From assembly GCF_027497355.1 (NCBI RefSeq), contig NZ_CP114909.1, forward strand, positions 4,917,001 through 4,981,000: DNA of 64,000 bases, given 5' to 3'. Source of the DNA: Micromonospora sp. WMMA1947 (GTDB taxonomy: Bacteria; Actinomycetota; Actinomycetes; Mycobacteriales; Micromonosporaceae). Below, one piece after another: positions 1 to 64,000 of the stretch (its first letter is position 1; the number at the start of each line of letters is the position of its first letter). A program made the translations under genes and the position numbers. The notes under the pieces were generated by a model, which was not told where the DNA came from, did not search any database, and saw nothing but the letters and a program-made list of their open reading frames with translations.

Positions 1-177
1 CAGATCGCCACGCTGGAGAAGACGCTGGACGCCGCCGGGGTGACCTACCGCTCCGAGGTGTACGCCGGCGCCCGCCACGGCTACACCCAGTCGGACACCC
101 CGATGTACGACGAGCAGGCCACCCAGCGGCACTGGACCGCGTTGTTCGACCTGCTCGACCGCACGTACCGCCGCTGA
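1..177 (+). CDS. Dienelactone hydrolase family protein, C-terminal end (partial)
   Basis: Only the last 58 codons lie in the window; the frame is open from base 1 to a TGA at 175-177. The tail contains GARHGY, resembling the region of the catalytic histidine in dienelactone hydrolases (alpha/beta-hydrolase fold, nucleophile-Asp-His triad), followed by a helical C-terminus (HWTALFDLLDR). The nucleophile and Asp are outside the window, so the family call rests on the tail alone. Another small alpha/beta hydrolase is the main alternative. Confidence 0.6.
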   Translation, partial: QIATLEKTLDAAGVTYRSEVYAGARHGYTQSDTPMYDEQATQRHWTALFDLLDRTYRR

Positions 178-237
178 CCCGACCGCGCGCCGGGGCGGGC
201 CGACGATTCACCGGCGCGGAGGCGGGTAACCGCCGTC

Positions 238-1536
238 ATGGCCGACCGCCGCGCCGACACCGTCCGCTCGCCCCTGGACCGGGCGGTCGAGCGGGGCGGT
301 TCCGCGTTGTCCCGGGCCCGCGCCGAGGGCGGCGCGGCCGGCCGGAACCGGCTGCGCCAGCTCGAGATCACCGTGGTGATCTCCGCGCAGGCCGGGCTGG
401 CCGCGGCGCTCGCCGCGCTGCTCGCCGACGAGCTGCTCGGTTCCGGCGCGCACGTGTTCGCCCCCGCCGCCGCGGTCGGCACCATCGCCACCGCCATCGG
501 CCAGCGCGCCCGGCGCACGTTCGAGCTGCTCATCGGCGTCGGTCTCGGCATCGTGGTCGGTGACCTGCTGCGCGCGCTGCTCGGCAGTGGATCCTGGCAG
601 ACCGGTCTGGTGGTCACCCTGGCCATCGCCACCGCGCTGCTGGTGGCCGGGCGCGGCGGCGCCCTCGTCGGCCAGGCCGGCGGTACGGCGGTGCTGATCG
701 CCACGCTCGCACCGGTGCAGCCCGGCCTGGAACTGCCCCGCATCTTCGACGCGCTGGTCGGCGGCCTGGTCGGCCTGTTCGTGGTGGCGCTGCTGCTGCC
801 GGTCAACCCGATCCGGGTGCTGGACCGGGCGGTGGAACCGGTGGTCTCCCGGCTCACCGAGCAACTCGACGCCGTCGCCCACGCGCTGACCCGCCGCGAC
901 GCCGACGCGGCCCAGCAAGCCTTGGAGGACCTGCGCGGGATCGAACCGGACATCGGGCGGCTCAACGACGCGCTCAGCGGGGCCGAGGAGGTGGTCACCA
1001 TCGCGCCCGCCCGCTGGCACCGCCGCGCCCAGTTCCACAGGTACGCCGACGCGACCCAGCACCTCGAACGCATCGTCCTGTACGCCCGCTCGATCGCCCG
1101 ACGGTCCGCCACCGCGTTGCAGTACGACGAACCGGTCCCGCCCGCGCTGCCCGACGCGGTGGCTCGCCTCGGCGAGGCGGTGCGGGAACTGAAGCGGGCC
1201 TGCAAGTCCGGGGACGACCTGGAAGGCACCCGGGAGCTGGTGCGGCAGGGCGCCGAACTGGCCGGGCGCGCGTGGTCGCAGGGCGTGCGCGCCTTCGGCG
1301 AGGCGATGATCAGCGACCTGCGGACCGGCCAGAGCGAGCTGCTGCGGGCCACCGGCTGCCGGCCCGAGGACGCGAACGGCAGCGTGCGCCGGGCCGCCGG
1401 CGCGGGCGAGGCGGAGGCGCGTCCACCGGTCCGGGCCCGGATGAGCCGCCCGGTCCGGCGCCGGCCCGCCGGGCGGCCCCGGCCGAAGGCCACCGGGCGT
1501 CAACTGGCACCTGCCCGGGGCAGCCCGGCTGGTTAG
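238..1536 (+). CDS. FUSC / aromatic acid exporter family membrane protein
   Basis: A 432-residue protein. The first 195 residues hold about six hydrophobic segments (near 44-64, 70-85, 97-118, 122-139, 148-162 and 172-192), ending in LLLPVNPIRV, typical of FUSC / aromatic-acid-exporter proteins. The remaining half is soluble and helical, as in the cytoplasmic domain of that family. The last 50 residues are Arg/Pro-rich and look like an unconserved tail; the 3' end overlaps by 4 bp a small open frame on the other strand (1533-1673), so the tail may extend into rearranged sequence. The ATG at 238 follows the upstream gene by 60 bp. Substrate is unknown; efflux of aromatic or other organic acids is inferred from the family only. 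Confidence 0.75.
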   Translation: MADRRADTVRSPLDRAVERGGSALSRARAEGGAAGRNRLRQLEITVVISAQAGLAAALAALLADELLGSGAHVFAPAAAVGTIATAIGQRARRTFELLIGVGLGIVVGDLLRALLGSGSWQTGLVVTLAIATALLVAGRGGALVGQAGGTAVLIATLAPVQPGLELPRIFDALVGGLVGLFVVALLLPVNPIRVLDRAVEPVVSRLTEQLDAVAHALTRRDADAAQQALEDLRGIEPDIGRLNDALSGAEEVVTIAPARWHRRAQFHRYADATQHLERIVLYARSIARRSATALQYDEPVPPALPDAVARLGEAVRELKRACKSGDDLEGTRELVRQGAELAGRAWSQGVRAFGEAMISDLRTGQSELLRATGCRPEDANGSVRRAAGAGEAEARPPVRARMSRPVRRRPAGRPRPKATGRQLAPARGSPAG

Positions 1537-1673
1537 CGTCGGCGCGCGCCGGTGAGCACGCGCGGATCGGCGACGACGCCGACCGCGGCGACGACGGTGA
1601 GCGCCGCCATCGCGGACACGAGGAGCATCAGGGGGCGGTGCCATCCGGCCGCCCGGTTCCGTACGGTAGTCAT
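1533..1673 (-). pseudogene. 46-codon remnant of a small actinobacterial membrane protein gene
   Basis: An ATG at 1673 opens a 46-codon frame ending in TAA at 1535-1533. It encodes a basic start, one hydrophobic segment (LMLLVSAMAALTVVAAVGVV) and then DPRVLTGA before three arginines and the stop. In a family of multi-pass actinobacterial membrane proteins known to me, an N-terminus of this shape ending in ...RVLTGAP continues into WLKPLKF and further helices. Here the sequence stops exactly where that continuation should begin and runs into the opposite-strand FUSC gene end. I infer a 5' remnant left by a deletion. A genuine single-pass microprotein is the alternative. Confidence 0.45.
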
Positions 1674-1778
1674 GCCTGTAGATGCTCGTGACGGCCCGGG
1701 CCGGTCGCGCCCGCCCGCAGGCCGCGTTCGCGGCCACGGGTCGGAGGGCGTCTCCTACTCCGGGAGGAGGCCGGCCGG

Positions 1779-2966
1779 TCAGTCCGGCAGCCGGGGCATC
1801 TCGACGCCCGGGTCGCGGCCGAGCAGCACCCCGCGGGTCAGCGCCCGCGAGCCGAAGCGGTCCCGTACCGCGTCGACGGCGGCGTCCAGCGCCGGCCCCG
1901 GGTCGGCGGTTAAGGGCAGGGCGAGCTGGGTGTGCCCGCCGCCGAGGTTGCCCACCGACACGCCGAGCAGCGTGACGCCGCGCAGGTCGATCTGGGGCAG
2001 TGCGGCGCGCAGCAGGTCCCGGGCGGCGGCCCGCAGCGGCCCGGTCTGCGCGGTCGGCTCGTCGAGCGTCTGCGACCGGGTGGCCCGGGTGTAGTCGGCG
2101 AAGCGCAGCCGCAGCGTCACCGTGCGGCCGGTGCGCCGGGCGGCGCGCATCCGCCCGGTGACCCGGTCGACCAGCCCGGCCAGCACCGCGTCCAGGTCGG
2201 CGGGGGAGTGCGGCCCCCGTCCGAGCGCGTGCTGCGCGCCCATCGAGGAGCGGCGGCGGCCCACCTGCACCGCCCGGGGGTCGCGGTTGTGCGCCAGGGC
2301 GTGCAGGTGCCGGCCGGCGCCCGCGCCGAGCAGCGACACCAGTGCCGGCTCGTCCAGCCGGGCCACCTGCCCGACGGTACGGATGCCGCGCTCGCGCAGT
2401 CGCGCGGCGGTGACCGGGCCGACGCCCCACAGCCGCTCCACCGGCAGCGGGTGCAGGAACGCCAGTTCCCGGTCCGGCTCCACGACCAGCAGCCCGTCCG
2501 GCTTCGCCACGCCGCTGGCGACCTTCGCGAGGAACTTCGTCTGGGCCACGCCGACGGTGATCGGCAGGCCCACCTCTCGGCGTACCCGCTCCCGCAGCGC
2601 GGCCGCGACGGCGGCCGGTGCTCCGGCGAGCCGCCGCAACCCACCCACGTCGAGGAACGCCTCGTCGATGCTGAGCCCTTCGACCAGCGGGGTGGTGTGC
2701 CGGAAGATCTCGAACACCGCCCGGCTGGCGGCCGTGTACGCGGCCATCCGGGGCGGCACCACGAGCGCGTCCGGGCAGAGCCGCCGCGCCTGCCGGCCGC
2801 CCATCGCGCTGCGCACGCCCCGCGCCTTGGCCTCGTAGCTGCACGCGAGCACCACGCCGCCGCCGACGATCACCGGCCGGCCGCGCAGCCGGGGGTCGTC
2901 GCGCTGCTCGACCGAGGCGTAGAACGCGTCCAGGTCGGCGTGCAGGATGGTGGCCTCGCTCGACAC
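1779..2966 (-). CDS. dinB: DNA polymerase IV (Y-family translesion polymerase)
   Basis: Error-prone Y-family DNA polymerase for bypass of damaged template. Visible motifs are the palm motif ILHADLDAFYASVEQ at the N-terminus, SIDEAFLDV near residue 100 with the catalytic Asp-Glu pair, helix-hairpin-helix sequence (LWGVGPVTAARLRERGI), and a little-finger domain to the C-terminus. About 395 residues, normal for the family. An in-frame GTG at 2984 also exists, but it is buried in an SOS-box-like palindrome (2977-2992). GTG 2966 has a -10-like GAGGAT six bases upstream, suggesting a leaderless transcript, so I use 2966. The box suggests LexA control. Confidence 0.9.
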   Translation of the reverse strand: MSSEATILHADLDAFYASVEQRDDPRLRGRPVIVGGGVVLACSYEAKARGVRSAMGGRQARRLCPDALVVPPRMAAYTAASRAVFEIFRHTTPLVEGLSIDEAFLDVGGLRRLAGAPAAVAAALRERVRREVGLPITVGVAQTKFLAKVASGVAKPDGLLVVEPDRELAFLHPLPVERLWGVGPVTAARLRERGIRTVGQVARLDEPALVSLLGAGAGRHLHALAHNRDPRAVQVGRRRSSMGAQHALGRGPHSPADLDAVLAGLVDRVTGRMRAARRTGRTVTLRLRFADYTRATRSQTLDEPTAQTGPLRAAARDLLRAALPQIDLRGVTLLGVSVGNLGGGHTQLALPLTADPGPALDAAVDAVRDRFGSRALTRGVLLGRDPGVEMPRLPD

Positions 2967-2976
2967 CCCGCCATCC

Positions 2977-2992
2977 TCGCACACATGTTCGA
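2977..2992 (-). promoter_or_regulatory. SOS/LexA-like box at dinB
   Basis: The minus strand reads TCGAACATGTGTGCGA, one mismatch from a perfect TCGAAC-4-GTTCGA palindrome, the form of actinobacterial LexA boxes. It lies directly upstream of the proposed dinB start (2966). Assignment is by pattern and position. Confidence 0.55.
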
Positions 2993-3022
2993 ATCGAGGG
3001 GATTGACCTGCCCGGACGCGGA

Positions 3023-3056
3023 CGACCGGCCGACGGGAGCGCCCGTCGGCCGGTCG
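3023..3056 (-). terminator. Rho-independent-type hairpin after the penicillin acylase gene
   Basis: Perfect 15-bp arms (CGACCGGCCGACGGG and its complement) around a 4-base loop, 9 bp past the stop of the minus-strand gene 3065-6250. No T-run, as usual in this GC range. Confidence 0.7.
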
Positions 3057-3064
3057 CGTGCGCC

Positions 3065-6000
3065 TTACCGTCCGTAGACCTCGAACTCGTAGAGCGAGAA
3101 GCCGTACGAGGTGGCCCGGGTGACGCCGTACATCCGCACGTAGCGGGCGCTGACCGGGGCGAAGGTCACGTTGTCGACGCCGCCGTTGCCGGTAATGGTG
3201 CTGAACACCGGCTGCCAGGAGTTGCCGTCACCGGAGACCTCGATCCGATAGCCGGTGGCGTACGCGGCCTCCCACCGCAGCACCGCCCGGCTGATCGTCC
3301 GGGCCGAGCCCAGGTCCACCCGCAGCCACTGGTTGTCGTTGTAGCTGCTGGCCCACCGGCTGCCCAGGCTGCCGTCCACCGCCTTGGCCGGGGTGTTGCT
3401 GGTCAGGAACTGGGTGCTGGACGCGGTGGCGGTACGGCCCTGCGCCAGGTTGGTCACCGTGTCGCCCCGGCGCGCCGGGAACGAGACGACCTGCTGGTAC
3501 GTGGGCCGGTTCTGCCAGGCGATCAGCGGGTGGGTGATGCCGCCGAGCCCGGACTGGGCGATCGAGTCGGCGCACCACTGGTCGCCCGCCCCGCAGGACG
3601 AGTCGCCCGGGTAGACGGTGGTCGCCGGTGCCGCCGCGGCCTGGCCGAGCGTGTCGAGCAGCGCCTGCCGGCACGCGCCGAGGTTGCCGTTGCCGCAGTA
3701 GGTGCGCCCGAGCCCACCGGCCACCGGGTCGCCGAGCACGGCCCGCAGGTCCTTGTCGACGTAACCCCACCAGCCGTACTGGAACGCCGAGCCCTTGTGC
3801 GCCTGGCCCTGCGACGCCCAGTTCACGGTGCCGTCGCGCGCCGCGTTCTGACCGCCCGAGGGTGACTCGTTGACCTGGAGGGCGCCGACGAGCGCGCCGT
3901 ACAGGTCGGGGCCGAGGCCGGGGCGGAACTGCGCCGCGGCGAGCAGCGGCCACCAGGCGTCGAAGATCCGGATCGCCTCGGCGTGCTGGTAGACCTTCGA
4001 CCCCGGCGATGTCTCCACCCGCCGCGACCCGGCCTGCTGCCAGGCCCGCAGCTTGCTCACCGCGGCGGCCAGCGCGGGGTCGGTGACCGGCGTGCTGTCC
4101 AGCACCCGCAGCAACTCGCCGAGCACCTGCTGGCCGCGCAGGTCGGTCACGGCCGCCTCGGCGGTGATCCGGACGACGTCGGCGCGGCTGAGCTTGCGCT
4201 GGGCGATGGCCGCCTTCACCGGACCGTCGAGCAGCTGACCCCGGTGCACCGCGCCGTAGCTGAAGTTGCCGTCGGCCGCGCCGAAGTCGCGCGCCTGCTT
4301 GTTGTTCCAGCTGACGTAGTAGTCCTGGTTGACCGACTGCGGGTGGGCCGACGCCGGGGCGTAGGTGGCGTCGTTGGTGTCCGGGTTCCAGCCGGCCCAC
4401 TCGTACGCCGGCTCCGCCTTCATCGGCAGGTTCGGGTCGGAGGTGGAGGAACGCACCGGGTTCGAACCGGAGTTGTAGTACGCCGCCTCGGTCGAGTTGA
4501 CGTAGAACCAGTTGAACGCGTACCCGACGTTCGCGGCGGACGCCTGGAACGCCGCCGCGCTGCCCATCGCCGCCGGGTCGTTGTACGCCTGGAAGCCGAT
4601 CGCCGAGTCGGCCTCGTGCCGGTAGGTGGAGCGCAGCTTGGTGAACGCGGTCGGCTGCCCGTTCACCAGCCCCCGGTAGGACACCAGCCCGTACTTGGTG
4701 CGCAGCGCGCGCAGCGTGTACGCGCCGGCGGGGGTGGAGTCGGCGAGCGTCGGCGACCAGGAGTTGCGCTTCTCGAGCACCTCCATGGCCAGGCACTGGC
4801 CCCGGTAGAGGTAGCGGTTGGAGCGCAGCGTCGGCGTGCTGCCGTCGGTGGTGCACAGCGGCACCGCGTACGTGTCGGTCAGGTCCTGCGAGGCGGAGGT
4901 GGCGCTCCACGCGTAGTCCTGGCCGCGGCCGAGCAGCACGTAGAGGTTCAGCCCGGCGAACGCGGCGCCGCGCGCGCTGATCCCCGGCCCCTGCAGTTCC
5001 TGGAGCATGAGCAGCTGCGGGGCGAAGTAGCCGGTCTGCGGGCCGAACACGGCCACCGGGTTACCGGTGGTGGTGTGCCGGCCGGAGACCACGACCGCGT
5101 TGGACATGCCGTGCGTGCGCAGGGTGGACAGGCCGCCGAGGAGGTCCTTGGTGGCGGCGCTGCTGCCGGTACGGGCGGCGGCCCCGCCGGTGGCGTCGTA
5201 CGCGAGCGGCTCGGCGACCACGGTGCCGGCGTCGGGCAGCACCGCGCTGGTGGCGCCGGGCGGCGTCGCGCCGTACGGGAAGCTCTGCCCGTCGTGCAGC
5301 GTCAGCACGGTCTCCGGGTCGTTCTGCGAGCGGAACGCCGCCCAGACCCGGTCGCCCTCGGTCGGGCCGTACTTGGCCCGGGCGGCCACCCGGACCAGCG
5401 CGGACTGCACCTCGTTGCCGCCGCCTCCGCCGAACAGCCCGCCGATGACACCGGCGGTGGCGATCAGGTCGGTCATGGTGAAGTGCTTGGGCTTGCCGGC
5501 GCCGGTGAGCACGTACTCGCCGGGGTAGTTGTCGTCGGCGATCGACTTGTCGATGTAGGCGTTGATGCCGGCGATGTAGTCCGCCACGTCGGTGTAGAGC
5601 TGCTGGCCCCGGGTGCCCTTGAGGCGCAGCGCGTCCACCTGGGCCTGGAGGTCCGCCTCGGTGTAGGGCGAGTTGGCCCAGACGCTCTGCTCCAGCTCGC
5701 GGTTGCCGGGTGCGCCGCCGGCGAACGAGCTGACGTTGCCGCGGCCGACGTGCCGCAGCAGGTCCATCACCCAGAGCCGGTCCTGGGCGCCGGCGTACCC
5801 GGCGCCGAACATGGTGCCGGCGCGGGTGGTGCCGGTGACGTGCGGGACGCCGGTGGCCTTGTCGCGCACGATGGTGACGTCCGAGCGCGGCGAGATCCTG
5901 CTCTCGACCTGCGCGTCGGGGACGCCGAACGAGGCGTCGTTGTAGAAGTGGGCGATCTGCTCGTCGGTCAGCCCGGCGTAGTTGTAGACCAGGTTGGCGT

Positions 6001-6250
6001 ACTCGTCGAGCTGGTCGCTGGAGTGCGCGGGGCGGGTGCCGAGCGCCTGGTGGGCCAGGATGCCGGCGAGTGTGGCGTTGCCGTTCTGCCCCGGGGGCAG
6101 GATGTCGGCGCACTGGCCGAGGCAGTAGTCGTCGGGGGTGAACGTGGTGGCGGCGAGCGCGGGTGACGGCGGGATGACCGTCAGGACGCTCGCGGTGAGG
6201 GCGGCGGCGGTGAGCGCCGCGAGGCGGGCACGGATGGCGGGTAATGGCAT
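3065..6250 (-). CDS. Secreted penicillin acylase family (Ntn-hydrolase) enzyme with C-terminal F5/8 type C domain
   Basis: A 1061-residue precursor. Residues 1-33 form a Sec signal peptide ending SPALA. The middle matches penicillin amidase / cyclic-lipopeptide acylase / AHL acylase proteins: an alpha-chain region with VTIVRDKATGVPHVTG and GAGYAGAQDRLWVMDLLRHV, then THGMSNAVVVSG, where Ser383 is the expected N-terminal nucleophile created by self-cleavage, then QSVNQDYYVSWNNKQ in the beta chain. Residues about 920-1061 are a discoidin-like domain (AVDGSLGSRWAS; LYEFEVYGR), which binds carbohydrate or surfaces in other proteins. GGAGG precedes the ATG. Extracellular hydrolysis of an N-acyl amide is inferred; the substrate (lipopeptide, AHL or beta-lactam) cannot be told. 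A hairpin follows the gene. Confidence 0.88.
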   Translation of the reverse strand: MPLPAIRARLAALTAAALTASVLTVIPPSPALAATTFTPDDYCLGQCADILPPGQNGNATLAGILAHQALGTRPAHSSDQLDEYANLVYNYAGLTDEQIAHFYNDASFGVPDAQVESRISPRSDVTIVRDKATGVPHVTGTTRAGTMFGAGYAGAQDRLWVMDLLRHVGRGNVSSFAGGAPGNRELEQSVWANSPYTEADLQAQVDALRLKGTRGQQLYTDVADYIAGINAYIDKSIADDNYPGEYVLTGAGKPKHFTMTDLIATAGVIGGLFGGGGGNEVQSALVRVAARAKYGPTEGDRVWAAFRSQNDPETVLTLHDGQSFPYGATPPGATSAVLPDAGTVVAEPLAYDATGGAAARTGSSAATKDLLGGLSTLRTHGMSNAVVVSGRHTTTGNPVAVFGPQTGYFAPQLLMLQELQGPGISARGAAFAGLNLYVLLGRGQDYAWSATSASQDLTDTYAVPLCTTDGSTPTLRSNRYLYRGQCLAMEVLEKRNSWSPTLADSTPAGAYTLRALRTKYGLVSYRGLVNGQPTAFTKLRSTYRHEADSAIGFQAYNDPAAMGSAAAFQASAANVGYAFNWFYVNSTEAAYYNSGSNPVRSSTSDPNLPMKAEPAYEWAGWNPDTNDATYAPASAHPQSVNQDYYVSWNNKQARDFGAADGNFSYGAVHRGQLLDGPVKAAIAQRKLSRADVVRITAEAAVTDLRGQQVLGELLRVLDSTPVTDPALAAAVSKLRAWQQAGSRRVETSPGSKVYQHAEAIRIFDAWWPLLAAAQFRPGLGPDLYGALVGALQVNESPSGGQNAARDGTVNWASQGQAHKGSAFQYGWWGYVDKDLRAVLGDPVAGGLGRTYCGNGNLGACRQALLDTLGQAAAAPATTVYPGDSSCGAGDQWCADSIAQSGLGGITHPLIAWQNRPTYQQVVSFPARRGDTVTNLAQGRTATASSTQFLTSNTPAKAVDGSLGSRWASSYNDNQWLRVDLGSARTISRAVLRWEAAYATGYRIEVSGDGNSWQPVFSTITGNGGVDNVTFAPVSARYVRMYGVTRATSYGFSLYEFEVYGR

Positions 6251-6392
6251 GGCGATCCTCCGGGGACGCGGAGTAGGGCCGTTCGGTACGCCCGGCTGAC
6301 GGCGTCTCGGCCTCCGCGCCCGGGCGTCCTGCCCGGAGGTGAGAATGACTCATATCTATCTGCGGGCAATGATCGGCGTATCCCTGCCGTCC

Positions 6393-6420
6393 GGGATAGC
6401 CGTTGTTCACCAGCCGTCAA
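6393..6420 (-). promoter_or_regulatory. Candidate promoter for the acylase gene
   Basis: On the minus strand TTGACG (6420-6415) is followed after 16 bases by TATCCC (6398-6393), about 140 bp upstream of the acylase ATG. The -35 is good and the -10 moderate; by pattern only. Confidence 0.3.
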
Positions 6421-6508
6421 TGCCGACGTTTCGCCGCGTTCCGTCCCGCAACGACGCGGTGGGGGTGGCGTCGTTGCCACCCCCACCGCTCTCCCCGCCG
6501 GTGCGCCG

Positions 6509-7642
6509 TCAGTGCTTGTGGAACGACTGGCGCACCACACCCCCCACCAGCGCGCACCATGTGGTGGTGCTGATCTTGCCGTTGGGCGGTAGTCCGTGCA
6601 GGCGCTGGAGGTCCTTCACCGCCGTGCGGGTGGCGTGGTCGTACTCGCCGGTCTCGGTCACCTCGGCGTAGCCCTTGGAGGCGAGCATGAACTGCGCGGC
6701 GGCCACCGGGACGCCGGACGACTTCTGGTCCAGCTCCGGAGCCAGGGTCTCCCAGGTCGGCGCGGTCAGCGTGGCGTCGATGTCGACCGGGATGGCGTTG
6801 CGCGCCTGCCAGTCCTGCACCGCCGCGACGGTGGCCGCGTCGAACACGCCGGTGACCGGCACGATGTAGCCGCGGAACGCGAGCAGGCGCTGGGCGACCT
6901 GGACCACCGGGCCGCCGACGAACCGCCAGATGTCCGGCCAGCGGCGGGCCGGCACGTCGCCGAGTTTGGTGCCGAGCTGCTTGAACACCGCGCGGCGCAG
7001 CGCCGGGAACTCCCGGTAGAACATCGCGCCCGGGCAGAGCGTGGCCCGGAAGTCCCAGTGGCCGAAGATGTCGTGGGCGTGCAGCCCGTACTGCCGGCAG
7101 ATCGCGGTGCACAGCCGTACGAGGGAGTCGAGCAACTCCTCCGGCGGCGCCTCGGTGACGTAGGTGCCCTCGTTCTCGATGCCGATGGCCCGCCCGTTCT
7201 CGCCCGGGCAGTGCGCGGCGATCATCTGCCGGTCTCCGGCGCGCAGCCGGTCCAGGCTGCCGTGCCGTCCCTCCAGGACGTGACCGCCGCGGCTCACCGT
7301 GAAGTGCTGCCCGGTGTCGGACCAGCCGTTGCCGTCCATGTGCAGGTCCTGGCAGTCGCGGGCGAGCTGCTTGGCGTGCTCCTCGGAGTAGTCCGTGACG
7401 TTCGGGAACGCCATGTGGTGCACGATGATCTTGTTGGTCGGGATCGCGCTGACCGACAGCGGGTCGGCCGGCGGGCGGGCGGCCCACTCGTCGCAGCTGA
7501 TGATCCAGTCGAGGTCCGCGCCCGGTGCGGCCTGCGCGGCGGCCGGCAGGGCGAGCTCGCTCCCGACGACCGCGACCGCCGCGGCGCCGAAGCCGGCCCG
7601 CAGCAGCGTTCGGCGGTCCAGTTCGGGGTGGTCGAAGTGCAT
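6509..7642 (-). CDS. Secreted N-acetylmuramoyl-L-alanine amidase (PGRP/Amidase_2) with two peptidoglycan-binding repeats
   Basis: A 377-residue protein cutting the amide between MurNAc and the stem peptide, exported by the Tat route: DRRTLLRAGFGAAAVAVVG follows a short polar N-terminus. Amidase_2/PGRP domain at about residues 45-200, with zinc-site sequences IIVHHMAFPN and GHWDFRATLCPG (His, His, Cys). Two peptidoglycan-binding repeats follow (near 215-275, DAATVAAVQDWQ; and 300-360, DHATRTAVKDLQRLHG). I chose ATG 7642 because GAGGAGGCGAG precedes it and it gives a clean Tat signal; an upstream in-frame start at 7696 lacks this. Role in wall turnover or defence against other bacteria is inferred. 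Confidence 0.88.
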   Translation of the reverse strand: MHFDHPELDRRTLLRAGFGAAAVAVVGSELALPAAAQAAPGADLDWIISCDEWAARPPADPLSVSAIPTNKIIVHHMAFPNVTDYSEEHAKQLARDCQDLHMDGNGWSDTGQHFTVSRGGHVLEGRHGSLDRLRAGDRQMIAAHCPGENGRAIGIENEGTYVTEAPPEELLDSLVRLCTAICRQYGLHAHDIFGHWDFRATLCPGAMFYREFPALRRAVFKQLGTKLGDVPARRWPDIWRFVGGPVVQVAQRLLAFRGYIVPVTGVFDAATVAAVQDWQARNAIPVDIDATLTAPTWETLAPELDQKSSGVPVAAAQFMLASKGYAEVTETGEYDHATRTAVKDLQRLHGLPPNGKISTTTWCALVGGVVRQSFHKH

Positions 7643-7853
7643 CTCGCCTCCTCGATGGCCCGGCCGGCGCCGGGCGATGTAAAGGAACTGCAGCAACTGA
7701 GCGCGTGGTGGAGAATATTGCCAAGCTCGCGCGTCGCGCCAGAGGACAAAAGCGACGCTCCTCGGCCGTTCCTATCGCCGGAGTAGGCGATCTCACGTCC
7801 GCTGACCGGGACAGACCATGGTCTTCCGTGATCCGCCGTGACAGCCTGGGCCG

Positions 7854-8218
7854 GTGCAGTCGCCCAGCCTGACCGGGATCGTCGTGCTCGTCGCGGTGCT
7901 CGCGGCCGCCACCGCCTTCGGCTGGTGGCGCCGCCGCCACGACGGGCGGCTACGCGCCGTCCGGAAGCGCCCATCGGCCACCGACGCGCCGCACCGGGCC
8001 ACCCTCACCACCCTCGGCGTACGCCCCGGCGAGGTCACGCTGCTCCAGTTCTCCGCACCGGTCTGCCCGCGCTCGGCCTCGCCGCCACCGGCGCCGCGCT
8101 CGCCGCGGCCTTCCTCAACGCGGCGTTCGGGCTCTGCCTCGGCTGCGAGGCGTACCTGACGATCCGGCGGCTGGCCGGGCGCCCGCTCGCCGCCCGGGTG
8201 GCAGTGCCCCCGCGCTGA
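7854..8218 (+). pseudogene. Deletion fusion: 5' part of a thioredoxin-family gene joined out of frame to the 3' part of a DUF4395 gene
   Basis: Frame one starts at GTG 7854: a membrane anchor (TGIVVLVAVLAAATAFGWW), a basic stretch, then GVRPGEVTLLQFSAPVCP, the beta strand and first Cys of a membrane-anchored thioredoxin-like protein. It stops making sense there; the second Cys of CxxC and the rest of the fold are missing. From about 8062 another frame reads GLPALGLAATGAALAAAF then LNAAFGLCLGCEAYLTIRRL, the conserved C-terminus of DUF4395 membrane proteins, ending at 8218. These two families commonly sit side by side in actinobacteria. I infer one deletion removed the end of the first gene and the start of the second. 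Neither can be functional as read. Confidence 0.7.
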
Positions 8219-8259
8219 CCGTCCGCCCGTACGCTGGCCCCGGCGGATGGGGGAGAGGC

Positions 8260-10047
8260 ATGGCGGGTCGCGGGCGGCTGGACCGGCGTAGCGTGCTCGT
8301 GGCCGCAGGCGGGCTGGTGGTCGCCGGGATCGGCGTGCCGGTCGGGCTGGCCGCCACGAACGACCCGCCGCCGCCCCCGCCGCGCGGCCGTCGACCGATC
8401 AGCATGGCGATGCACCTGCACGCCTCGTTCAGCGAGGGCGTCGCCAGCTACGCCGCCCACCTCGACCAGGCCCGCCGCAACGGCGTCGACGTGCTCTGGT
8501 GGACCGACCACGACTTCCGGGTCGCCGCCCACGACCACCGCCGGGTCGTCCACTTCGACGGCCCGGAGGAACGCGAAGGCGGCCTGGCCTGGACCTGGCA
8601 GCCCGCCACCGAGGGACGGCTGACCGGCTCGGCCGCCGACTTCGTCGACGCGCCGGACGCCCCCGACGGCCCGGGCCGCGCGCTGCGCCTGGTCGCCGCC
8701 GGTTCCGGCACCCACTGGTACGCGGGCAAGGCATGGAACTGGACGCACACCGCCAACATCTCCGACACCACACTGCACCTCGACGTACGCCCCGAAGCGG
8801 CCGGCCGGGACGCCACGCTCACCATGGAACTCGCGCTGTCGCACCACCCGGCCGGACCCGGCCGGCCCGCCGGGCAACTCGTGCTGCGCTACCGCCTCGG
8901 CGGCGTGGACACGGTCCGGCACACGGTGGACGGCCGCCACGGCACCGTCGAACTGCCCGCCCCGGCCAGCGCCTGGCGGCGGCACACGTTCGACCTGCTC
9001 GCCGACGTGCGGCGGCTCTGGCCCGACATCGTCGCCGGGGACAACTCGCTGCGCGGGCTGCGCCTCGGCGTGACAGCGGCCGGTGGCACGCGCGGCGCGT
9101 ACCTGGTGGACCGGCTCGTCTTCGACCGCGCCCGCCGCGCCGGCCAGGCGGGCGAGGAACTGCGCGCCGAGGTGCTGCGCGGCTACGACGGCGCGTACCC
9201 CGGCGTCACCCACCACCGCGCGTACGAGGTGTCGATGGTGCGCCACCTCAACTGGTTCGGCGGCGACGGCACGCTGCCGCGCTTCCCGTCCCCGCCGTAC
9301 CGGGACAACGACGTCGACGCCACCGAACGGATGGTGGAGTTCCTGCACGCGCACGGCGGCGTGGTGTGCTGGAACCACCCGCTGGACACCGAACGCCGGG
9401 AATCCCTGGCCCGCCTGCTGGTCAGCCGCGACGCGCTCGGCGTCGACCTGATCGAGATCGGACGCCGGCCGGTCGAGGACCACCTCTGGGCGTACGACGT
9501 GGCGGCCCGCAACGCGATCCCGCTGACCGCGGTCGGGGTCACCGACGACCACGACGGCACGGACTGGCGGGCCGGCCGGGACCGCAACGTCACCTCGGTG
9601 TGGGCGGCCTCGACCGGCCGGGACGACCTGGTCGCGGCGCTGCGTGCCGGTCAGGCGTGGTTCGCCGACCTGGCCGGCTACCGGGGCGCGCTGGACCTGG
9701 AACTGGGTGGCCGCAGCGCGATGGGCGCGCTCGCCGTGCTCACCGAGGACACCGTCACCGTGCGGCTGCGCGCCACCGACCTGCCCGCCGGGGCCACGCT
9801 GGAGACGGTCACCGGTGAGGTCGACCGGGCCGGTGTCGCGGACCCGACACCGGCGGTCCGGGTCGACCAGGTGCCCTGGCGGCGGTTGCGGCAGGGCTGG
9901 CACGACCTGCCGGTGCGCGTCGGCGCCGGCAAGTACGTCCGCACCCAGGTCCGCGACCGCGACGGCGAGATAGTAGGCGCGAGCAACCCCGTCTGGCTGC
10001 TGCGCACCCCGCCACCGGCCGGAATCCCCCCGTCTCGCCGCTTCTGA
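8260..10047 (+). CDS. Exported PHP-domain (CehA/McbA-like) metallohydrolase
   Basis: A 595-residue protein with a Tat-type leader (LDRRSVLVAAGGLVVAG). PHP-like metal-binding motifs occur in order: MAMHLHASFSEG near residue 50, LWWTDHD near 86, VVCWNHPLD near 370 and GVTDDHDGTDW near 428, all His/Asp clusters expected to bind two or three divalent metals. Between residues 110 and 310 lies a beta-rich insert that looks like a carbohydrate-binding-type jelly roll. Predicted extracytoplasmic phosphoesterase or related hydrolase; substrate unknown. A GGGGGAG-like site precedes ATG 8260. A 63-bp palindrome follows the stop. Confidence 0.75.
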   Translation: MAGRGRLDRRSVLVAAGGLVVAGIGVPVGLAATNDPPPPPPRGRRPISMAMHLHASFSEGVASYAAHLDQARRNGVDVLWWTDHDFRVAAHDHRRVVHFDGPEEREGGLAWTWQPATEGRLTGSAADFVDAPDAPDGPGRALRLVAAGSGTHWYAGKAWNWTHTANISDTTLHLDVRPEAAGRDATLTMELALSHHPAGPGRPAGQLVLRYRLGGVDTVRHTVDGRHGTVELPAPASAWRRHTFDLLADVRRLWPDIVAGDNSLRGLRLGVTAAGGTRGAYLVDRLVFDRARRAGQAGEELRAEVLRGYDGAYPGVTHHRAYEVSMVRHLNWFGGDGTLPRFPSPPYRDNDVDATERMVEFLHAHGGVVCWNHPLDTERRESLARLLVSRDALGVDLIEIGRRPVEDHLWAYDVAARNAIPLTAVGVTDDHDGTDWRAGRDRNVTSVWAASTGRDDLVAALRAGQAWFADLAGYRGALDLELGGRSAMGALAVLTEDTVTVRLRATDLPAGATLETVTGEVDRAGVADPTPAVRVDQVPWRRLRQGWHDLPVRVGAGKYVRTQVRDRDGEIVGASNPVWLLRTPPPAGIPPSRRF

Positions 10048-10067
10048 CCCGCGCCCCCGCTCCCTCT

Positions 10068-10130
10068 CGTCGATCATGAAGTTGGCGGCGACGTCTGTCC
10101 TTTTTGTTCCTGTCAACTTCATGATCGACG
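10068..10130. repeat. 63-bp intergenic palindrome, family B copy 1
   Basis: Perfect 17-bp arms, CGTCGATCATGAAGTTG (10068-10084) and its complement (10114-10130), around 29 bases containing TTTTT. A second copy of identical length lies at 32489-32551. It sits 20 bp after the PHP gene and can serve as a terminator. Confidence 0.85.
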
Positions 10131-10339
10131 AGGTGGGGGCGGTTGCCGGGGTCTGGTACTCGTGGCGGTGTGTCCGATACCGACCACCTGCCGCGCCGCG
10201 CCGTGCCGCGCGAGCGCCCGGCCGCCGACCGGCGACCGGAAGCAGCCGTTGCGGCGATGGCCGGCAGCACCGGCCCGGTGAGAATGACGAGCGAGGCGGC
10301 GCCTGACATCCGCCCGTGGGACGCCGTGGAGTCTGTCGC

Positions 10340-11965
10340 ATGAGCGGCTGGGAACTGTCCGGATACACACCGGTCCGCCGGCTCGGCGCCGGCGCGTCGG
10401 GAAGCGTCGTGCTCGCCACCCACGACCCGACCGGCACCCCCGTCGCGATCAAGTACCTGGTCCGCGACCTGGGCGAGGACTCGGCGTTCCGGACCGCGTT
10501 CCGCGCCGAGGCCCGGCTTCTCGGCGAGATCGACGACCCGCACGTCAGCCGCCTCTACGAGTACGTGGAGAGCCCGCACGGCGCGGCCATCGTGATGGAA
10601 CTGGTCGACGGCGTCTCGCTGCGCCAGATGCTGCGCGAACACGGCCCGACCACGCCGGAGGCCGCGCTCTGCGTCCTCAAGGGCTCGCTCGCCGGCCTGG
10701 CCGCCGCGCACGCACACGGTGTCGTGCACCGTGACTACAAGCCGGAGAACGTCCTGGTCACCGGCACCGGGCTGAGCAAACTCGCCGACTTCGGCATCGC
10801 CATGCCGATCGGTCAGGGCTCCGACACCACGGTGTCCGGCACACCCCGCTACATGGCCCCCGAGCAGTGGACCGGCGCCCCGGCCGCCCCGGCGTGCGAC
10901 ATCTACGCCGCCACCGCCACGTTCTTCGAGTGCCTCACCGGCCGGCCCCCGTACCAGGGACCGGACCTGCTCTCCCTGCGCGACCAGCACGCCAGCGCGC
11001 CGATCCCCGCCGAGGCGGCACCCCCGCCGGTGCACGACCTGCTGCGCCACGGCATGGCCAAACGCCCCGACGAGCGGCCGCCGTCCGCCGAGGCGTTCCT
11101 GGAACTGCTGGAACAGGTCGCCGGCACCGGCTACGGCCCGCAATGGCAGGAACGAGGGCTGCGCGAGCTGGCCCGGCGGGCAGTGCTGCTGGCCGCGCTG
11201 TGGCCGTTCCCGGACCGGGCCGAGGGCGCCACCGCCGTCGCGCACACCGAACTCGGCACGACCGCCACCGGCCGGGGCGGACGGTTCCGCAAGGGCCGCA
11301 CCCGTACCGCCCTGGCCGCCGGCGCCGTGGCCGCCGCCGTCCTGGCCGGGGGCGCCGGCTACAGCTACGCCGCCCACGACGGCACGTCCACCGCCGGCCC
11401 GGCGAGCGCCGCTCCCGCCATCACCGGCGCACCCACACCGGACCCGACCGGCGCCGAGACGCCGAGCCCGTCACCGACACCCGCCCCGCCCAGCGCGTCC
11501 GCCGCGCCACCACCGCCCACGCCGCCGGACACCCCCGACCCGACCGGGACGCCGACCCGTACCGGCTCGCCCACCCCCAGCGCGTCCCCGAGCACCAGCG
11601 CGCCGCCGCCGGACGTGACCGCGCCGGTCGTGGACGGCGTCCGCGCCGACCCGGGTGAACTGGACCCGAAGGGCTGCCCCTACGGCACCAAGACCAGCAC
11701 CGTCTCCGCCGCCGTCACCGACGACCGCAGCGGTCCGGCCGCGCTCACCGTCACGTTCGGCTACACCCTCGACGGCGCCACCGGCACGGTCCGGATGGCC
11801 GCCGCCGGGCGCGGGCTGTTCACCGGCACGCTCGGCCCGCTGTCCACACCCAGGCGCAGCGCCCGCATCCCCGTCCGGGTCACCGCCGCCGACGCCGCCG
11901 GCAACACGACCACCTCGGCGTCACCGGTGTACGTGACGCTCTACCACGACTGCACCCCCGGCTAG
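10340..11965 (+). CDS. Transmembrane Ser/Thr protein kinase with extracellular Cys-pair beta domain
   Basis: A PknB-type kinase of 541 residues. Kinase domain at about 8-265: glycine loop LGAGASGSVVLA, ATP lysine in VAIKYL, catalytic loop HRDYKPENV with Asp near 131, ADFGIAMP near 153, and TVSGTPRYMAPEQW as the activation segment/P+1 loop. A juxtamembrane segment leads to one transmembrane helix near 324-345, a Pro/Thr/Ser linker to about 425, and a roughly 110-residue beta-rich extracellular domain with two cysteines instead of PASTA repeats. ATG 10340 chosen; a GTG at 10316 is in frame. It is followed 54 bp downstream by a membrane protein full of Thr motifs and then an MscS-like protein; the three probably form a signalling unit. 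Confidence 0.9.
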   Translation: MSGWELSGYTPVRRLGAGASGSVVLATHDPTGTPVAIKYLVRDLGEDSAFRTAFRAEARLLGEIDDPHVSRLYEYVESPHGAAIVMELVDGVSLRQMLREHGPTTPEAALCVLKGSLAGLAAAHAHGVVHRDYKPENVLVTGTGLSKLADFGIAMPIGQGSDTTVSGTPRYMAPEQWTGAPAAPACDIYAATATFFECLTGRPPYQGPDLLSLRDQHASAPIPAEAAPPPVHDLLRHGMAKRPDERPPSAEAFLELLEQVAGTGYGPQWQERGLRELARRAVLLAALWPFPDRAEGATAVAHTELGTTATGRGGRFRKGRTRTALAAGAVAAAVLAGGAGYSYAAHDGTSTAGPASAAPAITGAPTPDPTGAETPSPSPTPAPPSASAAPPPPTPPDTPDPTGTPTRTGSPTPSASPSTSAPPPDVTAPVVDGVRADPGELDPKGCPYGTKTSTVSAAVTDDRSGPAALTVTFGYTLDGATGTVRMAAAGRGLFTGTLGPLSTPRRSARIPVRVTAADAAGNTTTSASPVYVTLYHDCTPG

Positions 11966-12019
11966 GAGTACGACAGTGCCCGCTGCCCCGCACCGCAGCC
12001 CGTCCCCGGGACGGCCGGC

Positions 12020-13291
12020 GTGACCCGTCCCGACGAACCGACCGAGGCGCTGCCCACCCGTGCCCTGCCGATCACCGGTGACGCGGACGCCGCCGAGCCC
12101 ACCGTCCACCTCCCCGGGCCGGTGGGCGACCAGCCACCCGCCGAACCCACAGTCCACCTGACCCCGATCCCCGACGACCGCACCGCGGACCTTTCCGCCT
12201 CGGTCACGCCGACGCCGCCCGATGCCGAGCCGACCGTGCACCTGCGGCCGGGCCGGGCAGACGACGCGGGCGAGGCGACCGTCCATCTCCCTCCTCCGGC
12301 GCCGGACAGCGCGGCGGCGGAGCCGACGGTGGCCCTGCGTCCCACCCCGGACGGCAGAGCCGAGGAGGCCGCAGCGTCGTCCAGTCCGGCACCGGAGGGT
12401 GCGGCAGGGGAGCCCACGGTGAACCTGCGCGCGGCTCCGGACCAGGACGCCGGGGAGGTGACGGTCCATTTCCGTGCGGCCCCCGGCAGTCCAGCCGGCG
12501 AGCCGACGGTGAGTCTGCGTCCGGCTCCGGACCAGGCTGCGGGGGAGGCGACCGTCCACATGCGCGCTCCCGCGGGAAACGTGACCGGGCAGGCCACCGT
12601 CTACCCGCGTCCGAGCGCGGAACCGCCCCAGGCCATCGGCGCCGAGCCGACCGCGTCGTGGCAGCCGACCGCCTCCTGGCAGCCCACCGGCGTACCGCAT
12701 CGGGGCCACCCCACCGGGACGGCGGCGACCGGCGCCGGTGCGTACCCGGATCGGACCGGCCAGGCGCGGGCGGTGAGTGGCGTCCCGGCGCCGGGCGGCG
12801 AGCTGCGCTTCGGACCGGGCGTGCCGGCGACGCCGCCGCCCGCGCCGCCCTGGCCCACCGCACCCCCGATCCGCCCGCGCCCGGTCTGGCGTCGCGTCGT
12901 CTCGGTGCTCTCCACGCTGCTCACCGTGGTGCTGTTGCTGGCGGTCGGCCTCTACCTGTGGCAGCGGTTGCGCCCGCTGGAGGTCGAGGGGGTCACCGTC
13001 GCGGTGCCCCGGCCGGCGGGTGTCGCCTGCGACGTGACTGTCGACGTGGTGGCCACCGTGCGTACCAACGGGCGCGGCGGGACGATCCGGTACCAGTGGT
13101 TCCGCTCCGACGCGCCGCCCGGCGCCGTGCTCACCGAACGGGTCGGCGGCGGACAGCAGACCGCGGTGCTCACCCTCAAGTGGACGTTCACCGGCGTCGG
13201 TACGACCACCGGGATCGCCACCGTCAACATCATCGAACCGTCGACGGCGCAGGCCAGCACCCGCGTCGTCTACCGCTGCCCCGGCGGCTGA
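12020..13291 (+). CDS. Single-pass membrane protein with an array of E-P-T-V-H-L-type threonine motifs
   Basis: I do not recognise a named family. Residues 1-215 are acidic, Pro/Ala-rich and probably disordered, and carry about 12 copies of [E/D]-x-T-x-x-hydrophobic: EPTVHL (three times; the first Thr is residue 28), EATVHL, EPTVAL, EPTVNL, EVTVHF, EPTVSL, EATVHM, EPTEAL, DRTADL and EPTASW (Thr about 211). A Pro-rich stretch precedes one transmembrane helix near 292-314 (TLLTVVLLLAVGLYLW), then a 105-residue beta-rich external domain with two cysteines. GTG 12020 is the only sensible start, 54 bp after the kinase gene. Acidic at -2 with hydrophobic at +3 matches phospho-Thr sites read by FHA domains, so I infer a multi-site substrate of the upstream kinase. 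Confidence 0.75.
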   Translation: MTRPDEPTEALPTRALPITGDADAAEPTVHLPGPVGDQPPAEPTVHLTPIPDDRTADLSASVTPTPPDAEPTVHLRPGRADDAGEATVHLPPPAPDSAAAEPTVALRPTPDGRAEEAAASSSPAPEGAAGEPTVNLRAAPDQDAGEVTVHFRAAPGSPAGEPTVSLRPAPDQAAGEATVHMRAPAGNVTGQATVYPRPSAEPPQAIGAEPTASWQPTASWQPTGVPHRGHPTGTAATGAGAYPDRTGQARAVSGVPAPGGELRFGPGVPATPPPAPPWPTAPPIRPRPVWRRVVSVLSTLLTVVLLLAVGLYLWQRLRPLEVEGVTVAVPRPAGVACDVTVDVVATVRTNGRGGTIRYQWFRSDAPPGAVLTERVGGGQQTAVLTLKWTFTGVGTTTGIATVNIIEPSTAQASTRVVYRCPGG

Positions 13292-13364
13292 CCGCGTTTC
13301 CCCGCGCGCGGGTCCGGGTAGCCCCACCCGAACAAACCTGGACCACGCACGTGGAGGCCCTTCG

Positions 13365-14384
13365 ATGAGAGACAACTTCGGGGACGCGGTGGGCGACGCG
13401 TTCCGATCGGTGATGCTGTTCCTGCCCAAGGCGGTCGCGTTCGTCGCGATCCTGATCGCCGGCTGGCTGATCGCCAAGGCCGTGCTCAAGCTCGTGGACA
13501 AGGTGCTGGAGCGGGTCCACTTCGACCGGGCCGTCGAGCGCGGCGGGATCAAGACCGCGCTGGCCCGCTCGAAGTACGACGCCAGCGACATCGTCGCGAA
13601 GCTGGCCTACTACGGCGTGCTGCTGGTCACGCTGCAGCTCGCGTTCGGCATCTGGGGCCCGAACCCCATCTCCGACCTGATCGCCGGCGTGATCGCCTGG
13701 CTGCCCCGGGCGTTCGTCGCCATCGTCATCGTGGTGGTCGCCGCGGCCATCGCCCGCGCGGTCAAGGACATCATCTCCAGCGCGCTCGGCGGCCTCTCGT
13801 ACGGCCGGGTGCTGGCCAACCTCGCCTCCGTGTTCATCCTGGGCCTGGGTGTCATCGCCGCGCTCAACCAGATCGGCGTCGCCACCACCGTCACCACCCC
13901 GGTGCTGATCGCGGTGCTCGCCACCGTGGGCGGCATCCTGGTCGTCGGCGTCGGCGGCGGGCTGGTCCGGCCGATGCAGAGCCGCTGGGAGAACTGGCTG
14001 ACCCGGGCCGAGGAGGAGTCGCGCACCATCGCCACCCACGCCCGCGCGTACCAGGCCGGCCGTCGTGACGTCGAGGCCCGTCTGGCCGCCACCGGCCCGT
14101 ACGCGGACTCCGAGCTGACCCAGCCGGTGAGCCGCGACGCCGAGGCGGACCGCACTCAGCCGGTGCCCGCGTACCAGGGCACCCCGCCGGCCCCGGCCGC
14201 CGCGGACGCCACCGAGCCGGTGCCGCCGCAGGCGGGCGCGGAGGCGACGCAGCACATTCCGGCGTACGCCGACTCCGAGCGCACCCAGCCGACCACGCCG
14301 CGCCAGACGACGGCCGAGCAGGCCACGGACAGCGAGGCCACCATGGTCATCCCGCAGGCCGACGTGGAGAAGTTCCGCCGCTGA
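13365..14384 (+). CDS. MscS/CmpX-like conserved-TM-helix membrane protein with Thr-motif tail
   Basis: A 339-residue protein. Residues 1-215 contain five or so hydrophobic helices with the conserved-TM-helix pattern of small mechanosensitive-channel-like (CmpX) proteins: FLPKAVAFVAILIAGWLIAK, WLPRAFVAIVIVVVAAAIAR and a Gly-rich segment ending in VGVGGGLVRPMQ. The tail (about 245-339) is acidic and disordered with six motifs ELTQPV (Thr252), DRTQPV, DATEPV, EATQHI, ERTQPT and EATMVI (Thr326). Most share acidic -2 and hydrophobic +3 with the motifs in the preceding gene. GGAGG-like AGGCCC precedes ATG 13365, 73 bp after that gene, and a strong hairpin follows. Osmotic or envelope-tension gating under kinase control is inferred from family and context. 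Confidence 0.8.
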   Translation: MRDNFGDAVGDAFRSVMLFLPKAVAFVAILIAGWLIAKAVLKLVDKVLERVHFDRAVERGGIKTALARSKYDASDIVAKLAYYGVLLVTLQLAFGIWGPNPISDLIAGVIAWLPRAFVAIVIVVVAAAIARAVKDIISSALGGLSYGRVLANLASVFILGLGVIAALNQIGVATTVTTPVLIAVLATVGGILVVGVGGGLVRPMQSRWENWLTRAEEESRTIATHARAYQAGRRDVEARLAATGPYADSELTQPVSRDAEADRTQPVPAYQGTPPAPAAADATEPVPPQAGAEATQHIPAYADSERTQPTTPRQTTAEQATDSEATMVIPQADVEKFRR

Positions 14385-14403
14385 CCCGACAGCCGCGACG
14401 AAC

Positions 14404-14431
14404 CGGGGCGGGACCGCACGGTCCCGCCCCG
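14404..14431 (+). terminator. Hairpin terminator closing the kinase locus
   Basis: 13-bp arms (CGGGGCGGGACCG and complement) around a 2-base loop, 19 bp past the stop at 14384. Confidence 0.75.
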
Positions 14432-14473
14432 CTTCGTGCCCGTCGCGGGACCACCCGGGCGCCGCGCGGCGGA

Positions 14474-14587
14474 TAGGATTCCGGCATGACCTGGCGATGT
14501 TGATGCCCACCTGAGCGACGAGGCCGCGGGCCGCCGCGGACGCCGTGCATTCCGACCGGTGTCCGTCACGTCCCGTGGGAAGGTTCC
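14474..14587 (+). promoter_or_regulatory. Leaderless promoter and 5' leader with mini-ORF upstream of the MFS gene
   Basis: TAGGAT (14474-14479) is six bases before an ATG at 14486, the spacing of leaderless transcripts here. That ATG opens only five codons, M-T-W-R-C, with TGA at 14501-14503 overlapping a second ATG (TGATG) that reads M-P-T-stop. About 85 bases of GC-rich leader able to fold follow before the MFS ATG at 14588, which has its own GGGAAGG. This looks like a leader-peptide/attenuation arrangement; inferred. Confidence 0.45.
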
Positions 14588-15817
14588 ATGCTCGTCGCAC
14601 CTGCCCGCGTACCAGCGACCCGCCGTCTGGCGGCGACGCTCTACGGGTACGCGTTCCTCACCGACCTCGTCCTGCTCTACCCGCTCTACGTGCTCCTGTT
14701 CGCCGACACCGGCTTGTCGGTCGGGCAGATCTCCTCACTGTTCGCGCTCTGGGCGGCCGCCGGCATCGTGCTGGAGGTGCCCTCCGGCGTGTGGGCGGAC
14801 GCGGTGTCGCGCCGTCTGCTGCTCTGCCTGGCACCGCTGCTCGCCGCCGCCGGGTTCGCGCTCTGGGTGCTGCTGCCGTCCTATCCGGCGTTCGCCGTGG
14901 GCTTCCTGCTCTGGGGCGCCGGTGGCGCGCTGCGCTCCGGCGCGCTGGAGGCGCTCGTCTTCACCGAGCTGGAACGCCTCGGCGCGGCCGACAGGTACGC
15001 CCGGCTGATCGGCCGGACCCGCACCGCCGAGGTGCTCGGCGCGGTCGGGTCCGGGGTGCTCGCCGGGCCGGTGTACGCGCTCGGCGGCTACTTCGCGGTC
15101 GGCGCGGCCAGCGTGGCGACCTGCCTGCTGGCGGCGGCCGTCGCGGCCCGCTTCCCGGAACACCGTCCACCACTCGTCCCGGCGCTGCCGAGCGTCGCGC
15201 CCGGGGGTGCCGCACCAGGGGACGAGCCGGGTGACGACGAGCCCGGCTGGCTGGACAGCCTGCGCCTGGGCCTGCGCGAGGTACGCGGCGACAGTCGCGT
15301 CCGTGCCGCCGTGCTGCTGGTCGCGGCGGTGACCGCGATCTGGGGTGGGCTGGACGAGTACACCGGGCTGCTGGCCGCCGACACCGGCACGGCGGAGGTG
15401 GGCGTACCGCTGCTGCTCCTGCTGGTCTGGGCCGGGATGACGGTGGGCGGGCTGCTCGCGCCGCTGGGCGAGCGGCTGTCCCACCGCGGCTACGCCGGTC
15501 TGCTGGTGTTCGCGGCCGGGGCGACGGCGGCCGGGGCGCTGCTGCGGCACCCGGCGGGGTTCCTGCTGCTCGCGGCCGCGTTCGCCGCGTTCCAGCTGGC
15601 CACCGTGCTCGCCGACGTGCGGCTCCAGGCCCGGATCGCCGGGTCGGCCCGGGCCACCGTCACGTCGCTGGCCGGGATGGCCACCGACCTGACCATCGTC
15701 GCCTTCTACGCGGGGTACGGGCTGCTCGCCGGTGCGGTCGGAAACGCGGCCGCCTTCGCGTTCGCGGTGCTGCCGTACGTGCTGGTGGCGCTCTGGCTCC
15801 TCACCGGTCGAGCATGA
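14588..15817 (+). CDS. MFS transporter
   Basis: A 409-residue, 12-helix major facilitator protein. The cytoplasmic loop between helices 2 and 3 reads VLEVPSGVWADAVSRRLLL, a version of the MFS A-motif G-x-x-A-D-x-x-x-R-R. The central loop (about 195-225) is acidic and long, splitting two six-helix halves; VLADVRLQARI lies in the second half. Ligand is not deducible; this subgroup is usually annotated as drug or metabolite efflux. GGGAAGG lies 5 bases before the ATG. It has its own leader with a mini-ORF, suggesting translation-linked control. Confidence 0.85.
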   Translation: MLVAPARVPATRRLAATLYGYAFLTDLVLLYPLYVLLFADTGLSVGQISSLFALWAAAGIVLEVPSGVWADAVSRRLLLCLAPLLAAAGFALWVLLPSYPAFAVGFLLWGAGGALRSGALEALVFTELERLGAADRYARLIGRTRTAEVLGAVGSGVLAGPVYALGGYFAVGAASVATCLLAAAVAARFPEHRPPLVPALPSVAPGGAAPGDEPGDDEPGWLDSLRLGLREVRGDSRVRAAVLLVAAVTAIWGGLDEYTGLLAADTGTAEVGVPLLLLLVWAGMTVGGLLAPLGERLSHRGYAGLLVFAAGATAAGALLRHPAGFLLLAAAFAAFQLATVLADVRLQARIAGSARATVTSLAGMATDLTIVAFYAGYGLLAGAVGNAAAFAFAVLPYVLVALWLLTGRA

Positions 15818-15896
15818 ATCGCCAGAAAAGGGACCAATGGTCGCGCTCGCGTCCTAGCGTGGGTCCGGACATCGGCGACCCCGGGAGACGATCGCG

Positions 15897-17759
15897 GTGA
15901 CGTTGGAAGCAGAGCGCACGCTGCGCGACGAGGAGCAGACCGGGCTGGCGGAGCTGGCCGCCCAACTGCGGGTGGACGCCATCCGGTGCAGCACGGCGGC
16001 AGGCTCCGGGCACCCCACGTCCAGCCTGTCCGCCGCCGACCTGCTCGCCGTGCTCGTCGCCCGGCACCTGCGCTACGACTGGTCCTACCCGGGCAACCCC
16101 GGCAACGATCACCTGATCTTCTCCAAGGGCCACGCCTCCCCCCTGCTGTACGCGGTGTTCCGCGCCACCGGCGCGATCAGCGAGCAGGAACTGCTGGAGA
16201 CGTACCGGCAGGCCGGATCGCGCCTGCAGGGGCACCCCACGCCGGTGCTGCCCTGGGTGGACGTGGCAACCGGCTCGCTCGGGCAGGGCCTGCCGGTCGG
16301 CGTCGGGGTGGCGCTGGCCGCCCAGTACCTCGACCGGTCACCCGCGCACGTCTGGGTGCTCTGCGGCGACAGCGAGACAGCCGAAGGATCGGTGTGGGAG
16401 GCGCTGGACAAGGCCGGCCACTACGGGCTGCGCAACCTCACCACGATCGTCGACGTCAACCGGTTCGGCCAGCGCGGCCCCACCGAACTGCAGTGGGACC
16501 TGGACACCTACCGGCGGCGCGTCAAGGCGTTCGGCTGCCACTCGATCGTGGTCGACGGCCACGACCTGGGCGCGATCGACGAGGCGTACGGGCAGGCCCG
16601 CGAGACGACCGGGCCGACTGTGGTGCTGGCCCGCACGGTCAAGGGCAAGGGCGTACCCGAGGTGGAGAACGACCCCTCCTGGCACGGCAAGCCGTTCGAC
16701 CCGGAGCTGGCCGACCGGGCCGTCCGGGCGCTGGGCGGCCCCCGGCGGATCCGGGTCGCCGGCCCGAAACCACCGGCCGCGCCGCGCACCGCCCCGGCCG
16801 AGCACGGAGAGCCGGAACTGCCGCGATACGAGCGCGGGGCGAAGGTCGCCACGCGGGACGCGTACGGCGACGCGCTGCGCGCCCTCGGCGCCGCCCGGCC
16901 CGACGTGGTCGCGCTCGACGGCGAGGTCAGCGACTCCACGCGGGCGGAACGTTTCGCCACCGCGTACCCGGATCGGTTCTTCCAGATGTTCATCGCCGAA
17001 CAGCAGCTCGCCGCCGCGGCGGTCGGCATGGCGGTCCGCGGCTACCGGCCGTTCGCGGCGACGTTCGCCGCGTTCTGGTCCCGGGCCTACGACTTCATCC
17101 GGATGGCCGGGGTGTCCCGGGCCGACATCGCGCTCGTCGGGTCGCACGCCGGAGTGGAGATCGGCCCGGACGGCCCGTCCCAGATGGGGCTGGAGGACAT
17201 CGCCGCGCTGCGGGCGGTGCCCGGCTCCACGGTGCTCTGCCCGGCCGACGCGGTCTCCTGCGCGGCCCTCGTCGCCCAGATGCCCGACCACCCGGGCGTC
17301 ACCTACCTGCGGACGACGCGCGGCAAGTACCCGGTGCTCTACGACGACGGCGAGCCGTTCCCGATCGGCGGCAGCCGGATGGTGCGCGACGGCGGCGACG
17401 TGGCGCTGCTGGGCACCGGCGTGACCGTGCACCTGTGCCTCGCCGCCGCCGACGAGCTGACCCGCGAGGGCATCGACGCGCGCGTGATCGACATGTACTC
17501 GATCAAGCCGGTGGACCGGCAGCGCCTGGCCGAAGCCGTCGTGGAGACCGGCGGGCGGCTCGTCGTGGTCGAGGACCACTACCCGGAGGGCGGCCTGGGC
17601 TCCGCGGTGCTGGAGGCGCTCGCCGACCTGGGCGAACCCGCCCGGGTCAACCACCTGGCGGTACGCGGGCTGCCCGGCTCCGGCACCCCCGCCCAGCAGC
17701 TCGACCGGGCCGGCATCGGCGTCGGCGCGATCGTCTCGGCGGCGCGGGCCCTGGCCTGA
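15897..17759 (+). CDS. tkt: Transketolase, 620-residue single-chain type
   Basis: Transfers two-carbon ketol units in the non-oxidative pentose phosphate pathway, using thiamine diphosphate. N-terminal TPP-binding half: AAGSGHPTSSLSAADLLA, SKGHASPLLYA, GSLGQGLPVGVG and CGDSETAEGSVWEA followed by the Asn of VDVN (metal/TPP motif). Central pyrimidine-binding half: DGEVSDST, FIAEQQLAAAAVGMA with the catalytic Glu, then a C-terminal domain. At 620 residues it is the shorter type resembling animal transketolases, not the roughly 700-residue calvin-type enzyme; many actinobacteria carry this form as a second copy. GTG 15897 follows GGGAGA; a TAGCGT -10 lies at 15855-15860. Confidence 0.9.
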   Translation: MTLEAERTLRDEEQTGLAELAAQLRVDAIRCSTAAGSGHPTSSLSAADLLAVLVARHLRYDWSYPGNPGNDHLIFSKGHASPLLYAVFRATGAISEQELLETYRQAGSRLQGHPTPVLPWVDVATGSLGQGLPVGVGVALAAQYLDRSPAHVWVLCGDSETAEGSVWEALDKAGHYGLRNLTTIVDVNRFGQRGPTELQWDLDTYRRRVKAFGCHSIVVDGHDLGAIDEAYGQARETTGPTVVLARTVKGKGVPEVENDPSWHGKPFDPELADRAVRALGGPRRIRVAGPKPPAAPRTAPAEHGEPELPRYERGAKVATRDAYGDALRALGAARPDVVALDGEVSDSTRAERFATAYPDRFFQMFIAEQQLAAAAVGMAVRGYRPFAATFAAFWSRAYDFIRMAGVSRADIALVGSHAGVEIGPDGPSQMGLEDIAALRAVPGSTVLCPADAVSCAALVAQMPDHPGVTYLRTTRGKYPVLYDDGEPFPIGGSRMVRDGGDVALLGTGVTVHLCLAAADELTREGIDARVIDMYSIKPVDRQRLAEAVVETGGRLVVVEDHYPEGGLGSAVLEALADLGEPARVNHLAVRGLPGSGTPAQQLDRAGIGVGAIVSAARALA

Positions 17760-17779
17760 GACGGCGTTCGCCCGGACCT

Positions 17780-17860
17780 GTGGCGCTCGCGGCCCGTGCC
17801 CACCTGGACGGGTGGCGCTCGCGGCCGTGTCCGTCCGGAACGGTGGCGCTCGCGGCCGTG
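17780..17860 (+). repeat. Three direct repeats with 31-bp period between tkt and the DUF2267 gene
   Basis: GGTGGCGCTCGCGGCCGTG occurs at 17811-17829 and 17842-17860, with a 15-bp partial copy (GTGGCGCTCGCGGCC) at 17780-17794. They fill the non-coding gap after tkt; function unknown. Confidence 0.8.
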
Positions 17861-17915
17861 TTTGCCGCGGCCGGCGGCGGGTAGCCACGCTGCCGTTGCG
17901 ACGGGAGGACCGACG

Positions 17916-18305
17916 ATGGCCGAACCCGAGTTCTACGCGCGGGTGTCCGCCCGCGCCGGCGTGCCGGTGGAGACGGCCCGCGCGCTGACCGAGGCGACGC
18001 TGCGCACGCTCGCCGAACGGATCAGCGGCGGCGAGGCCGACGACCTGTCCGCGCACCTCGCGCACGAGTTGCGTCCGCTGCTGGCCCGCGCCCGGGTCGA
18101 AGATCCCGAGGTCTTCGGGTACGACGAGTTCCTGCGCCGGGTCGCCGAGCGCTCCGGCGCGACACCGTCGGACGCCGAGCGCGGCGCGCGGGCGGTGTTG
18201 CAGGCGCTGCACCGGGTGGTCGGGCCGGCCCAGTTCAACCGGGCGCTGTCCCAGCTGCCGCGCGAGATCGCCGAGCTGGCCCAGCCCACCCCGCGCCCCG
18301 CTTAG
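17916..18305 (+). CDS. DUF2267 domain protein
   Basis: A 129-residue, all-helical protein of the DUF2267 family, with the repeated helical pattern of that family: VETARALTEATLRTLAERISGGEADDLSAHLAHELRP in pieces, then FGYDEFLRRVAERSG and AERGARAVLQALHRVVG. Full length for the family. GGAGG precedes ATG 17916; an upstream in-frame start would add 40 residues translated from the direct repeats and is unlikely. The last base of its TAG is the first base of the 60-bp repeat at 18305. Molecular role unknown. Confidence 0.8.
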   Translation: MAEPEFYARVSARAGVPVETARALTEATLRTLAERISGGEADDLSAHLAHELRPLLARARVEDPEVFGYDEFLRRVAERSGATPSDAERGARAVLQALHRVVGPAQFNRALSQLPREIAELAQPTPRPA

Positions 18306-18364
18306 GTGTAAGGAAGGGCCCCTTGTTAACGCCTCCGGTAGAGGAAGGGCCCCTTCTTAACACC
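18305..18364. repeat. 60-bp repeat, family D copy 1
   Basis: Starts GGTGTAAGGAAGGGCCCCTT and ends TTCTTAACACC, so its ends are inverted repeats (GGTGT.../...ACACC), and it holds two direct copies of GAAGGGCCCCTT. Copy 2, inverted, is at 18829-18888; the pair flanks the YchJ gene. This copy lies between two convergent genes. Confidence 0.85.
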
Positions 18365-18403
18365 CGCCGCGATGCGCCGCACCGCGTCGGCGCCGGGGAG
18401 GCG

Positions 18404-18802
18404 TCACTCCGGCAGCGCGTCCAGGTAGACCCAGCGGCCGTCCTCGCGGGCGAAGCGGCTGTGTTCGGCCAGCACGCCCGCCCGGCCGTCCTCGCGGTAG
18501 TGCGCCCGGAACCGGACCGTCCCGGTGCTGTCAAACAGGCCGCCCTGCCCGGTCTCCGCGATCTCCAGCCGGGTCCAGCGGGTGCCCGGGTCCAGCTCCA
18601 GCCGCTCCGGGCGGGTGGTGGAGTGCCAGCTGTGCCGCAGGTAGGCGGCGTCGCCACGCGCGAACGCGCTGAACCGGGACCGCATCAGCGCCTCCGCGGT
18701 CGCCGCCGTCGCCTCGCCCCGGTGGACCGGGGCGCAGCAGTCCGCGTACGGCCGGCCGGTGCCGCACGGGCAGGCCGCCGACCGTTCACCCCGTCTCGCC
18801 AT
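18404..18802 (-). CDS. YchJ / UPF0225 family protein with SEC-C metal motif
   Basis: A 132-residue protein beginning with a SEC-C zinc motif, CPCGTGRPYADCCAPVH (C-x-C...C-C/H), followed by the YchJ alpha/beta domain (LMRSRFSAFARGDAAYL; WTRLEIAETGQGG; FRAHYREDGRAGVLAEHSRF). Complete for the family. Function is not established; SEC-C motifs bind zinc and mediate protein interactions elsewhere. It is bracketed by two inverted 60-bp repeats, one past its stop and one upstream of its ATG, so the gene plus repeats makes a symmetric unit. Confidence 0.85.
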   Translation of the reverse strand: MARRGERSAACPCGTGRPYADCCAPVHRGEATAATAEALMRSRFSAFARGDAAYLRHSWHSTTRPERLELDPGTRWTRLEIAETGQGGLFDSTGTVRFRAHYREDGRAGVLAEHSRFAREDGRWVYLDALPE

Positions 18803-18828
18803 GCCACGATTCTCCCAAGCTGCGGAGA

Positions 18829-18888
18829 GGTGTTAACAAGGGGCCCTTCCTCTACCGGAGGCGTTAACAGGGGGCCCCTCCTTACACC
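18829..18888. repeat. 60-bp repeat, family D copy 2 (inverted)
   Basis: Reverse-complement relative of 18305-18364, also exactly 60 bp with only a few mismatches. It lies in the divergent promoter gap between ychJ and the kinase gene at 18913, so it is not acting simply as a terminator. Confidence 0.85.
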
Positions 18889-18897
18889 TCAACCCAG

Positions 18898-18903
18898 TAG
18901 GCT
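18898..18903 (+). promoter_or_regulatory. -10 box TAGGCT for the APH-like gene
   Basis: TAGGCT nine bases before ATG 18913, with no Shine-Dalgarno between, indicating a leaderless or near-leaderless transcript. Confidence 0.5.
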
Positions 18904-18912
18904 TCCTCGACC

Positions 18913-19914
18913 ATGAGTGTGAGTCCCACCCAGCGTGCCCTGGAACCCGCGCAGGTCCGCCGCTACCTGAGCGCCTCGCTCGGGCCCGGTGCCGAGGTGG
19001 CCGACTGCGGCCCGCTGACCGGGGGCGGCTTCGCCGCCGTCTGGCAGGTACGCCTCACCGACGGCCGCGACGTGGTGCTCAAGGTCGGTCCGCCGCCGCA
19101 CGTACCGCTGCTGCGCTACGAGCGCGACATGATCGGCGCGGAGGCGCACTACCTGCGCCTGGTGGCCGACCGCGCACCGGGGGTGCCCACGCCGGAGCTG
19201 CTGCACCACGGTCGCCACCCCGAACTGGGTGACTGGCTGCTCATGGCGCGGCTACCAGGTCGTACCCTCTGGGACCTGAGCCAGGCCGGCGCGGACGTCG
19301 GACCGCTGCGCGCGGAGTTCGGCCGCGCGCTCGCCGCGCTGCACACGGTGACCGGCGGGCGGTACGGCTACGACGGCGACCGGGCCTCCGGCGCGACCTG
19401 GCGGGACGCGTACACGGCCATGGTGGACGACATGCTCGCCGACGCCGCGGACTGGGCGGTGCCGCTGCCGGTGCCGGCGTCCCGGATCCGGGAGCTGGTG
19501 GCGCGGCACGCGGCGGTGCTCGACGCGGTCGACCGCCCGGCGCTGCTGCACTTCGACGGCTGGGCCGGGAACGTGCTCGCCGTCGACGGGCCGGACGGCA
19601 CGCCGCGTCTGAGCGGCCTGGTCGACGGCGAACGGTACCTGTGGGGCGACCCGCTGATGGACCTGGTGTCACCGCTGCTGTTCCGCCGCGTCGAGGACGA
19701 GCCGGACGACCCGCTGGTACGCGCCTACCGCGAGGCGGCGCCGTTCCCGCTGGACGCCGGGGCGCGGCGGCGGCTCGGGCTCTACCGGCTGTATCTCTAC
19801 CTGCTGATGACCGTCGAGATGCCCAGCCGCAACATCACCGCCGACAACGACCCCGGCCGGGTGGAGCTGCTGGCGGACCTGCTCGGCGCGGAACTGGCCG
19901 ACCTGGCGCGCTGA
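18913..19914 (+). CDS. APH-fold phosphotransferase (aminoglycoside phosphotransferase family)
   Basis: A 333-residue kinase of the aminoglycoside/choline-kinase fold. Visible: ATP-binding lysine in VVLKVGPP, LLMARLPGRTLWDL hinge, catalytic loop LLHFDGWAGNVL (H-x-D-x-x-x-x-N) and LVDGERYLWGDPLMDL in place of the usual I-D-[WF/GE] metal motif. The family covers antibiotic kinases, fructosamine kinases and small-metabolite kinases; nothing nearby points to resistance, so the substrate is open. Transcript appears leaderless (TAGGCT at 18898). Confidence 0.8.
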   Translation: MSVSPTQRALEPAQVRRYLSASLGPGAEVADCGPLTGGGFAAVWQVRLTDGRDVVLKVGPPPHVPLLRYERDMIGAEAHYLRLVADRAPGVPTPELLHHGRHPELGDWLLMARLPGRTLWDLSQAGADVGPLRAEFGRALAALHTVTGGRYGYDGDRASGATWRDAYTAMVDDMLADAADWAVPLPVPASRIRELVARHAAVLDAVDRPALLHFDGWAGNVLAVDGPDGTPRLSGLVDGERYLWGDPLMDLVSPLLFRRVEDEPDDPLVRAYREAAPFPLDAGARRRLGLYRLYLYLLMTVEMPSRNITADNDPGRVELLADLLGAELADLAR

Positions 19915-19917
19915 GCC

Positions 19918-20559
19918 TCACCGGGTCGCGGTGGCGAAGACGACGATGTTGTCCGGGTAGCTGCCGGTACCCGGGTCGAACCGCCCGCCGCACGTGATCA
20001 ACCGGAGCCGCGCCGCCGCGTCGCCGCCGTAGACCCGCGCGGTGGGGAAACGCTCCTTCGGGTACGCCCCGACGCCGTCCACAGTGAACGTCGCGGTGCG
20101 CCCGTCGGCCCGCAGCACCCGGATCGTGTCGCCGGGGCGCAGCCGGCCGAGGTCGAAGAAGACCGCCGGGCCGTGCTGCGAGTCGACGTGCCCGACCAGC
20201 ACCGCGTTGCCGGCCTGGCCGGGGGCGGGACCGGGGTGGTACCAGCCGGTTACCTCGGGGCGTTCCAGCGGCGGCACCTCGAGCGCACCGTCCGCGTCGG
20301 TGGCGACCGGGACGATCTCGGCGTCGACGCCGATGCGCGGGACGGTGACCCGCACCGGCGTGGACCGGGGGAGCGGCGGGCCGGCCGTACCGGGGCGTTC
20401 GGTGGCGGGCGCGGCGGAGGCGCCGGGCTGCGGTGGTGACGCCGACGTGGTGCCGAGCCCGGCCGAGACCAGCCCGGTGCCGGTGGCGGCGGCGACGGTG
20501 ACGGCGGTGACCAGGACGGCGGTGTGCAGGCGCGAGCGGCGCTGCGACTCCGACAGCAT
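19918..20559 (-). CDS. Class F sortase
   Basis: A 213-residue transpeptidase anchored by one N-terminal helix (TAVLVTAVTVAAATGTGLV). The sortase barrel follows a Pro-rich linker: VPRIGVDAEIVPV, AVLVGHVDSQHGP with catalytic His124, and LRLITCGGRFD with catalytic Cys190, then SYPDNIVVFA. The YPDN and CGGRFD sequences are typical of class F enzymes of actinobacteria. GGAGGTGGG precedes ATG 20559; a longer frame to 20712 would read into the gap after the upstream gene. It is 73 bp downstream of a gene for a small exported protein on the same strand, the likely partner. Confidence 0.88.
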   Translation of the reverse strand: MLSESQRRSRLHTAVLVTAVTVAAATGTGLVSAGLGTTSASPPQPGASAAPATERPGTAGPPLPRSTPVRVTVPRIGVDAEIVPVATDADGALEVPPLERPEVTGWYHPGPAPGQAGNAVLVGHVDSQHGPAVFFDLGRLRPGDTIRVLRADGRTATFTVDGVGAYPKERFPTARVYGGDAAARLRLITCGGRFDPGTGSYPDNIVVFATATR

Positions 20560-20632
20560 CCCACCTCCGTTCGACGGGGACGCGGCGCCCGCGCCGGATG
20601 CTCCGGCGCGGGCGGACCGCTCGGCGTGCTTC

Positions 20633-21115
20633 TCAGGCTGCGGCGTCCGCGCGGCGGCGGCGGATGACCGCGTACGCGCCGCCGGCGAGCGCTCCGGCGG
20701 CCAGGACGCCACCGGCGATCAGCACTCCGGTGTCGCCGTCGCGTCCGCCGCCACCGGCCTGCGCGCCGCCGATCGGGGTGACGGTGAACGTGGCGCTGCC
20801 GCCGTCGCTGCCGTCGCCGCACGTGGTGGCCACGGTGTACGTGCCGAGCGTGAACCCGGCGGTGAACAGTTCGGCGCTCAGGCCACCGCCCGCCGCCGCC
20901 GTGGTGGACCGGACGTTCTGGTCCCGGTCCGGGCCGGTGACCCGGAAGATCGCGTCACCGGCGTTCGGGTTGCACGTGGTGGTCAGCACGACGGTGCCGC
21001 CGACCGGGGTGGTGGCGGGTGAGACTCTGGTGTCCGCCAGCGCGGCGGCCGGGAGCAGCAGTGCGCCGAGGCCCACGCCGAACGCCGCCGATCCGAGAAA
21101 TGACTGTGCCTTCAT
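20633..21115 (-). CDS. Small exported membrane-anchored protein, candidate sortase partner
   Basis: A 160-residue protein with a signal peptide (residues 1-27, ending AALA), a beta-rich Ig-like domain with two cysteines (TTTCNPNAGD and VATTCGDGSD), a Gly/Asp linker, a C-terminal helix (GVLIAGGVLAAGALAGGAYAV) and RRRR. This is the architecture of a cell-wall-sorting protein, but the pentapeptide before the helix is RDGDTG rather than LPxTG. AGGGA precedes the ATG. It lies directly upstream of the class F sortase in the same operon. Whether it is a substrate with an unusual signal or a plain membrane protein is open. Confidence 0.7.
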   Translation of the reverse strand: MKAQSFLGSAAFGVGLGALLLPAAALADTRVSPATTPVGGTVVLTTTCNPNAGDAIFRVTGPDRDQNVRSTTAAAGGGLSAELFTAGFTLGTYTVATTCGDGSDGGSATFTVTPIGGAQAGGGGRDGDTGVLIAGGVLAAGALAGGAYAVIRRRRADAAA

Positions 21116-21356
21116 CCGCGTCTTCCCTCACTTTTCGTCCGCTGTAGGCGTGGGACGTCGTTCGGGTGGCCAACTCCGTGACGAGCACCGGTGTGGCCAA
21201 CACTAGGAGGGTTGCGGCGGTCACTGGGGGTAATTGAGAAATCTTCGTTGCCGTCCGGTGTGCTCCCTGCCGCCACGAGAGGGCGGACATGCCGGGCCAG
21301 GCCGGACGGCGAGCCGTCCCGGTTCGCCGCGTCTGGGTCCGCTGTCCGTTTCGCGC

Positions 21357-22025
21357 CTACCGGATGGGCGGCTCCGGGCGGACCAGCCCGGTGTCGTACG
21401 CGAGCACCACCGCCTGGATCCGGTCGCGCAGCCCCAGCTTGGTGAGGATCGCCGAGACGTGGGTCTTCACGGTGGCGGTGCTCAGGTGCAGCCGGGCGGC
21501 GATCTCCGCATTGGACAGTGCCCGCGCGGTCAGCGTCAGCACCTCCCGCTCGCGGGCGGTCAGCACGGCGAGCGCGTCGCCGGCGGGCGCGGGCGCGGGC
21601 AGCCGGTCGGCGTACCGGTCCAGCAGCCGCCGGGTCACGGTGGGTGCGAGCAGGGCCTCGCCCCGAGCCACCACGCGTACCGCCTCGGCGAGGTCGGCCG
21701 GGCGGGTGTCCTTGAGCAGGAACGCGCTCGCCCCGGCGCGCAGCGCGGCGTACACGTGCTCGTCCAGGTCGAACGTGGTCAGCATGACCACCCGCGCCGG
21801 GTTGCCGGCGGCCACCAGGTCGCGGGTGGCGGCGATGCCGTCGCGGCGGGGCATCCGCACGTCCATCAGCACCACGTCCGGACGCGTCCGCGTCGCCACC
21901 GCGACGGCCTCGACGCCGTCGGCGGCCTCGCCGACCACGCTCAGGTCGGGGCGCGCGTCGAGGACGGTACGCAGCCCGGCGCGGATCAGCTCCTGGTCGT
22001 CGGCGACCACCACCCGCACGGTCAC
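21357..22025 (-). CDS. NarL/LuxR-type response regulator
   Basis: A 222-residue two-component regulator. Receiver domain at about 1-120 with VVVADDQELIRAGL, phospho-acceptor Asp55 in VVLMDVRMPRRDG, conserved Thr in VVMLTTFD and Lys in AFLLKDT. LuxR-type helix-turn-helix at about 155-215: LTAREREVLTLTARALSNAEIA then TVKTHVSAILTKLGLRDR. The start is GTG 22025, overlapping the TGA of the sensor kinase gene by 4 bp, so the two are translationally coupled. Targets are unknown; the divergent DUF6069 gene beyond the kinase is a candidate. Confidence 0.9.
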   Translation of the reverse strand: MTVRVVVADDQELIRAGLRTVLDARPDLSVVGEAADGVEAVAVATRTRPDVVLMDVRMPRRDGIAATRDLVAAGNPARVVMLTTFDLDEHVYAALRAGASAFLLKDTRPADLAEAVRVVARGEALLAPTVTRRLLDRYADRLPAPAPAGDALAVLTAREREVLTLTARALSNAEIAARLHLSTATVKTHVSAILTKLGLRDRIQAVVLAYDTGLVRPEPPIR

Positions 22026-23125
22026 CGGTCCGCCCCGACCGGAAGCCGCGCGTGGACCCGGAAGCCGCCGGCCGGCAGCGGGCCGGCGTCGAGCGTGCCG
22101 CCGAGCAGCCGGGCCCGCTCCCGCATGCCGACGATGCCGCGCCCGCTGGACGTACCGGGCCGGCGGGCGGGTGCCGGGCCGTCGTTGACGACCTCCAGCC
22201 GCAGCACCCCGTCGCCGTAGCGGACGTCGACGTCGGCATGTGTGGCGTGCCCGTGACGCAGCGCGTTCGTCAGCGACTCCTGCACGATCCGGTACGCCGA
22301 CAGCTGCACCCCGCCGGGCAGCGCCTCGCCGTCGCCCTCCCGGCGCAGCGTGACCGGCAGGCCGACCGCCCGTACCGCGTCGGCGAGCGCGTCGAGCTGC
22401 GCCAGTCCCGGCTGCGGTCCGTCCGGATCGGACCCGTCGTCGAGGGCGAGCGCGTGCAGCATGGCCCGCAGCTCGGTGAGCGCCGACCGGGCCGCCGTGT
22501 CGATCGCGGCGAGCGCGGCGCGGGCCTGCTCCGGCTGCTCGTCGAACACGTCCTCGGCGGCGGCGGCCTGCACGGCGATGACCGCGACGTGGTGCGCGAC
22601 CACGTCGTGCAGCTCCCGGGAGATGCGCTCCCGTTCGGCCGCGCGGACCTGCCGTTCCCGTTCGCAGCGCCGCTGCGCCTGGCCGCGCTGCAACTCGCCG
22701 AGCGCCCACGCCAGGTCCAGTGCGATCACCGCCAGCAGCAGGTCCCGCCAGCCGCCGGTGAGCAGCTTCCACGGCGTGGGCGCCATCAGCAGACCGAGCG
22801 CGACGAGCGAGTAGCGCGGTGGGCGCAGCCGGGCCACGTACGCCATCGGGATCGCGACCAGGCCGAGCCACCCGAGCTGCGGGCAGAGCGCCTCCAGGCC
22901 GACGCCGGCCAGCGCGGCGACGGTGAGGGCGTACCCCGGGTGGCGCCGGATCCACAGCAGACAGCTGGCCTGCGCGACGGCGAGGCCGACCGCGACGGCG
23001 GTCGCGCCGGTCGTGTCCGGGCCGGCGTCGGAGGCCAGCAGCGCGAGCAGGCACACGGCGAGGCTCACGGTGGCGATGCCGCCGTCGAGCAGCAGCAGGA
23101 ACCGGGACCGGGACGCACACCTCAT
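22022..23125 (-). CDS. Sensor histidine kinase, HisKA_3 type
   Basis: A 367-residue membrane kinase. Residues 10-150 hold about five hydrophobic helices with short loops, so the stimulus is probably sensed in or at the membrane. The dimerisation/phospho-acceptor helix ERISRELHDVVAHHVAVI places the phosphorylated His at 173. The HATPase domain has QESLTNALRHG (N box) and GRGIVGMRERARLLGG (G box). It couples to the response regulator gene through a GTGA overlap. A 168-bp gap separates it from a divergent gene at 23294. Confidence 0.9.
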   Translation of the reverse strand: MRCASRSRFLLLLDGGIATVSLAVCLLALLASDAGPDTTGATAVAVGLAVAQASCLLWIRRHPGYALTVAALAGVGLEALCPQLGWLGLVAIPMAYVARLRPPRYSLVALGLLMAPTPWKLLTGGWRDLLLAVIALDLAWALGELQRGQAQRRCERERQVRAAERERISRELHDVVAHHVAVIAVQAAAAEDVFDEQPEQARAALAAIDTAARSALTELRAMLHALALDDGSDPDGPQPGLAQLDALADAVRAVGLPVTLRREGDGEALPGGVQLSAYRIVQESLTNALRHGHATHADVDVRYGDGVLRLEVVNDGPAPARRPGTSSGRGIVGMRERARLLGGTLDAGPLPAGGFRVHARLPVGADR

Positions 23126-23293
23126 GTCCGGATGCTAGGCCGCCGGGCCGCCGCTTCTCATCGGTCGCCAGACGGAGATCCGGGCCGTGGTCGGTCCGGC
23201 GACGGAGCCGGGAACCGCTCCGCGGCCCGATCCGCGCGGCGGCCCGCCGGACCTAGCGTCTCCGGCAGTCGTCCCGAAGTGGAGGAGTCACCG

Positions 23294-23710
23294 ATGGAGA
23301 CCACGATCCCGACCGTCGCCACCCGCCCGAATCGCCGCCGGGACCGTCTACTCACCGTGCTCGCGGCGTCCGCCGCCGCGCTGCTGGGCTGGGTTCTTGC
23401 GGTGCCGGTGGCCGGCGTGGAGCTGGTCGCGCGTACCGGCTCGACCGACCAGCCGGTGACGCCGGTGGCCGTGGTGGTGAGCGCGCTGCTCGCCGGGCTG
23501 GCCGGCTGGGCGCTGCTGGCCCTGCTGGAGCGGCTGACCGCCCGGGCCCGGACCGCCTGGACGGTGGTCGCGGCCGTGGTGCTGCTGGTTTCCCTCCTCG
23601 GGCCGCTCGGCGGGGGAGTGGGCGGGGCGGCGACGCTGACGCTCGTGGCGCTGCACCTGGTCGCGGGCGCGGTGCTGATCACCGGCCTGCGGTGGACCGC
23701 CGCCGGGTGA
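23294..23710 (+). CDS. DUF6069 family four-helix membrane protein
   Basis: A 138-residue protein with four hydrophobic helices (about 20-45, 57-82, 85-107 and 112-132) and the layout of DUF6069 proteins: VLAVPVAGVELVARTGS after helix 1 and a Gly-rich turn before the last helix. GGAGG precedes ATG 23294. It is divergent from the two-component pair and a plausible target of it; members of this family are often next to NarL-type systems. Function unknown. Confidence 0.7.
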   Translation: METTIPTVATRPNRRRDRLLTVLAASAAALLGWVLAVPVAGVELVARTGSTDQPVTPVAVVVSALLAGLAGWALLALLERLTARARTAWTVVAAVVLLVSLLGPLGGGVGGAATLTLVALHLVAGAVLITGLRWTAAG

Positions 23711-23828
23711 CGGGCGGTCCCGGGCCGCCGCGACGGGGGCGGCCGGCCCGAGGCCTCCTGGAGAACTAGCCTCCTAGGACGCCCTACGGGACGTGCGGCC
23801 AGGCACCCGGAAATTTCTCCGCCACCGA

Positions 23829-23855
23829 TGTCGAGAACGGACGGGCAGCTTCGTC
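23829..23855 (+). promoter_or_regulatory. Candidate ECF42-type promoter
   Basis: TGTCGA (23829-23834), then 17 bases, then CGTC (23852-23855), about 50 bp upstream of the YCII start. TGTCGA with a CGTC-like -10 is the motif reported for ECF42 sigma factors, and the sigma gene is second in this operon, so autoregulation is inferred. Confidence 0.55.
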
Positions 23856-23907
23856 CCCGGAGTGAACGCGGCCAGAATGGGCCGCACCACTGCACGAGGA
23901 GACACTC

Positions 23908-24315
23908 ATGAAGTACCTGCTCCTGAAGCACTACCGTGGCGGCCCCACCCCGGTCACCGACATGCCGATGATCGACAAGTGGACGCCGGAGGAGATCTCC
24001 GCGCACGTGACCTACATGCAGGAGTTCGCGGCGCGGCTGCAGGAGAGCGGCGAGTACGTCGACGGTCAGGCGCTCGCCCCGGAGGGCACGTTCGTCCGCT
24101 ACGACGGCGAGGGACGCCCCCCGGTCACCGACGGTCCGTTCGCCGAGACGAAGGACCTCATCGCCGGCTGGATGGTGATCGACGTGGACAGCTACGAGCG
24201 AGCGCTCGAACTGGCCGCCGAGCTGTCGGCCGCGCCGGGGCAGGGCGGCAAGCCGATCCACGAGTGGCTGGAGCTGCGTCCGTTCCTGACCGCACCGCCC
24301 ACCATCACCGAGTGA
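23908..24315 (+). CDS. YCII-related DGPF-domain protein
   Basis: A 135-residue protein of the YCII/DGPF family: MKYLLLKHYRGG start, then PPVTDGPFAETKDLIAGW containing the diagnostic DGPF sequence, and a ferredoxin-like alpha/beta fold to the end. CGAGGAG precedes the ATG. Its TGA overlaps the GTG of the sigma factor gene by 3 bases. DGPF proteins are the standard partners of ECF42 sigma factors; their biochemical function is not established. Confidence 0.88.
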   Translation: MKYLLLKHYRGGPTPVTDMPMIDKWTPEEISAHVTYMQEFAARLQESGEYVDGQALAPEGTFVRYDGEGRPPVTDGPFAETKDLIAGWMVIDVDSYERALELAAELSAAPGQGGKPIHEWLELRPFLTAPPTITE

Positions 24316-25469
24316 CCCGTCCGATGGACGAGGTCGCGCTGCGCAGCCTCATCCCGGGCGTGCTCGGTGTCCTCGTCCGCCGCGGAGCCGACTTCGCGGC
24401 GGCCGAGGACGCCGTACAGGACGCGCTGATCGAGGCGCTGCGTGTCTGGCCGGCCGACATGCCCCGCGATCCAAAGGGCTGGCTGGTCACCGTGGCGTGG
24501 CGGCGGTTCCTCGACGTGGCTCGTGCCGACGCCGCCCGGCGCCGGCGCGAGGACGTCGTGGACGACGAGCCGCCGCCCGGCCCGGTGTCCGCCGTGGACG
24601 ACACGCTGCGGCTCTACTTCCTCTGCGCGCATCCGTCGCTGAGCCCGTCGTCGGCCGTCGCGTTGACGCTGCGCGCCGTCGGCGGGCTCACCACCCGGCA
24701 GATCGCGCAGGCGTATCTGGTGCCGGAGGCCACCATGGCGCAGCGGATCAGCCGGGCCAAGCGCACCGTCTCCGGGGTCCGGTTCGACCAGCCCGGTGAC
24801 GTCGCCACCGTGCTGCGGGTGCTGTACCTGGTGTTCAACGAGGGCTACTCCGGCGACGTGGACCTGGCGGCCGAGGCGATCCGGCTGACCCGGCAGCTCG
24901 CCGCCGCGATCGACCACCCGGAGGTGGCCGGGCTGCTCGCGCTCATGCTGCTGCACCACGCCCGCCGGGCCGGACGCACCGCGCCGGACGGCAGCCTGGT
25001 GCCGCTCGCCGAGCAGGATCGTGGCCGGTGGGACACGACCCTGATCGCCGAGGGCGTGGGCATCCTGCAGACCGCCCTGTCCCGGGACCGGCTCGGCGAG
25101 TTCCAGGCCCAGGCCGCCATCGCGGCCCTGCACGCCGACGCGCCCACCGCGACCGAGACCGACTGGGTGCAGATCGTCGAGTGGTACGACGAACTGGTCC
25201 GCGTGACCGGCAGCCCGATCGCGCGGCTCAACCGGGCCGTCGCGGTCGGCGAGGCGGACGGCCCGCGCGCCGGGCTGGCGGCGCTCGCGGCGCTGGACGA
25301 CACGCTGCCCCGGTACACGGCGGTCGCCGCGTACCTGCACGAACGCGACGGCGACCCGGACCGGGCGGCCGCGCTGTACGCGGAGGCGGCCCGCCGCGCG
25401 CCCAGCCTGGCCGAACGCGACCACCTGAACCGGCAGGCGGCCCGCCTCAACTCCCGCCGCCCCGGATAA
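24312..25469 (+). CDS. ECF42-group RNA polymerase sigma factor with C-terminal TPR-like domain
   Basis: A 385-residue sigma-70 family factor. Region 2 at about 5-75 (DFAAAEDAVQDALIEALRVWP), region 4 at about 110-165 (LTLRAVGGLTTRQIAQAYLVPEATMAQRISRAK), then a 200-residue helical extension with VFNEGYSGD, EVAGLLALMLLHHAR, LNRAVAVGEADGPRAGLAAL and TPR-like helices. Length, extension and the DGPF neighbour define the ECF42 group; this group has no classical anti-sigma factor and the extension is needed for activity. GTG 24312 overlaps the upstream stop (GTGA); ATG 24324 is the alternative. Confidence 0.88.
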   Translation: MTRPMDEVALRSLIPGVLGVLVRRGADFAAAEDAVQDALIEALRVWPADMPRDPKGWLVTVAWRRFLDVARADAARRRREDVVDDEPPPGPVSAVDDTLRLYFLCAHPSLSPSSAVALTLRAVGGLTTRQIAQAYLVPEATMAQRISRAKRTVSGVRFDQPGDVATVLRVLYLVFNEGYSGDVDLAAEAIRLTRQLAAAIDHPEVAGLLALMLLHHARRAGRTAPDGSLVPLAEQDRGRWDTTLIAEGVGILQTALSRDRLGEFQAQAAIAALHADAPTATETDWVQIVEWYDELVRVTGSPIARLNRAVAVGEADGPRAGLAALAALDDTLPRYTAVAAYLHERDGDPDRAAALYAEAARRAPSLAERDHLNRQAARLNSRRPG

Positions 25470-25511
25470 ACCGGTCGGCCACGTACGTCGCCGCTGGTAG
25501 GTTGCCTCGCC

Positions 25512-26759
25512 GTGACGGGGGAACGGCTCGGCGGGCGCTTCGCCCGACTGTGGACGGCGAGCACGCTGTCCGCACTGGGAAGTGGGATGGCGACGGTGGC
25601 GGCGCCGCTGTACGTGGCGTCGATCACCGACGATCCGCTGGTGGTGTCGGCCGGGGCGGCGGTGTCGTGGCTGCCGTGGCTGCTGTTCGCGCTACCCGGT
25701 GGCGTGCTGGCGGACCGGGTGGACCGGCGGTGGCTGATGGTGGTCATCGACTGGGTGCGGGTCGCCGCGCTGGTCGTGCTGGCGGTGGCGATGCTCGCCG
25801 ACCGGGCCGGGATCGCGCTGCTCTACGCGGTGCTGTTCGTGGTCAACACCGGCGAGGTGGTATTCCGGACCGCCGCGCAGGCGGTGCTGCCGGCGGTGGT
25901 GCCGCGCTCGCTGCTGGAACGCGCCAACGGCTGGCTCGGCGGCGGCACCCAGGTGATGCAGAACATGATCGCCGGCCCGCTCGGCGGGTTCCTGTTCGTG
26001 CTGGCGGCGTCGCTGCCGTTCGCGCTCAACGCCGGCACGTACGCGCTCAGCGCCGTCCTGGTGGGGTTGCTCGCCGGGACGTACCGTGCCGGGCCGGCGC
26101 CGGACGAGCGGCGGTCGGTGCGGGCGGAGGTCGCGGAGGGGTTCCGCTGGCTGTGGCGGCAGCGGCTGCTGCGCACCATGACCGTGCTGATCGGCCTGCT
26201 CAACGTCACGCTCACCGCCGCGGTGGCGGTGCTGGTCCTGCTCGCCGGGGAGCGGCTGGGCCTCGGCTCGGTCGGCTACGGCGCGTTGTTCACCTGCATG
26301 GCCGTGGGCGGAGTGCTCGGCTCGCTGGTGGGGGACCGGCTGATCGCCGCGATCACGCCCACCTGGACGGTGCGGACGGGGCTGCTGGTCGAGGCGGGAC
26401 TGCACCTGGCGCTCGCCGCGTCCCGCAGCGCGGTCGTGGTCGGGTTCGCGCTGTTCGCGTTCGGGGCGCACAGCGCGCTGTGGAACATCGTGGCGAACTC
26501 GCTTCGGCAGCGGCTCACGCCGGCGGCGTTGATGGGCCGGGTCGGCAGCACCACGTTGTTCGTCGCCGCGGGCGGCAACTGTGTCGGCGCGCTGCTCGGT
26601 GGCGTGGTGGCCGCCCGGTTCGGCATCACCGCCCCGTACTGGGTCGGTTTCGTCGTGGCGGTCGCGGTGATCGCCGCGACGTGGCGGGTCTTCGACCGGG
26701 CGACGGTGGCCGCCGCCTACGCCGACCCGGCCCCGCAGAAGCCCGCGCCGGTGGCCTGA
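25512..26759 (+). CDS. MFS transporter, EntS-like
   Basis: A 415-residue 12-helix transporter. A-motif in the first cytoplasmic loop: GGVLADRVDRRWLMVV. A central loop (about 190-215) separates the halves, and the second half has MAVGGVLGSLVGDRLIA. The overall pattern resembles the EntS/MFS_3 group of siderophore and drug exporters. No siderophore genes are adjacent, so substrate is unknown. GTG 25512 lies eight bases after TAGGTT (25498-25503), so it is probably leaderless and independent of the sigma gene. Confidence 0.85.
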   Translation: MTGERLGGRFARLWTASTLSALGSGMATVAAPLYVASITDDPLVVSAGAAVSWLPWLLFALPGGVLADRVDRRWLMVVIDWVRVAALVVLAVAMLADRAGIALLYAVLFVVNTGEVVFRTAAQAVLPAVVPRSLLERANGWLGGGTQVMQNMIAGPLGGFLFVLAASLPFALNAGTYALSAVLVGLLAGTYRAGPAPDERRSVRAEVAEGFRWLWRQRLLRTMTVLIGLLNVTLTAAVAVLVLLAGERLGLGSVGYGALFTCMAVGGVLGSLVGDRLIAAITPTWTVRTGLLVEAGLHLALAASRSAVVVGFALFAFGAHSALWNIVANSLRQRLTPAALMGRVGSTTLFVAAGGNCVGALLGGVVAARFGITAPYWVGFVVAVAVIAATWRVFDRATVAAAYADPAPQKPAPVA

Positions 26760-26807
26760 GCGCGGGTCGGCCGGTGGCCGCCTCCACCGATGTGGCAGCG
26801 TGGCCGG

Positions 26808-27992
26808 ATGCACGCATCCTTCCCGGTCGACGTCGACCTCGCGCTGGTCGGCGGCGGCGGCGCCGCGTCCCTGGTCCTGGCCGCGCTGGACCGGCACGGC
26901 GTGACCGGGCTGCGGGTCGCGGTGGTCGACCCGGTGCACAAACGCGGCCAGGACCGCACCTGGGCGTTCTGGGGCCTGCCCGGCGACGACCTCGACCCGC
27001 TGCTGAGCGCGAGCTGGTCGCAGGTCGACGTGGTCACACCCGCCGGCCGCCGCGTCCTGTCGCTCGACCCCCTGCGGTACGGCATGCTGCGCTCCGCCCC
27101 GGTCTACGACCGGGCTGCCGAGGCCGAGCGGCGGCTGGACGCGGTCCGGATCAGCGCCCCGGCGGGGGAGCTGCACGACGACGGTGAGCGGGTCACGGTC
27201 CGCGACCCGGACGGCCGGGACCTGGTGCGGGCCGGCTGGGTGCTCGACTCGCGGCCCCGGCGGCCGAGGCGGCCGGGACGTACCAGCTGGTTGCAGCACT
27301 TCCGCGGCTGGTGGCTGGCCGCCGACCGGCCGACGTTCGACCCGCAGCGGGCGGTGCTGATGGACTTCCGCACCCCGCAGCCGCAACGCGGCGTCTCCTT
27401 CGGGTACGTGCTGCCTGTCGACGACCGGTTCGCGCTGGTCGAGTACACCGAGTTCGGGCCGGAACTGCTCGACGACGCGGGCTACGACGCGGCGCTGCGC
27501 GGGTACGCCGACCTGCTCGGCCTGGACCTGACCGCGCTGCGGGTGCGGGAGGTCGAGAACGGCGTGATCCCGATGACCGACGGCCCGTTCGAGTCCCGCC
27601 CGAGCCCGCGCGTGGTGCGGCTGGGCACCGCGGGTGGGGCGACCCGCCCGTCCACCGGCTTCACGTTCTCCGCGATGCTGCGCCAGGCCGACCAGGTGGC
27701 CCTGGCGCTCGCCGCCGGCCGTCCGCCGGTGCCGGCGCCCGCCTACCCGGGACGGCACCTGTGGATGGACGCGGTGGCGCTGCGCGCGCTGGACCGGGGG
27801 CACGTCGGCGGGGTGGAGTTCTTCGAGCGGCTGTTCGACCGCAACCCGCCGGAGCGGGTGCTGCGGTTCCTCGACGGCGTGACCAGCCCGGCGGAGGACC
27901 TGGCGGTGATGCGGTCCAGCCCGCTGCTGCCGATGACCGGCGCGGTGCTCGGCGACGCGGCCGGGCGGCTGCGGGCCCGCCTGCGCCGCTAG
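26808..27992 (+). CDS. crtY: Lycopene cyclase family protein (CrtY-like)
   Basis: A 394-residue FAD-dependent enzyme. N-terminal dinucleotide motif DLALVGGGGAASLVLAAL, then QDRTWAFWG, a LQHFRGWWL motif near 170, MDFRTPQPQRGVSFGYVLP, VENGVIPMTDGPF and TRPSTGFTFSAMLRQAD, all in the order seen in CrtY lycopene beta-cyclases. Full length. No phytoene synthase, desaturase or GGPP synthase lies nearby, so it would need carotenoid genes elsewhere. ATG 26808 chosen; an ATG six codons upstream is possible. Its stop overlaps that of the convergent serine hydrolase by 2 bases. Confidence 0.82.
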   Translation: MHASFPVDVDLALVGGGGAASLVLAALDRHGVTGLRVAVVDPVHKRGQDRTWAFWGLPGDDLDPLLSASWSQVDVVTPAGRRVLSLDPLRYGMLRSAPVYDRAAEAERRLDAVRISAPAGELHDDGERVTVRDPDGRDLVRAGWVLDSRPRRPRRPGRTSWLQHFRGWWLAADRPTFDPQRAVLMDFRTPQPQRGVSFGYVLPVDDRFALVEYTEFGPELLDDAGYDAALRGYADLLGLDLTALRVREVENGVIPMTDGPFESRPSPRVVRLGTAGGATRPSTGFTFSAMLRQADQVALALAAGRPPVPAPAYPGRHLWMDAVALRALDRGHVGGVEFFERLFDRNPPERVLRFLDGVTSPAEDLAVMRSSPLLPMTGAVLGDAAGRLRARLRR

Positions 27993-29098
27993 CCGATCGC
28001 CTCGGCGACGCGGTCGCGCACCAGCGTCCGCAAGCCCTCCATCGGGTCGCCGTCGCCCGCGCCGAGCCGGTTGCGCACCGCCGCCACCGTCAACCCCAGT
28101 TCGGGGTACGCGAACGCGAGGCTGCCGCCACTGCCGGCGGTGCCGAACGATCCGTCGTCCTCGACCGCGTACCCGAGCCCGAACGTGCTCTCCTGCCCGA
28201 ACACCCACTCCGGCGCGCGGACCGCCGGGGCGGACACGTCCCGCATCCGCTCGGCGGAGATCAGCCGCACCCCGTCGACCGGGCCGAGCAGCGCCGCGTA
28301 CATCCGGGCCACCGCGCGGGCGCTCATCGTGCCGACCGACGGCACGTCGGCGCGCAGCACGTCGGGGCGGGAGCCGATGACGGTGTCCGGCCGTACGGCG
28401 GGTGGGGCGACCGCGTCGAAGTGCGGCAGGTTGGCCCCGGCCCAGGTCATCAGCGCGGACAGGCCGGCGTCCTCCAGCCGGGCCAGGCGGGGCAGGTCCG
28501 CCTCCGGGACGCCGAGGAACAGTTCCCGGTCCACGCCGAGGGGCCCGGCCACCTCCTGCGCCAGCACCCGCGAGATCGGCGCGCCGGTGACCCGCCGGAC
28601 CACCTCGCCGAGCAGCCAGCCCCACGTCCACGCGTGGTACGCGAGCCGCTCGCCGGGTGCCCACAGCGGCCGCGCGTCGGCGAGCAGGTCGCACATGCGC
28701 GTCCAGTCGGTGAAGTCCTCCGGCGTGACGTCGGCCGGCAGCGCGGGCAGGCCGGCGGTGTGGGTGAGCACGTGCCGCAGCGTGATGCCGCCCTTGCCGT
28801 GCCGGGCGAACTGCGGCCACACCGCAGCGAGCGGCAGGTCGTAGTCGAGGCGTCCCCGCTCGGCCAGCACGTGCACCACTGTGGCGGTGAGACCCTTGCC
28901 GGTGGAGACGGCGTGCACGGGCGTGTCGGCGGTCATCGGCCTGCCGGTGGTGGTGTCGGCGAGCCCGGCCTGCTCGGTGAGGATCGCGACCCCGTCCAGG
29001 TACGCGGCCACCTGCACGCCGGCCTCCCGGCCGGAGGAGACCAGCTCGTTGATCGTCGCCCGTACCTCGGCCCGCAGGCCGTCCCACCGCGTGTCCAC
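27989..29098 (-). CDS. Serine beta-lactamase-fold hydrolase (EstB / class C-like)
   Basis: About 369 residues. SxxK motif S65-T-G-K68 in AVSTGKGLTATV, second motif Y-H-A in LAYHAWTWGWLLGE, and a C-terminal GTAGSGGSLAFAYPE in the position of the KTG/HxG box. These place it with serine esterases and D-aminopeptidases of the beta-lactamase fold rather than with a dedicated antibiotic-resistance enzyme. No signal peptide, so probably cytoplasmic. GTG 29098 is my start; the frame stays open through the 167 bp to the tyrosine phosphatase gene without an ATG, so the start is uncertain. Those 167 bp contain an 18-bp direct repeat (29150-29167 and 29234-29251). Confidence 0.82.
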   Translation of the reverse strand: MDTRWDGLRAEVRATINELVSSGREAGVQVAAYLDGVAILTEQAGLADTTTGRPMTADTPVHAVSTGKGLTATVVHVLAERGRLDYDLPLAAVWPQFARHGKGGITLRHVLTHTAGLPALPADVTPEDFTDWTRMCDLLADARPLWAPGERLAYHAWTWGWLLGEVVRRVTGAPISRVLAQEVAGPLGVDRELFLGVPEADLPRLARLEDAGLSALMTWAGANLPHFDAVAPPAVRPDTVIGSRPDVLRADVPSVGTMSARAVARMYAALLGPVDGVRLISAERMRDVSAPAVRAPEWVFGQESTFGLGYAVEDDGSFGTAGSGGSLAFAYPELGLTVAAVRNRLGAGDGDPMEGLRTLVRDRVAEAIG

Positions 29099-29265
29099 GA
29101 TCTCGCAGCGTGCCAGACCGGCGTGCCGTCCGTCGCATGCTTTTCCGTGGCCCGGCGGCTCGGTGCCAGCACCGGCGCTCGTGGGTGGCGTCGTCACCCC
29201 GGTCGGCGCGGTGAGGCCCGGCTGCTCGACGATGCCCGGCGGCTCGGTGCCGGCCGTCGGCGGCC

Positions 29266-30048
29266 TCAGCGGGCGACCGGCGTCGGCGCGCCGGTTCCCT
29301 GGGCGAGCAGCGGGTTCGTGTCGCCGGTGAGCAGCCGGGCGCGCAGCGCGGCGATCGTCTCCTCGCCGACGCCGAGCCGGCCGGTCACGTAGCCGCGCAC
29401 CGAACCGTGTCCGGCCCGCAGGTCGGCCAGCACCAGCCGGATGATCTCGGCCGGGGCCCGCCCGTACGCCGGCCAGCCCGGCGTCGCGCCGCCGTTGCGG
29501 TCCCGCCACTCGGCGACCAGCCGGTCGGTGGCGTGCTCGGTGAGCGCGAAGTCCGCGGCGATCTGGTCGTCGTCCACGTCGAGCACTGACAGCACCAGCG
29601 CGGCGAGCAGGCCCGTGCGGTCCTTGCCGGAGGCGCAGTGGAACACCAGCGGATGCTCGTCGTCCGCGATCACCTCGATCGCCCGGCGCAGCTCGGCCAC
29701 GCCGTCCTCGGCCACCTCGGCGTACCGGTCGGCCAGGTAGCGCCACGGGTCCACGCCGGGGTCGATGTCGGCCTGCACGTACGGCCGGTGCTCGATGCTC
29801 AGGTTGTGCCAGGTCACGCCGAGGCTCTCCGGCGCCCGGCCGCGGTCGGCGATCTCCCACGGGTACCGCAGGTCGATCACGGTGCGCACGCCGAGCGCCG
29901 CGAACCGTTCCAGGTCGTCACCGGCGAGCTTGGCCAGTGAGTCGGAGCGGTAGAGCCGGCCCCGGGCGACGGTGCGGCCGTCGCCGGTTCGAAGGCCGCC
30001 CAGGTCACGGAAGTTGCAGAGGGTGGCGAAGTCCGGGGGTCTGGTCAT
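29266..30048 (-). CDS. Tyrosine-specific protein phosphatase (DSP-like, Y_phosphatase3)
   Basis: A 260-residue phosphatase. CNFRDLGGLRTGDGR at the N-terminus and the P-loop LVFHCASGKDRTGLLAA with nucleophile Cys138 and Arg in the C-x5-R arrangement mark the bacterial MptpB/IphP-like family, which acts on phosphotyrosine and often phosphoinositides. GIDLRYPWEI-like sequence (VIDLRYPWEIADRG) supplies the general-acid region. Cytoplasmic, no signal peptide. Upstream is the divergent rnhA; downstream on the same strand is the serine hydrolase. Confidence 0.88.
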   Translation of the reverse strand: MTRPPDFATLCNFRDLGGLRTGDGRTVARGRLYRSDSLAKLAGDDLERFAALGVRTVIDLRYPWEIADRGRAPESLGVTWHNLSIEHRPYVQADIDPGVDPWRYLADRYAEVAEDGVAELRRAIEVIADDEHPLVFHCASGKDRTGLLAALVLSVLDVDDDQIAADFALTEHATDRLVAEWRDRNGGATPGWPAYGRAPAEIIRLVLADLRAGHGSVRGYVTGRLGVGEETIAALRARLLTGDTNPLLAQGTGAPTPVAR

Positions 30049-30118
30049 CCCGGCACGCTAGCCGGGCACGGCGGGTCCTGTGGTCCCGCGCGCTCGCGTA
30101 CCCGGTAGGTTGCCGGGC

Positions 30119-30688
30119 ATGGCGGAGGCGGAGACCGGCCGGGTCGTGGAGATCTGGACCGACGGCGCGTGCAGCGGCAATCCCGGGCCCGGCGGCTGGG
30201 GCGCGGTGCTGCGCTGGGGCGGGCACGAGCGGGAGCTGTGCGGCGGCGAGGCCACCCCGACGACGAACAACCGGATGGAGCTGACCGCTGCCATCCGGGC
30301 GCTGGAGAGCCTCACCCGCCCGGTCACGGTACGCCTGCACACCGACAGCACGTACGTCCGTAACGGCATCACCGGCTGGCTGAACTCGTGGAAGCGCAAC
30401 GGCTGGCTGACCGCCGCGAAGCAGCCGGTGAAGAACGCCGACCTGTGGCAGGCGCTGGAGGCGGCCTGCTCCCGGCACGACGTGACCTGGCTGTGGGTCA
30501 AGGGGCACAACGGGCACCCGGAGAACGAGCGCGCGGACGCGCTGGCGAACCGGGGCATGACGGAGGCGCGGGGCGCCGGCGCGGCCGCCACCACCCCGCG
30601 CGCGCGTCAGCGCAGCGGCCGGCCCTCCTCGATCTCCTCCGGCTCCTCGGACGGATCGCCGGTGCCGGAGACGGCCGCCACGTCGTAA
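30119..30688 (+). CDS. rnhA: Ribonuclease HI
   Basis: Cleaves the RNA strand of RNA-DNA hybrids. Residues 1-150 match RNase HI throughout: [20 protein letters not shown] (first Asp), [16 protein letters not shown] (Glu), [12 protein letters not shown] (second Asp), [20 protein letters not shown] (His loop and last Asp). The last 40 residues are a Ser/Thr-rich tail beyond the fold, and its coding sequence overlaps an opposite-strand gene (30607-30867) by 82 bp. TAGGTT at 30106-30111 is seven bases before ATG 30119, indicating a leaderless transcript. Confidence 0.93.
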
Positions 30689-30867
30689 CCGGCGCGGCTG
30701 ACCTCCCGTGCCGAGCGCCGGTCCTCGGCGGGCAGGTCGGCGAAGTCGTCACCGGTGTCGTCGGTGGTGTGCAGGGACTCGCCCGGCGGGCGCAGGGACG
30801 CCTCGTACGCGGTAGCGCCGTCGGGTTCGTCGCCGGCGGCGCGGCCGAAGGACTGTTCACTGGTCAT
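30607..30867 (-). CDS. Small acidic hypothetical protein (86 aa)
   Basis: No family recognised. Highly acidic and probably disordered, with [21 protein letters not shown] in the middle and [13 protein letters not shown] at the end. AGGAG lies seven bases before the ATG, supporting translation. It overlaps the 3' end of rnhA by 82 bp on the opposite strand. Confidence 0.55.
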
Positions 30868-30975
30868 GTCGCACTCCTGCCCGCAGCGGGTGACGGCAAA
30901 CGTTCGTGTCGCCCGAGCCCTGGCGACGGGCCGGGTTCGTTCGGTGGCCCGGGTTCGGCCGGTGCTCGCGGCCGG

Positions 30976-31212
30976 TCAGCGGGCCGCGTCCGGGTGGGTC
31001 GGCATCGAGGAGCCGCCCGAGCTGCTGCCGGAGGCGCCGCCCGCCATGCCGGATCCGTTGTCCTCGGTCACCTCGTCCGGTTTCGGCGTGCCGGGGGCGG
31101 GCGCCGGCACGTCGGTGTCCGCTGCCGTCTGCACCAGCGGAACCTGCCCGGCCTCGTCCTCGGCGTGCGCCGGGTCGACCGGCTCCTCACCGTCGCGTGC
31201 CCGATACCCCAC
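30976..31212 (-). CDS. Small acidic hypothetical protein (78 aa)
   Basis: No family recognised. GTG start at 31212 with GGGAGGGG upstream; acidic first half (DGEEPVDPAHAEDEAGQVPL) and Gly/Ser-rich end. Resembles the neighbouring 86-residue protein only in composition. Tandem with it on the same strand, 108 bp apart. Confidence 0.4.
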   Translation of the reverse strand: MGYRARDGEEPVDPAHAEDEAGQVPLVQTAADTDVPAPAPGTPKPDEVTEDNGSGMAGGASGSSSGGSSMPTHPDAAR

Positions 31213-31307
31213 CGGTGGCCCCTCCCGTCGGTCGACGTCGTCCGCGCCGCCTACCCCACCCCACCCCCACCAAACCCACGCGCCTCCGCCCGGTCCCGGC
31301 CTCGCAG

Positions 31308-31366
31308 TTGACCAAGGACTTTGTGTCCCGATCCGGCCCTGAACCCCGACCCAAACTCCTTGATCA
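31308..31366. repeat. Intergenic palindrome, family A copy 1
   Basis: Arms TTGACCAAGGACTTTGTGTC and, inverted, TGATCAAGGAGTTTGGGTC, about 19 bp with a few mismatches. It lies in the 342-bp non-coding stretch 31213-31554, which otherwise holds only copy 2 and C/A- or G-rich runs. Confidence 0.75.
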
Positions 31367-31401
31367 CCGCCGAGGTGGCCCTGGCGGGCCGGCCGAGGGG
31401 G

Positions 31402-31457
31402 TGATCAAGGAGTTTGTGGCCTGGCGGCGGGCGGAAATGGACACAAAGTCCTTGATC
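31402..31457. repeat. Intergenic palindrome, family A copy 2
   Basis: TGATCAAGGAGTTTGTGGCC at the left and the inverted GATCAAGGACTTTGTGTCC at the right. 35 bp from copy 1, same design as 44013-44069. Confidence 0.8.
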
Positions 31458-31554
31458 GCCGCGGTGCGGGGGGTGGGTGGGAGCGGGTGCCAAGATGCGG
31501 GCGGGCCGGGGGTCGGCGGGAGTGGCGTCGGCGGCGGGGCGCGCGTGGGTGGCG

Positions 31555-32439
31555 TCAGCGGGGCTGGCGGCGGCGCTGCCGGGGCTGGGGGCGGGCCGGG
31601 GTCAGCGTCAGGGTCCAGTGGGCCGGGCGGCGTAGCCCCGGCGGCAGGACCGTGCGGTGGTCGCCGCGCGCGGCGTCGAGCTGCGACTGGTGCGTGAACA
31701 GGCACTCGCTCAGGTCCGCGCCGCGCAGGTCGGCCCCGCGCAGGTCCGCGCCGGTCAGGTCGGCGGCGCCGAGGCGTACGCCCCGCAGGTCGGCCCCGAT
31801 CAGGCAGGCGCCGCGCAGGTTCGCCCCGGCCAGCGGGGTACGGCGCAGGTCCACCCCGATCAGCATCGCGCCCCGGCGGTCCGGCCCGGCCTTTCCGGCG
31901 TGGGCCCGCTCGGCGGCGCGGGACAGCAGCCGGTTGGCCCGGTCCCGGTGTGCGTCGACGTCGAGTGCGAGCAGCTCGTCGGGGGTGCCGTCGGTGAGCC
32001 GGCCGGTCTCGTCCAGCGCGGCGGCCAGCTCGTCGCGCAGCGGCCCGGGCGGGGTCAGGCGTACCGCCTCGGTCAGGTACCACAGCAGCTCGTGCAGCGG
32101 CCGCAGCACCGCGAAGCTGTCGAACATCCGTTGCGCGGTGGCCGGGTCGGCCCGCCAGTCGCGGCCGGCGAACGTGTGCCCGGTGAGGTGCTGTCCGGCA
32201 CCGAAACAGTCGAACACTGTGCAACCGGGGAAGCCGCGTTGCCGCAGCTCGGTGTGGATGCCGCAGCGGAAGTCGGCGCCCAGGTTCGGGCAGGGCCGCC
32301 CGGCGGGCTTGTCGATGGCGAAGTCGGCCGACGCGGTGAACGCCGGCGCGACGCAGCAGACCCCGGCGCAGCGCGAACAGTCCGCCCGCAACTCCCGCCC
32401 GCCGCCCGCCACGCCCGACTCCACCACCACGGTCCCCAT
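31555..32439 (-). CDS. Pentapeptide-repeat protein with N-terminal Cys cluster
   Basis: A 294-residue protein in two parts. Residues 10-110 contain CSRCAGVCCVAPAF, CPNLGADFRCGIH and GCTVFDCFGAG, a cysteine-rich metal-binding pattern like YkgJ-type or other zinc/Fe-S clusters. Residues about 200-265 are pentapeptide repeats of the A(D/N)LxG type (GADLRGVRLGAADLTGADL, then RGADLRGADLS), forming a short right-handed beta helix. ATG 32439 chosen because GCGGAG precedes it; the frame also opens 13 codons earlier. Not long enough to resemble the DNA-mimic Qnr/MfpA proteins. Function unknown. Confidence 0.8.
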   Translation of the reverse strand: MGTVVVESGVAGGGRELRADCSRCAGVCCVAPAFTASADFAIDKPAGRPCPNLGADFRCGIHTELRQRGFPGCTVFDCFGAGQHLTGHTFAGRDWRADPATAQRMFDSFAVLRPLHELLWYLTEAVRLTPPGPLRDELAAALDETGRLTDGTPDELLALDVDAHRDRANRLLSRAAERAHAGKAGPDRRGAMLIGVDLRRTPLAGANLRGACLIGADLRGVRLGAADLTGADLRGADLRGADLSECLFTHQSQLDAARGDHRTVLPPGLRRPAHWTLTLTPARPQPRQRRRQPR

Positions 32440-32488
32440 TCTCCGCACCCACCCCGCCCACCTGCCCACCCACCCCACCCGCCCACTC

Positions 32489-32551
32489 CGTCGATCATGA
32501 GGTTGACGGCGACAAACCGGACCGGGACCGCCGTCAACCTCATGATCAACG
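32489..32551. repeat. 63-bp intergenic palindrome, family B copy 2
   Basis: Left arm CGTCGATCATGAGGTTGACG, right arm its near-perfect complement ending at 32551. Same 63-bp length and end sequences as 10068-10130. Lies just past the stop of the subtilisin inhibitor gene. Confidence 0.85.
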
Positions 32552-32571
32552 CTGAAGGGGTGGGGGTGGCG

Positions 32572-32973
32572 TCAGAAGGTGAAGAGGGAGGCGGTGGTGC
32601 GCTGCATCAGGCAGGCGTTGGCGAACGTCCGGGTGTAGGCGACCGGGCGGTTCTGCCAGAAGCCCACGGCGCGGGCGACCACCGGGGCGTACTGCGACGT
32701 GCACGGCGCGCCGTCCACGTCGAGCGCGTCCAGGTCACCGTCGACACGGGCGACGAGCCGGCAGGCGGTGATCGGGTCGGGGTGCAGGCCGCCGGTCGGC
32801 CCGCAGGTCAGCACCGTGGCGCGCACGCCGGCGCCGTCGTCGACGGTGAGCAGCAGCACCGAGGGGGTCTGCGGGCCGGGGCGCGGCGCGGCCTGCGCGG
32901 GGGAGGCCGGCGCGGCGAGGCCGCCGAGCGCGGCGGCCAGGGCCAGTGCGGCGGTACGTCGGGCGAAGGGCAT
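32572..32973 (-). CDS. Subtilisin inhibitor-like (SSI) secreted protease inhibitor
   Basis: A 133-residue exported protein: signal peptide 1-28 (ending AQAA), then a full SSI domain. Four cysteines in the SSI pattern (VLTCGPTGG, ITACRLV, APCTSQYAPV, ANACLMQ) and the end TTASLFTF typical of the family. It should trap secreted subtilisin/trypsin-like proteases by a reactive loop. The loop aligns so that P1 is Ser and P1' Gln (C-T-S-Q-Y), where family members usually have Met, Lys or Arg at P1, so specificity is probably unusual. GGAAGG precedes the ATG; a family B palindrome follows the stop. Confidence 0.85.
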   Translation of the reverse strand: MPFARRTAALALAAALGGLAAPASPAQAAPRPGPQTPSVLLLTVDDGAGVRATVLTCGPTGGLHPDPITACRLVARVDGDLDALDVDGAPCTSQYAPVVARAVGFWQNRPVAYTRTFANACLMQRTTASLFTF

Positions 32974-33149
32974 GGGTGGTCCTTCCGTCGGGGCCCCGGG
33001 TGAGGGCCGGTGGACGGCCCGGTACGTCGTGCGAACCGGACCGCCGAGAACCCTAGGTGGACGGTGTGAACGCGAAGCGTCACGAAGTGTTACGCCGGCC
33101 GACCGCGACGCCCGTCCGCTGTGACATCGGCGTACGGGAATGCCCGAAC

Positions 33150-33289
33150 GGCTGACAACCGCCCGAGTGCCTTGCGGCAACGCATTCCGAATTCGCGGCA
33201 CGCCTGCCTGAAAGGCTGACAACCGAATCGCGCCGTTATTGCGCCGATGCATTCCGTACGCCGGATCGTTGTCAATGCGCGACAACCGG
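33150..33289. promoter_or_regulatory. Repeated motifs in the gap between the SSI gene and the ABC importer operon
   Basis: The 408-bp gap 32974-33381 has lower GC and repeated sequence: GGCTGACAACCG at 33150-33161 and 33214-33225, GCATTCCG about 30 bp after each, and GACAACCG at 33281-33288 facing an inverted GTTGTC (about 33268-33273). Together they form an imperfect 65-bp tandem duplication ending in an inverted repeat. Candidate operator for the importer operon; inferred. Confidence 0.45.
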
Positions 33290-33381
33290 AACGGCCGTTA
33301 CCGGAACGATTCTTTTCGGCGTACCCAAGCGCTTTACCGTCGGGTGGCAGGGCGTTTTCGTCCCCGTCGGGAGGACTGCTC

Positions 33382-34389
33382 ATGAGCGAACTGTCGTACC
33401 CACCGGCCGTCCCCGGCCCCGACGTCGAGGCCGTTCCCGGCCCGCCCGGCCGGCCCGGCGAATTCGTCGGCCGGTCACCCGGCCGGCTCGCCTGGATGCG
33501 GCTCAGACGCGACCGTACGGCCCGGGCCAGCGCCGTCACACTCGCCGTCGCCGCCCTGGTCGCGCTCGGCGCGCCACTGCTGGGACGGCTCACCGGAATC
33601 GACCCGACCGACAAGTTCGTCGACCGGCTCAACGATTTCGGAATGCCGATCGGGTACGCCGGCGGAATCAGCTCCGACCATTGGCTCGGACTCGAGCCCG
33701 GCAGCGGCCGGGACATCCTGATGCAGCTGGTCTACGGCCTGCGGACGTCGTTGTTCATCGCGTTCGCCTCGGCGCTGCTGGCCTCCGGAATCGGTGTCGC
33801 GGTCGGTGTGCTCGCCGGGTGGGCCAGAGGCTGGCTGGACGGCGTCGTCAACTGGCTGATCGACCTCACGCTCGCGTTCCCGTTCCTCATCTTCGCCCTC
33901 GCGGTCATCCCGATCCTGCAGGACCGCTTCTACTCCGACCGGGAGGCGCCGTCGCCCGCCTTCCGGGTGGCCCTGATCGTCGCCACCTTCGGCCTTTTCA
34001 GCTGGACGTACACCGCGCGGCTGGTCCGCGGCCAGGTGATCTCGCTGCGGGAGCGCGAGTTCGTCGACGCGGCCCGGGCCGCCGGCGCCGGCACCGCGCA
34101 CATCCTGCTGCGGCAGCTGCTGCCGAACATCTGGGCGCCGATCCTGGTCACCGTCTCGCTGATGGTGCCGCAGTTCATCGCCATCGAGGCGGCGCTGGCG
34201 TTCGTCAACATCGGCGTCACCGAACCCACGCCCGACCTGGGCCGCATGATCTTCAACAGCATCGGCTACGTCGCGAGCGACCCCTGGTACACCCTGTTCC
34301 CCGGGTTGACGGTCTTCCTGCTGGTCCTGGCGTTCAACCTGCTCGGCGACGCGCTGCGCGACGCGCTGGATCCCCGCTCCACCCGGTAG
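33382..34389 (+). CDS. Oligopeptide-type ABC importer permease (DppC/OppC-like)
   Basis: A 335-residue inner-membrane permease. A cytoplasmic N-terminus of 45 residues precedes the first helix; then the OppC-type periplasmic loop, and about five more helices (FIAFASALLASGIGVAVGVL; LIDLTLAFPFLIFALAVIPIL). The EAA-like loop EFVDAARAAGAGTAHILLRQLLPN docks with the ATPases. GGGAGGA precedes ATG 33382. It is the first gene of a five-gene operon ordered permease, binding protein, permease, two ATPases; having the C-type permease first and separated from its partner by the binding-protein gene is unusual. Confidence 0.88.
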   Translation: MSELSYPPAVPGPDVEAVPGPPGRPGEFVGRSPGRLAWMRLRRDRTARASAVTLAVAALVALGAPLLGRLTGIDPTDKFVDRLNDFGMPIGYAGGISSDHWLGLEPGSGRDILMQLVYGLRTSLFIAFASALLASGIGVAVGVLAGWARGWLDGVVNWLIDLTLAFPFLIFALAVIPILQDRFYSDREAPSPAFRVALIVATFGLFSWTYTARLVRGQVISLREREFVDAARAAGAGTAHILLRQLLPNIWAPILVTVSLMVPQFIAIEAALAFVNIGVTEPTPDLGRMIFNSIGYVASDPWYTLFPGLTVFLLVLAFNLLGDALRDALDPRSTR

Positions 34390-34447
34390 TCCCCACGGCC
34401 ATCAGTGCCCGGCCGGCGGGGGCCGCCGGGCAGGAAGGGAGCACATC

Positions 34448-36196
34448 GTGCGCGCACGAACCCGGACACTGACAGGTGTCCTCGCCGTGGCGGCGCTGGC
34501 CGCCGCCGGCTGCAGCCCCACCACCGACGACGGCGGGGGCGGCGACGACCAGAAGACCAAGACCCAGAGCGGCTCGATCTCGTACGAGGCCGCCGACAAC
34601 CAGGGCCCGGCGAAGCCGGTCGACGGGGCGAGCCGCGGCGGCACCCTCACCGTCATGCAGCCGGCCGACTTCGAACACCTCGACCCGGCCCGCAACTACG
34701 TCAACGTGCAGCAGGTCGCCGGCGGGATGCTGTACCGCCCGCTCAACGGCTACAAGGAGGACGGCAGCGGCAAGCTGCTGCTCGTCGGTGACCTGGCCAC
34801 CAACCCCGGCAAGGACGTGAACGGCGACTGCAAGGTCTGGGAGTTCACGCTGCGCGACGGCGTGAAGTACGAGGACGGCACGCCGGTGAGCAGCAAGGAC
34901 GTCGCCCACGGCATCGCCCGGTCGTTCGCGGCGAACCTCAACGAGGGCCCGCACTACATTCAGCAGTGGCTCTACCCGGGCGGGGCGTACAACGCCACCT
35001 ACAAGGGACCGTACGACGGCGGCAAGCCGGTGCCCGACGGCGTCACCACACCCGACGACCGGACCATCCGGTTCACGTTCCCGCAGCCGCACTGCGACCT
35101 GCCGTACGCGGCGGCGCTGCCCACCAGCGCGCCCGTGCCGGCGGCGAAGGACACCCGCGCCAACTACGACCTGCGGCCGTTCTCGTCCGGGCCGTACCGG
35201 GTGAAGAGCTACCAGCGCGACGTGGCGCTGGAGCTGGAACGCAACCCGAACTGGGATCCGGCGACCGATCCGATCCGCAACGCGTACCCGGACGCGATCC
35301 GGATGACGTTCGGCCTGGAGCAGGCCCAGATCGCCGAGCGTCTGGTGGCCGACGGACCGGCCGACCAGGCGTCGCTGAGCTGGTCGGACGTGCCGCCGTC
35401 GGTGCTGCCCCGCACCACCGGCGCGAGCGTCGCCGACCGGGTGGTGCGCGGTCCGACGCAGTACAACTGGGTGCTCAGCATCAACACCCAGCGGGTCACC
35501 GACCTGAGCGTACGGCGGGCGCTGAACTACGCCGTCGACAAGGACGCGCTGCTCAAGGTGCTCGGCGGGCAGGCAGCCGGCTCACCCGCCACCACGCTCA
35601 TGTCACCCACCACCGCCGGGTTCGTCCCGTACGACGTGTTCAACGCCCCGGTCACCGGCGACAAGGCCAAGACCGCCGAACTGCTCGCCGGCAAGCGGCC
35701 GAAGCTGGTGCTCGCCCACTCCAACCTGGAACTGCGCACCCAGCAGGCCGAGGCGCTGCGCAAGAACCTCACCGACATGGGCTTCGACATCGTGATGAAG
35801 CCGATCGACAACAGCAGCTACTACGACGAGGTCGGCCGCAAGGACAACCCGTACGACATGTACCTCACCGGCTGGGGCTCGGACTGGCCCACCGGCTCCA
35901 CTGTCATCCCGCCGGTCTACGACGGACGGGAGATCGTGGCCGAGGGCAACCAGAACCTGTCGTACCTCAACGAGCCGTCGGTCAGCGCGGAGATCGACCG
36001 GGTCCGCGACCTGCCGGCCGCGGAGCAGGACGCCGGCTGGATGGCGCTCGACCGCACGATCATGGAGAAGTACGCCCCGGTCGTGCCCTGCTACTACGAC
36101 GCCACCTACGAGCTGCACGGCTCGAAGGTCGGCAACGCCTTCCTCAGCGACGCGTTCGGGATCATCTCGCTCAACGGCATCTACGTGAAGAAGTGA
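34448..36196 (+). CDS. ABC importer substrate-binding lipoprotein (family 5, oligopeptide type)
   Basis: A 582-residue lipoprotein: signal peptide with lipobox LAAAG-C22, acidic/Gly linker, then a large SBP_bac_5 domain (GGTLTVMQPADFEHLDPARNY; YEDGTPVSSKDVAHGIARSF; SGPYRVKSYQRDVALELERN; LSVRRALNYAVDKDALL). Captures the extracellular ligand (peptide, or another solute used by this family such as nickel or glycosides) and delivers it to the permeases. GTG 34448 with GGAAGGGAG upstream. A GC hairpin follows its stop inside the operon, as is common after binding-protein genes that must be expressed in excess. Confidence 0.9.
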   Translation: MRARTRTLTGVLAVAALAAAGCSPTTDDGGGGDDQKTKTQSGSISYEAADNQGPAKPVDGASRGGTLTVMQPADFEHLDPARNYVNVQQVAGGMLYRPLNGYKEDGSGKLLLVGDLATNPGKDVNGDCKVWEFTLRDGVKYEDGTPVSSKDVAHGIARSFAANLNEGPHYIQQWLYPGGAYNATYKGPYDGGKPVPDGVTTPDDRTIRFTFPQPHCDLPYAAALPTSAPVPAAKDTRANYDLRPFSSGPYRVKSYQRDVALELERNPNWDPATDPIRNAYPDAIRMTFGLEQAQIAERLVADGPADQASLSWSDVPPSVLPRTTGASVADRVVRGPTQYNWVLSINTQRVTDLSVRRALNYAVDKDALLKVLGGQAAGSPATTLMSPTTAGFVPYDVFNAPVTGDKAKTAELLAGKRPKLVLAHSNLELRTQQAEALRKNLTDMGFDIVMKPIDNSSYYDEVGRKDNPYDMYLTGWGSDWPTGSTVIPPVYDGREIVAEGNQNLSYLNEPSVSAEIDRVRDLPAAEQDAGWMALDRTIMEKYAPVVPCYYDATYELHGSKVGNAFLSDAFGIISLNGIYVKK

Positions 36197-36200
36197 CAGC

Positions 36201-36236
36201 CGCGTGGGGGCGGCTGCCACGGCGGCCGCCCCCGCG
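36201..36236 (+). terminator. Intra-operon hairpin after the binding-protein gene
   Basis: CGCGTGGGGGCGGC pairs with GCCGCCCCCGCG 10 bases later, with a small bulge. It lies 5 bp past the stop and 24 bp before the next start; probably stabilises the upstream mRNA or partly terminates. Confidence 0.55.
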
Positions 36237-36259
36237 CCCACACCGGGGGAGGTGCTCCC

Positions 36260-37249
36260 GTGCTCCGTTTCGTCGTACGGCGGCTGCTCGTCGCCGCCCT
36301 GACCCTGGTCGTCATCAGCCTTGTCACGTTCGGCCTGTTCTTCGCGGTGCCGAGCAGCCCGGCGAAGGTGATGTGTGGCAAGAACTGCACGGCCGAGGAC
36401 ATCGCCCAGGTCGAGCGCCGCCTCGGCATCGACCAGCCGCTGCCCCGGCAGTACGCCGACTTCGTCGGCGGCGTGTTCGCCGGCCGGACCTACGGCGAGG
36501 GCGACTTCCGGCAGGACTGCCCGGCGCCCTGCCTGGGTTACTCGTTCCGCAACAACCAGCCGGTCACCGAGATCGTCGCCCAGCGGGCACCGGTGACGTT
36601 CAGCATCGTCCTCGGCGGCGCCGTGCTCTGGCTCGGCCTCGGCGTCTCGCTGGGCATGGTGTCGGCACTGCGCCGGGGTACGGCGTTCGACCGCGCCGCC
36701 ATCGGCGTCACGCTGGCCGGGGCGTCCATGCAGGTGTACTTCTTCGGGCTGATCCTGCTCTACCTGCTCGTCTACTCCACCGGCCTGCTGCCGTTCCCCA
36801 GCTACACCCCGCTGACCGAGAGCCCGCTGCGCTGGGCGGCCGGGCTGCTGCTGCCCTGGATGACGCTGGGCTTTCTCAACTCGGCGCTGTACGCCCGGCT
36901 GTCCCGGGCCCAGATGCTGGAGACGCTGTCGGAGGACTTCGTCCGTACCGCCCGGGCGAAGGGGCTGCCCGCCCGGAAGGTGCACACCCGGCACGCGCTG
37001 CGGGCGGCGATCACGCCGATCGTGACGATCGCCGGGCTGGACATCGGCACCAGCCTCGGCGGCACGTTCATTACCGAGACCATCTTCGGCCTCCAGGGTC
37101 TCGGCAAGGCGACAGTGGAGGCGGTGCAGTTCCTCAACCTGCCGGTGGTGATGGCGACGGTGCTGCTGGCCGCGGTGTTCATCGTGGTCGCCAACATCGT
37201 GGTCGACGTGCTGTACGCGGTGATTGACCCACGGGTCCGGCTGAGCTGA
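36260..37249 (+). CDS. Oligopeptide-type ABC importer permease (DppB/OppB-like)
   Basis: A 329-residue permease starting MLRFVVRRLLVAALTLVVIS, the characteristic DppB first helix. The extracytoplasmic loop (35-100) contains four cysteines (CGKNC and CPAPC), unusual for the family and possibly disulfide-linked. The EAA loop reads FVRTARAKGLPARKVHTRHALRAAITP. The last helices end with VVDVLYAVIDPRVRLS. GTG 36260 follows GGGGGAGGTG. Partner of the DppC-like gene at 33382. Confidence 0.9.
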   Translation: MLRFVVRRLLVAALTLVVISLVTFGLFFAVPSSPAKVMCGKNCTAEDIAQVERRLGIDQPLPRQYADFVGGVFAGRTYGEGDFRQDCPAPCLGYSFRNNQPVTEIVAQRAPVTFSIVLGGAVLWLGLGVSLGMVSALRRGTAFDRAAIGVTLAGASMQVYFFGLILLYLLVYSTGLLPFPSYTPLTESPLRWAAGLLLPWMTLGFLNSALYARLSRAQMLETLSEDFVRTARAKGLPARKVHTRHALRAAITPIVTIAGLDIGTSLGGTFITETIFGLQGLGKATVEAVQFLNLPVVMATVLLAAVFIVVANIVVDVLYAVIDPRVRLS

Positions 37250-37264
37250 CGGGAGGGAACGGAC

Positions 37265-38329
37265 ATGGTGGAGCTTCCGGCGCCGCGTCGCGGCGAGGGC
37301 CCGTACCTGCGGGTCGAGGACCTGCGGGTGCGGTTCGACACCGAGGACGGTGTGGTCCGGGCGGTGGACGGGGTGTCGTTCGCGGTGGAGCGGGGTCGCA
37401 CGCTGGGAATCGTGGGGGAGTCCGGTTCCGGTAAGAGCGTCACGTCGCTGGCGATTCTCGGTTTGCACAACGCGAAGCGGACGGCCATCTCGGGGGAGAT
37501 CTGGGTGGGTGGGCGTCAGCTGGTGGGGTTGGGTGAGGAGGAGATGCGGCGGCTGCGGGGCCGGGACATGGCGATGATCTTCCAGGATCCGTTGTCGGCG
37601 TTGCATCCGTACTACTCGGTGGGTAGGCAGATCGCGGAGGCGTACCGGGTGCACCACCCGAGGGCCGGGAAGCGGGAGGCCCGCAGCCGGGCGGTGGACA
37701 TGCTGGGGCGGGTCGGGATTCCGCAGCCGGCCAGGCGGTTCGAGCAGTATCCGCACGAGTTCTCCGGTGGGATGCGGCAGCGGGCGATGATCGCGATGGC
37801 GCTTGTGAACGACCCGGATCTGCTGATCGCCGACGAGCCGACCACGGCACTCGACGTGACGGTGCAGGCGCAGATCCTGGATCTGCTGGCGGATCTGCAG
37901 GAGGAGTTCCGGTCGGCGATCGTGTTGATCACCCACGATCTGGGTGTGGTGTCGCAGGTGGCTGATGACGTGTTGGTGATGTATGCGGGTCGGGCGGTGG
38001 AGCACGGGAGTGTGCAGCGGGTGTTGCGGGCGCCGCAGCATCCGTACACGTGGGGGTTGTTGTCGAGTGTGCCGTCGTTGCACGGCGACGCGGACGCGGA
38101 CCTGGTGCCGATCCCGGGTAACCCGCCGTCGTTGATCAACCTGCCGTCGGGGTGCGCGTTTCATCCGCGCTGCCGGTGGGCCGGGGTGAACGGCGACCGG
38201 TCCCGCGCGGAGGTACCGGAGCTGGGCCCGGCCGGGGAGGCGGGGCACCTGGCGGCGTGTCACCTGCCGGTCGCCGCGCGGGAGCGGATCTACCGGGACG
38301 AGGTCGCACAGGTGGGGGTGGCCCGATGA
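37265..38329 (+). CDS. Oligopeptide-type ABC importer ATPase (DppD-like)
   Basis: A 354-residue ATP-binding subunit. Walker [12 protein letters not shown]-loop [12 protein letters not shown], signature [12 protein letters not shown], Walker [14 protein letters not shown], switch His in LITHDLGVV, and the C-terminal oligo_HPY extension with [15 protein letters not shown] precedes the ATG. Codons at 37330-38120 use G and T at third positions far more than the neighbours (GTG, TTG, GGT, CAT), unlike the C-ending norm of the window, which hints at a different history for this stretch. Confidence 0.92.
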
Positions 38330-39417
38330 ACGGTGTGACGAACGGGCAGGCGGCGATCGTGGCCGTCTCGGCGGCGGCGAACGACGCGGGCGGCGCGGTC
38401 CGGCTCGCGGGCGAGCCGCTGCTGTCGGTGCGCGGTCTGACGAAGCACTTTCCCGTGCGGCAGGGCCTGCGTGCCACGGGTGCGGTGCGGGCGGTCGACG
38501 GGTTGGACTTCGACGTGCGCCCGGGCGAAACGTTGGGGCTGGTGGGGGAGTCGGGCTGTGGGAAGACCACGACCGGGCGGATGCTCGTGCGCCTGCTGGA
38601 GCCGACCGCCGGGTCGATCGCGTTCGCGGGGCGGGACATCACGCATGCGAAACGTGGTGAGTTGCGCGGGCTGCGGCAGGACCTGCAGATCATCTTCCAG
38701 GACCCGTACGCCTCACTGAACCCGCGCCACACGGTCGGGCGGATCGTGGCGATGCCGTTGCAGGTCAACCGCATCACCCCACCCGGCGGCGTCAAACACC
38801 GCGTCCAGGAACTCCTCGAACTCGTCGGGTTGAACCCGGAGCACTACAACCGGTACCCGCACGAGTTCTCCGGCGGGCAACGCCAACGCATCGGCATCGC
38901 CCGCGCCCTCGCCCTGAAACCGAAACTCATCGTCGCCGACGAACCCGTCTCCGCGCTGGACGTATCCATCCAGGCGCAGGTCATCAACCTGCTACGCAGC
39001 CTGCAACGCGACCTGGACCTGGCGTTCGTGTTCATCGCCCACGACCTGGCCGTCATCCGGCACTTCTGCCACCGCGTCGCCGTCATGTACCTCGGCAAGA
39101 TCGTCGAGATCGGCGACCGCGACACCATCTACACCCGGCCCCAGCACCCCTACACCAGGGCCCTGCTGTCCGCCATCCCCGACGTCACCACCCTCGGACC
39201 CGCCGGCCGCATCCGCCTCACCGGCGACGTCCCCACCCCACTCAACCCGCCATCGGGCTGCCGCTTCCGCACCCGCTGCTGGAAAGCCACCGACCACTGC
39301 GCCACCGAAGAACCCGCGCTGACCACCCGGGACGGCGGCACACAACTCACCGCCTGCCACTACCCGGAGAGGCAAACACCATTCGATGCGGTCATGGGAG
39401 CCGAGCCCGCACCTTGA
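38326..39417 (+). CDS. Oligopeptide-type ABC importer ATPase (DppF-like)
   Basis: A 363-residue ATP-binding subunit. Walker [13 protein letters not shown]-loop [12 protein letters not shown], signature [12 protein letters not shown], Walker [13 protein letters not shown], His in FIAHDLAVI and the C-terminal [11 protein letters not shown] 38326 overlaps the TGA of the preceding ATPase gene (ATGA). Third-position preference changes inside the gene: G/T-rich up to about 38700, then strongly C/A-rich (CTC, ATC, AAC, CAA) from about 38760 to the end, as if two sources were joined near the Q-loop. Confidence 0.92.
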
Positions 39418-39435
39418 CCAGGGGACGCCGAGCGG

Positions 39436-40005
39436 TCACAGCGGTGACGGGTCGTCGCGCAGCCGGCTGTAGAGCCACCCGTCCCGCCAGGCGCCGGCCC
39501 GGAACTCACAGGCCCGCAAGACCCCCTCCAGTTGGAAGCCGGCCTTCTCCAGCGATCGCTGCTCGGCAACGTTCTCGGGATGGGTGCCGGCCTGGATGCG
39601 CTGCGCCGGGGTGTGGCTGAACAGGTAGTCGCAGAGCAGCGCCTGGGCCCGCCAGCCGAGACCCCGGCCGCGCCATTCGGGCAGCAGCACGATGCCGATC
39701 TCCCAGTACGGTGCCCGCCCGCCGTGCTGGCCCTGGCGATAGCTGAGGAATCCGGCCGCGACGTCGGGGGGCTCGACCTGGACGATCAGGCCGCCCACCT
39801 GCTCGCCGAGATAGCCGTCCTCGGCGAAGCGGCGGGCCGGCGCGGCGGCGTCCCGGAAGCCGGCCCAGTCGAGCCCGATCAGCCCGGGTTCGACAGCGAA
39901 ACGGCGCAGCATCGCCAGGTCGTCCTCGGCCACCGGGCGCAGTCGTACGGTCGAGCCGGGCGCCTCGTGCACGACGCCGGCCACCAGCGGATCGGAACTC
40001 TGCAT
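39436..40005 (-). CDS. GNAT family N-acetyltransferase (RimJ/RimL-like)
   Basis: A 189-residue acetyltransferase. STVRLRPVAEDDLAMLRRF at the start of the fold, YWEIGIVLLPEWRGRGLGWRAQALLCDYLF with the acetyl-CoA pyrophosphate loop (R-G-R-G-L-G), and RIQAGTHPENVAEQRSLEKAGF as the conserved last strands. Likely acetylates an amine on a small molecule or protein N-terminus. ATG 40005 has GGAGG immediately adjacent, too close for ideal use, so an internal GTG start near residue 12 is possible. Ends 18 bp from the convergent importer operon. Confidence 0.82.
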   Translation of the reverse strand: MQSSDPLVAGVVHEAPGSTVRLRPVAEDDLAMLRRFAVEPGLIGLDWAGFRDAAAPARRFAEDGYLGEQVGGLIVQVEPPDVAAGFLSYRQGQHGGRAPYWEIGIVLLPEWRGRGLGWRAQALLCDYLFSHTPAQRIQAGTHPENVAEQRSLEKAGFQLEGVLRACEFRAGAWRDGWLYSRLRDDPSPL

Positions 40006-40064
40006 CCTCCGCACCGTAGTGACGGGCCGGGCCGCCCGCTGCCCCCGCGCCCGGCGGCTGACCG

Positions 40065-40769
40065 CTAGACGGAACGCCACGAATCAGAAGCGAGGGCAGA
40101 CGCTTGCGGCCCCATCACCAGCATCCCCCCGTCCACCGCCCACGACGCCCCCGTCACGTACGCCGCCGCCGGCGAGGCGAGCATCGCCACCACCGCCGCC
40201 ACCTCCCGGGCGTCACCGGGACGTCCCACCGGCACGCCGGGCCGGTGCTGCGTGAACGGGTCGACGTCCTCCTGCCCGGTCATCGGGGTGGCGATCTCGC
40301 CCGGCGCGACCGCGTTGACGGTGATCCCGTCGGCCGCCAGTTCCTGCGCCATCACCTTCGTGAGCAGGCCGAGCCCGCCCTTCGCCGCGCAGTACGCCGA
40401 CGAGCCGACCCGGGGCGCGTGCTCGTGCACGCCGGTGATGTTGATGATCCGGCCGCCCCGTCCGGCCGCGCGCATCCGCCGGGCGGCCCGCTGCGAGCAC
40501 AGGAACGGGCCGTCCAGGTCGACAGCCAGCACCTCGCGCCACTTCGCCCAGCTCACGTCCACGAACGGCTCGGACAGGCCGGTGCCGGCGTTGTTGACGA
40601 GCACGCCCAGGCCGCCGAGCCGGTCGGCCAGCTCGTCGATGACCGCCGCCGCCTCGGGGAGCCGGGTCAGGTCCAGCTCGGCGAGCGCCACCGCGCACGC
40701 CTTGCCGATGCCGGAGTCCGCGCCGGTGACGATCGCGACGCGGTCGTAGTCCTCGTATCGTTCGGGCAT
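40065..40769 (-). pseudogene. SDR-family oxidoreductase with an internal in-frame deletion
   Basis: The frame is open for 234 residues and most of the SDR fold is clear: VAIVTGADSGIGKACAVALAE (cofactor loop), LGVLVNNAGTG, YCAAKGG (catalytic Tyr-x-x-x-Lys), VNAVAPGEIATPM and the C-terminal SWAVDGGML. Between ALAE and LDLTRLPEAAAVIDELADRL, however, the second beta strand and following helix (about 25-30 residues) are missing; intact homologues known to me have a dinucleotide-specificity segment there. The join is in frame near 40665. With the cofactor-specificity strand gone, activity is doubtful, so I treat it as a probable pseudogene; a functional shortened SDR is the alternative. Confidence 0.6.
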
Positions 40770-40862
40770 GTCCGCGCACTACCCGCGGGCGGCGACCTCA
40801 ACCGGCCGGACGACCCCGGCTCACCCGGCGGTTTCGTCGGACCCGCTCGCTAGGGTACGGGC

Positions 40863-41102
40863 GTGATCGCCGATGACTCCGATGCCGTGACAGTCCACTT
40901 CCTGCGCATGATGCGTGCCGAGCTGCGCGCCGAACGGGTGGGGGAGGATTCGCTCGGCCGCACCGCCGATCTCGCCCGGCGCTGGTGGGGCACCGGCGAC
41001 GCGCGGCTCGCCGACGCTCTGCGCGAGCTGCACGGCGAGCCGGTCGACCCGGCGGAGTTCGACGCGCTGATGGCGCGCGACCGGACCGACCCCGACGCCT
41101 GA
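40863..41102 (+). CDS. Small hypothetical protein (79 aa)
   Basis: No family recognised. Helical and charged, with VTVHFLRMMRAELRAERVG and LADALRELHGEPVDPAEFDALMARD. GTG 40863 is six bases after TAGGGT (40851-40856), a leaderless pattern repeated across the window, which supports it being a real gene. Stands alone between a minus-strand SDR and a convergent minus-strand gene. Confidence 0.6.
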   Translation: MIADDSDAVTVHFLRMMRAELRAERVGEDSLGRTADLARRWWGTGDARLADALRELHGEPVDPAEFDALMARDRTDPDA

Positions 41103-41149
41103 CCACGCCGGCGCCCGCGATCCGCGCGCCGGCACCGAATCGGCCGGCG

Positions 41150-41857
41150 TCAGCCCGTCCGGACCGGCACGGCGAACCGGGGCGCGTCAGCGGTGAGCAG
41201 CGCCGTCCGCGACGGCACGCGCCACTGCTCGGCCAGCGCCGCGGCCAACTCGTCCAGCATCCGGCGTACGGTCGGCGCCGCCCCCTCGTGCATCGCCTCG
41301 ACCACCACCAGCACTTCGGCGGTGCCTGCTCGTACCGCTGACGCGCCGCTCTGCCGGTGGCACCAGCGCCGGGCGTGCGCGTGTCCGCCCTGGTCGGCGA
41401 AGATCACCTCGCCCGGCGCGGGTTGCTCGCTCTCCCCGCCGAGACCCAGGTAGGACTCGGTGCCGTCGGCCGGGCGTACGGTCAGGTCGCCGTCGATCCC
41501 TGCCAGGTCGAGCACTGCTACCGGGACGGCGTACCGGACCGAGAGCGCGTTGCCGAGGTCGACGAGTGGGTGCAGCCGGGGCAGGTCCCCGTCCCGCCGC
41601 AGGCGGCGCAGCAGCGACTCGGCGGCGCAGCGGTAGCGGGTCGGCGGGCAGCCCATCCGGGCGAACGCGCGACGCCACGCCTGGATCTCCGGGAAGCCAC
41701 CCTCCGGCCCGGCGGCGAGCCGGTCCCGGGCGGCGCCGAGATACCCGGCCAGCAGCGGCGTGACGTCGGCGTCGGGTGTGACACCGGCGGCGTGCAGGAC
41801 GCCGCAGGTCAGCTCCGGAGAGGCCGACCAGATCTCGGGGGAGTGCCGGAAGCGCAC
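41150..41857 (-). CDS. B3/B4 (tRNA-binding) domain protein
   Basis: A 235-residue protein resembling the free-standing B3/B4 domain of phenylalanyl-tRNA synthetase beta chain: ARMGCPPTRYRCAAESLLRRLRRDGDLPRLHPLVDLGNALSVRYAVPV in pieces is the conserved core, followed by GEVIFADQGGHAHARRWCHRQS. Free-standing members are thought to edit or bind aminoacyl-tRNA; not proven. GTG 41857 has AGGAG seven bases upstream. Follows lysE-like gene by 35 bp on the same strand, so probably co-transcribed with it and under the same MocR regulator. Confidence 0.8.
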   Translation of the reverse strand: MRFRHSPEIWSASPELTCGVLHAAGVTPDADVTPLLAGYLGAARDRLAAGPEGGFPEIQAWRRAFARMGCPPTRYRCAAESLLRRLRRDGDLPRLHPLVDLGNALSVRYAVPVAVLDLAGIDGDLTVRPADGTESYLGLGGESEQPAPGEVIFADQGGHAHARRWCHRQSGASAVRAGTAEVLVVVEAMHEGAAPTVRRMLDELAAALAEQWRVPSRTALLTADAPRFAVPVRTG

Positions 41858-41892
41858 GGGAAAGACTCCTTCTACGGGCGAGCGAGTACGGG

Positions 41893-42501
41893 TCAGGCGG
41901 TGAACGCGAGGCCGAGGCCCAGGGCGAGGAAGCTGCCGGCGAAGGCGTGCCGCAGCAGCGCGGTCAGCCGGGGCCGGGACAGCACCCGGCGGCGCAACGC
42001 GCCGGCCAGGAGCGCGTACCCGGCGAACACCAGCAGTGTGACGGCCATGAACACCAGCCCGCAGGCGAGCATGCGCACGGTGGCGGCGGGCGCGTCCGGC
42101 GGCACGAACTGCGGCAGGAACGCCACGAAGAACACCGTCACCTTCGGGTTCAGCAGGTTCATCAGCACCCCGTCGCGGAACACTGCCGCCGCCGGGCGCG
42201 GGGGCCGGTCGCCGTCGAGGGCGAACGCGCCCCGGTCGCGCAGCGCCGACCAGGCCATCCAGAGCAGGTACGCCACACCCAGCCAGGTCACCACGCGGAA
42301 CGCCGGGGTGCCGGCGCGCAGCAGGGCGGCCAGGCCGGTCACGGCGGCGATCACGTGCGGGACGAGGCTGAGCGTGCCGCCGGCGGCAGCGGCCAGGCCG
42401 GCCCGGCGTCCGCCGGCCACGGTGGTGGCGAGCGTGTGCATCACCCCGGTACCCGGCGTGATCGCGACGACGAGTGTGGTCAGCAGGAATGCGACTGTCA
42501 T
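41893..42501 (-). CDS. LysE/RhtB family amino-acid exporter
   Basis: A 202-residue six-helix exporter. TVAFLLTTLVVAITPGTGVMHTLA contains the family's TPGP-like motif (here TPGTG), GGRRAGLAAAAGGTLSLVPHV follows, and FRDGVLMNLLNPKVTVFFVAFLPQF is the conserved LNPK loop. Exports amino acids or related compounds. Its ATG (42501) is only 29 bp from the divergent MocR regulator ATG, and CAGGCT sits seven bases upstream, so transcription is probably leaderless and directly controlled by that regulator. Confidence 0.88.
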   Translation of the reverse strand: MTVAFLLTTLVVAITPGTGVMHTLATTVAGGRRAGLAAAAGGTLSLVPHVIAAVTGLAALLRAGTPAFRVVTWLGVAYLLWMAWSALRDRGAFALDGDRPPRPAAAVFRDGVLMNLLNPKVTVFFVAFLPQFVPPDAPAATVRMLACGLVFMAVTLLVFAGYALLAGALRRRVLSRPRLTALLRHAFAGSFLALGLGLAFTA

Positions 42502-42530
42502 GCGGTCCAGCCTGTGGCCATAATGGTCCG
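42502..42530. promoter_or_regulatory. 29-bp divergent promoter between lysE-like and mocR-like genes
   Basis: CATAAT (42519-42524) is six bases before the MocR ATG on the plus strand; CAGGCT on the minus strand is seven bases before the exporter ATG. GGTCCA (42504-42509) and GGTCCG (42525-42530) are direct repeats 21 bp apart. MocR proteins bind direct repeats, so these are candidate operator half-sites covering both promoters. Confidence 0.5.
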
Positions 42531-44015
42531 ATGGACAGGGCCAAAGCTGTCGTGATCAAGGAGTCCAAAGCGCCCGGTGCGGACTTCCTCCAGCTCGATG
42601 TCGGCGAGGCGCCGCCGGGTGGCCGCGCGGACTGGCTGGCCGCCCGCCTGCGATCGGCGATCGCCGACGGCCGCGCACCGGTGGGCACCCGCCTGCCGGC
42701 CAGCCGGGTGCTCGCCGCCGAGCTGGGTGTCTCCCGGGGCGTGGTGACCGAGGCGTACCAGCGGCTGGCCGAGGACGGGCAGGTGGCCGGGCGTGGCCGG
42801 GCCGGAACGGTGGTGGTCGCCTCGCCGGCCGCCGTGGTGACCCGGCCGCCCCGGCCGAGGAAAGCGGCCGAGGTGTTCGCCGGCCGGCCCGGCCTCGACG
42901 CCTTCGACGAGCTGCGCGCCGTACCCGCCGAGGTGGACCTGACGCCCGGCGTACCCGATCTGGCGGCCTTTCCCCGCGCGGCCTGGCTGCGGGCCGAACG
43001 CAACGTCCTGCACCGGCTGACGCCCGCCGCGCTCGGCTACGGCGACCCGGCCGGCACGCCCGCGCTACGGCTCGCGGTCGCGAACTGGCTGGCCCGCGGC
43101 CGGGGCATCCGAGCCGACCCGGCCGAGGTGGTGATCGTGTCCGGGGTCTCCCAGGCGCTCGGCCTGCTCGCGCGGGTGCTGCGCGATCGGGGTACGCACA
43201 CCGTCGCGGTGGAGGACCCCGGCTCCCTCGGCGTACGGCAGCACCTGGCGTACTCCGGGCTGGCGACCCCGCCGGTCCCGGTGGACGACAGGGGCCTGTG
43301 CGTCGACGAGCTGGAGCGGTCCGGCGCGCCGGCCGTGCTGCTCACCCCGGCGCACCAGTTCCCGACCGGCGTGGTGCTCGACGGGGACCGGCGCCGGCGG
43401 CTGCTGCGGTGGGCACGCGACGGCGGCCTGGTGGTGGAGGACGACTACGACGCCGAGCACCGCTACGACCGTCCGCCGGTACCGGCGCTGCGGGGCATGG
43501 CGCCGGACCGGGTCTGCTACGTCGGCAGCATCTCCAAGCTGCTCGCGCCGGCCCTGCGGATCGGGTGGATGCTGGTGCCGCCCGCGCTGCACGCCGACGC
43601 GGTGGCCGTGAAGCGGGCGGCCGATCTGGGCAACGCGGCGCTGGCGCAGCTCGTCCTGGCCGAGCTGATGGAGTCCGGCGCGCTGGAACGGCACCTGCGG
43701 CTGCTGCGCCATCGGCACGTACGCCGCCGGGACGCGATGATCCGCGCGGTCGGCGCGTACCTGCCGGGGGCGGTGGTGCACGGCGCGGCGGCCGGGCTGC
43801 ACCTGATGGTCACGCTGCCCGGTGACATCGACGACCGGGCGTTGGCGGCGGCGGCGTTGCGCCGGGGCGTGAAGGTCCACCCGCTGTCGTGGCACGGCCA
43901 GCGCCCGCAGCCGCCCGGCCTGGTCCTCGGCTACGCCGCGACCCCACCCTCCGACATCGACAGTGCCCTCGCGACGGTGGCCGAGGCCCGTCGCGCCCTC
44001 ACCCCGCCCCGCTGA
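42531..44015 (+). CDS. MocR/PdxR-family regulator (GntR HTH fused to PLP aminotransferase domain)
   Basis: A 494-residue two-domain regulator. GntR winged helix at about 25-95 (RLRSAIADGRAPVGTRLPASRVLAAELGVSRGVVTEAYQRL), linker, then a fold-type I aminotransferase domain with EDPGSLGVRQ, EDDYDAEHRYD and the PLP lysine 336 in GSISKLLAPALRIGWM. Senses an amino compound or PLP. Divergent from a LysE exporter and B3/B4 gene, its likely targets. ATG 42531 is leaderless. Its TGA stop is formed by the first three bases of a palindromic repeat. Confidence 0.9.
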   Translation: MDRAKAVVIKESKAPGADFLQLDVGEAPPGGRADWLAARLRSAIADGRAPVGTRLPASRVLAAELGVSRGVVTEAYQRLAEDGQVAGRGRAGTVVVASPAAVVTRPPRPRKAAEVFAGRPGLDAFDELRAVPAEVDLTPGVPDLAAFPRAAWLRAERNVLHRLTPAALGYGDPAGTPALRLAVANWLARGRGIRADPAEVVIVSGVSQALGLLARVLRDRGTHTVAVEDPGSLGVRQHLAYSGLATPPVPVDDRGLCVDELERSGAPAVLLTPAHQFPTGVVLDGDRRRRLLRWARDGGLVVEDDYDAEHRYDRPPVPALRGMAPDRVCYVGSISKLLAPALRIGWMLVPPALHADAVAVKRAADLGNAALAQLVLAELMESGALERHLRLLRHRHVRRRDAMIRAVGAYLPGAVVHGAAAGLHLMVTLPGDIDDRALAAAALRRGVKVHPLSWHGQRPQPPGLVLGYAATPPSDIDSALATVAEARRALTPPR

Positions 44016-44069
44016 TCAAGGAGTTCGGGTCCGAGTCGATCTCCTCCAAGGACACAAACGCCTTGATCA
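44013..44069. repeat. Intergenic palindrome, family A copy 3, supplying both flanking stop codons
   Basis: Arms TGATCAAGGAGTTCGGGTCC (44013-44032) and inverted TGATCAAGGCGTTTGTGTCC (44069-44050), 17-base loop. The first TGA is the stop of the plus-strand regulator gene, and the TGA at the other end, read on the minus strand, is the stop of the WYL gene. A bidirectional terminator between convergent genes. Confidence 0.85.
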
Positions 44070-45065
44070 ACGGGGAATATGGGGGGCGGGCGGGGGTGGG
44101 GGGTAGAGGGCGGCCAGGGCTGCGGCGGTCTCGGCCAGGCGGGCGCGCAGCGTCTCCGGGGTGAGGACCTCCACGTCGGCGCCGAGCCGGAGCAGGTCGC
44201 CGTGGGCGTGGGTGAGCGACTCGATCGGGATGACCGCGTGCACCCAGCCGGCGGCGTCGGGCGGGCCGGCGCTCGCCTCGGCGGCGGTCACCACCACGTC
44301 GCTGCCGACCTCACGCAGCCGGGCGAACCCGCGCGGCGACAGCCGGATGCGCGCCTCGTCGCGGTGCAGCCCGGCCCGGAACTCCACCACGTGCGCGCGC
44401 CACCAGGCCGGCAGGTCGAACTCCGGTCGCTCGAACGTCTCCTCCAGCGGGGTCAGGTCGAGGATCTGGTTGACCCGGTAGGTGGCCGGGTCGGCGCGGT
44501 CCGGCCGGGCGGCGACCAGATACCAGCGCCCGCCCTTGAGGACCAGCCCGTACGGCTCGAGGACGCGGGTCGTCTCGCCCCGCCAGCCCCGGTACCGCAC
44601 CCGGACCCGGTGCTGCCGCCACACCGCGTCGGCGGCCTCGGCCAGGTGTGGCGACGGGTCGCCGTCGGAGTACCAGCCCGGCGTGTCCAGGTGGAACCGC
44701 TGTTCCAGCCGGGCCGCCCGGTCGGCCAGCGGCGCGGGTAGCGCGGCCCGCAGCTTGAGCTGTACGGCGGCCACGACCGACTGGTAGCCCAGCTCGGCCG
44801 CGGGCCCGGGGAGCCCGGCGAAGAGCAGCCGGTCTGCCTCCTCGGCGGTCAGCCCGGTCAGCCGGGTCCGCCAGCCCTCCACGAGCCGGTAGCCGCCGTC
44901 GTGCCCGGCCTCGCCGTACAGCGGGATGCCGGCGGCGTGCAGCGCCTCCACGTCCCGGTAGATCGTGCGCGCCGACACCTGGAGGCGGGCGGCCAGGTCG
45001 GCGGCGGTGAGCCGGCCGTGCGCCTGCAGGAGCAGCAGGATGGACAGGAGTCGACTGGCCCGCAT
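44067..45065 (-). CDS. WYL-domain transcriptional regulator (YafY/DeoR-type HTH)
   Basis: A 332-residue regulator: DeoR-type winged helix ([41 protein letters not shown] in pieces), WYL domain near 140-215 ([25 protein letters not shown]) and the WCX C-terminal dimerisation region. WYL domains bind small ligands or nucleic acid signals. The gap to the divergent gene at 45110 contains a 19-bp palindrome (45069-45087), 4 bp from its ATG, a likely autoregulatory operator. Its stop codon lies inside the palindromic repeat at 44013-44069. Confidence 0.9.
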
Positions 45066-45068
45066 TCT

Positions 45069-45087
45069 CCTGACACTAGCTGTCAGG
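45069..45087. promoter_or_regulatory. Palindromic operator, probably for the WYL regulator
   Basis: CCTGACACTAGCTGTCAGG has perfect 7-bp arms. It lies between the divergent WYL gene and the gene at 45110, 11 bp upstream of the TAGCGT -10 (45098-45103) of the latter. Confidence 0.7.
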
Positions 45088-45109
45088 GGAGCGGTCCTAG
45101 CGTGCCCGC

Positions 45110-45586
45110 ATGGCTTTTCACGACAAGGAGCTGACCGTGCCGGGGGCCGTCGAGGTGGCCGGCCGGCACGTCAAGCGCTACCACATCGACCAGCCGGACC
45201 GCCGCCTCGAACCGCGTGTGGTCGACGCCGCGTACGCGTACCTGCCGAAGCTGCTGCCCGGCCCGGACGGCGCCACCCCGCCGGCGAGCTGGGTGGTGCT
45301 GCACCGGGGCGCCGACACCGGGGCGTACCTGCTGGCGTACAGCTGGTTCTTCGACAACGTGGTCGAGTGCCGCATCGCGATCGCCGGGCAGCCCGCGCTG
45401 GACTGCCCGGACGACGACCCGGCGCACTTCGTGGACCTGACCCGCCCCGGCGTCGGCTGCGTCTGGGAACTGGGCGTGCTGGAACACGAGCGCGTCGCCT
45501 GGATCCGGCACGTGCTCGCGCCGGACCGGCCGGACCTCGCGGGCTACCTGGCCGACGCCCGGGCGCAGGGGCCGGTGGGCAGCTGA
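45110..45586 (+). CDS. Conserved hypothetical protein under WYL control
   Basis: A 158-residue soluble alpha/beta protein I cannot assign: [20 protein letters not shown] near the start, [24 protein letters not shown] in the middle. No catalytic motif is evident. ATG 45110 is six bases after TAGCGT, so leaderless. Divergent from the WYL gene with its palindromic operator over this promoter, and overlapping the next gene by one base (TGATG), so the two are an operon. Confidence 0.65.
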
Positions 45587-46041
45587 TGGGCGACTTCGAC
45601 TTCCTCGTCGGCACCTGGGACGTGACCAACCGGCGCCTGCGGCAGCGGCACGTCGGCGCCGACGACTGGGACGAGTTCGCCGGTGTCAGCGAGGCGCGCT
45701 CGTTCTTCGACGGCGCCGGCAGCTTCGACGAGATGCGCTGCCCGAGCCGGGGCTTCTCCGGCTCCACGGTGCACGTCCGGAACCCGTCGACCGGGCTGTG
45801 GTCGATCTACTGGATGCACAGCGCGCGGGGCGTGCTGGAGCTGCCGCCGGTGGTGGGCCGGTTCACCGACGGCGCCGGTGAGTTCTACGCCGACGACACC
45901 GACGAGGGGCGGCCGGTGCGCTGCCGGTTCATCTGGTCGGCGATCACCGCCGACTCGTGCCGCTGGGAGCAGGCGTTCTCCACCGACGGCGAGCGCACCT
46001 GGGAGACCAACTGGATCATGGAGTTCCGCCGGACGGCGTGA
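45586..46041 (+). CDS. Conserved hypothetical protein, DUF1579-like lipocalin-type fold
   Basis: A 151-residue beta-rich protein starting [19 protein letters not shown], then GSTVHVRNPSTGLWSIYWMHS and TWETNWIMEFRR, resembling DUF1579-type beta-barrel proteins. Its ATG overlaps the stop of the preceding gene (TGATG). The last 26 bp overlap the end of the convergent ethR-like gene. Ligand and role unknown. Confidence 0.6.
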   Translation: MGDFDFLVGTWDVTNRRLRQRHVGADDWDEFAGVSEARSFFDGAGSFDEMRCPSRGFSGSTVHVRNPSTGLWSIYWMHSARGVLELPPVVGRFTDGAGEFYADDTDEGRPVRCRFIWSAITADSCRWEQAFSTDGERTWETNWIMEFRRTA

Positions 46042-46696
46042 CCGGCGGCGTGGTGGTCCGGTAGATCGCGGTGAGCCACACGTCGAGCAGCACGTCGACC
46101 ACGTCCCGCTCGGCCACCGCCGGGCCGTCCCCGGCGAACGTGGCGTACCAGACGCGCTCGTTCATCGAGTTCAGCGCGATGGAGAGGTCCCGGGCGGGCA
46201 GCCCGTCCGGGGCCGCGCCGCGGGCGCGTTCGGCCTCGATCGCGGCCTGCACCGCGCGGACCCAGCGTTCCAGCACCTCGGCCCAGAGCCGCCGCACCTC
46301 GGCGTTGGTGCCACGCACCTGGGCGCAGGCCAGCACCACGTCCCGGTGCCCGCCGAACGTGGCGTGGAACCGGGCGATCAGCTCCCGCCAGTGGGCGCGC
46401 GGATCCTCGGCGAGCCGCTCGAACACGCCTCCGGCGGCGGCGTCGGCCTCCTCGGTGACCCGGTCGAGCAGCGTGAGCAGCACCGCGTCCTTGGACGGGA
46501 AGTAGAAGTAGAAGGTGGGCCGGGAGATCCCGGCGCCGCGGGCCAGGTCGTCGATGGAGATGTCGGCGAAGGGGCGCTGCGCCAGCAACCGCTCGGCCGT
46601 GGCCAGGATCGCGGTCTCCCGGTCGTCGCCGGTGGACCGGCCGGCCCGCCGCCCGCGCGTCGGCGCGGCGCCGGTCGGCGTACGGGCGGTCGTCAT
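46016..46696 (-). CDS. ethR: EthR-like TetR-family repressor
   Basis: A 226-residue TetR regulator that resembles mycobacterial EthR along its whole length: RGRRAGRSTGDDRETAILATAERLL, then FADISIDDLARGAGISRPTF and YFYFPSKDAVLLTLLDRV in the DNA-binding domain, and EAERARGAAPDGLPARDLSIAL, NSMNERVWYATFAGDGPAVAE in the ligand domain. EthR represses the adjacent flavin monooxygenase ethA in mycobacteria. Here too it is divergent from an EthA-like gene, across 116 bp carrying CTCGACAC repeats over the promoter. Confidence 0.85.
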   Translation of the reverse strand: MTTARTPTGAAPTRGRRAGRSTGDDRETAILATAERLLAQRPFADISIDDLARGAGISRPTFYFYFPSKDAVLLTLLDRVTEEADAAAGGVFERLAEDPRAHWRELIARFHATFGGHRDVVLACAQVRGTNAEVRRLWAEVLERWVRAVQAAIEAERARGAAPDGLPARDLSIALNSMNERVWYATFAGDGPAVAERDVVDVLLDVWLTAIYRTTTPPVTPSGGTP

Positions 46697-46716
46697 GTCG
46701 GCTGATGCTACACCCG

Positions 46717-46779
46717 CTCGACACCATGTCGATTCGACTCGACACGGTGTTGACTGCGGTCGACGGCGATGGATAGTGT
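46717..46779 (+). promoter_or_regulatory. ethA promoter with overlapping EthR-type operator repeats
   Basis: TTGACT (46750-46755), 18-base spacer, TAGTGT (46774-46779) give a good promoter for ethA. CTCGACAC occurs at 46717-46724 and 46738-46745, 21 bp (two helical turns) apart, with GTGTTGAC and GGTCGAC continuing the pattern through the -35. The mycobacterial ethA-ethR operator is built of similar GTGTCGA repeats. Confidence 0.65.
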
Positions 46780-46812
46780 CCGGTCCACCGCCGGTGCGAA
46801 CGGGAGAAACCG

Positions 46813-48309
46813 ATGGCCGCAGACCACGTCGACGTCCTCATCGTCGGGGCCGGCCTGTCCGGCATCGGCGCCGCCGTCCACCTCGGACGCGAATGCCCCG
46901 GCAAGACCTACGCGGTGCTGGAGGCCCGGGGCGCCATCGGCGGCACCTGGGACCTGTTCCGCTACCCGGGCATCCGCTCCGACTCCGACATGTACACCCT
47001 CGGCTACTCGTTCAAGCCGTGGACCGACCCGAAGGCCATCGCCGACGGCGACTCCATCCGGGCGTACGTGCGCCAGACCGCCCGCGAGTACGACGTGGAA
47101 CGGCACATCCGCTTCCACCACCGGGCGGTGCGCGCCGAGTGGGACAGCACCACCGCGCGCTGGACCGTCCACGCCCACCGCGACGACACCGGCGAGGACG
47201 TCACCCTCACCTGCGGGTTCCTCTTCACCAACTCCGGCTACTACCGCTACGACTCCGGCTACACGCCGCGGTTCCCCGGCGTCGAGCGGTACGCCGGCAC
47301 GCTCGTGCACCCGCAGCACTGGCCCGAGGACCTCGACTACACCGGCAAGCGGGTCGTGGTGATCGGCAGCGGCGCCACAGCCGTCACCCTGGTCCCGGCC
47401 ATGGCCGAGCGGGCCGCGCACGTCACCATGCTCCAGCGCTCACCCACGTACGTGATCGCGCTGCCCTCGCGCGACCCGTTCGCCGACGCCGCGCGGCGCT
47501 GGCTGTCCCCGAGGGCCGCGTACGCGGTGGCCCGGTGGAAGAACGTCACGCTCGGCGTGGCCAACTTCCAGCTCAGCCGCCGCGCCCCCGGTGTGGTGAA
47601 GCGGTTCCTGCGCCGCGCCGCGAAGGGCCGCCTGCCGTCCGGGTACGACGTCGACAGGCACTTCTCGCCCCGCTACAACCCGTGGGACCAGCGCCTGTGC
47701 GTGGTGCCGGACGGGGACCTGTTCGCCGCGCTGAGCGCCGGGCGCGCGTCGGTGGTCACCGACACCATCGACACGTTCACCGAGCGGGGCATCCGGCTCG
47801 CCTCCGGTGAGGAGCTGCCCGCCGACGTGGTGGTCACCGCCACCGGCCTCAACCTGCTCGCGCTCGGCGGCATGACCCTCGCCGTGGACGGCGCCGAGGT
47901 CGACCTCGCCTCGACGGTGGCCTACAAGGGCATGATGCTGTCCGGCGTGCCGAACTTCGCCATGACCATCGGCTACACCAACGCCTCCTGGACGCTCAAG
48001 GCCGACCTCGTCGCCACGTACGTCTGCCGGCTGCTGCGTCACCTCGACGACACCGGCCGGCAGATCGTCACGCCGCTCGCCCCGGACACCGACGACCTCG
48101 AACCGATCATCGACCTGAAGTCCGGGTACGTGCTGCGTGCCGTCGACCAGCTGCCCAAGCAGGGTCCGCACGCGCCGTGGCGGCTGCACCAGAACTACCC
48201 CCGCGACGTACGCCTGATGCGGCACGGCCCGCTCACCGACGGCGTACGGTTCGACCGCGCCGGCCGACCCGCCGCGACCGCCACCAGCTCGGGAGGAACC
48301 GATGCGTGA
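46813..48309 (+). CDS. ethA: EthA-like Baeyer-Villiger flavin monooxygenase
   Basis: A 498-residue FAD/NADPH monooxygenase that inserts oxygen next to a carbonyl (ketone to ester) or oxidises thioamides. FAD motif VDVLIVGAGLSGIGAA, GGTWDLFRYPGIRSDSDMYT, Baeyer-Villiger fingerprint YAGTLVHPQHWP (usual Phe replaced by Tyr), NADPH motif VVVIGSGATAVTLVPA, and HFSPRYNPWDQRLCVVPDGDLF, ATGLNL, YKGMMLSGVPN and GYTNASWTLKADL, all as in mycobacterial EthA. GGGAGA precedes the ATG. First gene of an operon with an SDR (8-bp overlap) and an alpha/beta hydrolase (4-bp overlap). Confidence 0.9.
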   Translation: MAADHVDVLIVGAGLSGIGAAVHLGRECPGKTYAVLEARGAIGGTWDLFRYPGIRSDSDMYTLGYSFKPWTDPKAIADGDSIRAYVRQTAREYDVERHIRFHHRAVRAEWDSTTARWTVHAHRDDTGEDVTLTCGFLFTNSGYYRYDSGYTPRFPGVERYAGTLVHPQHWPEDLDYTGKRVVVIGSGATAVTLVPAMAERAAHVTMLQRSPTYVIALPSRDPFADAARRWLSPRAAYAVARWKNVTLGVANFQLSRRAPGVVKRFLRRAAKGRLPSGYDVDRHFSPRYNPWDQRLCVVPDGDLFAALSAGRASVVTDTIDTFTERGIRLASGEELPADVVVTATGLNLLALGGMTLAVDGAEVDLASTVAYKGMMLSGVPNFAMTIGYTNASWTLKADLVATYVCRLLRHLDDTGRQIVTPLAPDTDDLEPIIDLKSGYVLRAVDQLPKQGPHAPWRLHQNYPRDVRLMRHGPLTDGVRFDRAGRPAATATSSGGTDA

Positions 48310-49324
48310 CCTCGTCCTCCCCGGCGGCACGGCGGTGCTCACCGGCGCGGCGAGCGGCATCGGCGCGGCGCTGGCGCACGGGCTGGCCCGGCGCGGCGCC
48401 GACCTGGTGCTGCTCGACCGGGACGCCGACGGCCTGGCCGCCACCGTCGCCGCGATCCGGGCCGCATACCCGGACCGGCAGGTGGAGACCCACGTGGTCG
48501 ACCTGGCCGACGCCGACGCCACCGACCGGGTCGCCGCCGAGATCCACCGCGCGCACCCCCGGATCCGGCTGCTGATCAACAACGCCGGCGTGGCCCTGGG
48601 CGGGCGCTTCGACGAGGTCACCCTGGAGGAGTTCCTCTGGGTCATCGAGATCAACTTCCGGGCGGTGGTGCGCCTGACCCACGCGCTGCTGCCCGCGCTC
48701 AAGGCCGAACCCGGCGCCCACCTGGTGAACGTGTCCAGCCTGTTCGGCCTGATCGCGCCCGCCGGGCAGGCCGCGTACGCGGCGAGCAAGTTCGCCGTGC
48801 GCGGCTTCACCGAGGCGCTACGGCACGAACTCGTCGACGACGGCATCGGCGTCACGTCGGTGCACCCGGGCGGTATCCGCACCCGGATCGCCGCCAGCGC
48901 CCGCGTGGGCAGCGGCGTCTCCCGGGAGGAGTACGAGGCCGGGCGCAAGCAGTTCGAAAAGCTGCTGACCATCGACCCGGCGGTCGCCGCCGAGGTGATC
49001 CTGCGCGGGGCGCAGCGACGCCGCGGCCGGGTGCTCATCGGCTGGTCGGCGAAGCTGCCCGACCTGCTCGCCCGCGTCGCGCCGGCCGGGTACGGCAGGG
49101 TGCTCGCCCTGGGCATGCGCCCGTCCCGCCCGGCGGCGGCCGTCACCGAGGCGCCGGCGCCACGGACCGAGGCGCCCGCCGGCCGGGCCGGCGCCGACGT
49201 GCCGGTCGGCGGGGCCGAGGTGCCGGTCGGCGGGGCCGAGGTGCCGACCAGCGGGGCCGACGCGCCGGTCCCGGCCGCCCGGACCGGCGAGGAGGCCGCG
49301 CGGGAACCCGGACGCACGGCGTGA
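48302..49324 (+). CDS. SDR-family dehydrogenase with repetitive C-terminal tail
   Basis: A 340-residue protein; residues 1-280 are a classical SDR: VLTGAASGIGAALA, LLINNAGVALGG, LVNVSSLFG, AYAASKFAVRGFTEALR (catalytic Tyr and Lys) and VHPGGIRT. The last 60 residues are Ala/Pro/Gly-rich with a 21-bp tandem repeat translating to EVPVGGA twice (49199-49246), and look disordered. ATG 48302 overlaps the ethA stop. Likely oxidises an alcohol to the ketone used by the monooxygenase, or reduces one; direction inferred from context. Confidence 0.85.
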   Translation: MRDLVLPGGTAVLTGAASGIGAALAHGLARRGADLVLLDRDADGLAATVAAIRAAYPDRQVETHVVDLADADATDRVAAEIHRAHPRIRLLINNAGVALGGRFDEVTLEEFLWVIEINFRAVVRLTHALLPALKAEPGAHLVNVSSLFGLIAPAGQAAYAASKFAVRGFTEALRHELVDDGIGVTSVHPGGIRTRIAASARVGSGVSREEYEAGRKQFEKLLTIDPAVAAEVILRGAQRRRGRVLIGWSAKLPDLLARVAPAGYGRVLALGMRPSRPAAAVTEAPAPRTEAPAGRAGADVPVGGAEVPVGGAEVPTSGADAPVPAARTGEEAAREPGRTA

Positions 49325-50160
49325 CAGTGGCCCTGCCGCCGGCCGGCGAGCGCACCGTCGACGGGCGGCGCGTGCGTTGCCGGATCAGCGGCGACGGCCC
49401 GCCCGTGGTGCTGCTGCACGGCATCGGCCGTACCCTCGACGACTTCACCGCCCTGCACACGGCGCTGGCCCGCGACCACCTGGTGCTCGCGGCGGACCTG
49501 CCCGGGCACGGTGGCTCCGCGCCGCTGGACGGCCCGCACACGCTTGCGGCGCTGGCCGCCGCGGTGGCCGGCTTCCTGGACTCAGCCGGGGTGACCGGCC
49601 CGGCGCACCTGGTCGGCAACTCCCTCGGCGGGGCGGTGGCCATGCGCCTGGCCGCCGACGAACCGCAACGCGTCGCCAGCCTGGCGTTGCTCAACAGCGC
49701 CGGCTTCGGCCGCGAGGTGACGGTGGCGCTGCGGCTGCTCGCGGTACGCCCGCTGGCCCGCCTGCTGCTGCGCCCCGATCCGAGGATCATCCGCCGGACC
49801 GAGCGGGCCATCTTCTTCGACCCGGCGTACGTCACCGAGGAGCGGCTCGCCCTCGCGCTCGCCGTGGCCGGGCAGCCGCACGCGGCCCGGGTGATGCTGG
49901 AGCTGGTCCGCGACCTGGGCACCTGGCGTGGGGTACGCCCGCAGTGGCGCACCGACCTGCTCGACGCGGTGGCCGCGCTCGACCTGCCCACCCTGCTCGT
50001 CTGGGGTGAGCGCGACCTCATCCTTCCCGCGGCGCACCTGGCGTACGCCCGCACCCGGCTGCCGAACGCGCGCAGCCACCTGTTCCGCGACACCGGGCAC
50101 ATGCCGCAGATCGAGCGGACCGCCGAGGTGGAGGCGTTGCTGCGGGAGCTGTGGGCCTGA
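49321..50160 (+). CDS. Alpha/beta hydrolase (esterase) of the ethA operon
   Basis: A 279-residue hydrolase: oxyanion region VVLLHGIGRTLDDF, nucleophile elbow VGNSLGGAVA, acid residue in VWGERDLILP and His in FRDTGHMPQIE complete the triad. GTG 49321 overlaps the upstream TGA (GTGA), so it is translationally coupled to the SDR. In an ethA-SDR-hydrolase operon the natural reading is hydrolysis of the ester or lactone made by the Baeyer-Villiger enzyme. Haloalkane- or C-C-hydrolase activity cannot be excluded. Confidence 0.87.
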   Translation: MTVALPPAGERTVDGRRVRCRISGDGPPVVLLHGIGRTLDDFTALHTALARDHLVLAADLPGHGGSAPLDGPHTLAALAAAVAGFLDSAGVTGPAHLVGNSLGGAVAMRLAADEPQRVASLALLNSAGFGREVTVALRLLAVRPLARLLLRPDPRIIRRTERAIFFDPAYVTEERLALALAVAGQPHAARVMLELVRDLGTWRGVRPQWRTDLLDAVAALDLPTLLVWGERDLILPAAHLAYARTRLPNARSHLFRDTGHMPQIERTAEVEALLRELWA

Positions 50161-50229
50161 CCGTGGCCCGCGCCACTGTCCCGGCCCGCGCCGGACCGCC
50201 CGGGCGACCGGGGGAGCAAGCTTAGATAC

Positions 50230-50880
50230 ATGACGCATCCCAGCCGGACCGCGCCGTCCGCCGCCGAGCGGGCGTACCGGCACCTCAAGCAGGCGATCCT
50301 CGAACAGGTCTACCCGGGTGGCCAGCTCGTCAGCGAGGGCGAGATCGCCGAGGCGACAGGGGTGTCCCGCACGCCGGTCCGGGAGGCGCTGCTGCGGCTG
50401 GAGACCGAAGGGCTGGTCCGGCTCTACCCGAAACGCGGCGCGCTGATCCGGCCGGTGTCGGCCCGGGAGATCGCCGACGTCATCGAGGCGCGCCGGCTGG
50501 TCGAGCTGCACGCCGCCGACCGGGTCTGGCCGCGCCGCGCCGCGCTGCGCGCCGACCTGGCCCGCCGGCTGGACGAGATGCGCCGCGCGCACGCCGCCGG
50601 TGACCTCACCGCGCTGATGGCGGCCGACCGCTCGTTCCACGCCGCGGTGGTCGAGGCGGCCGGCAACGAGATCCTGGCCGAGCTGTACCACCGGCTGCGC
50701 GACCGGCAGCTACGGATGGGTGAGGCCAGCTTCCGGCTCTCGCCCGGCTGGGCCGAGGTCGCCCTCGCCGAGCACGCCGGTCAGCTCGCCGCGCTCGACG
50801 GCGACGACCCGCAGGCGTGGCACGACGCGGTCGCCGCGCACATCGACACCGCCGCGCGGATGCTCGGGACGCTGCGGTGA
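50230..50880 (+). CDS. GntR-family regulator, FCD type
   Basis: A 216-residue repressor-type protein. GntR winged helix at about 10-75 (AYRHLKQAILEQVYPGGQLVSEGEIAEATGVSRTPVREALLRLETEGLVRLYPKRG in pieces) and an all-helical FCD ligand domain with the D-x-x-x-H metal-type pattern (ADRSFHAAVVEAAGN; later LAEHAGQLAAL). It overlaps the next gene by 4 bp (GTGA), so it probably controls the MFS transporter and binds its substrate. Confidence 0.88.
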   Translation: MTHPSRTAPSAAERAYRHLKQAILEQVYPGGQLVSEGEIAEATGVSRTPVREALLRLETEGLVRLYPKRGALIRPVSAREIADVIEARRLVELHAADRVWPRRAALRADLARRLDEMRRAHAAGDLTALMAADRSFHAAVVEAAGNEILAELYHRLRDRQLRMGEASFRLSPGWAEVALAEHAGQLAALDGDDPQAWHDAVAAHIDTAARMLGTLR

Positions 50881-52160
50881 GCGGCGGTCGCCGGCCCGCC
50901 GCCCTGGTGTACGCGGTAGCCGTCACCGCCTACCTGACGGCCGTGTTCCACCGCAGCTCCCTCGGCGTGACAGGGGTCGACGCGGCGGACCGCTTCCACA
51001 TCAACGCCGCCGCGCTCGCCACGTTCTCCGTCGCCCAGCTCGCCGTCTACGCCGCCATGCAGGTGCCGGTCGGCGTGCTGCTGGACCGCTACGGCTCGCG
51101 CCGGCTGCTGCTGGCCGGCGGCGCGCTGATGGTGGCCGGGCAGCTCCTGTTCGCCGTCGCCACCGACGTACCGGCCGCGGTCGCCGCGCGGGTGCTGGTC
51201 GGCCTCGGTGACGCAATGACGTTCATCAGCGTGCTGCGCATCGTCGCGTTCTGGTTCCCCGGCCGCCGCAACCCGCTGCTGGTGCAGCTCACCGGCACCG
51301 TCGGCCAGCTCGGCGCGGTGCTCGGCGCCGTACCCCTGGTGCTGCTGCTGCACCGCGCCGGCTGGACCCCGGCGTTCCTGACCGCCGCCGCGCTCGGCGC
51401 GACGGTGGTGCTGATGGTCCTCGTCGCGGTCCGCGACACCCCGCACGCCGAGCACGCCACCGCGCTCGCCCCCGACCTGGCCACGGTGCGCCGCCAGCTC
51501 GCCGACGCCTGGGCCGAGCCGGGCACCCGGCTGGGCCTGTGGACACACTTCGTCACGCAGTTCTCCGGCTCGGTGTTCGCGCTGCTGTGGGGCTACCCGT
51601 TCCTGGTGCAGGGACAGGGCTTCTCGCCCACGGCGGCGGCCGGGCTGCTCACCCTGATGACGATGGTGACGCTCGTGTGCGGGCCGGTGCTCGCACACCT
51701 GTGCGGCCGTTACCCGTTCCACCGCTCGGTGCTGGTCTTCGCCATCACCGCCGCCACCGCCGGGATGTGGGGGGTGGTGCTGGCCTGGCCCGGCCCGGCA
51801 CCGCACGCGTTGCTGGTGGCGCTCGTGGTGGTGCTCGCGGTCAACGGACCCGGTTCGATGATCGGGTTCGACTACGCCCGCACGTTCAACCCGGTGCACC
51901 GCATCGGCAGTGCCACAGGCATCGTCAACGTCGGCGGCTTCGTCGCCTCGATCGCGCTGATCCTGGCCGTCGGCCTGGTGCTCGACCTGGCCACCCCGGC
52001 CGGGCGGGACGCGCCGCCGCTGTCCGCGTTCCGCTGGGCGTTCGCCGTCCAGTTCCTGCTCTGGGCGCTCGGCGCGGCGCAGGTGCTGCGCTACCGCAAC
52101 GCCGCCCGTCGCCGGCTCGCCGGCGAGCGGGCCGCCGCGGCGGTCCCGGCGACGGCCTGA
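50877..52160 (+). CDS. MFS transporter co-transcribed with a GntR regulator
   Basis: A 427-residue 12-helix transporter. The first half has VYAVAVTAYLTAVFHRSSLGVTGVDAADRF, AAMQVPVGVLLDRYGSRRLLL (A-motif version) and MTFISVLRIVAFWFPGRRNPLLV, the pattern of nitrate/organic-anion type MFS proteins. The second half includes LVVVLAVNGPGSMIGFDYARTFNP. GTG 50877 overlaps the regulator stop. Substrate presumably matches the FCD ligand, an organic acid by family precedent. Confidence 0.85.
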   Translation: MSGGRRPAALVYAVAVTAYLTAVFHRSSLGVTGVDAADRFHINAAALATFSVAQLAVYAAMQVPVGVLLDRYGSRRLLLAGGALMVAGQLLFAVATDVPAAVAARVLVGLGDAMTFISVLRIVAFWFPGRRNPLLVQLTGTVGQLGAVLGAVPLVLLLHRAGWTPAFLTAAALGATVVLMVLVAVRDTPHAEHATALAPDLATVRRQLADAWAEPGTRLGLWTHFVTQFSGSVFALLWGYPFLVQGQGFSPTAAAGLLTLMTMVTLVCGPVLAHLCGRYPFHRSVLVFAITAATAGMWGVVLAWPGPAPHALLVALVVVLAVNGPGSMIGFDYARTFNPVHRIGSATGIVNVGGFVASIALILAVGLVLDLATPAGRDAPPLSAFRWAFAVQFLLWALGAAQVLRYRNAARRRLAGERAAAAVPATA

Positions 52161-52187
52161 GGACGCGGGCAGCCCGGCGCGACCGGC

Positions 52188-52601
52188 TCAGGGCCGGTGC
52201 CGCACCAGCGAGTCGAGCACCAGGGTCAGCCCCGCGCCGACCAGCCACACGTCCTTGGCCAGGCCGATGCCCTCCTGGCTCGGCCGCAGGCTGGTGCCCT
52301 CCCGCATGCCGGGCGTCTTCAGGTAGAGCTGCACCAGCCCGGCGCCGAACGCGGTGAGCGCGGCCCCGGCCAGCAGCGACGGCACGAACGGCGCGAGCAG
52401 CGCCGCGCCGAGCGCCGTTTCGCCCCGGGACAGCAGCTTGGCGAACCGGTCCGGCGGGATCTGCCGCAGCTGCGGCATCGCGCCGACCGCCATGCCGTGC
52501 ATGCCCGCGGCGGCCTCACCCTCCAGGGCCCGCTTCCCTAGCCCGGAGTTCAGGATGTACGCGCCGATGGCGACCCGCAGCGGCGCATGCGACAGCCTCA
52601 T
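52188..52601 (-). CDS. DoxX-like small membrane protein
   Basis: A 137-residue protein with three or four hydrophobic stretches: LRVAIGAYILNSGLGKRAL at the start, TALGAALLAPFVPSLLAGAALTAFGAGL in the centre and DVWLVGAGLTLVLDSLV at the end, consistent with the DoxX/DUF4267 type of four-helix membrane proteins. GGGAGTG precedes ATG 52601. Convergent with the MFS gene and divergent from mscR. Redox or envelope role unknown. Confidence 0.6.
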   Translation of the reverse strand: MRLSHAPLRVAIGAYILNSGLGKRALEGEAAAGMHGMAVGAMPQLRQIPPDRFAKLLSRGETALGAALLAPFVPSLLAGAALTAFGAGLVQLYLKTPGMREGTSLRPSQEGIGLAKDVWLVGAGLTLVLDSLVRHRP

Positions 52602-52740
52602 GATCACTCCCGTCCCACCAGGTAGAACCGGCACACCGGGTACCCGGTCATGACCAGGACAATCCGGCGGGCTTCATTGGTTCGCGGGTCATGATCAGCG
52701 GTAGGTTCGGGGTGCAGAAGCACGCTACAAGGGAGGCACT

Positions 52741-53829
52741 GTGAGCCAGGAAGTCCGGGGAGTCGTGTCGCGGCGCAAGGGTGCGCCCGTGGAGGTCACC
52801 ACCATCGTGGTGCCGGACCCGGGGCCGGGCGAGGCGGTGGTCCGCATCCAGTCGTGCGGCGTCTGCCACACCGACCTGCACTACCGCGAGGGCGGCATCA
52901 ACGACGACTACCCGTTCCTGCTCGGCCACGAGGCCGCCGGCATCGTGGAGCAGGTCGGCGACGGCGTCACCGATGTGGCCCCCGGCGACTTCGTGGTGCT
53001 CAACTGGCGGGCGGTCTGCGGCCAGTGCCGGGCCTGCCGCCGGGGCCGCCCCTGGTACTGCTTCGCCACCCACAACGCGACGCAGAAGATGACGCTCACC
53101 GACGGCACCGAGCTGACCCCGGCGCTCGGCATCGGCGCGTTCGCCGAGAAGACGCTCGTGCACGCCGGGCAGTGCACCAAGGTCGACCCGTCGGCCCGGC
53201 CGGCGGCCGTCGGCCTGCTCGGCTGCGGCGTGATGGCCGGCCTCGGCGCGGCCATGAACACCGGCAACGTGACCCGGGGCGACTCGGTCGCGGTGATCGG
53301 CTGCGGCGGCGTCGGCGACGCGGCGGTGGCCGGCGCGGCCCTGGCCGGCGCGACCACGATCATCGCCGTGGACACCGACTCCCGCAAGCTCGACTGGGCG
53401 CGCAAGTTCGGCGCCACCCACACCGTCAACGCCTCCGAGGACGACGCGGTGGAGGCCATCCGCGCGGCCACCGGCGGCTTCGGCGCCGACGTGGTGATCG
53501 ACGCGGTCGGCCGCCCGGAGACCTGGAAGCAGGCGTTCTACGCGCGCGACCTGGCCGGCACCGTCGTGCTGGTCGGCGTGCCGACCCCGGAGATGACCGT
53601 CGACCTGCCGCTGCTGGACGTCTTCGGCCGCGGCGGCGCGCTCAAGTCCAGCTGGTACGGCGACTGCCTGCCCAGCCGCGACTTCCCGATGCTGACCGAG
53701 CTGTACCGGCAGGGCCGGCTGGACCTGGACGCCTTCGTCACCGAGGAGATCGCCCTCGACCAGGTCGAGGAGGCGTTCAACCGGATGCACCACGGCGACG
53801 TGCTGCGCTCGGTGGTGGTCTTCCCGTGA
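52741..53829 (+). CDS. mscR: S-(hydroxymethyl)mycothiol dehydrogenase
   Basis: A 362-residue zinc-dependent medium-chain dehydrogenase oxidising the formaldehyde-mycothiol adduct with [19 protein letters not shown] and [11 protein letters not shown] hold the catalytic zinc ligands; [15 protein letters not shown] is the structural-zinc lobe; [19 protein letters not shown] is the NAD loop. The W-R-A-V-C and C-F-A-T-H-N-A sequences match MscR rather than ordinary alcohol dehydrogenases. GTG 52741. Overlaps the next gene by 4 bp. Its presence fits a mycothiol-making actinomycete. Confidence 0.88.
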
Positions 53830-54455
53830 CCGCCCGCGTCGACCACGCCGTCACCTCCGGCACGTTCTCGCTGGACGGCCAGACGTTCGACGTGGACAAC
53901 AACGTCTGGGTGATCGGTGACGACGCCGAGTGCGTCGTCCTCGACGCGCCGCACGACGTGGCCGCCATCCGCGAGGTGATCGGCGACCGGCGGGTGGTCG
54001 CGATCGTGGCCACCCACGCCCACGACGACCACGTCCGCGTCGCGCCCGAGCTGGCCCGGGCCACCGGCGCGCCGGTGCTGCTGCACCCGGCCGACCGGGT
54101 GCTGTGGGACATGGTGCACCCGGACACGGCACCGGACGGCGAGCTGACCGACGGGCAGACGATCAGCGTCGGCGGCACCACGCTGCGGGTGATGCACACC
54201 CCGGGCCACAGCCCCGGCGCGTGCAGCCTGTACGCCCCCGACCTGGGCGCGGTCTTCACCGGCGACACCCTGTTCGCCGGTGGACCGGGCGCGACCGGCC
54301 GGTCGTACAGCGACTTCGGCACCATCGTCGAGTCGATCCGTACCCGGCTGCTCACGCTCCCGCCGGAGACGGTGGTGCACACCGGGCACGGCGACGACAC
54401 CACGATCGGCGCCGAGGCGCCGCACCTGGACGAGTGGATCGCCCGGGGCCACTGA
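53826..54455 (+). CDS. Metallo-beta-lactamase-fold hydrolase partnered with MscR
   Basis: A 209-residue MBL-fold enzyme: metal motifs [30 protein letters not shown] and [10 protein letters not shown] give two-zinc coordination as in glyoxalase II-like proteins. GTG 53826 overlaps the mscR stop (GTGA). The same gene order occurs in mycobacteria. The natural inference is thioester hydrolysis in mycothiol-dependent aldehyde detoxification, for example S-formylmycothiol; not shown by sequence alone. Confidence 0.88.
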
Positions 54456-54560
54456 GGACACGCCCGAGCGGGCCCGGCCGGAGTGATCCGGTCCGGGCCC
54501 GCTCGCGCGTCCCGGCCCTGGCGGGGCGCCGTCCCGGCCGGGAAACCGGGTGGCCGCGCG

Positions 54561-55673
54561 ATGTCGGGCCCGGTGATACTCGGGCCCGTGCCCGTCGCCA
54601 CCCTCACCGACGCCCAGTCCGCCGCGCTGCGCCACGTCCGCGACGTCGCGCTGCGCGACCGCCCGGCGGCGCTCGCCGTCATCGCCCGCCACCTCGCCGC
54701 CTCCGGCACCACCTACCGGTACGAGGAGGTCGTCGCCGCGATCACCGGGTACGGGCGGCTGACGCTCAACTTCCACCCGGACCGGGTGCTGCGCGACGGC
54801 CGCACAGTGGTCGAGGCCCTCGAGGAGGAGGGCGTCTACCGCAGCCAGTTCGAGACCGGCATCTCCAACGGCGGGCTGACCGCGTATCCGGGCGGCGACC
54901 GGGACGTGTGGGAGCAGGCGATGTTCGGCGGCGCGTACCAGCGTGCCGGCGTTCTTCCGGCGGAGCGCCCGAAGTACGGCGGCCTGAACCTGCTCGACCA
55001 CGCCGACGGCGCGTGCCCCCGGTTCGGCTCCTGCCACCTGCGGCTGCGCCCGGAGGTGCTGGCCCGGGCCACGTTCACCTTCGGTGACAGCCACGTCGAG
55101 CCCACCGAGTTCGGCACCGTCGACGTCTTCGAGCCGGTGTTCGCGGCGCTGCTGACCGCCACCGCCGGTACCGGCGTCGCCCTAGGTGTGGCCGGCACGG
55201 ACACCGGCACGCTGCTGCGGGCGTTGCTGCGCCGCCGGGAAGGGGAGTCCGGCCGGGTCGGCCGGGCGCTGGACGACTACATCGAGGCGCAGGTGCACGG
55301 CGAGATCAACCTGTCCCGCGACGTCGAGGCGCTCGTGGTCGACCCGTCGTTCCGGGGCACCGACGTGGGACGGCGCCTGGAGGGGATCGCCGCGCGGCAC
55401 GGCCTGGCGCTGCGCTTCCACCCCGGGTTCGTGCTGCCGGTCGACGGGGTGGACGCCGAGTTCCGCGGCCCGGACATCCCGCCGCTGGCGGCACGGGTGG
55501 CAGCCGAGTTCGGGCGGCCGGGGGAGCAGCTGCACGCGGCGCTCGTCGGCCGGGCCGCCGCGTCGGTGGTACGCGAGCCGCAGCGCTGGGCCGACCGGGG
55601 GCCGGCGGCGGTAACCCTGCAGCACCTCAAGCAGCTCTGGCACGTCCTGGTCCGGTTCGGCGGTCCGGCCTGA
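54561..55673 (+). CDS. DUF3626 family protein
   Basis: About 370 residues (361 if started at GTG 54588). Matches the DUF3626 pattern: LTLNFHPDRVLRDGRTVVEAL, YRSQFETGISNGGLTAYPGGDRD, WEQAMFGGAYQ, YGGLNLLDHADGACPRFGSCHLRL, and VHGEINLSRDVEALVVDPSF. The family is seen in bacteria as a stand-alone protein sometimes likened to toxin-type ADP-ribosyl enzymes; no activity is established to my knowledge. GATACT (54575-54580) is seven bases before GTG 54588, so the leaderless GTG may be the true start. Confidence 0.7.
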   Translation: MSGPVILGPVPVATLTDAQSAALRHVRDVALRDRPAALAVIARHLAASGTTYRYEEVVAAITGYGRLTLNFHPDRVLRDGRTVVEALEEEGVYRSQFETGISNGGLTAYPGGDRDVWEQAMFGGAYQRAGVLPAERPKYGGLNLLDHADGACPRFGSCHLRLRPEVLARATFTFGDSHVEPTEFGTVDVFEPVFAALLTATAGTGVALGVAGTDTGTLLRALLRRREGESGRVGRALDDYIEAQVHGEINLSRDVEALVVDPSFRGTDVGRRLEGIAARHGLALRFHPGFVLPVDGVDAEFRGPDIPPLAARVAAEFGRPGEQLHAALVGRAAASVVREPQRWADRGPAAVTLQHLKQLWHVLVRFGGPA

Positions 55674-55883
55674 TCGTCCCGGTCCGCCCCTGAGCGGCCC
55701 TGCTGCCCGGAATCCCGGGTGACCTGGACCGCAGCCTCGGCCCTGCCCGGCATTTCCGGAATGACCGACACTGCGGGCTCGTTGTGTCCCCCGTACCGCC
55801 GGAACCCAAACACCTACCCGGCGGTAGTCCCTCGAGGGGCGCTCACCCCGGAGCGCGTCGTAACGATCGAAAGGGCAACCATC

Positions 55884-56624
55884 GTGAAGCAGCACTTCAC
55901 TCGATGGCTCCCCGCCATCGCGAAGACCGCCGTGGCGAAGAACGCCGTCACGAAGACCGTCGCCGTCGCCAAGAACCGCCGTGCCGCGCTGAGCGTGGCG
56001 GGCGTGGCCGTCCTGGGCGGCCTGGCCGTCGGACCCGTCGCCGTGGCCGCACCGGTCACCAGCGGGCCGCACGCCGGCGCCAAGGCCGCCATCGACCTGG
56101 CCACCGGCAAGAAGACCTCCACCGAGGCGGTCAAGCCCGGCCAGACCACCGGCCTGGACAAGGTGCCGACCCGGGCCGACCGGCCGGCCAAGGAGAAGCT
56201 CGTGCCGCACGGCGTCGAGGGCGCGCAGTCGCGCATCCCGCTCGACGACGCGCAGCTCGACAACGCCAAGGCCATCGTCGAGGCGGCCAAGGAGACGGGC
56301 GTGGGGGAGCGGGGCGCCGTGATCGGCGTCGCGACCTCGCTGCAGGAGTCGAAGCTGTACAACCTGGGTCACCTCGGCGCTAACAACGACCACGACTCGG
56401 AGGGCCTGTTCCAGCAGCGCCCGTCGTCCGGTTGGGGCACGTCCGAGCAGATCACCGACCCGGAGTACTCCAGCAAAGCGTTCTTCAACGCGCTGAAGAA
56501 CGTCGGCGGCTGGCATGAGCTGCCGCTGACCACCGCCGCGCAGACCGTCCAGGTGTCCGCCTACCCGTACGCGTACGCGCAGTGGGAGGAGCAGGCGGCG
56601 GACATCGTCCAGCAGGTCTGGTGA
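55884..56624 (+). CDS. Secreted lysozyme-like/transglycosylase-type protein 1
   Basis: A 246-residue exported protein. Long basic N-terminus with signal helix (RRAALSVAGVAVLGGLAVGPVAVAAP), a linker, then a lysozyme-like domain from about 125: ATSLQESKLYNLGHLGANNDHDSEGLFQQRPSSGWGT with Glu155 at the catalytic position of soluble lytic transglycosylases, and TTAAQTVQVSAYPYAYAQWEEQA at the end. Closely related to the protein encoded at 57032. GTG 55884 after GAAAGGG. Strong terminator follows. Peptidoglycan cleavage is inferred. Confidence 0.72.
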   Translation: MKQHFTRWLPAIAKTAVAKNAVTKTVAVAKNRRAALSVAGVAVLGGLAVGPVAVAAPVTSGPHAGAKAAIDLATGKKTSTEAVKPGQTTGLDKVPTRADRPAKEKLVPHGVEGAQSRIPLDDAQLDNAKAIVEAAKETGVGERGAVIGVATSLQESKLYNLGHLGANNDHDSEGLFQQRPSSGWGTSEQITDPEYSSKAFFNALKNVGGWHELPLTTAAQTVQVSAYPYAYAQWEEQAADIVQQVW

Positions 56625-56636
56625 CCCACCCGTAGC

Positions 56637-56670
56637 GAACGGCCGGCCCCTCCCCGGGGGCCGGCCGTTC
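56637..56670 (+). terminator. Hairpin terminator after lysozyme-like gene 1
   Basis: Perfect 14-bp arms (GAACGGCCGGCCCC and complement) with a 6-base loop, 12 bp past the stop. Confidence 0.85.
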
Positions 56671-56673
56671 TCG

Positions 56674-56745
56674 TCGATCTTGGACTTCTGGCACCTCGCA
56701 GACCTCGGATAACGGACATCCTGGGCGCCACAACTCCAAGATCGG
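56674..56745. repeat. Intergenic palindrome, family C
   Basis: TCGATCTTGGACTTCTGGC on the left and the inverted CCGATCTTGGAGTTGTGGCG on the right, about 28 bases between. Similar design to families A and B with a different core. It lies in the 407-bp gap 56625-57031; the rest of that gap (56746-57031) shows no gene, and I could not identify a riboswitch in it. Confidence 0.65.
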
Positions 56746-57031
56746 CGGGGAGCTGGGTGGGACGGGCGGACCTGTGGGCGGGGTGTCCGGATCCGCTGTG
56801 GTGGGCGGCACTCCGTGGGCGGAATCGGGGGCGGGCGGGCGGCGTTGTAACCCGGTGCACGACCGCAGCGGCGCCACCGAGCGCCCGCCCGACGGGAATG
56901 GTCCGGGGCCGCCGGTCGTTGCAGATGCACCCGGCACGCTTCGCGCTGCCGGATCCCCCCGAGAACCTCTCTGAGCGCCTGACGGTGCCCACGCATCCCC
57001 CCGATGCGTCGACCCCCGAACGGAGCCCACC

Positions 57032-57583
57032 ATGAACACGATCCTGCGCAAGAGCATCCTCGGTATCGCCGGTCTCGCCTTCACCGGTGGCGTGTTCGCC
57101 GGTCCGGTCGCCGCCCACGCGGCGGAGACCGCCACGCCGGCCGCCGTCGCGGTCCAGGGCGTGAGCCCGCAGGGTACGCAGTCGCACGTGGACCTGAACG
57201 ACGAGCAGCTCGCCAACGCCAAGGCCATCATCGCGGCCACCAAGAAGGCGGGCATGCCCGAGCGGGCCGCGGTCGTCTCGATCGCCACCGCGCTGCAGGA
57301 GTCGAAGCTGGAGAACCTGGGTCACCTGGGTGACCGCAACGACCACGACTCGCTGGGCCTGTTCCAGCAGCGGCCGTCCAGCGGCTGGGGTACGCCGGAG
57401 CAGATCACCGACCCCGAGTACTCGACGCTGGCGTTCCTCAAGGGCCTCAAGCAGGTCGACGGCTGGCAGGACATGCCGCTGACCGAGGCCGCGCAGACCG
57501 TGCAGGTCAGCGCCTACCCCGACGCGTACGCGCAGTGGGAGAAGCAGGCCGCCGAGATCGTCGCCGAGCACTGGAACAAGTAA
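57032..57583 (+). CDS. Secreted lysozyme-like/transglycosylase-type protein 2
   Basis: A 183-residue exported protein: signal peptide 1-30 (ending AAHAA), short linker, then the same lysozyme-like domain as its upstream paralogue: ATALQESKLENLGHLGDRNDHDSLGLFQQRPSSGWGT in pieces, with Glu90 at the catalytic position, and TEAAQTVQVSAYPDAYAQWEKQA. Lacks the long basic N-terminal extension of paralogue 1. CGGAG precedes the ATG. Followed at 4 bp by a very strong bidirectional hairpin. Tandem duplication with divergence of the leader is inferred. Confidence 0.72.
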   Translation: MNTILRKSILGIAGLAFTGGVFAGPVAAHAAETATPAAVAVQGVSPQGTQSHVDLNDEQLANAKAIIAATKKAGMPERAAVVSIATALQESKLENLGHLGDRNDHDSLGLFQQRPSSGWGTPEQITDPEYSTLAFLKGLKQVDGWQDMPLTEAAQTVQVSAYPDAYAQWEKQAAEIVAEHWNK

Positions 57584-57586
57584 GAC

Positions 57587-57633
57587 GCACACGAAAGGCC
57601 GGCACCCGATCCGGGTGCCGGCCTTTCGTGTGC
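57587..57633. terminator. Bidirectional terminator hairpin
   Basis: Perfect 22-bp arms beginning GCACACGAAAGGCCGGCACC, 3-base loop; AAAGG/CCTTT in the stem. Lies exactly between the convergent stops at 57583 and 57636. Confidence 0.92.
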
Positions 57634-57635
57634 CC

Positions 57636-58553
57636 TCAGCCGCTGTGCGCGGCGAGCCACGACAGCACCGGTTCGACCACCGACGGGTCCAGCGGCTGCT
57701 TCGCCTCGTCCCGGTACGCCCGCAGCGACGGCGGGCCGGGCCGGCGGCGCAGCACGTGGGTGACGTCGGGCAGCACCTGAGTCTGCACCGGCCCGCCCGC
57801 GTGCGCCGCGACGACCGGCAGGTCCGCCGGGTCGGTCTGGAGGTCCTTGTCGCCGGTGAGCGCGAGGATCGGGGCGTCGATCCGGGCGAGGTCCGGCCGG
57901 GGGTCGTAGCGCAGGAACTCCCGGAACCAGCGGGCGTTGAGCCGCTGTCCGCCGACCCACGCCACGTCCTTGTCGGTGGCGAGGATCTTCTCGTGGTTGC
58001 GGGCCACCTTCGCCACCAGGTCGGTGCGGGTGAGCCGGAGCACCAGGCGTACCGGCGCGGGCAGCGTGGGCAGCAGCCGCCCGGCCTGCCGGCGCAGCAC
58101 CTCGGCGCCGGCGCGTCCCGGCGCGCAGAGCAGGACCAGGCCGGCCACCGGGACGCCGCGCGCGGCGAGCGCGACAGCGGTGAGCGCGCCCTCGCTGTGC
58201 CCGACCAGGAACATCCGCCCGGCGTCCACGGCCGGCTCGTCGCGCAGCGCCGCGAACACCGCTGCCGCGTCGTCGACGTTGTCGTGGAAGCCGGTACGCA
58301 GGAACTCACCGCTGCTCTCGCCGACGCCCCGCCTGTCGTACCGGGCGGCAGCGATCCCGGCCCTGGCGAGCGCGGCGGCCAGGTGCCGCTGGATGCCCAG
58401 GGGCAGGCGGCGGTGGTCCCCGTCGCGGTTGATCGGCCCGGAGCCGGGCAGCAGCAGCGCCACCGGGTGCGGCCCGGCGCCGTCGGGCAGGGTGAGCGTG
58501 CCGGACAGCCGGTGCTCGCCCGAGTCGACGGCGAGCGGACGGTCGATCGTCAC
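57636..58553 (-). CDS. Alpha/beta hydrolase (serine peptidase/esterase, BAAT-like)
   Basis: A 305-residue hydrolase: PHPVALLLPGSGPINRDGDH near residue 30 (oxyanion region), YDRRGVGESSGEF, nucleophile elbow LVGHSEGALTAVAL, acid residue in ALTGDKDLQT and His in LPDVTHVLRR. Resembles S9-type esterases annotated as alpha/beta hydrolases in actinobacteria. GTG 58553 overlaps the stop of the upstream PH-like gene (GTGA). No signal peptide; substrate unknown. Confidence 0.85.
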   Translation of the reverse strand: MTIDRPLAVDSGEHRLSGTLTLPDGAGPHPVALLLPGSGPINRDGDHRRLPLGIQRHLAAALARAGIAAARYDRRGVGESSGEFLRTGFHDNVDDAAAVFAALRDEPAVDAGRMFLVGHSEGALTAVALAARGVPVAGLVLLCAPGRAGAEVLRRQAGRLLPTLPAPVRLVLRLTRTDLVAKVARNHEKILATDKDVAWVGGQRLNARWFREFLRYDPRPDLARIDAPILALTGDKDLQTDPADLPVVAAHAGGPVQTQVLPDVTHVLRRRPGPPSLRAYRDEAKQPLDPSVVEPVLSWLAAHSG

Positions 58554-58891
58554 GGCAGCACCGCCGCGGCCAGGGCGGTGGCGTCGTCGGCGCCGATGAG
58601 CAGGGAGTCGTACGCCTGGCCGGTGAGGGTGATGCGGACGGCCGGCTGGCCGCCGCGGACGCTGACGAACTCCTTGCCGGCCCGGCCGCGCCAGGTGCCG
58701 ACGTTGCGCGTGCGGGGGACGCCGAGGCCGGGTGCCCGGATGCCACGGGTGGCGCGCGCCCCGTCGGGCACGACGACGGCGCCGGTGACGGCGGATCGGG
58801 GGAACGACAGGTCGCCGCGCAGAGCCCAGATCTTCTCGGCGGAGGTCAGCCGGACGTCGATCCGGTCGGGGGTGAGGTCGATGGTGGCCAT
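58550..58891 (-). CDS. Small bPH-like domain protein (113 aa)
   Basis: A beta-rich 113-residue protein: IDLTPDRIDVRLTSAEKIWAL, FPRSAVTGAVVV, TWRGRAGKEFVSVRGGQPAVRITL, and a closing helix, consistent with a bacterial pleckstrin-homology-like domain. GAGGAG precedes ATG 58891. Operon with the downstream hydrolase. The divergent gene at 58963 encodes a winged-helix regulator that probably controls this operon across a TGTTAT...ATAACA inverted repeat. Confidence 0.65.
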   Translation of the reverse strand: MATIDLTPDRIDVRLTSAEKIWALRGDLSFPRSAVTGAVVVPDGARATRGIRAPGLGVPRTRNVGTWRGRAGKEFVSVRGGQPAVRITLTGQAYDSLLIGADDATALAAAVLP

Positions 58892-58909
58892 CGGCGAACT
58901 CCTCGCTTC

Positions 58910-58947
58910 TGTTATTGTCAGTGAGAACATTACCGGAGGCGATAACA
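58910..58947. promoter_or_regulatory. Inverted repeat between divergent PH-like and regulator genes
   Basis: TGTTAT (58910-58915) and ATAACA (58942-58947) flank an AT-richer stretch with TTGTCA and ACATTAC, unusual in this GC context. Candidate operator for the winged-helix regulator. Confidence 0.4.
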
Positions 58948-58962
58948 AAAAGGGGAGCCACT

Positions 58963-59520
58963 GTGGCACTCGACACCGTGGAGCTGCTGATGCACCCGGT
59001 CCGGCTGCGTATCGTCCAGGCGTTCCTGGGCGGCCGCACGCTCACCACCACCGACCTGCGCACCGAACTGAGCGACGTACCGCCGGCCACCCTCTACCGG
59101 CAGGTCGCCACGCTCGCCGACCACGGCGTGCTGCACACGGTGGCCGAGCGGCGGGCCCGCGGCGCGGTCGAGCGCACCTACCGGCTCGTCGAGGCCGCCG
59201 CGTCGGTCGGCCCGGACGAGGCACGGGCCATGAGCCCGCAGCGGCACCGGCAGGCGTTCCTCACCTTCGTCGCGGGTCTGCTCGCCGACTTCGACGGCTA
59301 CCTCGACCGCGGCGACGCCGACCTGGCCCGTGACGTGGCCGGCTACCGGCAGAACGCGTTCCACGCCACCGACGCCGAGACCGCCGATTTCGTCACCCGG
59401 TTCCGGGAGTTGTTCGCCGAGTACGCGGCGCTCGGCCCCGGACCCGGCCGCACCCGGCGGCTGCTCACCACCGTTCTGCTGCCCGCCGCCGATCAGGAGC
59501 GGCCCGCGGACCGCCGGTGA
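58963..59520 (+). CDS. Winged-helix transcriptional regulator (ArsR-like)
   Basis: A 185-residue regulator: N-terminal winged helix LMHPVRLRIVQAFLGGRTLTTTDLRTELSDVPPATLYRQVATLADHGVL in pieces, followed by a helical C-terminal domain (RHRQAFLTFVAGLLADFDGYLDRGD). The HTH is ArsR/HTH_20-like; no metal-binding Cys is present, so not a metal sensor. GTG 58963 chosen because GGGGAG precedes it; the frame also opens 48 bp upstream. Its 3' end overlaps the convergent MFS gene by 28 bp. Confidence 0.82.
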   Translation: MALDTVELLMHPVRLRIVQAFLGGRTLTTTDLRTELSDVPPATLYRQVATLADHGVLHTVAERRARGAVERTYRLVEAAASVGPDEARAMSPQRHRQAFLTFVAGLLADFDGYLDRGDADLARDVAGYRQNAFHATDAETADFVTRFRELFAEYAALGPGPGRTRRLLTTVLLPAADQERPADRR

Positions 59521-60947
59521 CCGAGCACGATGTCCGCCACGGCGGCGCCGAGCGCCAGCACCACGATCCCGGCGGCGAGCAGCAGTGAGTGGCGGAACGC
59601 CGTACTCCAGTCGCCGCGGTCGTCGGCGAGTGTGGAGAAGAACAGCGCGCCCACCGCGGCGATGCCGGCGGCCGACCCGATCCGCTGCCCGGTCTGCAGC
59701 ATCCCGGCGCCGCTGCCGGCCATCGGCACCGGCACCTCGGACAGCGTGAGCGTCTGGTTCGGCGCGATCACCAGGCCGCTGCCCAGCCCGGCGACGAGCA
59801 ACGGCAGCGCGGTCCGCAACGGCACGTTCTCGTGCGGCCCACCGGCCAGCACCAGGTCGGTCGCGACCAGCCCGACCACCACGGCGAGCAGGCCGATCCC
59901 CACGAGCGGACGGCCGTACCGGGTGACCACCCGGCCGCCGAGCGCGGAGGCCAGCGCCGAACCCAGTGCGAACGGGGTGATCGCCAGGCCCGCCACCAGC
60001 GCGCTGTAGCCGAGGCCCATCTGGAGGTAGAGCGTGAAGATGAAGAAGATCGCGGTGAACCCGGCGAAGTAGATCAGGCCGATCAGCGCCCCCAGCGTGT
60101 ACGAGCGCACCGTGAACAGCCGCAGGTCGAACAGGGGCTGCGCGCGGCGGGCGTACCGGTGCTCCCAGAGCGCGAACCCGGCCAGCAGCAGCAGGCCGAC
60201 GGGGATCAGCAGCCACTTGCCCGGGCCGCGCCACTGCTCCCGCTGCACCAGCGGCAGCAGGATCACCGTCACCCCGGCGCCGAGCAGCAGCACACCGACC
60301 GGGTCGAGCCGGCCCCGACCGGCGGGATTCGTCGCCCGGGCCGGCATCAGCCGCCAGCCGAGCAGCATCGCCACGATCCCGACCGGAATGTTCACGAAGA
60401 ACACCCACCGCCAGCCGTGTTCGGCGCCGCCGAGCTCGATGAGCAGCCCGCCGAGCAGCGGGCCGACGGCGGTGGAGATGCCGATCGTCGCGCCCAGCAG
60501 CCCGAACGCCCGGCCCCGGTCCGCGCCCCGGAACAACTCCTGGATCATGCCGCTGACCTGGGGGTTGACCACACCGGCGGCAGCGCCCTGGACGAGCCGG
60601 GCGACGACCAGCCACTCCGGCGAGCGGGCCAGGCCGGCCAGCGCGCTGGTCAGCGTGAACAGGCCCACCCCGACCACGAACGCGGTACGCCGCCCGCGCG
60701 CGTCGCCGAACCGCCCGGCCGGCACCAGCACCAGGCCGAACGTCAGCGCGTACCCGGACAGCACCCACTGCAGGTCGCTCGGCGTGGCGTGCAGCGCCCG
60801 GTCGATCGACGGCACCGCGACGTTGACGATGCTGACGTCCAGCAGCGTCATGAACGCCGCGATCAGGCCGACGCTCAGCGCGCGCCAGCGGCGCCGGTCG
60901 TCGTACCCGGTGGCAGGCACCGCCGTCGACGACCGGCCCTCGCTCAT
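59493..60947 (-). CDS. MFS transporter, DHA2 (14-helix) drug:H+ antiporter family
   Basis: A 484-residue exporter: FMTLLDVSIVNVAVPSIDRAL (DHA2 motif D1), GRFGDARGRRTAF (A-motif), LVQGAAAGVVNPQVSGMI, GPLLGGLLIE motif C region, and hydrophobic helices to the end, giving about 14. Typical of multidrug or antibiotic self-protection pumps, but no cluster is nearby. ATG 60947 has GGGGGG upstream; an in-frame GTG at 60959 is possible. Tail overlaps the convergent regulator gene, which may control it. Confidence 0.88.
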   Translation of the reverse strand: MSEGRSSTAVPATGYDDRRRWRALSVGLIAAFMTLLDVSIVNVAVPSIDRALHATPSDLQWVLSGYALTFGLVLVPAGRFGDARGRRTAFVVGVGLFTLTSALAGLARSPEWLVVARLVQGAAAGVVNPQVSGMIQELFRGADRGRAFGLLGATIGISTAVGPLLGGLLIELGGAEHGWRWVFFVNIPVGIVAMLLGWRLMPARATNPAGRGRLDPVGVLLLGAGVTVILLPLVQREQWRGPGKWLLIPVGLLLLAGFALWEHRYARRAQPLFDLRLFTVRSYTLGALIGLIYFAGFTAIFFIFTLYLQMGLGYSALVAGLAITPFALGSALASALGGRVVTRYGRPLVGIGLLAVVVGLVATDLVLAGGPHENVPLRTALPLLVAGLGSGLVIAPNQTLTLSEVPVPMAGSGAGMLQTGQRIGSAAGIAAVGALFFSTLADDRGDWSTAFRHSLLLAAGIVVLALGAAVADIVLGHRRSAGRS

Positions 60948-61018
60948 CGTGCCCCCCACTGACCGTCGATCATCCGACTCCGATCGCTACCCGGCACCCG
61001 GTGGGGCAAACGACCCGA

Positions 61019-61255
61019 TCACGCCATCTGGCGCGCGCACCACCGGGGCCCGAAGTCCAGGCCGGACATCGGGGAGTCCTCGCGATGCAGCAGCCCTCGC
61101 TCGGTGAGCGAGTGCAGCGGCTCGCGCAGCTCCTCCTCGGTCATCCCGGTCTCCTGGGCGATCAGGTCCGGGTAGGGGACGTGTCCCTGCACCTCCAGCG
61201 CGGACACCGCCTGGTAGACCCGTTCCTCGACCGCAGACAGCTGGACCTGAGGCAT
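61019..61255 (-). CDS. Small winged-helix-like protein (78 aa)
   Basis: A 78-residue protein with VEERVYQAVSALEVQGHVPYPDLIAQETGMTEEELREPLHSLTERGLLHR in pieces, the three helices and wing of a MarR/ArsR-like winged helix, then a short tail (FGPRWCARQMA). GGAAG precedes the ATG. Could be a stand-alone small DNA-binding protein; no target evident. Confidence 0.6.
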   Translation of the reverse strand: MPQVQLSAVEERVYQAVSALEVQGHVPYPDLIAQETGMTEEELREPLHSLTERGLLHREDSPMSGLDFGPRWCARQMA

Positions 61256-61391
61256 CGCTTCCCTCCTCGGCGTGGACCGCCCGACCCGCGGACGGCCGGC
61301 GACCGGCGGTTACCCGGGCGGGCGGCGATGATGCCCACCCGAACGACTGTCGTACCGGCGCTCCCGCGAAACGGTGCCCTAGGCTGCACCA

Positions 61392-62537
61392 GTGATCATC
61401 TGGGATCTGGTCGTGGTCGGCGGCGGGCCGGCCGGACTCTCCGCCGCGCACGCCGCCGCCCGGGCCGGCGTCCGCACGCTGGTGGTCGAACGGGCCACCC
61501 ATCCCCGGTACAAGACCTGCGGTGGCGGCCTGATCGGCACCTCGCTCGTCGAGGCCGCCGACCGGGTCGAGGTGCCCGCCCACGACCGGGTCGACCGGGT
61601 CACGTTCACCCGCGACGGGCGACGCGCGTTCACCCGCCGGCACCCCGCGCCGCTGGTCACCATGATCCGCCGGGAGGAGTTCGACGACCGGCTGCGCGCC
61701 GCCGCCGTCGCCGCCGGGGCGCAGGTCCGCGAGGGCGTCGCGGTCCGCGCCGTCGAGCAGGACACCGACGAGGTACGCCTGCGTCTGGCCGGCGGCGAGA
61801 CGGTACGCGCGCGTGCCGTGATCGGCGCGGACGGCTCCTCGGGTGTGACGGCACGCCACGTCGGTGTCCGTTTCCGCCAGGTCGACCTCGGGCTGGAACT
61901 GGAACTGCCGGTGGAGGGCGCCGAACGGGAGCGCTGGCGCGGCCGGGTGCTGCTCGACTGGGGGCCGCTGCCCGGCTCCTACGCGTGGGTGTTCCCCAAG
62001 GGCGACCGGCTCACGGTGGGTGTCATCTCCGCCCGGGGCGACGGCGACCGCACCCGCGCCTACCTGCGCGACTTCACCGCCCGGCTCGGCCTGTCCGGGG
62101 TGACGCCGGAGCACGACTCCGGTCACCTGACCCGCTGCCGCACCGGGGACTCTCCGCTGCGCCACGGCCGGGTGCTGGTCGCCGGGGACGCCGCCGGGCT
62201 GCTGGAACCGTGGAGCCGGGAGGGGATCAGCTACGCGCTGCGCTCGGGCCGGCTGGCCGGTGAGGCGGTGGCCGCCGGTGACCTCGACGCGTACGCCCGG
62301 GAGGTCGACCGGCGGCTGGTACCCGAGATGCGCGCCGGGCACCGGCTGCTGGAGACGTTCGAGCGGCGGCCCGACGTGTTCCACGCGATGCTCGCGAGCC
62401 CGCCCGGCTGGCGGATGTTCGTGCGGTTCTGCCAGGGGCGGGCGAGCTTCGCCGAGATGCTCGACCGGCGGCCCGTACGCGCCGGGCTGGCGCTGCTCGA
62501 CCGCCTGCCCGCGAGGGCGCGGGCAACCGCCGGTTAG
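61392..62537 (+). CDS. Geranylgeranyl reductase family FAD-dependent oxidoreductase
   Basis: A 381-residue flavoprotein: DLVVVGGGPAGLSAAHAAARAG at the N-terminus, VERATHPRYKTCGGGL (the geranylgeranyl-reductase motif), ARAVIGADGSSGVTARH, WVFPKGDRLTVGV, and VLVAGDAAGLLEPWSREGISYAL near 250. Members reduce isoprenoid double bonds, for example in menaquinone or lipid side chains. GTG 61392 is six bases after TAGGCT (61380-61385), so leaderless. Stands alone, ending 9 bp before the next leaderless gene. Confidence 0.87.
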   Translation: MIIWDLVVVGGGPAGLSAAHAAARAGVRTLVVERATHPRYKTCGGGLIGTSLVEAADRVEVPAHDRVDRVTFTRDGRRAFTRRHPAPLVTMIRREEFDDRLRAAAVAAGAQVREGVAVRAVEQDTDEVRLRLAGGETVRARAVIGADGSSGVTARHVGVRFRQVDLGLELELPVEGAERERWRGRVLLDWGPLPGSYAWVFPKGDRLTVGVISARGDGDRTRAYLRDFTARLGLSGVTPEHDSGHLTRCRTGDSPLRHGRVLVAGDAAGLLEPWSREGISYALRSGRLAGEAVAAGDLDAYAREVDRRLVPEMRAGHRLLETFERRPDVFHAMLASPPGWRMFVRFCQGRASFAEMLDRRPVRAGLALLDRLPARARATAG

Positions 62538-62546
62538 CCTGACCCG

Positions 62547-63162
62547 GTGACCGACTGGGATCTCGTCTGCGAGCGCGACTACGCGGTGCCGGACGGCCGC
62601 GACCTGGACGACCTCGTCGCCGAACTCGCCGCCGCGCTGCGCGATCCCGACCCGGCGGTCCGGGACGGCGCACCGTACATGGTGCTGCGCACCTGGACAG
62701 CCCGGGACGTCATCGACGCCGACCACCGGGCGAAGCTGGGCGCGATCATGGCCGAGCGGTTCACCGACCCGGAGATCCAGGCCCGCACGTTCGCGCCGCT
62801 GGTGCTCGACATGATCGTCAGCCGGGGTGACCTCGATCCGGCCTGGCTCACCGCGTTCCGCGCCTGGTACCCGGCCGAGACGGACCTGCGCGGGTACGAC
62901 GCGAAGCTCGGCTGGCTGCACGCGGTGGCCCACGGCGCCGACCTGCTGGCTGGACCCGGTCGCGGCGAGCTACGCCGCGCTGCCCCGGGGCACCACCCCG
63001 GCCCACGCCTCGAACAGCATGCGGACGCTGCGGGCGCTCTACGTGCTGCTGGACACCGGGATCGGGCTGCGCCGCCACGACGAGCCGCTGCCGCAGCCGC
63101 ACCGGGACGCGGTCAAGGCACGCCTGGCCGAGGTGCTCGCCCCGGTCTTCCAGCACGGCTGA
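62547..63162 (+). pseudogene. DUF2785 family gene broken by a frameshifting deletion
   Basis: Frame one (GTG 62547, six bases after TAGCCT) encodes a DUF2785 protein: DLDDLVAELAAALRDPDPAVRDGAPYMVL in pieces, TFAPLVLDMIVSRGD, and YDAKLGWLHAVAHGADLL. At about 62953 homology jumps to another frame: WLDPVAASYAALPRG, NSMRTLRALYVLLDTG and VKARLAEVLAPVFQHG to TGA 63162. The segment that normally links AHGAD to LDPVA in this family, roughly 60 residues, is absent. The original frame runs on as nonsense to 63452. I infer one deletion, not a simple base error. Confidence 0.7.
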
Positions 63163-63172
63163 GGAGCCCCGG

Positions 63173-64000
63173 TCAGGGGACGATGACGGCCCGCCCGTGC
63201 ACGTCGCCCCGGCGCAGTGCCTCGTACGCCTGCGGCGCCTCGGCGAGGGGGAACGTCTGCACGTCGGCGCGCAGCCGGCCGTCGCGGGCCAGCGCGATCA
63301 CCTCCTGCAGTTCGGCCCGGGTGCCCCAGAACGGCACCACCACACCGGCCTCGAACGGCACCGGTGGCGGCTCGTCGGCGACCGGCCGTACCGGCAGCGT
63401 GCCGCCGGCCAGGCCCACCAGCAGGATCTGCCCGCCGGTGGCGACGACCTGACGGGCGGTGTCCAGTGTGGGCTGGGCGCCGACGAAGTCGAGGACCACG
63501 TCCGCGCCGTCCGGTGGCGGCCCGACCAGCTCGCGGATCTTGTCCACCGCGTCCGGGCCGGCCTGCACCGTGTGGTGGGCGCCGAGCCGGCCGGCCAGGT
63601 CCAGCGCCGCGGTGCTGGTGTCCACCGCGACGACCCGCACCGCGGTGGTGGCGAGCAGGATCTGCAACCCCATGTGCCCGAGCCCGCCGATGCCGATCAC
63701 CACGCAGGTCGTGCCGGGCCGCAGCCGGGGCCGGGCCAGCTCCACCGCGTGGTACGGGGTCAGCCCGGCGTCGGTCAGCGGCGCCGCCTGGGTCAGGTCC
63801 ATGTCGCCGATCGGCAGCAGCCGGGACACCGGCACCACCACGTACTCGGCCAGCCCGCCGTCGCGGCTGAGCCCGATGCCCCCGACCGGGGTGACCCGGC
63901 ACCGGTTCTCCTCACCCCGCAGGCAGGCCCGGCACCGGCCGCAGCCGATGATCCCGTAGACCGCGGCCCGGTCGCCGGGCGACCAGCCGTCCACCCCGGC
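63173..64000 (-). CDS. Zinc-binding alcohol dehydrogenase family protein (partial at window edge)
   Basis: The frame runs off the end of the window; about 275 C-terminal residues are visible. Structural-zinc lobe GCGRCRACLRGEENRC, then GGLAEYVVVP, CVVIGIGGLGHMGLQ (NAD(P) Rossmann loop), VLDFVGAQPTLD and a C-terminal PQAYEALRRGDVHGRAVIVP. Medium-chain dehydrogenase/reductase of the NAD-dependent alcohol dehydrogenase type; the catalytic-zinc residues are outside. It ends 10 bp from the broken DUF2785 gene on the other strand. Confidence 0.87.
   Translation of the reverse strand, partial: AGVDGWSPGDRAAVYGIIGCGRCRACLRGEENRCRVTPVGGIGLSRDGGLAEYVVVPVSRLLPIGDMDLTQAAPLTDAGLTPYHAVELARPRLRPGTTCVVIGIGGLGHMGLQILLATTAVRVVAVDTSTAALDLAGRLGAHHTVQAGPDAVDKIRELVGPPPDGADVVLDFVGAQPTLDTARQVVATGGQILLVGLAGGTLPVRPVADEPPPVPFEAGVVVPFWGTRAELQEVIALARDGRLRADVQTFPLAEAPQAYEALRRGDVHGRAVIVP

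Follow-up and report, generated by a model that had tools for sequence, protein, structure and literature searches.

Acidic-x-Thr-x-x-hydrophobic sites that are read by an FHA domain are familiar from GarA and OdhI, which are soluble and carry one or two such sites, read within the same molecule. The T6SS PpkA-Fha-TssL pathway employs a single site, and the gene of the kinase PknF neighbours that of Rv1747. In the T6SS case, the phosphothreonine of a membrane protein is read by an FHA protein (PMC3953482). Once a Ser/Thr kinase has phosphorylated the tail of the membrane protein MviN (Rv3910), a member of the ActPs3 pseudokinase family, the tail recruits FhaA (PMC12599244; PMC11898655), and the disordered linker of Rv1747, which is accompanied by FHA domains, condenses once phosphorylated by a Ser/Thr kinase, a process that PstP reverses (PMC9312465). 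A contact between the T7SSb pseudokinase YukC and FHA domains was observed in E. coli tests (PMC9600267).

Here we describe a locus from a 64,000-nt window of Micromonospora sp. WMMA1947 (all coordinates are positions within this window), in which a Ser/Thr kinase gene is followed by the genes of P2, a single-pass protein with 12 acidic-x-Thr-x-x-hydrophobic motifs, and P3, a PF05552 protein with five to six related motifs in its tail. The order of the genes and the motifs were confirmed as originally noted. The accompanying claim that no system of this form had been described is not supported, as MviN-FhaA (PMC12599244) and Rv1747-PknF (PMC9312465) are described phosphothreonine/FHA systems with a similar logic. 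No description of the kinase-P2 module itself was found in the literature searched, which was open-licence and mostly excluded subscription papers.

The likeness to MviN-FhaA extends to a sister form of P2 from Catellatospora and its relatives, in which a predicted pseudokinase is combined with roughly a single motif, the pseudokinase again lying ahead of the Thr site. P2 differs from MviN in being devoid of the flippase (MurJ) part (it matches no family in Pfam or NCBIfam and displays one hydrophobic span by eye), in possessing a Cys-pair outer domain and an adjacent kinase of its own and, as regards the window protein, in carrying about 12 sites but no pseudokinase. Rv1747 combines FHA domains and a disordered linker in one protein, whereas P2 has the sites and no FHA domain; a layout of the Rv1747 type was not found in P2, which has no Pfam family, or in P3, which has PF05552 alone. 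The GarA/OdhI site is similar to those of P2, but its solubility, intramolecular reading and low site number set it apart, as do the single site and the secretion context of PpkA-Fha-TssL. The sister form shares a pseudokinase, one membrane span, an outer domain and an FHA partner with EssB/YukC, whose FHA domains are those of EssC/YukB (PMC9600267), and which differs in its outer fold and in being a secretion system component. By analogy with MviN-FhaA and Rv1747, the P2 array may operate by a known logic.

Results

A receptor-type kinase and a single-pass protein

The kinase translation contains VAIK, HRDYKPEN and ADFG and matches Pfam Pkinase at 1.2e-43 (149.8 bits, cut-off 31.7), which together identify it as a Hanks-type Ser/Thr kinase; its best PDB sequence matches are PknE, PknA, StkP and PknB. 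It does not belong to the PknB/PASTA class, as NCBIfam PknB_PASTA_kin matched the kinase domain only, at 187.7 bits against a cut-off of 450. The N-terminal kinase domain is followed by a membrane span (assigned by eye), a Pro/Thr/Ser-rich linker and an outer Cys-pair domain, which was found in 15 of the 41 genomes searched (its own included), every one from the same genus. Both the kinase and P2 have two cysteines in the part predicted to be extracytoplasmic (topology by eye), in agreement with the Cys-pair domains that had been placed outside the membrane (Table 1).

The N-terminus of P2 is probably inside because the N-terminal flank of its helix is rich in arginine. No kinase match was obtained in the window P2 by Pfam or with a Catellatospora pseudokinase query. 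An R-F/Y-G-x-G element is present in 22/22 aligned P2 proteins of both types, an invariance that is partly by construction because the alignment rows were cut at that pattern. A structure model of a distant P2 predicts an all-beta outer domain, and a PDB sequence search with the P2 outer domain returned only a chance-level match (E 1.9).

Table 1 Features of the kinase-P2-P3 locus
Feature	Position in window	Strand	Basis
Receptor-type Ser/Thr protein kinase, 541 aa	10340..11965	+	Pkinase match, catalytic motifs, best PDB matches
Kinase catalytic domain, Pfam residues 9-250	10364..11089	+	Pfam
Kinase outer Cys-pair domain	11630..11962	+	Matches in same-genus genomes
P2 (423 aa, GTG start), membrane protein with one span, candidate for phosphothreonine display	12020..13291	+	Homologue searches
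P2 N-terminal motif array, 12 x [ED]xTxx[LFMW], core E-P/A-T-V-x-L	12035..12661	+	Motif count, codon comparison
RFGPGVP element preceding the P2 membrane span	12806..12826	+	Alignment
P2 predicted transmembrane helix (by eye)	12896..12961	+	Sequence; helix 391-423 in homologue model
P2 outer Cys-pair domain, family-wide conserved part	12962..13288	+	Homologue searches, alignment, model
P3, PF05552 (MS_channel_1st_1) membrane protein, 339 aa	13365..14384	+	Pfam
P3 C-terminal tail: ELTQPV, DRTQPV, DATEPV, EATQHI, ERTQPT, EATMVI	14112..14354	+	Motif scan

The motif array is conserved as protein

The 12 [ED]xTxx[LFMW] motifs of the window P2 lie within 262 residues ahead of RFGPGV, where 2000 shuffles of the same residues produced a mean of 0.19 motifs and a maximum of 3. 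In a pairwise comparison of 14 motif-like copies, obtained by also allowing Q as the first and P as the last residue, 140 motif codons were identical, 134 synonymous and 272 non-synonymous, the corresponding values for six flanking codons on either side being 56/52/438 and 50/55/441. The copies are spelled with differing synonymous codons and therefore do not derive from one recent DNA repeat. A search of the genome's proteins with the array, which reaches arrays of like wording and could miss differently worded ones such as the P3 tail, returned the array itself plus two chance-level matches (E 0.07 and 0.24).

Homologues and Streptomyces proteins were analysed as two sets (120 listed of 212 and 120 listed of 806 matches, from the best ~8000 candidates). 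The listed homologues carry 0-18 motifs (median 6). When any residue was allowed at the third motif position, Thr occupied it 453 times out of 459 and Ser never did. Motif enrichment fell short of the p<0.01 standard in 17 of these 120 homologues, and the motif was not enriched at p<0.01 in 75 of the 120 Streptomyces proteins listed; repeat duplication inflates the shuffle tests, and the homologues are related and hence non-independent. The shuffle test on loci was run without L094 (no anchor), the other pseudokinase-type rows and the duplicates L041 and L042. Three array-type N-termini contain one motif only, and some Streptomyces have arrays of their own with equivalent motifs and different spacers. 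Several arrays have the look of recent duplications (L083, P0158).

Conservation of the three-gene order and of motif number in relatives had been proposed as a check, and absence of the arrays from related species as a refutation. The arrays are retained in relatives, in varying number; the tie of P3 to P2 is weak, as P3 also occurs where P2 is undetected.

Chance and one recent DNA repeat were rejected as the origin of the motifs on the grounds of the shuffles, the codon diversity and the near-invariant Thr. The arrays could instead be low-complexity repeats in a disordered tail that evolve neutrally or under weak selection and play no part in phospho-signalling, an idea suited to their variable copy number (0-18 in the homologues listed), their richness in A, P and T and the duplicated appearance of several of them. 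We consider it quite improbable, given that the window motifs agree as protein despite synonymous diversity while their flanks diverge, that Thr is almost invariant, and that equivalent Streptomyces arrays have different spacers.

In a published study, actinobacterial kinases prefer Pro at −1, Leu/Val at +3, Lys/Arg at +4 and acidic residues upstream (PMC7164672). The motifs resemble this preference, in line with the original suggestion that such kinases favour an acidic residue before Thr and a hydrophobic one at +3. The match is incomplete, however: the logo is acidic at −1 and −3 to −6, whereas the motif is acidic at −2, and Arg at +4 is merely 1.3-fold enriched in the 120 homologues listed.

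P3 carries related motifs but is probably not a constant companion of P2

P3 matches the conserved TM helix of PF05552 at 65.3 bits (cut-off 22), its sole Pfam match above cut-off. No MscS core or curated channel family was found in it (NCBIfam 'msc' NF033912, 39.1 bits against a cut-off of 100), its best PDB match is an MscS at E=0.093, and its AF2 model, built with 9 close sequences, is poor (mean pLDDT 49.7). With only PF05552 above cut-off and a poor model, we rejected P3 as a proven channel; the word 'channel' is a mere name here and does not describe a result. The tail contains five [ED]xTxx[LFMWIV] motifs (mean 0.27 in 1000 shuffles), which together with ERTQPT make up six related sites, and the +3 residue of the motifs is V or I, not L/F/M/W.

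The original prediction linked an external signal to channel gating. In its fullest version, FHA proteins would connect the array of P2 with the tail of P3 in one pathway, such that the signal gates a P3 channel. Of 28 Micromonospora array-type loci (two of them present in duplicate), 26 have P3 located 3′ of P2, and 23 P3 tails hold 100 conserved, related motifs where 5.2 are expected, both of which speak for such a bridge. Nevertheless, 15 Micromonospora genomes in which P2 is undetectable have P3 with a motif tail, 13 of them with no kinase within 1.5 kb; P3 was not found at four Actinoplanes-type or 22 pseudokinase-type loci, and is only a putative channel. Because genomes in which P2 was not detected have the P3 tail as well, the link to gating is weak, and we regard the bridge as an improbable arrangement; P3 is probably an additional kinase substrate rather than a constant member of the module.

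Kinase adjacency and the pseudokinase sister form

The P2 outer domain adjoins a similar kinase in 18 of 20 loci of other actinobacteria. The adjacency count covered 55 loci, one of which is the window itself, with L041 and L042 at least present in duplicate, and scored as a miss L029, which is cut by a contig end and has the kinase outer domain directly upstream. Among 25 same-genus genomes searched for both, 13 had both the kinase outer domain and P2, 2 the kinase only, 2 P2 only and 8 neither (p 0.002), a count made by hand on related genomes and adjacent genes, with both 'P2 only' cases being partial P2 matches. Two Micromonospora genomes (G008, G012) have the kinase without detectable P2. 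The tally of P2 homologues in 45 genomes includes weak matches, with up to 9 candidates scored per genome and 33 of 394 at E<=1e-20. The kinase tree has 48 rows: L041 and L042 were dropped, L029, L090, L092 and L109 are without a kinase row, L049 was missed by the domain-cutting pattern, and the row of L085 (G061) is unreliable, its kinase and P2 being in more than one reading frame and read separately without joining.

In the sister form, P2 is predicted by modelling to have a pseudokinase fold. A profile of this pseudokinase matched PknA best, and MviN was set aside as a sequence relative; its absence from the 60 listed of 347 matches is evidence neither way. A particular FHA-domain protein is encoded in 16 of 17 pseudokinase-type genomes and in none of 14 others (13 array-type genomes and G061). 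Its gene lies beside those of the kinase and P2 in the sister lineage and is paired with P2 also at L090 and L092, where no kinase adjoins P2. Neither the pseudokinase nor this FHA gene was found in the Micromonospora and Actinoplanes array form. The exact motif was not seen in 4 of 22 pseudokinase-type linkers (L089, L091, L094 and the scanned region of L092), the scan spanning at most 180 residues and the L092 motifs falling beyond the scanned part. P2 proteins form a natural series of (i) one site plus a pseudokinase, (ii) a pseudokinase plus several sites, and (iii) an array only. A two-FHA ABC transporter gene is located one gene away from the Streptomyces-type kinase-P2 pair L176, and the distant P2 homologue L194 is near an FHA-FtsK gene.

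P2 might, alternatively, be related to EssB/YukC, the pseudokinase component of T7SSb secretion that binds the FHA domains of an FtsK-type ATPase. The sister form has a like order of parts (pseudokinase, one membrane span, outer domain), the YukC pseudokinase binds the YukB FHA domains (PMC9600267), and the neighbourhood of L194 would be in keeping with this origin. We deem such a relationship highly improbable: the window P2 is without a pseudokinase, the C-terminal segment of EssB is helical (PMC3694306) as opposed to the predicted all-beta outer domain of P2, and no T7SS gene was present among the neighbours scanned with Pfam.

Candidate readers of the array

The surroundings of the window locus and of other array-type loci yielded no FHA gene, and the window genome encodes four FHA domains only, all away from the locus. 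Two of the four FHA proteins presumably correspond to FhaA and FhaB, and the other two are small, one of them, we assume, GarA-like; this GarA-like protein carries DVTSTLNLG. Judging from sequence, these general FHA proteins are the likeliest readers of the array.

The missing FHA neighbour also suits a different function, in which the kinase phosphorylates the arrays but FHA domains do not dock on them; the arrays would buffer, tether or autoinhibit the kinase as a multi-site sink or co-receptor, the P2 outer domain being a co-sensor. The nearly constant adjacency of the kinase and the outer Cys-pair domains on both proteins are compatible with this role. Sister loci, however, pair P2 with an FHA gene even where no kinase adjoins it (L090, L092), and the preference for Thr over Ser befits FHA reading, though also a Thr-preferring kinase. 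We find this explanation unlikely, while taking it seriously.

Discussion

Combining gene order, the protein family, motif enrichment, the use of Thr and not Ser, the predicted pseudokinase fold and the co-segregation of the FHA gene, we infer phosphorylation, FHA docking, an external signal and a direction of evolution, and propose the following model. The kinase would sense an external signal via its outer Cys-pair domain and phosphorylate Thr residues in the disordered cytoplasmic N-terminus of P2. Each E/D-x-pT-x-x-L/F site would then become a docking point for a phosphothreonine-reading FHA domain, turning P2 into a multivalent membrane scaffold with an occupancy set by kinase activity. 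The ancestral-looking form would be a protein that combines a pseudokinase with roughly a single site and has the gene of a dedicated FHA protein next to its own. This site would have multiplied in Micromonospora and Actinoplanes, the Streptomyces arrays being separate, and the array has the appearance of a phosphothreonine docking site that was multiplied and took the place of the pseudokinase scaffold. We give this model an even chance.

A broader version is more tentative, and we would sooner doubt than accept it: a widespread actinobacterial receptor-kinase module in which the pseudokinase scaffold was replaced at least twice independently (in Micromonospora/Actinoplanes and in Streptomyces) by arrays of up to ~18 phosphothreonine sites that cluster FHA proteins at the membrane under control of the kinase, a bacterial counterpart of the multi-site receptor adaptors of animals.

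If the model is true, Streptomyces and Micromonospora possess a conserved pair of a kinase and its candidate substrate with a natural series of variants, which would make it testable whether multivalent phosphothreonine display can replace a pseudokinase scaffold. It would also account for the acidic-x-Thr-x-x-Leu motifs, often repeated, in hundreds of 'hypothetical' proteins of this actinobacterial family.

Organization of the kinase–P2–P3 locus

The kinase, P2 and P3 are encoded by consecutive genes. The genome measures 6.31 Mb; judged at this locus by the kinase tree, its nearest named relatives are Micromonospora marina and M. tulbaghiae. The kinase combines a canonical catalytic domain (Pfam) with one membrane span, recognized by eye, and a two-cysteine outer part. 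The single-pass protein P2 runs from a long Ala/Pro/Thr-rich N-terminus through an RFGPGVP element and one span to an outer domain, again with two cysteines; because arginines precede the span, the N-terminus is probably inside. P3 contains two PF05552 stretches (Pfam) and a tail that is unstructured in a structure model, itself of poor quality. A T-x-[LIV]-G-type element, worded ATTILG, ASTALG or AHTELG, is retained ahead of the span in many of the kinases (residues about 295-306 of the window kinase; kinases of loci L033-L106); it resembles the ATRLG site of P2 and is possibly a second docking site. The protein encoded upstream of the kinase has no significant match to a Pfam family. A strong palindrome with arms TCGATCATGAAGTTG lies shortly before the kinase gene and folds at −51.7 kcal/mol (z −9). 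It may be a dispersed intergenic repeat, since one related half-site lies elsewhere in the window and similar wording recurs in ORFs around the FHA locus L113.

Features of the window and of fetched loci (L-numbers)
Feature	Source	Position	Strand	Product or description
Kinase	Window		+	541 aa
P2	Window		+	423 aa
P3	Window		+	339 aa
Gene upstream of kinase	Window	8260-10047		595 aa
Palindrome	Window	10060-10140
Half-site related to palindrome arms	Window	32491
Gene after P2, no kinase adjoining	L090	4818-6317	-	GGDEF protein
Gene upstream of FHA gene	L093 and equivalents	1-1638		Protein with glycine-rich hydrophobic end
FHA gene of pseudokinase-type locus	L093 and equivalents	1754-3637		FHA-domain protein
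Transporter gene	L176	2-3415	-	Two-FHA ABC transporter
FHA-FtsK/SpoIIIE gene	L194	512-5335		About 1600 aa

A threonine-specific motif array in P2

Within the 262 residues preceding RFGPGVP, P2 carries 12 [ED]xTxx[LFMW] motifs against a shuffle mean of 0.19 (2000 shuffles), which bears out the original prediction of about 12 copies. The copies differ by synonymous codons within the motifs and at the protein level in the flanks. The prediction also turned on conservation among related species, and this is what we find: array-type N-termini, those of Micromonospora and Actinoplanes with a multiplied motif and no detected pseudokinase, reach p ≤ 0.004 in the shuffle test in 27 of 30 distinct sequences, the window included (L048, L087 and L088 have a single motif apiece), and 103 of the 120 homologues listed out of 212 in the database are enriched at p < 0.01, with 0-18 motifs each (median 6) when I and V are also accepted at +3 relative to the motif Thr.

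The best single test of the reality of the array leaves the phospho-residue open. In the listed homologues, the open position of [ED]-x-?-[VI]-x-[LFM] is occupied by Thr in 453 of 459 cases; the others are Ala (4), Arg (1) and Pro (1). Ser never occurs there, although these regions contain 745 Ser beside 2511 Thr. With the motif as worded in Streptomyces, [ED]-x-?-[QRE]-V-[LFM], the listed Streptomyces homologues give 185 Thr among 192 cases, along with 3 Ala, 2 Ser, 1 Pro and 1 Ile. The near-exclusion of Ser would be imposed by a phosphothreonine reader, for example an FHA domain, or by a strongly Thr-preferring kinase. The phosphothreonine specificity of FHA domains is established.

The phosphopeptides that M. 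tuberculosis loses when PknA is depleted show acidic residues at −1 and −3 to −6, Pro at both −1 and +2, Leu or Val at +3, and Lys or Arg at +4 (PMC7164672). The motif seen most often in the window reads E-P-T-V-x-L, with R or P as the next residue. Its Pro (−1) and Leu (+3) match this pattern, but its acidic residue lies at −2. Arg stands at +4 in six of the nine E-x-T-V copies of the window and is enriched only 1.3-fold across the 120 listed homologues. The window kinase may share a PknA-like preference.

Of the 120 listed P2 homologues from Streptomyces (806 matches), 114 retain the site S-A-T-V-L-G/A-S; motifs are enriched at p < 0.01 in 45 of these 120 and not in the other 75. Some carry arrays with other spacers and wording, such as GEQTRVLGPA (L182) and GEATQVLRPA (database homologue P0158). 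That equivalent arrays turn up on different backgrounds points to selection acting on the motif itself; judged by wording, the Streptomyces arrays would have arisen independently.

Distribution of P2 and its kinase

In the relatives set, 19 of 61 genomes have a P2 homologue, counting the window's own genome and weak matches. The outer domain and span, used as query, match 35 of the 150 family genomes (11 of 44 genera) and 45 of the 394 class genomes, of which about 33 match strongly. Directly upstream of P2, a similar kinase is encoded at 48 of the 55 loci from Micromonosporaceae and at 18 of the 20 class-wide ones. Two tandem kinase genes precede a pseudokinase-type P2 at L181, L187, L188, L189 and L192 (family f31). 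In the Micromonosporaceae sister form, that of Catellatospora and relatives, P2 has a pseudokinase and about one motif.

An FHA gene in the sister form

The kinase gene of pseudokinase-type loci is preceded by one for an FHA-domain protein (four examples score 51.7-60.7 bits against a cut-off of 20.7). The protein also shows hydrophobic segments, a PqqD-like match at borderline level and, below threshold, M50-peptidase-like and zinc-ribbon matches, which together make an odd combination. Farther upstream, these loci repeatedly code for a protein whose end is glycine-rich and hydrophobic. The FHA gene lies in 18 of 22 pseudokinase-type loci and in none of 32 array-type loci. Whole-genome searches find it in 16 of 17 genomes of the pseudokinase type and in none of 14 others (p 6e-8, without correction for kinship); the remaining five of the 22 pseudokinase-type genomes have it in the locus (L101-L105). 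In three Actinoplanes-type genomes there is no more than a distant match (34-35%) to the protein, with the FHA part missing. At L090 and L092 no kinase adjoins P2, yet it still has the FHA gene as its neighbour. On genomic grounds, this association is the strongest reason to tie P2 to putative FHA reading. FHA-like matches lie nearby in only 3 of 20 class-wide loci (L176, L177, L194), and the link is therefore a direct one in the Micromonosporaceae sister form alone. The L176 transporter, Rv1747-like in layout, is encoded one gene from a Streptomyces-type kinase–P2 pair on the opposite strand; the L194 protein is encoded near a distant P2 homologue with DPTATRGR repeats.

The genome of the window has only four FHA domains. 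Two of the proteins, which resemble FhaA and FhaB, are encoded next to each other; the third is GarA-like (150 aa, own N-terminus DVTSTLNLG) and the fourth has 156 aa.

P3 is loosely tied to P2

The kinase, P2 and P3 had been proposed to form one linked system. In support, P3 follows P2 in 26 of 28 Micromonospora array-type loci (two fetched twice) and its tail motifs are enriched (100 versus 5.2 expected in 23 tails). However, 13 of 30 P3 loci lie in genomes without a P2 match and have no kinase within 1.5 kb, and their tails still hold 3 to 10 motif matches (overlaps counted). None of the four Actinoplanes-type or 22 pseudokinase-type loci showed P3; at L126 and L131 it follows the kinase directly, without P2. 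Given motif-bearing tails in genomes without a P2 match, P3, a putative channel, is likely a kinase substrate in its own right, and its tie to P2 is loose.

A model for P2 function

Beside the anatomy, conservation, Thr specificity and sister-form FHA gene that we observe, the model involves phosphorylation of P2, binding, a signal and an output, which we infer. The kinase would phosphorylate P2, and P2 would then act at the membrane as a docking platform; that it is a membrane-anchored, multivalent phosphothreonine platform of this sort is a reading we hold with about even confidence. The original prediction that no system of this form had been described does not stand against two reports: MviN-FhaA has the docking logic proposed here (PMC12599244), and Rv1747-PknF resembles the proposed platform in phosphorylation-driven clustering (PMC9312465). 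P2 lies outside both families; thus the kind of system proposed is known, the P2 family itself is new, and so is the apparent exchange of a pseudokinase for an array.
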